From contig JANQLH010000314.1 in the NCBI GenBank assembly GCA_028280735.1, forward strand, positions 1 through 32,934: a DNA stretch of 32,934 bases. The letters run 5' to 3'. Made by a program: the position numbers and the translations under genes. Under the pieces are notes generated by a model. That model was not told the origin of the DNA and did not search any database. It saw only the letters and a program-made list of their open reading frames with translations. Below are positions 1-32,934 of this stretch, piece by piece. This DNA comes from SAR324 cluster bacterium. Its GTDB lineage: Bacteria; SAR324; XYD2-FULL-50-16. Each line of letters starts with the position of its first letter. Position 1 is the first letter of the stretch.

Positions 1-1
1 C

Positions 2-115
2 AGCGAAAATTACATCCGGGTTGAGGTTGATAATAAGGAAGACCTGAAAAACCAGATTAAAACGGTTTTGATAACAGACTCAAAGGAAGGAATAGCCATT
101 GGACAAATCCAATAA
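2..115 (+). CDS. C-terminal fragment of a protein, possibly a phosphohexomutase
   Basis: The window opens inside a plus-strand gene. The frame starting at base 2 is open and ends at a TAA at 113-115, giving 37 residues that begin SENYIRVEVDNKEDL. This ORF is too short for the track. The fragment could be the end of the last domain of a phosphoglucomutase/phosphomannomutase-type enzyme, where a TE-x-x-IRV-x-VE segment precedes the final helix. The match is short, so the identity is a weak inference. It converges on the minus-strand gene at 204-1214, and a hairpin terminator begins on its stop codon. That the stretch is coding is fairly likely; the function is essentially unknown. Confidence 0.45.
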   Translation, partial: SENYIRVEVDNKEDLKNQIKTVLITDSKEGIAIGQIQ

Positions 116-159
116 AAAAGCCCCGGCAGTGATTTATACTAATTCACCGACCGGGGCTT
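112..159 (-). terminator. Rho-independent terminator between convergent genes
   Basis: AAGCCCCGG (118-126) pairs perfectly with CCGGGGCTT (151-159), a GC-rich 9-bp stem. The 24-nt loop can form a further small GTGA/TCAC stem. Read on the minus strand, the hairpin is followed by a run of six T (plus-strand A at 114-119). It is therefore a good terminator for transcripts arriving from the minus-strand gene at 204-1214, and perhaps from carAB. On the plus strand the hairpin lacks a T tract, so it would be weaker for the partial gene ending at 115. Confidence 0.85.
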
Positions 160-203
160 GAAACTATGGTTAGATTGGTTAGTTAATAGTTAACTAGAAA
201 CGT

Positions 204-1214
204 TTATTTTCCTCCGAATTGATTCTGAAAACTTATCTGTATTAATTCATCTTCCAATACTTTTAAAAGTTTTGAGGTACCAAACGAAATCACTTCGGTA
301 TAATGAACCGATTGTTCTTCCAATCGATTCTTTATTTCAGTGAATTTCTCGTGTTTGGGAAACATGGAGTAAAAGATAACCAAATCCTGCCGTGTTGTTC
401 GAAAAATGTTATCGATAAGCTCTGTCTTTTCCACATCTGCCCATTCCAGACTTAAACGACTGGGTAATGCATAGACATCTTTCAGCTTTTGTATAACCTC
501 AGGTCCACCACCTAGCACGGTTACGTTAAAGTTTCTGTTATCGGGGATTTTCACCGGCTTGAGCTGTTTGAGTTTGAGATCCCTTTCACCCTGGTATTCC
601 CTGACATCGTCATCTGACCAGGCAGACGATTTAACCAGGTTCAACCGGATATGCTCCAGGGTTTTTCTCAAATCCCTACCCATCCGGGTTTCGGTGTTTT
701 TTGCGTTGGTTTCGTTCATACGATCCACCAGCAATTGAACCACCACTTCATCCCTGTTGAATTCTTCGAACAAGTCAAAATCAGCCCAGATCTCATTGGC
801 GAAATCAGCCACCTCAAAAAAGCTATTGGTGTTCCTGAGCTGTTCCTCCAATCTGGCTACTTGTAATCTCACATACTTATCTCTCAATTCTTTCTTCGCA
901 TCATCGTTTTCATCTTCTTCCTGCTCCAGAATTTCCAGAGCCAGTTCTTTCTCGGCAATCAACTCAACATGTTCAAGATATCCGTCTATTTGTTGCAGGC
1001 TTTCTTGCAGACGGCTTTTAAACTCGTCATCCGGGTCAATTTGATTCAACAACTCAACCAATTCGTCCCTTCTTTTTTCCAGTTCCGGTCTTATCTCCTC
1101 TACTTTGGTTTCGATTAAAGATATATTGCTTTTACGGATATCCTGTTCATGAATGTAGTTTTTTGCCTGAACGATAACGCGGTCTATCGGTTCAAATAGC
1201 GATCTTAAATTCAT
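204..1214 (-). CDS. Uncharacterised acidic coiled-coil protein with a DUF2325-like C-terminal domain
   Basis: The 336-residue protein has no signal peptide and is probably cytoplasmic. Residues about 25-225 are helical, very rich in Glu, Asp, Leu and Arg, and look like coiled coil. From about residue 229 the character changes to an alpha/beta fold: a strand with FNVTVLGGGPE, a helix, then QDLVIFYSMFPKH and a last strand with a Ser/Thr patch. This order (glycine-rich strand, DLVI-type strand, His near the next helix, SFGTSKLL at the end) resembles the DUF2325 Rossmann-like domain. That assignment is an inference without a search. The gene lies 143 bp downstream of carB on the same strand and ends before a strong terminator. 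No Shine-Dalgarno precedes the ATG. Function unknown. Confidence 0.75.
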   Translation of the reverse strand: MNLRSLFEPIDRVIVQAKNYIHEQDIRKSNISLIETKVEEIRPELEKRRDELVELLNQIDPDDEFKSRLQESLQQIDGYLEHVELIAEKELALEILEQEEDENDDAKKELRDKYVRLQVARLEEQLRNTNSFFEVADFANEIWADFDLFEEFNRDEVVVQLLVDRMNETNAKNTETRMGRDLRKTLEHIRLNLVKSSAWSDDDVREYQGERDLKLKQLKPVKIPDNRNFNVTVLGGGPEVIQKLKDVYALPSRLSLEWADVEKTELIDNIFRTTRQDLVIFYSMFPKHEKFTEIKNRLEEQSVHYTEVISFGTSKLLKVLEDELIQISFQNQFGGK

Positions 1215-1296
1215 TTTACATATACAGGTTTAAAAATTGTTAAAGAGTTAGTCTTACAAAAGCATTACAAATTTATTTAATTCAATAGCATACAAT

Positions 1297-1315
1297 AGAA
1301 GCATTAGCTGCTTCT
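1297..1315 (-). terminator. Hairpin after carB, possible weak terminator or processing site
   Basis: AGAAGCA (1297-1303) and TGCTTCT (1309-1315) form a perfect 7-bp stem with a 5-nt loop. It sits in the 143-bp gap between the carB stop and the next minus-strand gene. No clear T run follows on either strand, so strong intrinsic termination is doubtful. It could reduce read-through or protect the carAB mRNA end. The sequence CATTAGCT occurs twice around it (about 1302 and 1319). Confidence 0.3.
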
Positions 1316-1357
1316 CTACATTAGCTAGTATACAATGCTGCCAATCCCCTAAGTCCG

Positions 1358-4300
1358 TTAATTCCGATACTCATCCCAGGCTTTAATTTTGAGTTCATCC
1401 AATGGTTTCCAATAAACCGCTTCGATAAATCTTTTTGCCAGCTGAATGTTCGTAATTAACGGAATGGCGTGATCCACAGCCTTACGACGGATTTGATAAC
1501 CATATGTGAGCTCTTCTTTCCTGAAGTTCTTAGGAATATTAATGACGAGATCAAACCGGTTATCTCCCAAAATTTCCAGTACGTTAGGTCCGCCCTCTTC
1601 ATCAGGCCAGATGGCGATATTCGCATCTATTCCATGTTCGACCAGAAATTTGTGGGTTCCGGTTGTAGCATACAAAGTTGTACCCATCTTTTGCAATAAC
1701 TTGGCAGAATCGATGAAATTGACTTTATTCTCCAATGGTCCGGTAGAAAGTAGGATTTTTTTCAACGGCATTTTGAAACCCACAGACCGCATGGCTTTCA
1801 GCAACGCTTCATGAAAATCATCACCTAAACAGCCCACTTCACCGGTGGAAGCCATTTCCACCCCGAGTATAGGATCAGCGCCAAGCAACCTGGTAAATGA
1901 AAAATGGGAAGCCTTTACCCCGACATAATCCAATTCCATGAATGAACCTGTGGGTGAAGAAACTTCCATTCCCAAAATCGCTTTAGTCGCCAATTCGATA
2001 AAATTCTGCTTGGTTACTTTTGATACAAACGGAAAGCTACGACTTGCCCTGAGATTACATTCAATGACCTTCACACTGTTGGCCTTGGCAATAAACTGAA
2101 TATTGAAGGGACCCGTAATCTGAAGGTTGTGAGCAATCTGTTTGGCAATATGCTTAATGCGCCTGGTGGTTTCCAGGTAGGTCCGCTGGGGCGGTAGCAC
2201 CAACGTTGCATCCCCGGAGTGAACACCGGCGTTTTCCACATGCTCTGAAATAGCAAACTGAATAATCTCTCCGTCCTTGGCCACGGCATCCAGCTCAATC
2301 TCCTTGGCGTTTGACAAAAACTTGGAGATCACAACCGGGTGGTCCTCGGAAAGACTGGCTGCTTTTTCCAGAAAAATATCGATCTCCTCATCACTCGTGG
2401 CTACACCCATGGCAGCGCCACTTAACACATAAGAAGGTCGAACCAGTACCGGGTATTGCACTTTCCCGGCGAAAGCTTTCGCTTCCTCTAGTGATGTGAG
2501 CTCACTCCATTCAGGCTGATCGATTCCCAAAGAATCCAGCATGCTGGAGAACTTATGACGATCCTCTGCCCTGTCAATCTGGCTGGCAGAAGTTCCCAAA
2601 ATGTTTGCTCCCATTTTCTGCAAAGGTAAGGCCAGATTATTGGAGACCTGACCTCCCATGGAGATGATAATACCTTTCGGTTTCTCTTTCTCATATATAT
2701 CCAACACCGTTTCCAAGCGAATCTCATCGAAGTACAGGCGATCCACTTCATCGTAGTCGGTTGAGACGGTTTCCGGATTATAGTTAATCAGTATCGAACG
2801 ATAGTTCTCCTGTTTAACGGTTTTAACAGCATTGACACAACACCAGTCAAACTCAACCGAACTCCCAATACGGTAGGTTCCCGACCCCAGCACCATCACA
2901 CTGGGCATACTTGATCCGAACACTATATCGTCTTCTGAAGCGTTATAGGTCAGGTAAAGGTAATTGGTCTGTGCAGGATACTCACCTGCCAGGGTATCGA
3001 TTTGTTTTACATAAGGCTTGATCCCGTAATTTAACCTCATCTTCCGAACAATGCGTTCCGAGGTGGCCAACAAGCTTGCGATTTGCGGATCGGAAAAACC
3101 AACGCGTTTGGCTTCTTCTATGACGTGTTTGGGGCACACACCACCTTCATACTCCTTCACCAGGCCCTCTACACGCACAATATTGGCAATCTTATGCAAA
3201 AACCAACGATCGATTCTAGTATGCTCGTGGATCTCCTCAACCGACATTCCGGCCTTCATGGCAAAGGGGATAGTAAACACCCGCTCGTCTGTGGGAGCTG
3301 TCAATTCCTTTATAATGTCATCTTTGTCTTTTTTTGCTCCCACATCATCAGGATTGGTTACGAGTCCCCAGGCGCCGGTATCCAGCATACGAATCGCTTT
3401 CTGCAACGCTTCCTGGAAAGTCTTTCCGATGGACATCACTTCACCAACGGATTTCATGCTGCTGCCAATTTCGGTGGAAACCATGCGAAATTTTTTCAAA
3501 TCCCAGCGCGGTATTTTAACCACCACGTAGTCCAAAGCGGGTTCAAAACACGCCATGGTTGAGAGAGTTATAGAGTTTTTCAACTCTGATAGACTGTAGC
3601 CAAGCCCCAATTTTGCAGCGATAAAAGCCAAGGGGTATCCCGTTGCCTTGGAAGCCAAGGCAGAGCTGCGGGATAACCTGGCGTTGACTTCAATCACCCT
3701 GTACTCTTCAGTATGGGGATCAAGAGCGTATTGAATGTTGCATTCCCCAATGACGCCGAGATGCCTGACTGTTTTGATAGCGATTTCACGAAGCTTGTGA
3801 TACTCGCTGTTCGTTAAGGTCTGACTCGGGGCGATCACAATTGATTCACCAGTGTGAATGCCTAGGGGATCAAAATTCTCCATGTTGCAGACTGTGATAC
3901 AGTTGTCGTAGCTGTCCCGCACCACTTCATATTCAACCTCTTTCCATCCCTTCAAATACTCTTCCACCAGCACTTGGGGGGTGTAAGAGAATGCGTTGGT
4001 AGCCAGCTTTCTGACTTCATCATCATTCTGGCACATGCCGGAGCCAAGACCACCCAAGGCAAATGCCAGTCGAATCATAACCGGGTAGCCTATTTCATTG
4101 GCTATGGTCAGGGTTTCTTCGACATTTGATGCTGCTTTGCTAAGCGGCACTTTGACATCAATTTCGTCTAACTGCTCAATGAAGCGTTCCCGATCCTCAG
4201 TTGCCTGAATGACAGAAATCGGGGTTCCCAGGACTTTGACATTGTATTTTTCCAAAATGCCCAGTCTGTCCAGCTCCATCCCACAATTCAAAGCGGTCTG

Positions 4301-4570
4301 ACCGCCAAACGAGAGCAGAATGCCATCCGGCTTTTCCTTTTTGATCACCCCTTCGATGAAGTCCGGTGTAACCGGTAAAAGGTAGACTTTATCTGCCAGA
4401 TGATCCGAAGTTTGAATGGTGGCAATGTTTGGATTTACCAGAATCGTAAAGATCCCTTCCTGCTTAAGCGCTTTAATCGCCTGACTTCCCGAGTAGTCAA
4501 ATTCACCTGCCTCGCCAATCTTTAAAGCTGCACTGCCCAATATGATTACAGATTTAATATTATGTTCCAT
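1358..4570 (-). CDS. carB: Carbamoyl-phosphate synthase large subunit
   Basis: CarB makes carbamoyl phosphate from bicarbonate, ammonia (passed from CarA) and two ATP, feeding pyrimidine and arginine synthesis in the cytoplasm. At 1070 residues it has the normal full length, with two homologous ATP-grasp halves. The first begins with GEAGEFDYSGSQA and contains GGQTALNCG, ALGGLGSG and EVNARLSRSSALASKATGYP. The second begins with GSSVEFDWCCVNAV and contains ECNLRASRSFPF. A C-terminal MGS-like regulatory domain follows, with LYATTGTHKFL. The wording (LGSAALKIGEAGEF, NMENFDPLGIHTGES, ACFEPALDYVV) is close to the Bacteroidetes and animal CPS/CAD type rather than the E. coli type. It starts 41 bp after carA, with AAGGA just before the ATG, so the two form an operon. 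Confidence 0.97.
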   Translation of the reverse strand: MEHNIKSVIILGSAALKIGEAGEFDYSGSQAIKALKQEGIFTILVNPNIATIQTSDHLADKVYLLPVTPDFIEGVIKKEKPDGILLSFGGQTALNCGMELDRLGILEKYNVKVLGTPISVIQATEDRERFIEQLDEIDVKVPLSKAASNVEETLTIANEIGYPVMIRLAFALGGLGSGMCQNDDEVRKLATNAFSYTPQVLVEEYLKGWKEVEYEVVRDSYDNCITVCNMENFDPLGIHTGESIVIAPSQTLTNSEYHKLREIAIKTVRHLGVIGECNIQYALDPHTEEYRVIEVNARLSRSSALASKATGYPLAFIAAKLGLGYSLSELKNSITLSTMACFEPALDYVVVKIPRWDLKKFRMVSTEIGSSMKSVGEVMSIGKTFQEALQKAIRMLDTGAWGLVTNPDDVGAKKDKDDIIKELTAPTDERVFTIPFAMKAGMSVEEIHEHTRIDRWFLHKIANIVRVEGLVKEYEGGVCPKHVIEEAKRVGFSDPQIASLLATSERIVRKMRLNYGIKPYVKQIDTLAGEYPAQTNYLYLTYNASEDDIVFGSSMPSVMVLGSGTYRIGSSVEFDWCCVNAVKTVKQENYRSILINYNPETVSTDYDEVDRLYFDEIRLETVLDIYEKEKPKGIIISMGGQVSNNLALPLQKMGANILGTSASQIDRAEDRHKFSSMLDSLGIDQPEWSELTSLEEAKAFAGKVQYPVLVRPSYVLSGAAMGVATSDEEIDIFLEKAASLSEDHPVVISKFLSNAKEIELDAVAKDGEIIQFAISEHVENAGVHSGDATLVLPPQRTYLETTRRIKHIAKQIAHNLQITGPFNIQFIAKANSVKVIECNLRASRSFPFVSKVTKQNFIELATKAILGMEVSSPTGSFMELDYVGVKASHFSFTRLLGADPILGVEMASTGEVGCLGDDFHEALLKAMRSVGFKMPLKKILLSTGPLENKVNFIDSAKLLQKMGTTLYATTGTHKFLVEHGIDANIAIWPDEEGGPNVLEILGDNRFDLVINIPKNFRKEELTYGYQIRRKAVDHAIPLITNIQLAKRFIEAVYWKPLDELKIKAWDEYRN

Positions 4571-4611
4571 TTTCCTTTTTGATTTTGATCGGAGTTGAAT
4601 TACGAGGTTTT

Positions 4612-5661
4612 TTAAAGCATGTTTACAAATTCATCAAATAAGAAGCTGGTATCGACAGGCCCCGGCATTGCTTCCGGATGAAACTGGACGCTTCGAATAG
4701 GTTTGCTTGAATGGCGGATACCTTCGTTGCTGCCGTCATTTGCGTTGAAAAACCAAGGTTTCCAATCATCGGGCAGTGTTTGATCATCAATGGCGTAACC
4801 ATGATTTTGAGAGGTGATGTAGCATCGTTTTGTTCCAACCTGAACACACGGTTGATTTTGTGACCGATGACCAAATTTAAGTTTGTAGCTTTGAGCCCCG
4901 GCGGCAAGTGACAGAATCTGATGTCCCAAACATATCCCAAACACGGGTTTGTCTTTGGAAAGCTGGGCCCTGACATTTTCTATGGTTTCCGGAACCATGG
5001 TTGGATCTCCGGGACCATTGGACAACATCAAACCATCAAACTCCTCCCTTGAAAAATCATAGTCCCAGGGAACTCTCAAAACAGATACCTTTCTGGAGAG
5101 AAAACTGCGAATGATATTCTTTTTGCAGCCTGTATCCACTAACACGACTCGTTTGTTAAAGTTTCCATATTCTTCAGGCTCAGTGATACTGACTTGTGCA
5201 ACCAGGTTTTCTTTATCAGGATCATAAAAAGGCACATCCCTACCCTTTATTACCAGTTTTCCCAGCTGAGTACCGGTTGACCTCAACTTTTTCGTAACAG
5301 CCCTCGTATCCACACCTTCGATTCCAGGAATTTTATGCTCAATCATCCATTTTTCCAAACTCCGAATGGCATTCCAATGCGAATAATCCCTGGTCAGTGA
5401 AGTTATGACCACGCCCTGTACATGAATTTTTTCTGATTCAAAATGATTCAGAAGATTGTCGATCCGACTATCATCAGGAACACCATAATTCCCGATTAGC
5501 GGATAGGTGAAAACAAGAATCTGTCCTTTGTATGAAGGATCGGTTAAAGTTTCTGGATATCCAACCATACCGGTGTTAAAGACAACTTCCCCGGAGATTG
5601 ACGTTTCGTAACCAAAATGTTTCCCGGAATAAACAGTTCCGTCTTCAAGAACTAACTCCAT
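4612..5661 (-). CDS. carA: Carbamoyl-phosphate synthase small (glutaminase) subunit
   Basis: CarA hydrolyses glutamine and channels ammonia to CarB. The 349-residue protein has the N-terminal CPSase small-chain domain (VVFNTGMVGYPETLTDPSY, YPLIGNYGVP). The C-terminal class I glutamine amidotransferase domain holds the nucleophile Cys in FGICLGHQ and the His-Glu pair in VQFHPEA, so the catalytic triad is complete. It is somewhat shorter than the E. coli protein (about 380), which is usual for this sequence type. It is the first gene of a carAB pair. The ATG has no convincing Shine-Dalgarno, but the conserved family N-terminus (LEDGTVYSG) starts right after it, which supports this start. Confidence 0.97.
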   Translation of the reverse strand: MELVLEDGTVYSGKHFGYETSISGEVVFNTGMVGYPETLTDPSYKGQILVFTYPLIGNYGVPDDSRIDNLLNHFESEKIHVQGVVITSLTRDYSHWNAIRSLEKWMIEHKIPGIEGVDTRAVTKKLRSTGTQLGKLVIKGRDVPFYDPDKENLVAQVSITEPEEYGNFNKRVVLVDTGCKKNIIRSFLSRKVSVLRVPWDYDFSREEFDGLMLSNGPGDPTMVPETIENVRAQLSKDKPVFGICLGHQILSLAAGAQSYKLKFGHRSQNQPCVQVGTKRCYITSQNHGYAIDDQTLPDDWKPWFFNANDGSNEGIRHSSKPIRSVQFHPEAMPGPVDTSFLFDEFVNML

Positions 5662-6016
5662 TGATTTACTCTTAGTTTGAATGATTTACTGCTGCAGGAT
5701 TTACCTAACTCTTCTAGTACTCCCAAAACCTCAGATTTAGGCGTTAAAAAACCACTTGTTATCTTTTAATAACAATAGCTTAACTACTATTGGGCAAGCC
5801 CGAATCATTCGCTAAACTTATTAACTGTATCGAAATAATTCATTTTTGGGTACGAGAAAATTTGGAGAATTCCGGATAGGTCAATCGCTGTAAATCCAGT
5901 TCTGGCAGAAGGTTACGCGAAACTGGTTTTTTGACCCACTTTCAGTGGTAACATTTTCTTGAGATGAGAACGAGGAATGGAAAAATCACCAAAACTAAAA
6001 ATCACCTGCCCCTATA
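5662..6016. other. Intergenic region upstream of carA, with several weak hairpins
   Basis: This 355-bp gap separates the carA start from the ribF stop (both minus strand) and holds no credible gene. It should contain the carAB promoter and leader, but no clear -35/-10 pair could be picked. Overlapping, mutually exclusive stems lie at 5756-5775 (TTGTTAT/ATAACAA) and 5773-5792 (CAATAG/CTATTG). CCAGTT (5896-5901) pairs with AACTGG (5921-5926) and is followed on the plus strand by six T. CCACT/AGTGG at 5936-5948 is a short tight hairpin. All are modest in strength. Confidence 0.4.
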
Positions 6017-6958
6017 TTATATTGTATAGTTTGATTCTATTGCTTCGAAAAACTGCTTGGATACATCAACGTCATTTTGTATTTGCTTGATCAACTCTTC
6101 AACTGAATTAAAGCGTTTTTCTTCACGTAAAAATTTAAGCGGATACACCGTTATCAGTTCGCCGTAAACATCTTCCCGGAAATCAAAAAGGTGTGCCTCG
6201 ACTTTCAAGGTCTTTCCGTTAAAGGTGGGATTAACACCAACATTGCAGACCCCATCATAACGAACGCCCTTGATTTCCACCTGGCAGCTGAACACCCCTT
6301 TTTTCAAAGGCAGCAAAACATCAGGTTCCAGATTCATCGTCGGGAATCCGATGGTATTCCCGATTTTCTTACCTTTTTGCACCATCCCTGATACGGACCA
6401 TTGCCGGCCCAAGTATTTTTCAACATTTCCGAAATCGCCTTCAAAGAGAAGTCTTCGAATCATGGTGCTGGAAACGGTAATCTCACCTATACGGACTGCC
6501 TCCAGCTGCTGAAAGGCGATATCCTGTTTTTCCGCCTCCTGTGCCATGAAGCTGGCTGAACCTTCACGAGCTTTGCCAAAATTGAAATCGTATCCAACAA
6601 TAATTTTTTTCAGGGAGACAAAACCAAATAACCGACTTAAGAACTCCTGAGAGCTTTGGGCGGCAAATTCGGGAGTAAAAGGAATAACAAAGCAGGCATC
6701 CAGACCGGAGTGTTCCAGGAACTTCCATTTGGTCTCGTTACCATATAGTTGCCTGAAAGGAATTTGTGATTGCAGGACTTTTTTCGGGTGCGGATCAAAG
6801 GTTACGATACCACCTTTTGCTTTTAACAGGTCTTTATCTGCAAGAACCTGGTTTACCAGGGCCTGGTGTCCCAGATGGTAACCATCGAAATTACCGATCG
6901 TGATAACCCAGTCACCTTCCAGTGAATCGCCCTTAAATGATTTGTGAATAAACTCCAT
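6017..6958 (-). CDS. ribF: Bifunctional riboflavin kinase / FAD synthetase
   Basis: RibF phosphorylates riboflavin to FMN and adenylates FMN to FAD in the cytoplasm. The 313-residue length is typical. The N-terminal nucleotidyltransferase domain has GNFDGYHLGH (residues about 22-31), TFDPHP, GYDFNFGKAREG and SSTMIRRLL. The C-terminal flavokinase domain has GKKIGNTIGFPTMNL, GVCNVGVNPTF and the closing FLREEKRFNSVEEL. The usual PTAN motif reads PTMN here; the Thr and Asn that matter are kept. It is a single gene between two long intergenic regions, with a good promoter candidate about 50 bp upstream. The ATG places the conserved motif at the normal distance. Confidence 0.96.
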   Translation of the reverse strand: MEFIHKSFKGDSLEGDWVITIGNFDGYHLGHQALVNQVLADKDLLKAKGGIVTFDPHPKKVLQSQIPFRQLYGNETKWKFLEHSGLDACFVIPFTPEFAAQSSQEFLSRLFGFVSLKKIIVGYDFNFGKAREGSASFMAQEAEKQDIAFQQLEAVRIGEITVSSTMIRRLLFEGDFGNVEKYLGRQWSVSGMVQKGKKIGNTIGFPTMNLEPDVLLPLKKGVFSCQVEIKGVRYDGVCNVGVNPTFNGKTLKVEAHLFDFREDVYGELITVYPLKFLREEKRFNSVEELIKQIQNDVDVSKQFFEAIESNYTI

Positions 6959-7449
6959 GTCCGGTCATTCTTAAACTTAAAATAGTGATCGTCTCTCTTA
7001 TTGTTATAATTGTACTGCAATCGTGAATCCACGACAACAAACAAGTACACCCGAACCCTGTTTAATAAAAAAAAGGGTGAAACCAGGCAGAAAATGAAGA
7101 TTTTTTGTTAGAGCCTTTTAAGCTTTAAAAACACTGTAATTCCACCAGTCAATAAATTAGAACGTAACAAGGTTTGAAAGATTCGGCAATTCACGTTTTA
7201 CCTTTAGCCCGCATCATCGCGTTTGGTTTCTTTTGCGCTTCAATTGAATAATTCTAAAGTATTCGCAGCTGTCAGATCGATCCAACAATTTGAATTGGTC
7301 ATTTAAAGAGTGCTATCATGAGACATCAACGCATCGTCTAAATCATTATTTCAACATGCTGTTTGCTTAAACCGCAATCAGCAATTACATTGCACGCTGG
7401 CTTCAGATTGGAAGCGCTTAAACTTTAGATTTACATTTTAAGGAAAAGA
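6959..7449. other. Divergent intergenic region between ribF and the thioredoxin-like gene
   Basis: This 491-bp gap holds no supported gene; the 65-residue ORF starting at 7050 only overlaps ribF out of frame. It contains the minus-strand ribF promoter (7009-7037). An A-rich tract is flanked by ACCCT/AGGGT (7055-7078). Close to the plus-strand gene are a short GCAAT/ATTGC hairpin (7381-7393) and a perfect AAGCGCTT palindrome (7412-7419). The rest is AT-rich and featureless to the eye. Confidence 0.4.
7009..7037 (-). promoter_or_regulatory. Candidate sigma-70-type promoter for ribF
   Basis: On the minus strand, TTGTCG (plus 7032-7037) is followed after exactly 17 nt by TACAAT (plus 7009-7014). 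This matches 4 of 6 and 5 of 6 bases of the -35 and -10 consensus. Transcription would begin near 7002, giving a ribF leader of about 45 nt. This is inferred from sequence only. Confidence 0.4.
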
Positions 7450-8181
7450 ATGGGCAGCAATAGGATTAAGAAACTGGGAGGAAACTTTGATAACACCGCA
7501 TTCAAGAAAATTCTCAAACAACTCAATGGAAGAGCCATTCTGGTTGTTGCCGTTATCAATAAAAACTGTGATGAATGTCAAAAACTGTTAAAGTTTGCCG
7601 GACAACTTGAAGCGGGTTTCATCGATAAACTACCGCAACTTGTCATGCTCTACGGCATTAATCCTACTCCTTTGGATGAATCCCCGAAAGGAGGCAAATC
7701 GGACAACTCAACGAATAGCGAGGAAGATGGAGAAGGTAAAAAAAAGAGAGCGTTGGCAGATTCGAGAGTCTTAAACTGGGATGAAATTCCCGAAGGACAC
7801 GGGTATGGAATCTTTTTGAATGAAACAGATATCTTGTACTATAAAGGCACGTTCAACCACGACGAATTTGCAACTAATATAATTGACAACCTAAGAAGAT
7901 TCAAATCCTCAATCAAAACTCTGGCCGGGTTGAATGCCAAAAACCTGTTTTTTAAAAAAAAGCGTACAGGCATCATTATTGAGACAAGCGGCGCCACTCA
8001 GCAATCCCAAATCATGGAGCTGGAAGAAAAAGTAAAATCATACGGAAACAAACTGACCACACCGGTTTATTTTTGCAAAGGAATCAACCAGGAGATAACG
8101 CTGGTCATTGCAGGAAAAACTCGATTCAGGATCAAAGGGCATAACCTTTCCAAATTTCTTAAAAAAATCAAAACGATGTAG
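7450..8181 (+). CDS. Thioredoxin-like CxxC protein with a charged insert, function unknown
   Basis: The protein has 243 residues, no signal peptide and many lysines. A strand AILVVAVINKNCDEC places a CxxC pair (Cys40, Cys43) where thioredoxin-fold proteins have their active site. It continues as a helix and the strand LPQLVMLYGINPTP. A low-complexity hydrophilic stretch (about residues 78-102, rich in G, S, E, K) interrupts the domain. The fold appears to resume with HGYGIFLNETDILYYKGTFNHDEF, which resembles the last strands and helix of thioredoxin. The rest is unrecognised. The start is well supported by AAGGA 5 nt before the ATG. The 3' end overlaps the convergent BioD-like gene by 14 bp. 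The fold is moderately likely; a redox role is an inference. Confidence 0.7.
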   Translation: MGSNRIKKLGGNFDNTAFKKILKQLNGRAILVVAVINKNCDECQKLLKFAGQLEAGFIDKLPQLVMLYGINPTPLDESPKGGKSDNSTNSEEDGEGKKKRALADSRVLNWDEIPEGHGYGIFLNETDILYYKGTFNHDEFATNIIDNLRRFKSSIKTLAGLNAKNLFFKKKRTGIIIETSGATQQSQIMELEEKVKSYGNKLTTPVYFCKGINQEITLVIAGKTRFRIKGHNLSKFLKKIKTM

Positions 8182-8896
8182 TTTGATGTTGATTCGGCAG
8201 CATCAAATCAACAAATTCGGGCAAGAATTCTCTCAACTTGTTTACCATAAGATCCAAGCTATCGCCCAGGGCAGGCACATAGGGAATCATACCTGCTGCT
8301 TCCTGACCTGCGAATGCTTCGATTTTTTCCCAGGTGTAAAACAAAAGATCCTGGTCTGTAATATTGCTGGCATTGTTGAAGACAATTGAATAATTCAATC
8401 CGGAATCCTTTAGCAGCTTTATTTCATATAAGTTTCGATAAAACTGATCCTGCAACGGATGGATTATCCAAATAACTGGCGCCCGGAGTTCCTTTAGCCA
8501 GTCGATAATCATGGATTCCTCGGTCACCGGAGAAAGAAGACTGGTAGGCAGTTCGACGTAGGTTTGTTCATAGGTTTCTTCCAGTATTGCAATTCGTTCT
8601 TTTACTATACTCCAGCTGATTCCTATACCGTCCCTGCGAAACGACATTTCGAGCGGATAATCTTCATGGGCACAATAAGGAGAAACCAGCGTCTCCATGG
8701 GCTCGTTTTTCATCAAACGACAAAATTTTTGACCGTCTCCCAATTGCTCCTTGGCATTCCTTTGGAGCGATCCTTTATCAAAGGGTTTAAAACCGGCGCA
8801 ACTGTTTCCGTTGGCGCCTGCCAATTTCAAAAGGGAACAAACAAGTGCTGTTTTTCCCGAGCCTGCCAATCCACCGACTATATAAGGTGATTTCAT
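8168..8896 (-). CDS. P-loop ATPase related to dethiobiotin synthetase (BioD-like)
   Basis: The 242-residue cytoplasmic protein begins with a Walker A motif, GGLAGSGKTALV (residues about 8-19). GFKPFDKGS follows, matching the KP-x-x-SG segment of BioD, then SPYCAHEDYPLE, matching the BioD SP-x-x-A region, and later VELPTSLLSPV where BioD has VEGAGG. The order and spacing match the BioD/AAA_26 family, but the glycine-rich VEGAGG motif is altered. True dethiobiotin synthetase activity is therefore doubtful, and no biotin genes lie nearby. It sits 3 bp after a small exported-protein gene, so the two are almost certainly co-transcribed. Its 3' end overlaps the convergent plus-strand gene. Confidence 0.75.
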   Translation of the reverse strand: MKSPYIVGGLAGSGKTALVCSLLKLAGANGNSCAGFKPFDKGSLQRNAKEQLGDGQKFCRLMKNEPMETLVSPYCAHEDYPLEMSFRRDGIGISWSIVKERIAILEETYEQTYVELPTSLLSPVTEESMIIDWLKELRAPVIWIIHPLQDQFYRNLYEIKLLKDSGLNYSIVFNNASNITDQDLLFYTWEKIEAFAGQEAAGMIPYVPALGDSLDLMVNKLREFLPEFVDLMLPNQHQTTSF

Positions 8897-8899
8897 TTC

Positions 8900-9271
8900 T
8901 TATCTCTCGCTTACCAGTTCTTCCCGAAGTCTTTGAATCACTTCCGGTTCTGTTTTAATTAGTTCCCTGTAAATATCGTTGACCGTCAGAAAATTCTTGC
9001 TCAACAACTCCTTTAAGTATTCGTTGCTTTTTAACCGATCCAGTTTTTCCTGTTCAATATAATCCAACAGGTTAATTTCCTTATCCCCGTCTCTGATTTC
9101 CATGTTTCGGATACTATCCTCACTCAAACCCGCCTCACGGGCTTTTTGAATGAGTTTAATAAGCTCTTCGACGCTGTAATACTTTCTTCTTCCGGTATTT
9201 GTAAGATCTTGGGTAAACACCGTTGATGTCAACACCAATGTTACAATCAACACAATAATAATGATTCTCAT
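8900..9271 (-). CDS. Small exported helical protein, function unknown
   Basis: The 123-residue product begins with a classic signal peptide (MRIIIIVLIVTLVLTSTVFTQ), probably cleaved near residue 20, so the roughly 100-residue mature protein should lie outside the inner membrane. There is no lipobox cysteine. The mature part is charged and helical (YYSVEELIKLIQKAREAGLSEDSI, then ELLSKNFLTVNDIYREL), with no family I recognise. The stop is 3 bp before the BioD-like gene, implying one operon. A purine-rich stretch directly precedes the ATG. Confidence 0.7.
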   Translation of the reverse strand: MRIIIIVLIVTLVLTSTVFTQDLTNTGRRKYYSVEELIKLIQKAREAGLSEDSIRNMEIRDGDKEINLLDYIEQEKLDRLKSNEYLKELLSKNFLTVNDIYRELIKTEPEVIQRLREELVSER

Positions 9272-9708
9272 ACTCTTTTCAGCACGGTTAGTTGTTCCGG
9301 AAACACTTGATCATTAAACAATACGGGAGAAATGCAGAATCCATACAAAGATTGTTCTTTATTTAGTGTCTGAACGGAAAATCGCTAACCCCTTATCCAG
9401 TCTTGTGCCAGATACCGAAACTCAACTTGAAGATTAAGGTGCTGTCAGCTGGCAACATTCAGCATAAAGCATTGAAACTTCAAACAAAAACTGGCTGAAT
9501 GCTGAAAACACTGAACTTCGAGGCATCGAGTTGTCAATAAAGCTTTTATTGGTATGGTTTAAACTGGTTTTCGTTCAGACATTACTTAAGAATAAATTCA
9601 GGAGAAATGGCGAGTCAACACTAATTATCTACCCCATGGCTGGTGGGAAGTCAGACCCGATCCTTTCCCGGTAAAAACCGGATCTGTAAAGCCAAAATGT
9701 CGGAAAGT
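9272..9708. other. Intergenic region between the TRAP permease and the small exported protein
   Basis: This 437-bp gap holds no credible gene. Plus-strand ORFs that start here run antisense through the permease and are shadows. It must contain the end of the TRAP transcript and the promoter for the minus-strand pair 9271-8168. CATTCAGC (9456-9463) and GCTGAATG (9494-9501) form an 8-bp inverted repeat with a 30-nt spacer. CCGGT/ACCGG (9668-9681) is a tight hairpin just past the permease stop, without a T tract. No clear promoter was found. Confidence 0.4.
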
Positions 9709-11760
9709 TTAAGCTGGAGGCGGCTCCGTTCGCACCATACGAATCCTTTGGATAATGTAAACGACAGCCACAACAGCGAGGCCGACAAGATACATTCCAT
9801 AACGATGCCCAAACGGGTTTGGTACCCACTTGTTCAGGGCGTTGGGATTAAACAAAATCAATGTTCCGAGCAACAGCAAAGGGACATCATACCATTTGTT
9901 CCGGGTGATAAACCATCCCTGGACAGCGCTGGTGAAACAAAATGCCCCGATAACTGCCATTCCAAATACCAAAAATCCGATCGACCAACTGTTGATGTTG
10001 TGTAAGATCAGATCGGTATTAAACACAAACATAAATGGTATGATGGCGGTTCTCAGGTCGTAAAGAAATCCCTGGATTCCAGTGGGTATCGGTTCCGATC
10101 TGGCAATAGCCGCTGCCGCATAGGAAGCCAACCCGACCGGGGGAGTGTCGTCTGCCAGAATACCAAAATAGAAGCAAAATAGATGGGCGGCAATCAAGGG
10201 AATAAAGAAATTATAAGCAGAGCCGACAGTCACAATGATCGGAGCTGTCAAAGATGCCATAACTATATAAGTGGCAGTAGTCGGCAATCCCATCCCCAGC
10301 ATTAGACTGGCGATGGCGGTAATTAACAACAACAGAAATATGTTTCCTCTTGCCAGTGTTTCCACAATCTGGGTGATCATACCACCGAGACCCATTCCTA
10401 CAATACCTACAATAATACCTGCCGCCGCACATGCCATTCCCACCGACATCATGCCTTTAGCACCAGCCATCAGACCCTCACTAATTATTTGCATACTGTT
10501 TACAAAAGTGTCTTTGAGACTGAATCCTGTGGAATATGACCTCCTTGCTTCCTGGTAAATAATCACTCCAAACAGCAATACTATCGCCCTGAAAGCAGAT
10601 AACTCGGGGGAATGTCTCAGCACGACCAGTTCAAATACCAGCCAACCGATAGGAATCAGGTAGTGGATACCGTTTTTTAATACCTCAAGAAATACGGGCA
10701 AGTCCACTTTGGCGAGTCCCACCATTCCCAACTTACTGGCTTCCAGATGGGTAAGGTAAAACAATGCGAAATAGGAAACGAAGGCCGGGATTGCGGCAGC
10801 TTTAACGACTTCGATATAAGGCACGTTTACGTACTCGGCGATAATAAAAGCGGCTGCACCCATTATCGGCGGCATCAACTGACCATCTGTACTGGCAGCC
10901 ACCTCCACTGCGGCAGCTTTTTTTGGCGGGTATCCGACTTTCTTCATCAAAGGGATTGTAAATGTTCCGGTTGTCACAATATTGGCAATACTGGAGCCGG
11001 ACACCAATCCCGATAGTCCACTGGAAACAACAGCTGCTTTGGCAGGACCTCCTTTGTATTTTCCAAGTGCCGCCATAGCCAGGTTGGTAAAAAACTGACC
11101 CGCCCCGGCTTTGTCAAGCATTGAGCCAAGCAGAACAAATAAAAATACAATGGTTGCAGACACTCCCAACGGGATGCCATAAATGCCTTCCGATGATAAC
11201 GAAATCTGGCTCAGGTATTTAGTCAGAGAGACTCCTCCAAATGCCAGAACGTTTGGCATGTATGGACCCAAAAAGGAATAGGCAGTAAACATCAAGGCAA
11301 TAATCGGTAGTGCCGGACCAATGGATCTGCGAGTTGCCTCCAGTAGAACAACAATCAGCAAGATACCAATAACAATATCCCTGGTAATAGGGCTTCCCGC
11401 CCTTAAAGCCAATCCCTCCCAATCCAGCATGATATAGAGAGCCAAACCTGCCCCCACTGCTGCCAGCAAATAATCATGAAAGGGAACTCGGACGGCGGAG
11501 CCGAAAAACCCTGTTGATTTAGCTGATTTTTTACTAAAGGGGATGCTGAGAAATGTCAGACTCATTGCAAAGGCAAGATGGACCGCTCGCACCTTGATAC
11601 TGTCCAAGATCAAAAAGCTGGCCAGGGAAAGCTGAAACAACGACCAGGCAATGGCAATCGTACCGATTAATACGGCTTCATGCTGCTGTAAATTGCGAAC
11701 CTCTCCCGATTCTTCCCGTAAAATTTCTTCTGCAGATTTCAGATTCTCACTTGTTGCCAT
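9709..11760 (-). CDS. TRAP transporter fused permease (DctQ-DctM, TAXI type)
   Basis: This integral inner-membrane permease of a TRAP transporter imports an organic acid or similar solute using an ion gradient. The 683-residue length is typical of the 4TM/12TM fused family. An N-terminal soluble tail (residues about 1-25) and small-subunit-like helices are followed by the large DctM region. Family segments include GLVSGSSIANIVTTGTFTIPLMKK, STDGQLMPPIMGAAAFIIAEY, LGMGLPTTATYIVMASL and FYFGILADDTPPVGLASYAAAAIA. The gene follows the TAXI receptor gene by 130 bp on the same strand, so receptor and permease form one system. The substrate cannot be read from the sequence. Confidence 0.95.
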   Translation of the reverse strand: MATSENLKSAEEILREESGEVRNLQQHEAVLIGTIAIAWSLFQLSLASFLILDSIKVRAVHLAFAMSLTFLSIPFSKKSAKSTGFFGSAVRVPFHDYLLAAVGAGLALYIMLDWEGLALRAGSPITRDIVIGILLIVVLLEATRRSIGPALPIIALMFTAYSFLGPYMPNVLAFGGVSLTKYLSQISLSSEGIYGIPLGVSATIVFLFVLLGSMLDKAGAGQFFTNLAMAALGKYKGGPAKAAVVSSGLSGLVSGSSIANIVTTGTFTIPLMKKVGYPPKKAAAVEVAASTDGQLMPPIMGAAAFIIAEYVNVPYIEVVKAAAIPAFVSYFALFYLTHLEASKLGMVGLAKVDLPVFLEVLKNGIHYLIPIGWLVFELVVLRHSPELSAFRAIVLLFGVIIYQEARRSYSTGFSLKDTFVNSMQIISEGLMAGAKGMMSVGMACAAAGIIVGIVGMGLGGMITQIVETLARGNIFLLLLITAIASLMLGMGLPTTATYIVMASLTAPIIVTVGSAYNFFIPLIAAHLFCFYFGILADDTPPVGLASYAAAAIARSEPIPTGIQGFLYDLRTAIIPFMFVFNTDLILHNINSWSIGFLVFGMAVIGAFCFTSAVQGWFITRNKWYDVPLLLLGTLILFNPNALNKWVPNPFGHRYGMYLVGLAVVAVVYIIQRIRMVRTEPPPA

Positions 11761-11890
11761 GCAACACCTCTATGCGAAGTAGTGTAGGCCGTAACCGGGT
11801 TTGTTACCTAAAACGGCACCTTTGCCGCCGGGGAGATCTATTCACCGAAAGCTTCCCGGTCTCCTCAATTCAAGACATAATCGTTTCATG

Positions 11891-12904
11891 TTACATCAGT
11901 TCAGGATCTATATGCTCAGTCAAGCCGGCTTCCTTATAATATTTCAGAGCTCCGGGATGCAGAGGTGCGGAAAGACCCTGCAACATGTTTTCCTTGGTGA
12001 GTACCTGGTAAGCAGGATGCAGTTGCTTGAAATCCTCAAAGTTGTCAAAAACTTCTTTTGTGATTGCATAAACAATTTGCTCATCTACATTTACAGAAGT
12101 TACAAAAGTAGCCTTGACGCCAAATGAGGCAATATCTTCATTATTTGTTGCATTGGGATAAAGTGCACTGGGTATCACGGATTTAGCGTAATACGGAAAC
12201 TTTTTAATCAAATTATCAAGTTCCGGTCCTTGAATCGGAATAATGGTCACTTTGATTCTGCCTGATGTCGCTTCCTTAATATTTCCATTGGGATGCCCGA
12301 CCGTATAAAAGAAAGCATCCAGTTTTTCATCTTGAATCAACCCGGGAGCCTCGACTGCTTTCACGTATTCCGCATTCAAATCTTTTTCACCAATACCAAA
12401 AGCCTGCAAAGCATCTTGAGAATTACCCAACTGCCCGGAACCAGGGTTTCCAAGATTAACACGTTTATCTTTCAAATCCTTCATTGACCGAATGTTTGAT
12501 CGGGAGGCCGCAATTAACGTAATGCTTTCCGGATGGATCGAAAAAACGGAACGCAAATCTTTTTGAGGACCTTTTTCCTTCCACTCTTTTTCCCCGTGAA
12601 TCGCCTGATACTGCCTGTCAGACTGGGCAACACCGAACTGCAGGTCACCGCTGATGACAGCATTGATATTGTAAACCGATCCGCCTGTTGATTCCACGGT
12701 GGCTTTTATTTGGTACTGATCGAATTTCTTGTTCACAATTCTGCTAATGGCACCGCCTGTGGGATAATACACGCCCGTCACTCCTCCGGTACCTATCGTC
12801 ACGAAAGTTGGTCCTTTAGCCGCATCCTTTTGGGTGTCACAACCAATAAACATCAATAACGCTGAAATCAGGATTGGAATAATTATTGTAAATGTTCGCT
12901 TCAT
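11891..12904 (-). CDS. TAXI-family TRAP transporter solute receptor
   Basis: This periplasmic substrate-binding protein of the TRAP system has 337 residues from the start chosen here. The track start adds 22 residues with no signal-peptide character, whereas this ATG has GAGGAGG 4 nt upstream and begins a lipoprotein-like signal (MKRTFTIIIPILISALLMFIGC), with Cys22 as the likely lipidation site. Family hallmarks are VTIGTGGVTGVYYPTGGAI, GVAQSDRQYQAI, LKDKRVNLGNPGSGQLGNS, DAFFYTVGHPNGNI and a C-terminal YYKEAGL. The TAXI family is named for this type of receptor; reported ligands include glutamate-like and dicarboxylate compounds, but the ligand here is unknown. The permease gene follows directly. 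Confidence 0.94.
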   Translation of the reverse strand: MKRTFTIIIPILISALLMFIGCDTQKDAAKGPTFVTIGTGGVTGVYYPTGGAISRIVNKKFDQYQIKATVESTGGSVYNINAVISGDLQFGVAQSDRQYQAIHGEKEWKEKGPQKDLRSVFSIHPESITLIAASRSNIRSMKDLKDKRVNLGNPGSGQLGNSQDALQAFGIGEKDLNAEYVKAVEAPGLIQDEKLDAFFYTVGHPNGNIKEATSGRIKVTIIPIQGPELDNLIKKFPYYAKSVIPSALYPNATNNEDIASFGVKATFVTSVNVDEQIVYAITKEVFDNFEDFKQLHPAYQVLTKENMLQGLSAPLHPGALKYYKEAGLTEHIDPELM

Positions 12905-12908
12905 GATT

Positions 12909-12915
12909 CCTCCTC
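12909..12915 (-). promoter_or_regulatory. Strong ribosome binding site fixing the TAXI receptor start
   Basis: GAGGAGG on the minus strand lies 4 nt before the ATG at 12904. It is the best Shine-Dalgarno in the window and rules out the upstream start in the ORF track. Confidence 0.85.
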
Positions 12916-13178
12916 TAAAATGGCGGGTTGAGTGCAAACTAAAAACGGTTTTTCCGTGTGCCTTCCACAAAGTATGGAATGGAACTTGAGGTTAGACCAT
13001 CAAAAGCGGTTTTTGCAATGAAAAACTATTATTTAATCAATGCACTACTTGCTTCTTGAACCAATGATTTCGGAGTAAAAGCAGATGGTCGCTATGACGG
13101 GGAGGTTTGATTTTGCAGAAAAGGACAGGATGTTATATCTCCGGATCACTGGGACCGGTTTCAGGATTTTAATGGGAG

Positions 13179-14486
13179 TTAATGTCTGATGACATCCATG
13201 AAAGCCGAAACGGAAAAAACTGCTTTCCCCAACCCGGGCTCACCATATCCCGGTGGTGAAGGTAATTGGTATTTCTCCATTGTGTCCCGCCAGACTTTGA
13301 GGAGTTTGACATAATATTCTAATGGAGGCGTGTCCTGCTTTCCAAGATGGGCAAGAGGTTCCAGGCACCAGGTCGTAAACCGGGGTAAAATTGATCGGGA
13401 CATAAAATAATCAAGACCTTGGCTTGTCGATGCAACCGCATCGTCAATGTCTTTGAAGCCATCCGGCTGCGAAAGCTCCACCCCCGCTACAAAGTTCGGT
13501 ATCACATTCTGCGGTCCAAATACCTCCGCCGACTCAACGATTCGCTTCATCCACTCTTCCCATCCGACATATCGCTGTTTTCCCGGACAGAGGATCTTGA
13601 AGAGCCTTTCATCCCAAATTTCATAATTCGGATGATAAATATCCACTCCGCCCTCTTCCTTCAAACGCCGACAATCATCCTGTTTAAATGCTTCCACCAC
13701 AGTTTTGACAATCCAGCGATCCTGGAAAGTTTCCTTAATGGCCCTGGCATACTGAAGATAAAAATCCACTTCATCTTTACCCGTCAGCCGGCTCGTAACA
13801 CTTCCTCCCGTGATGGTAATTGCTTTGGAAACCGAGTCTTTTTCATGAATGTGCCCCAGTGCTTCAAGAATATCTTCTATTTGTTTGACACCTGTGTATT
13901 CTCTTCCCGCTTTTCGTTGCTGACGATAATTCTCGTTTATATCACAAAACTGGCACTCTTCATCCCGGCCCCAGTACTGACAAAGGCGAAAAACCGTGAG
14001 ATAAACAAGGTAGCCCCATTCCAATACAGGTGCAATTTGAGAGATGGTCTTTCCGCTTTTTAGAGTCGAGTTGTAAAACTCAGGGACCGGATGAAAATCA
14101 ACTTCGGCTAGTATCGTACCTTCACAGCTCAAAACCAGTTGCCCTGAATGGATTTCCACCAGGTAGGGACTAGCCGGATTCAGCCTGACACTGAAGATCG
14201 TCGGCTTCAAGTCATGATCACCACCAAAAAAGCGGACTTCCTCCGGGGCATGAAGCAGATACTCTCCTTCCTGTTTCAAGTCTTCAAGGGTGACCAGATC
14301 AAAACTGAAGATAAAATAATCCTTTGGTTTGTAACCTGAGGCAACGCAAAGACTATCCTTTGAGAAACGGACTCCCAACCTTAAAACATCTTGCTTAATC
14401 ACTGCTTCAAGAGGAATATCCGGGATTTCGCTGTTCAGTCTGTTGATTTCTTTTAAGTAATATGAATCGGACTGTTGGAATACCAT
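13179..14486 (-). CDS. Radical SAM protein with atypical CX8CX2C cluster motif
   Basis: The protein has 435 residues and is cytoplasmic. The cluster-binding cysteines appear to be Cys169, Cys178 and Cys181 in LCQYWGRDEECQFCDI, a CX8CX2C spacing instead of the usual CX3CX2C. The aromatic residue before the last Cys (QFC) is typical of radical SAM enzymes. ITITGGSVTSR stands where the SAM-binding GGE strand is expected, and a TIM-barrel-like alternation follows (WIVKTVVEAF, VDIYHPNYEIWDERLF, NVIPNFVAGVE). A roughly 160-residue N-terminal domain of unknown type precedes the cluster. It is the last gene of the VWA-FKBP-SDR-radical SAM row, 21 bp after the SDR gene, with AAGGG 9 nt before the ATG. 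The substrate is unknown. Confidence 0.85.
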   Translation of the reverse strand: MVFQQSDSYYLKEINRLNSEIPDIPLEAVIKQDVLRLGVRFSKDSLCVASGYKPKDYFIFSFDLVTLEDLKQEGEYLLHAPEEVRFFGGDHDLKPTIFSVRLNPASPYLVEIHSGQLVLSCEGTILAEVDFHPVPEFYNSTLKSGKTISQIAPVLEWGYLVYLTVFRLCQYWGRDEECQFCDINENYRQQRKAGREYTGVKQIEDILEALGHIHEKDSVSKAITITGGSVTSRLTGKDEVDFYLQYARAIKETFQDRWIVKTVVEAFKQDDCRRLKEEGGVDIYHPNYEIWDERLFKILCPGKQRYVGWEEWMKRIVESAEVFGPQNVIPNFVAGVELSQPDGFKDIDDAVASTSQGLDYFMSRSILPRFTTWCLEPLAHLGKQDTPPLEYYVKLLKVWRDTMEKYQLPSPPGYGEPGLGKAVFSVSAFMDVIRH

Positions 14487-14507
14487 TGCTCGCTACCCTT
14501 GATATAC

Positions 14508-15359
14508 TTAACCAAATGCCTGGGCCAGGCCTTCTTTGTATGTTGGGAAATTTAAGGAGAATTCTGTTGTTTCTATTAACAATTGATTGCTAATCTTTCG
14601 ATCGGGTTGTGTGAGATTAAACTTCCTGGTCTGAAAATCGGTTCGGTACTCAATGGTAAGATCACTGTTTGCCGGAAAAAAAGCTTGATTTACCAGCCAG
14701 TCAGCAACATTTTTTGTTGTCTCACTTTCCAGGTCTATGGCATTGATAATTTTTGGGAAATTATCAGATGTGATTGCTTTGTCAGCAAGCCGGGCCAGGT
14801 CATGAACATGAATCCGATGAATTGGCTGTTTCCCCATGGGAACCGGTTTGCCTGCAAGTATTCGATGGCCGATGTTCCTTTCTTTGCCATAGATGGCACC
14901 GGGACGGATAATTGTCGTGTTAAAATGCTCAGCCAGTATGGTTTCCGTCAACAACCTTAGTTCGCCTTTAAGACTGTCACAGTCAAACCGGCTTGATTCC
15001 CTCCAGACGCCCGGTTGATTGGGATAAACCCCTGTACTGGAAATATATACACAACGGCAGATATCCGGTCGATGGTTTCGCATCCAATCACACCAGTTTA
15101 TCAAATGCCGTCTTTCTTTTTCAATGTCTTCGCTGGTAGGGGGAATCGTTATAATCAGAATTGAATTGTCATTCGGCAAATTCGACCAAGTCGCGGGATC
15201 ATTCCAGCGAAAAATGACACTTTGAGGTGATGAACTCTCCTGATCGTTAATTTCTTCGGTGTGCTGCCTGGTAACCCACACATCAGCATGGGCTTCCAGG
15301 ATGTTCTTCAGTTCCTTGCCCAGGTATCCAAATCCAAGAATACCGATGTTAAGCCTCAT
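14508..15359 (-). CDS. SDR-type NAD(P)-dependent epimerase/reductase family protein
   Basis: The product has 283 residues from the ATG at 15359. The track start is an upstream TTG that overlaps the FKBP stop, while this ATG puts the nucleotide-binding motif GILGFGYLGKEL at residues 5-16, as expected. Other SDR features are VYISSTGVYP (catalytic Ser/Tyr region) and IIRPGAIYGKER. The usual YxxxK tyrosine-lysine pair is not obvious; SSRFDCDSLKGE stands in that region. The protein is therefore closest to atypical or extended SDR proteins of the YeeZ type, and its substrate and even its catalysis are uncertain. It begins 10 bp after the FKBP gene and is likely co-transcribed with it. Confidence 0.85.
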   Translation of the reverse strand: MRLNIGILGFGYLGKELKNILEAHADVWVTRQHTEEINDQESSSPQSVIFRWNDPATWSNLPNDNSILIITIPPTSEDIEKERRHLINWCDWMRNHRPDICRCVYISSTGVYPNQPGVWRESSRFDCDSLKGELRLLTETILAEHFNTTIIRPGAIYGKERNIGHRILAGKPVPMGKQPIHRIHVHDLARLADKAITSDNFPKIINAIDLESETTKNVADWLVNQAFFPANSDLTIEYRTDFQTRKFNLTQPDRKISNQLLIETTEFSLNFPTYKEGLAQAFG

Positions 15360-15369
15360 GGTATTCCCG

Positions 15370-16065
15370 TTACTTGATTTCAAGCAATTCTATGTCAAAT
15401 ATCAAAGTGGAGTTAGGACCGATTACCGGACCGGCACTTCTTGATCCATAAGCCAATTCTGACGGAATATACAATTTCCATTTGGCACCCGTTTTCATCA
15501 ACTGCAGTGCTTCAGTCCAACCTTTTATAACGCCGTTGACCGGGAACGTTGCGGGTTTACCTCTCTTGTATGAGCTATCAAACACTTTTCCATCGATCAA
15601 GGTGCCTTCATAGTTCGTAACGACTGTATCCGTAGCTTTCGGTGTCGCTCCGGTACCTTTTCTGATAATTTCGTATTGCAGACCACTCGGTAGGGTAACA
15701 ACGCCTTTTTTCTTTTTGTTCTCAGCCAAAAACATTTCACCGGCAGTTTTGTTCTTGCCCGATGCTTCCGCATCGGCTTGCTGCTTTTTCGCCATCATGT
15801 TTTTCTGCAAATTGGTCATGACTTCCCTGATCTGTTCCTGGGTTAACAGGGGATTTGCACCTTTGAGGGCATCTTCGACTCCCTTTAACAGGGTGTTTGT
15901 ATCGATGTCGAGACCCTGCTGTTTAAAATTGTTTCCCAAACTCAAACCTATACTGTAACTTACCTTCTGCTTTTCAGTGATCAGTTGCTTAATTTCTTTG
16001 GCAAATGCGGAGGTTGTTGCAAAAAATAACGCTGTTGACAGCACCGCCAAGGTTTTGATTTTCAT
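15370..16065 (-). CDS. Exported FKBP-type peptidyl-prolyl cis-trans isomerase
   Basis: This is a folding catalyst outside the inner membrane. The 231-residue precursor has a clear signal peptide (MKIKTLAVLSTALFFATTSAFA). It is followed by an FKBP_N dimerisation domain (KVSYSIGLSLGNNFKQQGLDI, helices to about residue 125) and a C-terminal FKBP domain (VVTNYEGTLIDGKVFDSSY, VIKGWTEALQLMKTGAKW, YIPSELAYG, LIFDIELLEIK). The overall plan is that of FkpA/Mip proteins. The aromatic pocket residues (Y, F, D, W, Y) are present. AAAGGA precedes the ATG. It lies 56 bp after the VWA membrane protein and 10 bp before the SDR gene. Confidence 0.95.
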   Translation of the reverse strand: MKIKTLAVLSTALFFATTSAFAKEIKQLITEKQKVSYSIGLSLGNNFKQQGLDIDTNTLLKGVEDALKGANPLLTQEQIREVMTNLQKNMMAKKQQADAEASGKNKTAGEMFLAENKKKKGVVTLPSGLQYEIIRKGTGATPKATDTVVTNYEGTLIDGKVFDSSYKRGKPATFPVNGVIKGWTEALQLMKTGAKWKLYIPSELAYGSRSAGPVIGPNSTLIFDIELLEIK

Positions 16066-16121
16066 TGTGTTCCTTTGTTGGTAAATTTTAATACAAGAGC
16101 CGGCCTAGTTTGAGTACCGAC

Positions 16122-17138
16122 TTAAGATGAAGAGGAAAATCGGGTGTTTTTATCACTAATCAATACTTCGCACATTAATAACAGAATGGCGACACCCAGG
16201 AAAAACTGAAATAGCTCGCTCCAGATTCTGGATTCCTTGGACTCCGTCTCTCTTTTTTCTGCCACTGCAATGTAATCCCGATAAAGATCTGCCAGATCCA
16301 CCAGGTTGGTTCTCACGGGAACAAAAATCCCATGACTCACCTCGGCAATTTTTTTGAGGGTGGATTCGTCCAATTTGCTTTTGACTGTTTGGTTCTGATG
16401 TTTCAATAAATTATAAGAACCGGCATCTCTAATAGGTATATTCGACCCATCCGGATCACCCAACCCAACAGTGTGAATTCTTATTCCGCGTTTCGCTGCC
16501 GCTTGGGCTGCCTCTACCGGAAATGACTCGTGATCTTCTCCGTCAGTGATGATGATGATATCACGATACTTATTGTCCTGGTCGTAAAACAGGCGATCGG
16601 AAACCGTTCGAATGGCATCACCAAGCAGCGTTCCACCACGGCTTACATCATTCGGACCAATATTGTTCAAGACATTCAAAAAATAGTTGTAATCCAGGGT
16701 CAGAGGCGACTTTATGGCTGTTGACCCCGCAAAAACCAGTAGGCCGATCCTGTCTCCTTCCAATATCGATACAACATCGGAGATTATCTGTCTGGCTCTG
16801 CCCAATCGGTTCGGTTTCAAATCTTCAGCCAGCATACTCCTTGAAACGTCAACAACGAACACAAGATCTCTTCCTCTTTTTGTTACTGTTTTTTCCACTG
16901 GATTGCCCTGGGGACGCATAAGAGTGAACACCAGGAAAAGTGAGGCAAACAGAAGCAATACCTGTTTTGTCAGTCGCTTGGAGGCACTAACTGATGAGAT
17001 CAACCCCGGAAGCATCTGTCGGCCGGCAAATCGAATCAACAGCCTGTTTTTACGAAACCAACTGTAATAAAAGAGAATTCCAAGCAAGGGAATTACCCCT
17101 AACCAAGCCGAATATTCAATGTAAGCAAATTGAAACAT
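16122..17138 (-). CDS. Bat-like membrane protein with von Willebrand factor A domain
   Basis: The 338-residue inner-membrane protein resembles BatA/BatB of the aerotolerance (Bat) group. Two N-terminal membrane helices (about 11-27 and 58-75) flank a basic segment. The VWA domain runs from about 90 to 280, and a third helix near 308-326 anchors the C-terminus. The metal-binding MIDAS is complete: Asp97-Ser99-Ser101 in DVSRSM, Thr170 in RGGTLLGDA and Asp199 in ITDGED. Bat proteins are normally encoded with a MoxR ATPase and further Bat/TPR genes. None are present here, although a TPR-rich cluster lies 6 kb away. It heads a minus-strand row with FKBP, SDR and radical SAM genes and is divergent from clpP. 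Confidence 0.93.
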   Translation of the reverse strand: MFQFAYIEYSAWLGVIPLLGILFYYSWFRKNRLLIRFAGRQMLPGLISSVSASKRLTKQVLLLFASLFLVFTLMRPQGNPVEKTVTKRGRDLVFVVDVSRSMLAEDLKPNRLGRARQIISDVVSILEGDRIGLLVFAGSTAIKSPLTLDYNYFLNVLNNIGPNDVSRGGTLLGDAIRTVSDRLFYDQDNKYRDIIIITDGEDHESFPVEAAQAAAKRGIRIHTVGLGDPDGSNIPIRDAGSYNLLKHQNQTVKSKLDESTLKKIAEVSHGIFVPVRTNLVDLADLYRDYIAVAEKRETESKESRIWSELFQFFLGVAILLLMCEVLISDKNTRFSSSS

Positions 17139-17546
17139 GATTTACCTAAACCGCTATCTTATATTAGCTACCGGAGATCTTTCTTAACAAGCTTGAAATG
17201 CGTGAACCTGACTGTCTATTGTGAACCGGATTAATGCCTGTGAATCCAAAGCTTTCCTGTCCCTGTTTTCATCGGTAAAGTTTAAGTTCGTATCAAAATA
17301 AGCCAAATCAGTCCACAACCATTGTATTCAAAGCACGTTCCGTTCAAAGTATAGATTGCAAGAGTTTTGGGTATCATATATATTGTTTGATTATGACAAT
17401 AAGGATAGACCGGCGTTAACCCTTTGCCGGGATTACTAAACCAATACAGCGCCATCAGTATTATTCATAAATCAACATTCAAGCTCTTTGTGTTTGATCT
17501 TACCTCAACCATACCCATCGACGATCCCAATAACGAAGAACAGACA
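17139..17546. other. Divergent promoter region between the VWA gene and clpP
   Basis: With the clpP start placed at 17547 this gap is 408 bp. The ORF track carries clpP upstream to a TTG at 17424, adding 41 residues that do not resemble ClpP. It contains a plus-strand promoter candidate (17356-17384). For the minus strand there is a weaker TTGTTA...TAATAT pair (18-nt spacing, near 17160-17195) ahead of the VWA gene. No other ORF or repeat was seen. Confidence 0.4.
17356..17384 (+). promoter_or_regulatory. Candidate promoter for clpP and downstream genes
   Basis: TTGCAA (17356-17361) and TATATT (17379-17384) are separated by exactly 17 nt and match 4 of 6 and 5 of 6 consensus bases. Transcription would start near 17391, leaving an untranslated leader of about 155 nt before the chosen clpP ATG. 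Confidence 0.35.
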
Positions 17547-18131
17547 ATGACTATTGAACTGAATAAAAATGCCGAAGAGGAGAAGGAGAACTCTTTCGCT
17601 GACGAACTCATGGAAACCAGAACCATCATTATTTCCGGTTCTGTTGACAGCAAACTGGCCGATAAGATTATCAAACAACTACTGGTTCTGGAAAAAAAAG
17701 ACCCGAAAAAGAAGATTATTATTTTTATTAATTCGCCGGGTGGAGAGGTTTACAGCGGATTTGCCATTTACGATATGATAAAAATGATCTCTTGCCCTGT
17801 TGTCACTGTAGTCATGGGTCTGGCTGCCAGTATGGGATCCATTCTTTCGCTGGCTGGAGACGACGGCAAACGCTATGCCTTTCCCAATGCCAAAGTAATG
17901 ATCCACCAACCTTTGCTCGCCGGTGCTGAAGGACAAACAACCGATTTGGAAATACACTCCAAAAACATCGTTAAGACCAGAAAGGAGATTGCCGATCTCT
18001 ATGCCTCGGTTACAGGAAAGGGTTCGGAGGAGATCTTAAAAGACATCGATCGCGATCATTGGTTATCGGCTAAAGAAGCAGTCAAATACGGATTAATCGA
18101 TAAAATTGTTACCAAACGTTCGCAGCTGTAA
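17547..18131 (+). CDS. clpP: ATP-dependent Clp protease proteolytic subunit
   Basis: ClpP is the serine peptidase core that degrades proteins fed by a Clp ATPase. From the ATG at 17547 it has 194 residues, the normal size; the longer ORF-track version would begin at a TTG and add an unrelated N-terminus. The catalytic triad is complete: Ser95 in GLAASMGS, His120 in MIHQPLLAG and Asp166 in KDIDRDHWLSA. INSPGGEVYSG forms the oxyanion/handle region. No clpX or tig gene is adjacent, unlike the common tig-clpP-clpX order, so this may be a second ClpP or a rearranged locus. The spacing to ugd is 49 bp, so they may be co-transcribed. Confidence 0.95.
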   Translation: MTIELNKNAEEEKENSFADELMETRTIIISGSVDSKLADKIIKQLLVLEKKDPKKKIIIFINSPGGEVYSGFAIYDMIKMISCPVVTVVMGLAASMGSILSLAGDDGKRYAFPNAKVMIHQPLLAGAEGQTTDLEIHSKNIVKTRKEIADLYASVTGKGSEEILKDIDRDHWLSAKEAVKYGLIDKIVTKRSQL

Positions 18132-18180
18132 TTAATTTTCTATTGGGAACCCGAACTAATATTTAAATCAAAGGCGAATA

Positions 18181-19506
18181 ATGAAGGTCAGTGTGTTTGG
18201 CAGCGGGTACGTGGGACTGGTTGCCGGAGCTTGTTTTGCAGAAAGTGGAAATGAAGTCATCTGCGTTGATATCGACGAGAAAAAGATTGAAAAGTTGAAC
18301 AACGGAATCATCCCTATCTACGAACCGGGTCTTGAGGAGATGATCAAGAGAAACGTCAGGCAGCGTCGTCTGATTTTTACCACCGACATGGAACAGGCAG
18401 TTAAATCATCCCTCTTCAACTTCATTGCTGTTGGCACCCCACCGGATGAAGATGGCAGCGCAGACCTGAAACATGTCCTGGCTGTCGCCAAAACAATCGG
18501 AACTCATATGGAAGAATTCAAGGTCATTGTCGACAAGTCTACAGTGCCCGTGGGAACCGCGGAAAAAGTCCGGGAGACGATAAAGTCAGTCTTATTGGAA
18601 AGAGGCGCCGAACTTGAGTTTGATGTGGTTTCCAATCCGGAATTCCTCAGGGAAGGTGCGGCAATCAATGATTTTATGCAGCCTGACAGGGTCGTAATCG
18701 GAACGGACAATCCCCGGACAACCGCTTTAATGAATGAGTTGTATTCGCCCTATATGAAGACCAAGGATCGGTTAATTGCCATGGATATCAAAAGTGCCGA
18801 GATGACGAAATATGCCGCCAATTCCATGCTGGCCGCCAAAATCTCATTTATGAATGAAATCTCACTCTTGTGCGAAAAGGTCGGCGCAAATGTAGACATG
18901 GTCAGAATCGGAATCGGAACCGATAATCGAATCGGTCCCAGCTTTCTCTTCCCGGGTATCGGCTACGGAGGATCATGTTTTCCTAAAGACGTGCAGGCTT
19001 TGATCCGCACCGGAAATGAAAACCAATGCAAAATGGATCTGCTTCAAGCGGTGGAGCAGGTTAACAATAACCAAAAACACCACTTGCTTGACTTAATAGA
19101 AGAGGAATACGGCAGCGATCTCAACGGTAAAACATTCGCCACCTGGGGATTAGCCTTCAAACCTCAGACAGACGATATGCGAGAGGCTCCTTCCAGGGTT
19201 ATTATCGATGGCTTGTTAGCCAAGGGTGCAAGAATCGTTGCCAGTGACCCGGCGGCCATTGAAACAGCAAGAGTTATTTGGCAAGACCAAATTGAATACC
19301 AGGAATATTACTACGACGCCCTGGTAGATGCTGATGCACTGCTGATATTGACTGAATGGAATGATTTTAGAAGACCGGATTTCAACCGTATCAAGGATTT
19401 ACTTAAACATCCCGTGGTATTCGACGGTAGAAATATTTATGATCCGCAAAAAATGAGATCCCTGGGTTTTAAGTATTTTAGTATCGGGCGACCCAACGGC
19501 CAATAA
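18181..19506 (+). CDS. ugd: UDP-glucose 6-dehydrogenase
   Basis: This enzyme oxidises UDP-glucose to UDP-glucuronate with two NAD+, supplying precursors for surface polysaccharides. The 441 residues are typical. The N-terminal Rossmann motif is [18 protein letters not shown]. Conserved segments include [27 protein letters not shown], the central [20 protein letters not shown] and the catalytic cysteine in GGSCFPKD. The C-terminal UDP-binding domain has [22 protein letters not shown] lies 7 nt before the ATG. The UDP-glucuronate decarboxylase gene follows 36 bp later, so the two form a UDP-xylose pathway. Confidence 0.97.
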
Positions 19507-19542
19507 ACCCAATTTCCCTGTAACCATAACCAATCACCATCC

Positions 19543-20487
19543 ATGAAAAACCGAAAACGGATATTAGTTACCGGCGGCGCCGGATTTATCGGCTCCCATT
19601 TGTGTGAAAGACTGCTCAAAGAAGGTCATGACGTGATCAGCCTTGATAACTTTTTTACGGGGACCAAGGAAAACATTCTACCCTTCATGGATAATCCGTA
19701 TTTCGAAAGCGTTCGTCATGACATCACCCATCAATACTTCATCGAGGTAGACTGGATTTTCAACCTGGCATGCCCCGCCTCTCCAATTCATTACCAGTTT
19801 AATCCCATAAAAACCCTTAAAACCAATATCCTGGGAACATTGAACATGCTGGGGCTAGCCAAAAGAGTAAAGGCCAGAATCCTTCACGCCAGCACATCGG
19901 AGGTTTATGGTGATCCGAAAATGCATCCCCAAAAAGAAGAATACTGGGGCAATGTCAATCCGATAGGGTTAAGGAGTTGTTATGATGAAGGTAAAAGGGC
20001 AGCCGAGACACTGATGATGGATTATAAGCGGGAACAGAACGTGGATTCCAAAATTGTGAGGATTTTTAATACTTACGGCCCCAAAATGCGCTTTGATGAC
20101 GGCAGAGTTGTCAGCAATTTTATCGTGCAGGCCTTAAAAGGTGACAATATAACCGTTTATGGGGATGGCAGCCAAACAAGATCTTTTTGCTATGTGGACG
20201 ACCTTGTAGAAGTCATGATGCGCATGATGAAAAAGGAAGATTTCCCAGGGCCCGTTAACACCGGAAATCCCGATGAGTTTACTGTCATGGAATTGGCCCA
20301 AAAGATCATTGAGATGACCGGTTCAAAATCCAAGATTGATTTTAAAGAGTTACCGGCAGATGATCCCGTGAGAAGGAAACCGGATATCAGCCTTGCCAAG
20401 GAAAAGCTCGATTGGGAACCCAAAGTAAAACTGGAAGAAGGTCTTAAGGCCACCATTAATTACTTCGATCAATGGCTGGCAGTGTGA
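19543..20487 (+). CDS. uxs: UDP-glucuronate decarboxylase (UDP-xylose synthase)
   Basis: This SDR enzyme converts UDP-glucuronate to UDP-xylose through an NAD-bound 4-keto intermediate. The 314-residue length matches bacterial UXS. Motifs are [17 protein letters not shown] (NAD binding), [36 protein letters not shown], and the catalytic YxxxK within [48 protein letters not shown] and the closing DPVRRKPDI are typical of UXS and distinguish it from GalE-like epimerases. It lies just after ugd, so UDP-glucose can be taken to UDP-xylose by this pair. No Shine-Dalgarno is obvious. Confidence 0.96.
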
Positions 20488-20527
20488 TCATTTAATAAAC
20501 ATTCTTTTTTATATTTTTTCCTCCCCC

Positions 20528-21274
20528 ATGAGTTCCATACATCCCGAACAGATCGCAGTCATTCTCGTTGAGCCGACCCAACCCGGAAATATAGGTTCAA
20601 CCGCCAGAGCCATGGATAACATGGGTATTACCGATTTCAGACTGGTAAACCCCTGCCACTATTTCCACCCCGAAGCCCGCATGTTTTCCATGAATGCCCG
20701 CTATTTGCTTCATCAGGCGAAAACCTATGAAAACCTGGAAAGCGCGCTGGCAGACAGGCAGTTGATCATCGGAACAACTGCCCGAGAAAGAGACAAGATC
20801 AAAAAACTGACCAGTCTTCACAACCTTGAACAAATCATTTCCAACTATCCGGAAGATATCAAAATAGCCCTGGTGTTCGGTACCGAGCAATCCGGCCTAC
20901 GCAATGAACATCTGGATCTTTGCAACGAATGGATCTATATTCCGACGTTTGGAAAAAGCAGTTCCTTAAATCTTTCGCAGGCAGTAGTTGTAGCACTTTA
21001 TGAACTATCAAAATACTTCGGTAAAAAACCGGTGCAGACCGAATACGAGATTGTTCCGGCATCCTCCGCCAGCATTGAAGGTATGAAAACACATCTCTTT
21101 TCTATTTTGGAAAAAACAGGATTTCTCCACAAAAGCTCCAAAGAAACAGTGTGGACAAGCTTTTCAGATATGATCGGAAGAGCGAAACCCGATGAACGTG
21201 ATGTGCGAATGATTCGAGGATTCTTCAACAGAATTGACGTCACCATTCGGCGACTTAAAAAGAAGCTGCCCTAA
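20528..21274 (+). CDS. trmJ: tRNA (cytidine/uridine-2'-O)-methyltransferase, TrmJ-like
   Basis: This SPOUT-superfamily RNA methyltransferase in E. coli methylates ribose at position 32 of the tRNA anticodon loop. The 248 residues contain all three SpoU motifs: EPTQPGNIGSTARAM (motif 1), ALVFGTEQSGLRNEHL (motif 2) and IPTFGKSSSLNLSQAVVVALYEL (motif 3, with the SAM-binding trefoil knot). The C-terminal helical extension (FSDMIGRAKPDERDVRMIRGFFNRI) matches TrmJ rather than TrmL, which lacks it. It follows uxs by 40 bp through a T-rich gap. Confidence 0.93.
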   Translation: MSSIHPEQIAVILVEPTQPGNIGSTARAMDNMGITDFRLVNPCHYFHPEARMFSMNARYLLHQAKTYENLESALADRQLIIGTTARERDKIKKLTSLHNLEQIISNYPEDIKIALVFGTEQSGLRNEHLDLCNEWIYIPTFGKSSSLNLSQAVVVALYELSKYFGKKPVQTEYEIVPASSASIEGMKTHLFSILEKTGFLHKSSKETVWTSFSDMIGRAKPDERDVRMIRGFFNRIDVTIRRLKKKLP

Positions 21275-21490
21275 AAGACAATCGGATTTCAACCTGATTA
21301 CCAAAACACGATCTCACCACAGCCACTTAACATTCAAACCGGGTTTGCTTTTTTCCAGCCGCCTCTCTCACTTCCTTTGCTTTAGCTTAAAAAGAAAGCC
21401 TTTCCTCCCAAAATTCGTAGTCGTCATGAACTCTTGATAGATAGATGTTCAGAAGATTATCCGGCTTAGCTTTAAATAAATTATTTTAAT

Positions 21491-21514
21491 AAAGCTTCAA
21501 AGCTTTGATTTTTT
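21491..21514 (+). terminator. Rho-independent terminator-like hairpin
   Basis: AAAGCT (21491-21496), a TCAA loop and AGCTTT (21501-21506) are followed by GA and six T (21509-21514). It suits plus-strand transcripts from the clpP-trmJ row. The stem is short and AT-containing, and it sits over 200 bp past the trmJ stop, so its strength is uncertain. Confidence 0.55.
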
Positions 21515-21598
21515 GTATGCTTTTGGCATTCCCCTTAAATTTCAAGTCAAATGATGAATAATATTCGACAGTAAAACCTGTTTAATTGTAAGATTTAC

Positions 21599-21629
21599 TT
21601 GACATTACCAGCATTTTCCAGCATATTAT
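21599..21629 (+). promoter_or_regulatory. Candidate promoter of the RHH-like gene
   Basis: A perfect TTGACA (21599-21604) is followed by TATTAT (21624-21629) with a 19-nt spacer; CATATT at 17 nt is an alternative. The ATG at 21647 is only about 18 bp past the -10, so the mRNA leader would be very short or nearly absent. Confidence 0.4.
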
Positions 21630-21646
21630 AGCAAATACTTTAAAGC

Positions 21647-21943
21647 ATGCCTCAAAGCAATTTACAAAGCATTGATGAAAGAAGTCGATCACTGCTTGAT
21701 TTCCTTTTGGAACATGAGGAAGAGGTCAAGCAGCTTTTTTCCAATCGGGATCTGCTTCAATCGGTAAGAGATCCTTTTAATATAACCGTCGAGAAAAATG
21801 TTACCTTGACAAACCAGGTGGACGAAAAAATCTACACCGACTTTAAGGATTTTTGTAAAAACAAGCGCTTGAAGGTCAAGGCAGCATTGATGCGGGCAAT
21901 GTTGGATTTGATGAAGAACTATCAGGATTTTAACCAGGATTGA
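21647..21943 (+). CDS. Small protein with a ribbon-helix-helix-like C-terminus
   Basis: The 98-residue cytoplasmic protein has an acidic helical N-terminal half (LLDFLLEHEEEVKQLF). From about residue 50 it shows the pattern of a ribbon-helix-helix DNA-binding domain: a short strand (NVTLTNQV), helix 1 (DEKIYTDFKDFCKNK) and helix 2 (KVKAALMRAMLDLMKNY). RHH proteins bind DNA as dimers through the strand and are common in plasmid partition, toxin-antitoxin and small regulator families. The assignment is by eye. It has its own promoter candidate and is followed 34 bp later by another tiny ORF, an arrangement seen in small regulatory pairs. AAAG near the ATG is only a weak ribosome binding site. 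Confidence 0.6.
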   Translation: MPQSNLQSIDERSRSLLDFLLEHEEEVKQLFSNRDLLQSVRDPFNITVEKNVTLTNQVDEKIYTDFKDFCKNKRLKVKAALMRAMLDLMKNYQDFNQD

Positions 21944-21977
21944 ATGTTTACCAATGATTTATATTAAGAGAAGAACA

Positions 21978-22154
21978 ATGGAAAGTGCCGAAGCTCAATT
22001 ACGAGAGATTCAACTCGCACTAAAATATTGTGATTTGGACTATCAAGAAATTCTGGAAGATTACAGGGAACATTTAAAAGACCTGGAGCAAAAAGCAACA
22101 ATCAAGCAGCGAAAAGAAGCATTTCCCAGGCAGGTTAACAAGAGATCCGCCTGA
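21978..22154 (+). CDS. Very small hypothetical protein, helical and charged
   Basis: The 58-residue product starts at the ATG at 21978, which has purine-rich AAGAGAAG upstream. The track start at 21954 would add 8 residues without a ribosome binding site. The sequence (LREIQLALKYCDLDYQEILEDYREHLKDLEQKA) looks like two amphipathic helices with a basic tail, and no family is recognised. It lies on the same strand just after the RHH-like gene and may be co-transcribed and functionally paired with it. Its small size leaves real doubt that it is a gene. Confidence 0.45.
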   Translation: MESAEAQLREIQLALKYCDLDYQEILEDYREHLKDLEQKATIKQRKEAFPRQVNKRSA

Positions 22155-22257
22155 CAAAAGAAACCATTTCCAATCAGAAGTGCTCCAGACATCGTACTAC
22201 TCCATCGTAATCAGTCGATTATTCGGTGATTATTGACTCCCTTGGTAGTATTTCCGG

Positions 22258-22280
22258 GCAATTGTGTGTAACATAATTGC
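22258..22280. promoter_or_regulatory. Operator-like imperfect palindrome upstream of murB
   Basis: GCAATTGTG (22258-22266) and CATAATTGC (22272-22280) are inverted repeats matching at 8 of 9 positions around a 5-nt centre. The site ends 45 bp before the murB ATG. It could bind a dimeric regulator, or form an RNA hairpin in which the mismatch becomes a G-U pair. The RHH-like gene lies just upstream. Confidence 0.3.
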
Positions 22281-22325
22281 ATTCACGCATCCAGTCCCCG
22301 TTTAATCCGACGATACCTTTTCACG

Positions 22326-23264
22326 ATGCTACTCAAGAACATCAGCTACTATCATACAGGCGGCACGGCCGAAAAAATCTATGCTCCGGCCGACATAGTT
22401 GAGCTTTCCGGGGAGATAAAAACCATCCACGAAAATCAGGTCCCGTATTTCGTTTTAGGAGCCGGGAGCAATTCCTTAGTCATGGATGACCATTGGCCGG
22501 GAGCTGTTCTTTTATGCAGCAATCTCAATAGCTTGGAGGTAAAAAAGGACATAGTCACCGTTGAAGCCGGGGTCGAGAACACGCCGTTTTCCAAAGTTTG
22601 TCTGAACCATGAATTGCAAGGCGCAAGCTGGATGAATTACCTTCCGGGACAAATTGGCTCGACTGTACGCATGAATGCCCGTTGCTATAACGGGGAAATC
22701 AGCCAGATTGTAGACTCGGTTTCGACTGTCAGCAAAACGGGAGAAATAAAATCCTATAAAGGGTCCGATGTATTTCATGGCTATAAAGACACTCTGTTCA
22801 TGGAAAACGGTGATTTCGTGGCAGAAGTAACGTTTAAACTGAGCAAAGGAAATCCGGAGGTTATTCAACACCACATGGAATTCTGCAGAAAAGACCGGGA
22901 GAGCAAGCATCAGTTTATGTATCCATCCTGTGGCTGTGTTTTTAAAAATGACTATGAGGTGGGAATTCCCAGCGGCATGTTGCTGGAAGATGCCGGAGTT
23001 AGACAGCTGAGCAATGAAAAGGTTGAGATCAGCCCGTACCATGCCAATTTTGTTTTTAACAAAGGTGCTGCCGCTCACGAAATTTTATGTGTGTCTCTGG
23101 ATATGAGGGATTTGGTTTACGAGAAGTTTGGCGTTTGGCTGGAATTCGAAATGGAGTTGCTGGGGGTGATACCTGAATCCCTTAAAGCAAGGGTTTGTGA
23201 ATCAAAAATACCAAATCACAACCAAAAAGAGCTGGCACCCCTGAAACGGAAGTTCCAGGGTTAA
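22326..23264 (+). CDS. murB: UDP-N-acetylmuramate dehydrogenase (MurB), variant with Cys at the catalytic Ser position
   Basis: MurB is a flavoenzyme that reduces UDP-GlcNAc-enolpyruvate to UDP-MurNAc in peptidoglycan synthesis. The 312 residues include the FAD-binding part (YYHTGGTAEKIYAPADI, VLGAGSNSLVMD), the GQIGSTVRMNAR region and the C-terminal substrate domain (GIPSGMLLEDAGVR, SPYHANFVFNKGAAA, WLEFEMELLG with the likely catalytic Glu275). Where MurB normally has GS-x-FKNP, this protein reads GCVFKND, so the proton-donating Ser is Cys204. The GAYG-type loop is also altered (NARCYNGEI). It may therefore belong to a divergent MurB subgroup. The stop lies only 2 bp from the stop of the convergent CHAT gene. 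Confidence 0.9.
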   Translation: MLLKNISYYHTGGTAEKIYAPADIVELSGEIKTIHENQVPYFVLGAGSNSLVMDDHWPGAVLLCSNLNSLEVKKDIVTVEAGVENTPFSKVCLNHELQGASWMNYLPGQIGSTVRMNARCYNGEISQIVDSVSTVSKTGEIKSYKGSDVFHGYKDTLFMENGDFVAEVTFKLSKGNPEVIQHHMEFCRKDRESKHQFMYPSCGCVFKNDYEVGIPSGMLLEDAGVRQLSNEKVEISPYHANFVFNKGAAAHEILCVSLDMRDLVYEKFGVWLEFEMELLGVIPESLKARVCESKIPNHNQKELAPLKRKFQG

Positions 23265-23266
23265 TA

Positions 23267-26200
23267 TTACTGCTGCATGCCGTTCAGAACAAAAGGTCCC
23301 CAATAAAACGGATCATGAAAATCCCCCGTTTGCTTTTGTTTGACAACAAATTCCAGTTTCGCCTGTCTCAGGGCTTCGATTTTAGGATATCCCTGCTTCA
23401 AATATTCATAGAAATTAATCATAAGCTCACTGGTAGAATCATCCGCCACAGTCCAGAGGGAAACCACAACAGATGCCGATCCTGCATAAAGAAATGACCG
23501 GGTTAATCCAACCATCCCTTCTCCGCTGACTATTTTACCAAGCCCTGTTTCACACGCCGATAAGGTTACCATATCCGCTTTAAGCCGCATATCCCAGATC
23601 TCGGACGATGTTAAAAAACCATCCTCTTTCTGATCCCTTGCCAGGTTCAAAACCACCCCAGAGAATTCCGGATTATCCTCATCCAGAATTCCATGAGTAG
23701 CGAAATGGATATACTTGTAACTCTCCGACAGTTCCTTAGCCTTTTCCTCCAATGCACCTTGCTGATAGAATACACGGTTGCTATCTGAAAATAATGAAGA
23801 GATCTTGTTGACTTCAGTCGCGGTAGCATAAAGCCGCGAGAGTTCATAAAATCCTTTTTGCTTGAACACCGGATCAGCTTTGACGTTTTCATCTGCATTT
23901 ACCAGGGAAAATTCAGGATCTCCAAATCCCAAAAAGATCTTGGAATCATCCGGTTTATCAACACGCTGTCCGAGGTTATCCATAGCTGCCCCCAAAACAG
24001 AGGCTGACGGTGCGTAATAGACCGAATAGTCTTCTATCAAATACCGTTGATTGGCTGCCTGGTATCCCTCGCTACCGATGTCTATTTTGGTTATCAAGGT
24101 TTCAAAAGGCAGGTAGTGGAGAGCTCCGTCCGACAGTATCAGGATCGATTTGATTTCTGGCTCGATATCAAATGGATTGATCAGTGTTTCGTAAAGCTTC
24201 AACCCGATAGCCAGGTGCAATCTACGATTGTCCACTTCGGTATCCTCCTCGTCGTCATAGAATGAGAGCGGATCTTTCAAGGTAATACGATACTTTTCGA
24301 TGAGCTTTTTCAAATCTGCTTTGGCCGGCAGCTTGACCATTTTTAACTGCCTTTTGGAGATGTACCAACCATAGGATGCTTCACTGCCTGAAAAATAAGA
24401 AATCACAGCACTGGAGCGATCAATGATTTTAGCCCTGAGCAGGTTTAAATCGTAGATTTTGGGGTATTTTACATTGGCATAATTGGGATATTTCTCTTCC
24501 AACTCTTTTTTTAAGTTGTTGAAGGCCAGCTGTAGTTCCGTTTTTTTAAGGTTGAGCTGGTTAATCTTCTTTTTGTCTTTCTCTTTTTCCTGCTTGTTGA
24601 TCTCCTCGAATAAGGTTTCATTAACAGTCACCAGCTGGGATTTCACAAGGTTTTCCCGGTCTCGGTACGATTTGGGAAGGGAAATGTTGGAAAAGGCAAT
24701 TTGTTCCTGGAATTTATCGAGAAAAGATCGGGCCTTGGATTGTTCGGCTATGGGAAAAGCGTTTGCAAAGTATCTCTCGCTGCCTTCCATAGTGCCGATA
24801 TCATATTGAATTTTGATCAGTTGCTCAAACACATCGATGTTTTCTGCAACCAGCAGCTCTTGAGACTGGCCTCCCTTCAGTTGATGACGGATAACCTCCA
24901 GCAAGTCTATCGATTTGGAAAGACTGTCTGCGGCAGCTTTCAGGTAAAACCCACGTCTGGAGTAATCCTTGGCGGCCAGATCCCTTAACCAGAATCCCTT
25001 GTTTAACAAGAGGTTTTTAACCAGGTTGGGTGAGGTAATTGTATCAAGATCCGGATTGGGGAACTGCCGGTTGTCACCTCTCATATCCTCCGAGAGCAGC
25101 ATCAGGGCATCCTGGATGATATCCACTGCGACTTCCAGATTATCCTGTTCCTTTTCGATAAAGGCTATGTTGTTCAGGGTTTGTGCCTGATCAATATTCA
25201 ATCCCAGTGACTTCTGCAGATCGTAGGATTTTCCCAGGGAAGCTTTCGCGTCTTCCAGTCTGCCCAACTGGAAAAACGCGATCCCTTCATTGGAATAGGT
25301 TCTGGATATATCTCTTTTTAAGTCATATTTTTCGGCAATGTCACGACTTTTTGTCAGGTATTCAATGGCTTTGTCGTAATTCTTTAACGACATATAGCTG
25401 GTGGCGATATTGTTCATCGTCAGCGCCAGTTCAGCTTCAAACCCCAAATCACTTTGAATTTGACCTGCTTTTAAATAGGAGTTCAACGCCTGTTCATATT
25501 TACCTGTTTGCTGGTACAACGCCCCCAGGTTATTTACGACGGTAGCGGTAAACAATTCATTATTAAGTGTCTGGTTATATTCGAGTGCCTTGTTAAAATT
25601 CACTTCGGCGGAGTTGAAATCATCCATCCTGAGGAAAATGGAAGCTTTGATATTAGTGGCTTCCATCAACTGGGCTGTATTGTTCTGCCGCTTAAAGATG
25701 TCAATTGCCTGATCTGTAGCCTTTAAAGCTTCTTTGTATTCTGTCAGGTCTGCGTTCAGACTGGCCAATCCCAAAAGGATTTCTCCCATGCTGTCTTCAT
25801 TTTGTGGATCAGACTTTAAGCGGTTAAGGATCTTCCCGGCGGTATTATAATCAGCTCCGACAATATTAACGGAAGCCAGGGCCAACTGGGATTGAAGAAT
25901 TGACTGCCGTTCACCCGCGTTTAAGAAAAATGTAATCGACCTCTCCAGATCGATCCGCGCCTGTTCCAACAGAAGTTTTTTGTAGTATGCGGTCCCTCTT
26001 CCGTAATAAACGGAACCAAGGAAAAACTGGTCCTTAATGCCCGAAGTAATTCTGGCGACATCATGATAGCTTTTAATGGCCTCATCCGTCTTTCCCAACT
26101 TCTGCGATACCTGGGCTCTGAAGTAAAGCAGCCTCGCCATGTTTTCACTGCCTTCATCTATAATGATATCAGCCAGATAAATGGAGTCTTTCGCATCGTT

Positions 26201-28735
26201 GATTTGGCCTGCTGCCAATTGAAACCGGGTTAGATTCAAAAAGGCCGATCCCAATCTTTCCGTTTCTGCGCTTTGCTCCAAATAGGATATTAGCTGCTGT
26301 TGAGCTGTGATAGCATCGTTTATTCTCTGATTAAAGAACAAAGACTGACTTAACAACGAATATGCCAGGGCCTGGTCTATAGTTTTAAGTTCTTCCTGTT
26401 CCAGTTTGTTAATACTTTCAAAGGCCTTAATGGCATTGGCGTAGTCTTTCAGGTTAAAATATGCCATTCCCAGGTTCATCCGGACCTTAGCTTGTTTCAT
26501 GTCCAGATTCAAGGTCAGATCCCGAGCTTCAACGGACTGGTTAAGTTTTAAAAGGATATCTGATTTTAGAACAAAATTCGCATGACGTTGTTCCGTTGAT
26601 GGTGAATTCAGGGCTTTGTCAATGATTTCCAAGGCAGTGTTGTACCGGGTTAATCCAAGAAGGTTTTTTGCCTGAATCCTTAAGAGAACAACCTGGTTAT
26701 CGATATCATCCTTCGGAAGCAAATCTGATATTGAATTGACCAATTGGTTGGATTTTTCGAATTGCTCGATATTGTGCAAGTTATCGGCACTCATCACCAG
26801 CTGGTTTAACTGGACCCTAAATCGTGATTTGGATTTCTGTTTCGCAGCCGTCTGGTAAGCCTTAAACGCGTTGTCTGTTTGATCCAACTGCAGATAAAGG
26901 TTTCCGATCTCAAGATTGGTGAAGATTAATTTCTCTTTCTCACCCGTTTGTTCCTGGGTGGTTCTCAATTCAAGCAAGCGAGCCAGTTTTTGGTCGATAT
27001 CCCCGGATTCCAACTTGTTCAGTCGCGCTAAAATACGAGATTCAAGGTTGATATTCCGATGCCTTCTGGCGGCAGCAAGTGCTTCTTTGTAAGCTGCAAT
27101 AGCTTCATTTCGCCGGTTTTCCTTTTCATGCAACCGGCCTACCTCCCATAGCGTTTCCTCCAAAAACTCACTATCCGCTTCCTCATATTGAGTTTTTAAA
27201 AGATCATAAGCCGTTAATTGAGCCTTGGAATCAAGTTTTGCTTTGGCTACCAACAGCATTTTCCGGGCAATGCTGATTTTACGATCCTTCCTTTTTTCAA
27301 AAGAGTCCGGGGCATGGTTGTAAGCTTGCTGATAAAGCTGAAAGGCTTTTTCAAACTCGCCGGTCTTTTCCTTAACTTCAGCTCCCCAGATGTACGCCTG
27401 GTACAAAAACTTCTTATTGGTAATACCCGAATTTATATATCGCTCAAATAAAGCATAAGCATTCTGATATTGAGCTCGATTTGTGTAGTATTCTTCCAGT
27501 TCCTGAAAGCCGTTAAATCTGTCGAGTTGAAGAATAAATGCTGATGAGGAAAACACCTTTTGTATCAGCAATGCAATATACTCCTCATCCAATGAAAGAC
27601 GCTGGGCAACGCGAATCATGTTTTCCAAAAGAACCGGACCTTCAGGAGACAGCATAATGAATTCCTGTTTCAGGAGTTCTTTATGATAAACATATGCGTT
27701 ATTCCAATCCTCATTAATGATAGTGAGGTTTGCCAATCTGGACAGTGCCTTGCTTTTGTCTTGGTAGTCTTTGTGCCGGTAAATACTGGTAAGAACACTC
27801 TGCTCTTCAAGCAATTGCCCGTTTGCTTTGAAATAATTGTACAATCTGGTGAGAATTCCCAAGTCCGGACTTTGATTCCGCTTCTCCATAGCCTGATAAT
27901 ATCCCCAATAAACATCATTGGCTTCGTTCAGGTTGTCTATGGAAGATGCATATCTTAAGTACAACTGGCTCAAATCCCGCCATTGTTGATTGGCGACATA
28001 GATTTCCGCTAACAGGTCCACTGTTTTACGCGTCTCCGGATGTCTGGTCCTTATTCCGAAGTCGATCCATTTGTTCAGCACCCTGGTTTTCTCTTCTTCC
28101 GCATCGAACGAATTTGCCAGGGTATACCAGGAAGCGTAATAGTTATGGGTTTGTCCGCTTTTGGATCTCTCCGCATAGTGAATCAGAATCTCAAAATTTT
28201 CAGCAGCCTGGGCGTAATCGATGGTGTAGCGTACCCCCAAGGCATACTTGGAAAAGTAGTTTTCAGCCTCCTTGTAATTGTGCATTCTGGCGAAAAACTT
28301 ACTGATATACTGCAACAGAATGTTACGCTCAGTGTTGTTGTTTTCGGGAGTCACTTTCAACACATCTAACAGCACTTCCACTGCAGCGGCATTGCCGTCG
28401 ATTTCAAAATAGAGGTTTGCCAGGTCGATAACATTGGCATAACGTTGTGAGTAAAACTCCGGAGCAGAGCCAAGCAGTTTGTGCAAGGTATTACGATGTT
28501 TTATCTTAAGGCTGGTAAACGAATTTCGATCCAATCGATTGACACTAGCCTTTAGCTCTTCCTGATTCGCCAGAATCAACCGGGCTATCAACTCTCTTCG
28601 ATTTTCATAATCGGAGGTTTTTTCAATCTGTTTAATCAGAGTATTCTGTCTGTCCGATACCTGTTCCGCTAAAGAGCCGGTTGCCGCTGTCTGGAAAAAG
28701 AGGATCAGAAAAATTGTTAATCGTATATTAAACAT
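23267..28735 (-). CDS. Giant exported TPR protein with C-terminal CHAT (caspase-like) protease domain
   Basis: The product has 1822 residues from the ATG at 28735, which has AAGGG 4 nt upstream and opens a signal peptide (MFNIRLTIFLILFFQTAATGSLA). The track start 15 codons earlier is a GTG overlapping the upstream stop. Residues about 80-1330 are helical repeats of TPR type, for example NLGALYQQTGKYEQALNSYL and NNIATSYMSLKNYDKAIEYL. A charged coiled coil (about 1355-1430) links to the CHAT domain (about 1435-1822). The His-Cys dyad is intact: His1681 in HFATHGIL and Cys1728 in LSACETGLG, followed by GEGMVGLTRSFLYAG and a final DPFYWGPFVLNG. CHAT proteins are related to caspases and separase. 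Export suggests action in the periplasm or outside the cell; the target is unknown. It is the last gene of the four-gene cluster. Confidence 0.93.
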   Translation of the reverse strand: MFNIRLTIFLILFFQTAATGSLAEQVSDRQNTLIKQIEKTSDYENRRELIARLILANQEELKASVNRLDRNSFTSLKIKHRNTLHKLLGSAPEFYSQRYANVIDLANLYFEIDGNAAAVEVLLDVLKVTPENNNTERNILLQYISKFFARMHNYKEAENYFSKYALGVRYTIDYAQAAENFEILIHYAERSKSGQTHNYYASWYTLANSFDAEEEKTRVLNKWIDFGIRTRHPETRKTVDLLAEIYVANQQWRDLSQLYLRYASSIDNLNEANDVYWGYYQAMEKRNQSPDLGILTRLYNYFKANGQLLEEQSVLTSIYRHKDYQDKSKALSRLANLTIINEDWNNAYVYHKELLKQEFIMLSPEGPVLLENMIRVAQRLSLDEEYIALLIQKVFSSSAFILQLDRFNGFQELEEYYTNRAQYQNAYALFERYINSGITNKKFLYQAYIWGAEVKEKTGEFEKAFQLYQQAYNHAPDSFEKRKDRKISIARKMLLVAKAKLDSKAQLTAYDLLKTQYEEADSEFLEETLWEVGRLHEKENRRNEAIAAYKEALAAARRHRNINLESRILARLNKLESGDIDQKLARLLELRTTQEQTGEKEKLIFTNLEIGNLYLQLDQTDNAFKAYQTAAKQKSKSRFRVQLNQLVMSADNLHNIEQFEKSNQLVNSISDLLPKDDIDNQVVLLRIQAKNLLGLTRYNTALEIIDKALNSPSTEQRHANFVLKSDILLKLNQSVEARDLTLNLDMKQAKVRMNLGMAYFNLKDYANAIKAFESINKLEQEELKTIDQALAYSLLSQSLFFNQRINDAITAQQQLISYLEQSAETERLGSAFLNLTRFQLAAGQINDAKDSIYLADIIIDEGSENMARLLYFRAQVSQKLGKTDEAIKSYHDVARITSGIKDQFFLGSVYYGRGTAYYKKLLLEQARIDLERSITFFLNAGERQSILQSQLALASVNIVGADYNTAGKILNRLKSDPQNEDSMGEILLGLASLNADLTEYKEALKATDQAIDIFKRQNNTAQLMEATNIKASIFLRMDDFNSAEVNFNKALEYNQTLNNELFTATVVNNLGALYQQTGKYEQALNSYLKAGQIQSDLGFEAELALTMNNIATSYMSLKNYDKAIEYLTKSRDIAEKYDLKRDISRTYSNEGIAFFQLGRLEDAKASLGKSYDLQKSLGLNIDQAQTLNNIAFIEKEQDNLEVAVDIIQDALMLLSEDMRGDNRQFPNPDLDTITSPNLVKNLLLNKGFWLRDLAAKDYSRRGFYLKAAADSLSKSIDLLEVIRHQLKGGQSQELLVAENIDVFEQLIKIQYDIGTMEGSERYFANAFPIAEQSKARSFLDKFQEQIAFSNISLPKSYRDRENLVKSQLVTVNETLFEEINKQEKEKDKKKINQLNLKKTELQLAFNNLKKELEEKYPNYANVKYPKIYDLNLLRAKIIDRSSAVISYFSGSEASYGWYISKRQLKMVKLPAKADLKKLIEKYRITLKDPLSFYDDEEDTEVDNRRLHLAIGLKLYETLINPFDIEPEIKSILILSDGALHYLPFETLITKIDIGSEGYQAANQRYLIEDYSVYYAPSASVLGAAMDNLGQRVDKPDDSKIFLGFGDPEFSLVNADENVKADPVFKQKGFYELSRLYATATEVNKISSLFSDSNRVFYQQGALEEKAKELSESYKYIHFATHGILDEDNPEFSGVVLNLARDQKEDGFLTSSEIWDMRLKADMVTLSACETGLGKIVSGEGMVGLTRSFLYAGSASVVVSLWTVADDSTSELMINFYEYLKQGYPKIEALRQAKLEFVVKQKQTGDFHDPFYWGPFVLNGMQQ

Positions 28736-28776
28736 GTCACCCTTGTACCATCCGGTAATAAGAAGTTCTTTTGATA

Positions 28777-30357
28777 TCACTTGCCGTTCAATGCTTCCAA
28801 AGCTTTAACTGCTGTGGGATCTCCCTGGCTGGCTGCCAATTGGTACCAGCGTCTGGCAGCGTTTAAATCCTTCTTTATGCCGTCCCGTCCCTGTTCATAA
28901 ATTATTCCAAGGTTCAGTTGGGCCAGTGTTATACCCTTTTCGGCGGCCTGCTTATACCAGCTGACAGCCTTGTTAATATTTCGTTCGAACCCAAGACCAT
29001 TCTCATACATCCACCCTAAATCATTTTGTGCGCGACCAAATCCCTGGCCCGCGTATTTTTCGATCCACTTTTTGGCCAGGGAATAATCCTGATCCACCCC
29101 TTCGCCACTTAAATAAGCAATTCCAACATTATATTGAGCAGCCGGATAAGCTTCGGCGGCTGCTTTTTGATAGAGTGAAAAAGCTTCTTTTTGATTTTGC
29201 GGAACTCCAACACCATTAAAATACATCCAGCCCAATGCATACTGGTTCAGCGGGTCATCGGTATAAGCCTGGGTCAGGATTTTTGGAAGAACACTATAAG
29301 CCATGTCAACTGCCCTGGCCTCATCCTGTTTTATACCTACACCGCGATATAAAAACTTGGCATAAAGATACGTCCCGAAAGGATCACCTCTTTCCATTGC
29401 CTGGCTGGCTTGATAAACAGCCTCTGCCAAATTGGGATCACCGTTCAGCCCCAGGTAGTTGATGTCCGCCAGAACTGCGTTAGCCAATCCAATCCCGTAG
29501 CCGGTCATCTCTTCCATCAAGGTTATCGTTTCGGCAGCTTTGGTTCGTTTATCACTCCAGAACCCGTCCCTGTATTTTTGCAACAGGACCAAATTCAAAT
29601 TCTTTTTCGCTTCGGGAAGGTAGGGGCTGTTGGTATACAAAGTGATATATTCTACATAACTCTCTGCCTCGTTTTTATTTAGATACTCCTCCCAAACCAA
29701 ATCTTCCTTGGTTTTTGCGTCTTCCTCCGATTGATTATCGGCGTATAGATCCGCAACCCAGCCAAATTCTTCTTTGAATTCATCGACCCTGACAGCGAAT
29801 TTTTGATCGAGGGGATTATATATCCTTATATCTTCAAGTGCCGCGGGAAGAAATTGTTCGCTGGTTTTATAGCTTACAAAAACATCAATAACGAAATTAC
29901 CCTGGTTGTCCGAGTATTTGGACGCATTGTATTTTCCTTTTTTCCACCGTGTAAAATCTTCAAAATACTTGGATTCGGGGATTCCGTCCGCGATTGCGAA
30001 TTGAAGCCTGCCGGTTGATTTTGCCGTAAAATAGGAAACATAATCGGAGTTACCACTTCCGCTGATCGCACGTTCCGGAATATTGTTCCCGATTCGATAC
30101 CACAAGATGTCTTCCTGTTTAACCCAACCCCTGTTGACTTTCACATCGCCATACAGCAGCAGCAAAATCTGGTCGCCTTTTCTTACATGCAGCCCCGCTT
30201 CCGTCCAGGGGACGCGATTACCCCCGACTTTCGTACGGCCATAGAGTATGATGTTATCGACATTTTTCGTCATCGGCAGCTGAAGCTGCTGCGTCGTACA
30301 GCCGGTCAACATGAATAAAAGGATTATTATAAAATTGATTTTGACTGTGACCTTCAT
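28777..30357 (-). CDS. Lipoprotein with LecA (PA-IL)-like domain and Sel1 repeats
   Basis: The product has 526 residues from the ATG at 30357. The track start 19 codons upstream delays the signal peptide. MKVTVKINFIIILLFMLTGC is a lipoprotein signal with lipobox LTGC and Cys20 as the acylation site, so it is anchored in the envelope. Residues about 30-165 look like a PA-IL/LecA galactose-lectin-type beta sandwich: WTEAGLHVRKGDQILLLLYGDV, LWYRIGN, a FTAKSTGRLQFAIADG strand and YSDNQGNFVIDVFV at the end. A helical linker leads to about five Sel1 repeats (about 324-520), for example YALGWMYFNGVGVPQNQKEA and AQYNVGIAYLSGEGV. It stands 41 bp before the CHAT gene and is probably its partner or scaffold. 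The lectin fold is inferred by eye, and sugar binding is unproven. Confidence 0.88.
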   Translation of the reverse strand: MKVTVKINFIIILLFMLTGCTTQQLQLPMTKNVDNIILYGRTKVGGNRVPWTEAGLHVRKGDQILLLLYGDVKVNRGWVKQEDILWYRIGNNIPERAISGSGNSDYVSYFTAKSTGRLQFAIADGIPESKYFEDFTRWKKGKYNASKYSDNQGNFVIDVFVSYKTSEQFLPAALEDIRIYNPLDQKFAVRVDEFKEEFGWVADLYADNQSEEDAKTKEDLVWEEYLNKNEAESYVEYITLYTNSPYLPEAKKNLNLVLLQKYRDGFWSDKRTKAAETITLMEEMTGYGIGLANAVLADINYLGLNGDPNLAEAVYQASQAMERGDPFGTYLYAKFLYRGVGIKQDEARAVDMAYSVLPKILTQAYTDDPLNQYALGWMYFNGVGVPQNQKEAFSLYQKAAAEAYPAAQYNVGIAYLSGEGVDQDYSLAKKWIEKYAGQGFGRAQNDLGWMYENGLGFERNINKAVSWYKQAAEKGITLAQLNLGIIYEQGRDGIKKDLNAARRWYQLAASQGDPTAVKALEALNGK

Positions 30358-30407
30358 TGTTTTACCTGAATTTAACTGTCCGACTTGGTTTATGAACAAA
30401 TTTGGAG

Positions 30408-30713
30408 TTACCAATCAACATCATGTTTGGTAGAAAGCGATACTCGTTTTTGGTTCTTTTGCGCCTCATCCAGTTCAAGGGACTTCATTAGATGTTTCGC
30501 TAAAACAGCCCAGCGAGAATCCGGACAGGTATTTAAAAAATCGTTGTAAACTTCAATACTTTTAGACCTCTTAATTGTAGCCCAGGTATTGTCGTCACAG
30601 GCAATTATCACCCGTGACTCGGTGGTTTCGGAATCGCCGATGGTTTGACCCGGCAGGGTGTTAGCCATAAAAAGGAATATAATTGACAGGAATACCGGAA
30701 TCTGAAACTTCAT
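30408..30713 (-). CDS. Small secreted protein with a W-x-I-x-x-S...CPDS repeat
   Basis: The product has 101 residues from the ATG at 30713, which has GAGGTGG 8 nt upstream; the track start is a GTG four codons earlier. A signal peptide (MKFQIPVFLSIIFLFMANTLPGQ) is followed by a short mature chain. Two cysteines (in IACDDN and NTCPDS) could form a disulfide. The stretch TWATIKRSKSIEVYNDFLNTCPDSRWAVLA matches, by eye, the short helical repeat (W-x-x-I-x-x-S ... FL-x-x-P-x-S-x-x-A) often found beside bacterial caspase-like and Sel1 domains. It lies 50 bp before the LecA-like lipoprotein gene and 51 bp after the large TPR/PEGA gene, so it belongs to the same operon. Confidence 0.75.
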   Translation of the reverse strand: MKFQIPVFLSIIFLFMANTLPGQTIGDSETTESRVIIACDDNTWATIKRSKSIEVYNDFLNTCPDSRWAVLAKHLMKSLELDEAQKNQKRVSLSTKHDVDW

Positions 30714-30764
30714 TGTCGTTTCCACCTCATGCTTTGATTTACCAGTTTTGTTCTCTATTTTTCG

Positions 30765-32934
30765 TTACCAACCAAATCGATGCATCTTTGTACCCGATGA
30801 TACTGCAGCCTTGGCTACTTCAGCCTGTGTTTGAGAAGAACCTGTTGTTACCTCAGCCGTTTCCTCAATCGCTTGCTCAATGGGAGTCAGGCTAAGGTTC
30901 TCATTGAGCAGGGTTTGAGCCGAGATCGTTAGGTTGGACTGATAATCTTCATATCCGTAGGATTCGATAAACAGTGAATATTCTCCCGGTTCGAGCTCGG
31001 CCCTGAATTGCGAAAGCTCAGCCTGTTGCTGCTGCACAAGATTGCCCTCTTTGAATAGATAGATATTGGAAAACCTGGGAATACCGGTCAATAAAACCTG
31101 ACCGTTCGACTGGATAACATCGGCGGTCATTACCGCTTTTGTCGTTTCTTTTAAATCCAGCTTCTGATTGATTCCCAATGCTTCCTCACAGCTGGAAATA
31201 CGCTGGGAAATTCCCGGATACCCGGGAACGATGTTGATAAGATCCTGAAATAACGGGTAGGCGCTGGTACAATCTTTGTTGTTAAAATAATCTACACCTT
31301 GGTTTTCATAAGTTTTGGCAAGTAATGCAACATCCGAAAGTTCCAACTGAACTGCTTCAGCCGTCTGTATTTCTGTCACGATTGAACGCTTTGTACTCGC
31401 AGGCAACGGGGCCAGCGTACCGGACATTAAAGCACCGGCCTCTTGCAACCTGGCCTGATCCTGCAGTAATTTAACCAACATTAGAATAGCTGCAATGTTT
31501 TGAGGGTCGGACTCTATCTGCTCATTAAGAAAAAACTCGGCCTTTTCAAACTCGTTATTGGCCATATAAAAATCGATCATTTTATCAGGGTCAGGGTTAC
31601 CCGCCTCATCGGCAACATCCGTTCCCGTTGGTTTGCTTGCGACAATCGCAGATGTGACTTCAGGGGACTCAACAGGAATAGACTCTTCGGAGCCTGCCGC
31701 GGATTCGGCAGCTGCAGCCAGTTCCTTCGCTTGACGTTCGGCGGCAGCGGCCTTTTCCTTTTCCAGGTTTGCCATCATCTTCTCTAATTCGATCTCCTTG
31801 ATCTTCTCCCTGCAAAAATCAATCTTGCCCTTTAACCCGGGATAATTCGGGTTAAAGGTCTCTAAAGATTCAAACGCCCTCAAGGCTTCAAAGTATTTAC
31901 CCTCGTCCAAAAAGGATTGCCCGATCACAGCAAACTGTTTTGCCAGGAATTCCGCCTCCTTCACATCCACCTGGCCGCTCGCCTGTCTGGATCTTTCGGT
32001 CAACTCCTGGTCCACCGCCACTCTTTTGGAAAAGGAGATATTAGCCAGGGAAGAATTCAGTACTTCCAAGGCACTGGTTTTATCTCCTGTCGCCAGATAA
32101 ACATTGGAAAGATTGATATAGGTGTCCACATCTTCAGGAGCCATACTCAGCTGGTCAGATAAGAAAACTATTGCCTTTTCATTTTGACCCCTGTCCACAT
32201 ACAAGGAAACGATCTTCTCCTGATCCGAAATCTCCAGGCGTTCAGGTTTATCCAGGCTAACATTTATATAATCCGGTTCTACGTTGGAATCCAGGGATTG
32301 GTACGTCAAACGGGGATTGGCGTTAAAAGTAAAATACTGGGCGAAAACCTGATCCACATCGATTTTTATAGCATCCTGTTCATCAATAAAATCAGATTTC
32401 TTCACCATCTCAGGTTGATCTTCAATTTTGTTAATGTAATCAGATACTTTACCAAATGTAGCTTGATCCGTGACCTGTTTTCTCCGTTCCTCTTTTTGGG
32501 TAACCCGGGGTCGGTCTTCAACCACAATAGCACCGATTGGTGATTGTACAAATTCCGTCTCGTCATCAACCAGGGCAGCAATTTCCGCATTTGAAAGAAT
32601 TTTGGCATTGGATTTCTTCGACAATTTCAACACGGCAAGCACAGCTTTCTTTTCGCCCATTACAAACACAGTCGGGCGCTGCGATTTGGATTTGTCATAG
32701 AGTTTTAGAGTCACGTCTTGATCAAACTCCACATCCGATTTGATACTGCCGTGTTTGGAGGAACTGTCTAAATACTGCTCATAGTCCTTGTCGTATATCA
32801 GAACGTAAATGTCCTCAAAATCCATCGCCAGGATGAGGCGTGAATTGAACTGCAGGTGATATTTTTGAGTATCCCCGCCCCCTAATAAAGGAAGTCGGAC
32901 ACCACGCCACCATTTAACCCTGTTGTTTTTAAAA
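30765..32934 (-). CDS. Large TPR and PEGA-domain protein, 5' end beyond the window
   Basis: The ORF track starts this gene at an internal ATG (32825). The frame stays open through the last base, reading coding-like residues such as WWRGVRLPLLGGGDTQKYHL, so the true start lies outside. The visible 722 residues contain a beta-rich N-terminal part, TPR units (LYVDRGQNEKAIVFLSDQL, NLSNVYLATGDKTSALEVL, DFYMANNEFEKAEFFL) and a Glu/Ala-rich coiled coil (EKEKAAAAERQAKELAAAAE). Near the C-terminus is a PEGA-like beta domain (VLLTGIPRFSNIYLF through LEPGEYSLFIESYGYEDY). Two related TPR modules both end in a cysteine (NPNYPGLKGKIDFC and VPGYPGISQRISSC). Location is unknown without the N-terminus, but its three downstream partners are exported. 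It is the first visible gene of the CHAT cluster. Confidence 0.85.
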   Translation of the reverse strand, partial: FKNNRVKWWRGVRLPLLGGGDTQKYHLQFNSRLILAMDFEDIYVLIYDKDYEQYLDSSSKHGSIKSDVEFDQDVTLKLYDKSKSQRPTVFVMGEKKAVLAVLKLSKKSNAKILSNAEIAALVDDETEFVQSPIGAIVVEDRPRVTQKEERRKQVTDQATFGKVSDYINKIEDQPEMVKKSDFIDEQDAIKIDVDQVFAQYFTFNANPRLTYQSLDSNVEPDYINVSLDKPERLEISDQEKIVSLYVDRGQNEKAIVFLSDQLSMAPEDVDTYINLSNVYLATGDKTSALEVLNSSLANISFSKRVAVDQELTERSRQASGQVDVKEAEFLAKQFAVIGQSFLDEGKYFEALRAFESLETFNPNYPGLKGKIDFCREKIKEIELEKMMANLEKEKAAAAERQAKELAAAAESAAGSEESIPVESPEVTSAIVASKPTGTDVADEAGNPDPDKMIDFYMANNEFEKAEFFLNEQIESDPQNIAAILMLVKLLQDQARLQEAGALMSGTLAPLPASTKRSIVTEIQTAEAVQLELSDVALLAKTYENQGVDYFNNKDCTSAYPLFQDLINIVPGYPGISQRISSCEEALGINQKLDLKETTKAVMTADVIQSNGQVLLTGIPRFSNIYLFKEGNLVQQQQAELSQFRAELEPGEYSLFIESYGYEDYQSNLTISAQTLLNENLSLTPIEQAIEETAEVTTGSSQTQAEVAKAAVSSGTKMHRFGW

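Follow-up and report, generated by a model that had tools for sequence, protein, structure and literature searches.

The 526-residue Sel1-repeat lipoprotein encoded on the minus strand of this 32,934-nucleotide stretch of a SAR324 cluster bacterium genome (contig JANQLH010000314.1; the window) carries an N-terminal domain that, with high confidence, is homologous to the PA-IL (LecA-type) lectins and has the PA-IL fold. Judged from its residues, this PA-IL-like domain, hereafter the window domain, is probably a divergent PA-IL homologue and not a galactose lectin. The relevant features, all on the minus strand, are:

28777 to 30357, minus strand: Sel1 lipoprotein of 526 residues, consisting of signal peptide, PA-IL-like domain, helical linker and Sel1 repeats (ORF and translation)
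30298 to 30357, minus strand: lipoprotein signal peptide MKVTVKINFIIILLFMLTGC with lipidation Cys20 (direct reading)
29872 to 30249, minus strand: PA-IL (LecA-type) beta-sandwich, residues 37–162 (AlphaFold2 strands, Foldseek, hhalign, PDB hmmsearch)
30109 to 30141, minus strand: shortened loop KVNRGWVKQED at the PA-IL galactose-loop position (alignments)
29986 to 29988, minus strand: Asp124, equivalent to LecA Asp100 and EclA Asp114, a calcium side-chain ligand position (alignments)
29911 to 29985, minus strand: enlarged calcium loop of 25 residues, Asp124 to Asp150 (model and alignment)
29905 to 29910, minus strand: Asp150-Asn151, equivalent to LecA Asn107-Asn108 and EclA Asp121-Asn122, calcium side-chain ligand positions (alignments)
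28780 to 29190, minus strand: Sel1 repeats, residues ~390–526 (Pfam PF08238)
23267 to 28735, minus strand: exported TPR-CHAT protein, the next gene after the Sel1 lipoprotein (Pfam PF12770, E=4.1e-63; signal peptide by eye)
23279 to 24205, minus strand: CHAT domain of the TPR-CHAT protein (Pfam PF12770)
30408 to 30725, minus strand: 105-residue protein upstream of the Sel1 lipoprotein, probably exported, of no family (ORF)
30765 to 32934, minus strand: upstream TPR protein with a weak PEGA match, its ORF running off the contig end (ORF, Pfam)

The lipoprotein gene begins at ATG 30357, preferred to an upstream TTG because the ATG yields a signal peptide, and stops at 28777; positions 29863–30270 of the minus strand correspond to residues 30–165. 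The preliminary description of a lipoprotein with Sel1 repeats holds on both counts, since the protein has the lipobox FMLTGC with Cys20 (direct reading) and C-terminal repeats matching Pfam PF08238 (E=3.5e-40). More helical repeats probably extend upstream of this match. The protein would be lipid-anchored and is probably an outer-membrane lipoprotein, as threonine at position +2, with no aspartate, points to outer-membrane sorting under the E. coli rule. AlgK-type Sel1 lipoproteins share the lipobox and the C-terminal Sel1 solenoid, to which the window protein adds the N-terminal PA-IL-like domain; its NCBIfam AlgK match falls far below the cut-off.

The link to PA-IL, drawn from sequence profiles, is transitive, running from the window domain to its family and from that family to PA-IL. 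First, hhalign joins the window domain to its own family at 98.6% probability. Second, a profile of this six-member family (the window domain plus five relatives, found in two further genera of its small phylum), searched with hmmsearch against 177,635 distinct PDB sequences, places PA-IL proteins at ranks 1, 2 and 4, with EclA-N first (E=0.0046) and PllA second (E=0.052). Third, hhalign of the family against six PA-IL sequences gives a probability of 96.9% and a score of 65.2, as compared with a maximum of 19.7 among 200 column shuffles and 11.4 for the reversed profile; with the window domain removed from the family the probability is still 96.5%. These comparisons uphold the homology to LecA first proposed from four motifs, GLHVRKGDQI, GDV, LWYRIGN and DNQGNF, which are all present in the same order and are colinear with the EclA-N strands GVALKAGEII, SGW, LQARLGN and DNAGEF. 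About half of the 16 PA-IL-invariant columns are identical in the window domain, as read from the alignment.

A profile search against PA-IL had been suggested as a check, and its outcome differs with the profile: Pfam PF07828 is silent, whereas the family profile finds PA-IL. Single-sequence searches of Pfam and the PDB with the window domain return no match or chance matches, and the signal of the domain alone against a PA-IL profile is indistinguishable from that of its own shuffles. PF07828 has no match above cut-off among the family members tested or in the whole genome, and scanning the domain's own genome and phylum with it gives chance matches to unrelated enzymes only; the Pfam and NCBIfam scans that were run would have missed the assignment. 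A two-row profile search of genome contigs returns a single record, that of G006, from a metagenome-assembled genome deposited as Deltaproteobacteria bacterium SI047_bin2; two of the five collected relatives lie in this record. The scanned viral contigs contain no relatives, the sets searched for other phyla yield nothing and held no positive control, and a plasmid tblastn gives a single weak match (E=0.2).

The predicted structure, obtained independently of PA-IL sequences, points to the same family. An AlphaFold2 model from a three-row alignment, with all rows from the window domain's family and none from PA-IL, has pLDDT 72.8 and pTM 0.73 and comprises eight sandwich strands and a C-terminal helical linker; this is the jelly-roll beta-sandwich that defines the PA-IL fold. 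The LecA-type fold put forward for structural comparison finds support in a Foldseek search of 350,542 PDB chains, where the best nine matches are all PA-IL (EclA-N, PllA and LecA), with E values of 6.7e-6 to 6e-4 and TM scores of 0.60–0.64 by target length; by query length the TM scores are lower (0.42–0.45), partly because the query has extra loops and helices. The tenth match is a GOLD domain, and a viral structure library gives weak, generic sandwich matches only. Modelled whole and from its single sequence, the protein reached only pLDDT 38.7, and that model was discarded. The weaker Foldseek matches, which include GOLD and TNF-like domains, would fit an unrelated beta-sandwich of one of these types whose likeness to PA-IL is convergent, but sequence profiles, which use no structure, choose the same PA-IL family with an alignment that is colinear from end to end. 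Because the sequence and structure searches agree, such convergence is largely refuted and is very improbable.

LecA binds the galactose O6 through His50, Gln53 and, via water, Pro51 (PMC10243309, PMC12684298). At the galactose-loop position the window domain has only 11 residues (KVNRGWVKQED), as compared with nearly 30 in EclA, and in the alignment counterparts of His50, Pro51 and Gln53 are absent, the loop being deleted. In EclA-N, the nearest solved relative, the galactose residues are not conserved and arrays gave no glycan ligand (PMC11875179). The LecA-like galactose recognition that the comparison with LecA had suggested is thus not borne out. The window domain resembles LecA and PllA in jelly-roll topology, strand motifs and calcium side-chain positions, but it lacks the His50/Pro51/Gln53 loop and the GW motif and is only 14–20% identical to them, and the protein as a whole is multidomain with a predicted membrane anchor.

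The calcium site has fared differently. EclA-N coordinates the calcium ion with two main-chain oxygens and with side chains from Asp114, Asp121 and Asn122 (PMC11875179). With ligand roles assigned from PMC11875179 and PMC10243309, D124, D150 and N151 of the window domain match the side-chain ligands in two aligners and in hhalign, so the metal side-chain ligands whose presence had been called for are there. The calcium loop spans 25 residues as compared with 6 in LecA and EclA (~19 longer) and is modelled at low confidence, with short helices. Binding of calcium by the window copy is plausible from these residues, and it does not appear to be a family-wide rule: a relative in genome G016 keeps D and DN, whereas two of the four G006 paralogues have E and DN and the other two have lost DN. 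Together with EclA-N, the window domain would be a second case of a calcium site outliving the galactose site. The common fold and the Asp/Asp-Asn calcium side chains are what a true galactose-binding lectin like LecA would share, but the lack of any counterpart to the three galactose residues, the replacement of a 6-residue calcium loop by one of 25 residues, and the occurrence of a single domain beside a lipid anchor where LecA is a soluble tetramer, leave little chance that the window domain is one.

EclA-N (Enterobacter cloacae, PDB 6YGQ) is the top match by both sequence profile and structure. Both domains keep the calcium side chains (D..D-N) and not the galactose residues, and each is fused to another domain. 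They differ in that the window domain has a shorter galactose loop and the 25-residue calcium loop, and EclA is a two-domain lectin without a lipid anchor, whereas the window protein is a lipoprotein with Sel1 repeats. The PA-IL lectins described in the cited literature come from Pseudomonas, Photorhabdus and Enterobacter and, apart from EclA with its two domains, are small and soluble; the window protein and its relatives bring the fold to an uncultured lineage and to proteins predicted to lie in the envelope, which extends a small lectin family.

The lipoprotein gene lies in a same-strand series of TPR protein, 105-residue protein, Sel1 lipoprotein and TPR-CHAT protein, and the gaps of about 40–50 bases make an operon likely. 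The preliminary description tied the Sel1 repeats to a CHAT protease; a CHAT gene does adjoin, but the CHAT domain belongs to the next gene and not to the same protein. The TPR-CHAT gene likely starts at ATG 28735, behind AAGGG. Its product is a predicted CHAT protease by domain and by sequence motif, with an intact dyad of His1696 (23693–23695) and Cys1743 (23552–23554), numbered from GTG 28780. A phmmer search of the PDB with the CHAT part gives no match. CHAT proteins resembling it occur widely across the phylum, with matches in 35 of 52 genomes at E<=1e-10. Like Csx29 of Craspase, the protein has TPR repeats followed by CHAT and the His/Cys dyad, but it carries a signal peptide, and no CRISPR genes are seen within the window. 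PADLOC reports no defence-system match except a generic TPR. CHAT proteins are usually discussed as cytoplasmic. Signal peptides are present in the window protein and in the close orthologues examined. The 105-residue protein has no Pfam match; it shares a W..Y..FL(2–3 residues)P.S..A motif with the linker regions of the Sel1 lipoproteins.

We lean, with much lower confidence than for homology and fold, towards an EclA-N-type PA-IL member that uses a calcium-stabilised jelly-roll to recognise an envelope ligand while the Sel1 part holds its operon partners. The domain would sit about 15–20 residues past the lipidated cysteine, near the outer membrane, where a jelly-roll that keeps the side chains for one Ca2+, without the galactose pocket, could use the rebuilt, enlarged calcium loop to recognise a ligand of the envelope or matrix that is not simple galactose. 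The C-terminal Sel1 solenoid would offer a protein-docking surface for same-operon partners, above all the exported TPR-CHAT protein. Tentatively, the domain may instead be a structural relic that has given up sugar binding and acts, close to the membrane, as a rigid and perhaps calcium-stabilised spacer or oligomerisation module of the Sel1 scaffold. Loss of the galactose loop, loss of calcium ligands in two of the four G006 paralogues and the lack of an identified glycan ligand for EclA-N (PMC11875179) all favour such a relic, but the window copy retains all three calcium side chains, and remodelling of a binding site would be located in the divergent, enlarged loop beside them. If the domain does recognise a ligand, whether a glycan or the cell wall as first suggested or something else, it may act in sensing upstream of CHAT and is a candidate for the input domain of exported CHAT proteins; a complete lectin-gated envelope sensor, passing a ligand signal from the anchored domain via the Sel1 solenoid to the caspase-like TPR-CHAT protein, is unlikely.

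The order of Sel1 lipoprotein and TPR-CHAT gene is kept in G006, where the lipoproteins are 31–34% identical to that of the window. In the stretches examined around the TPR-CHAT orthologues of three other genera (G004, G007 and G009; ~50% identity), no PA-IL-like lipoprotein adjoins the gene, so CHAT does not need this neighbour. The pairing is thus known from two genera and is not obligatory. One G006 locus (C98; L008 9903–19417, L009 1402–5291) has four PA-IL-like lipoproteins around one TPR-CHAT gene of 2145 residues, with Sel1-like repeats in three of the four; the family has expanded locally here, and calcium ligands have been lost to differing extents among the copies. In G004 (C31; L042 1020–12270), a gene divergent from that for TPR-CHAT encodes a protein that has a TPR segment in common with the window TPR protein, and TPR protein and TPR-CHAT may thus be the more conserved pair. 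In a second lineage (G016, G033 and G045; L005, L047 1471–1737, L048), the domain adjoins a conserved exported protein, and G033 and G045 carry only the C-terminal part of the PA-IL-like domain, as if decaying.
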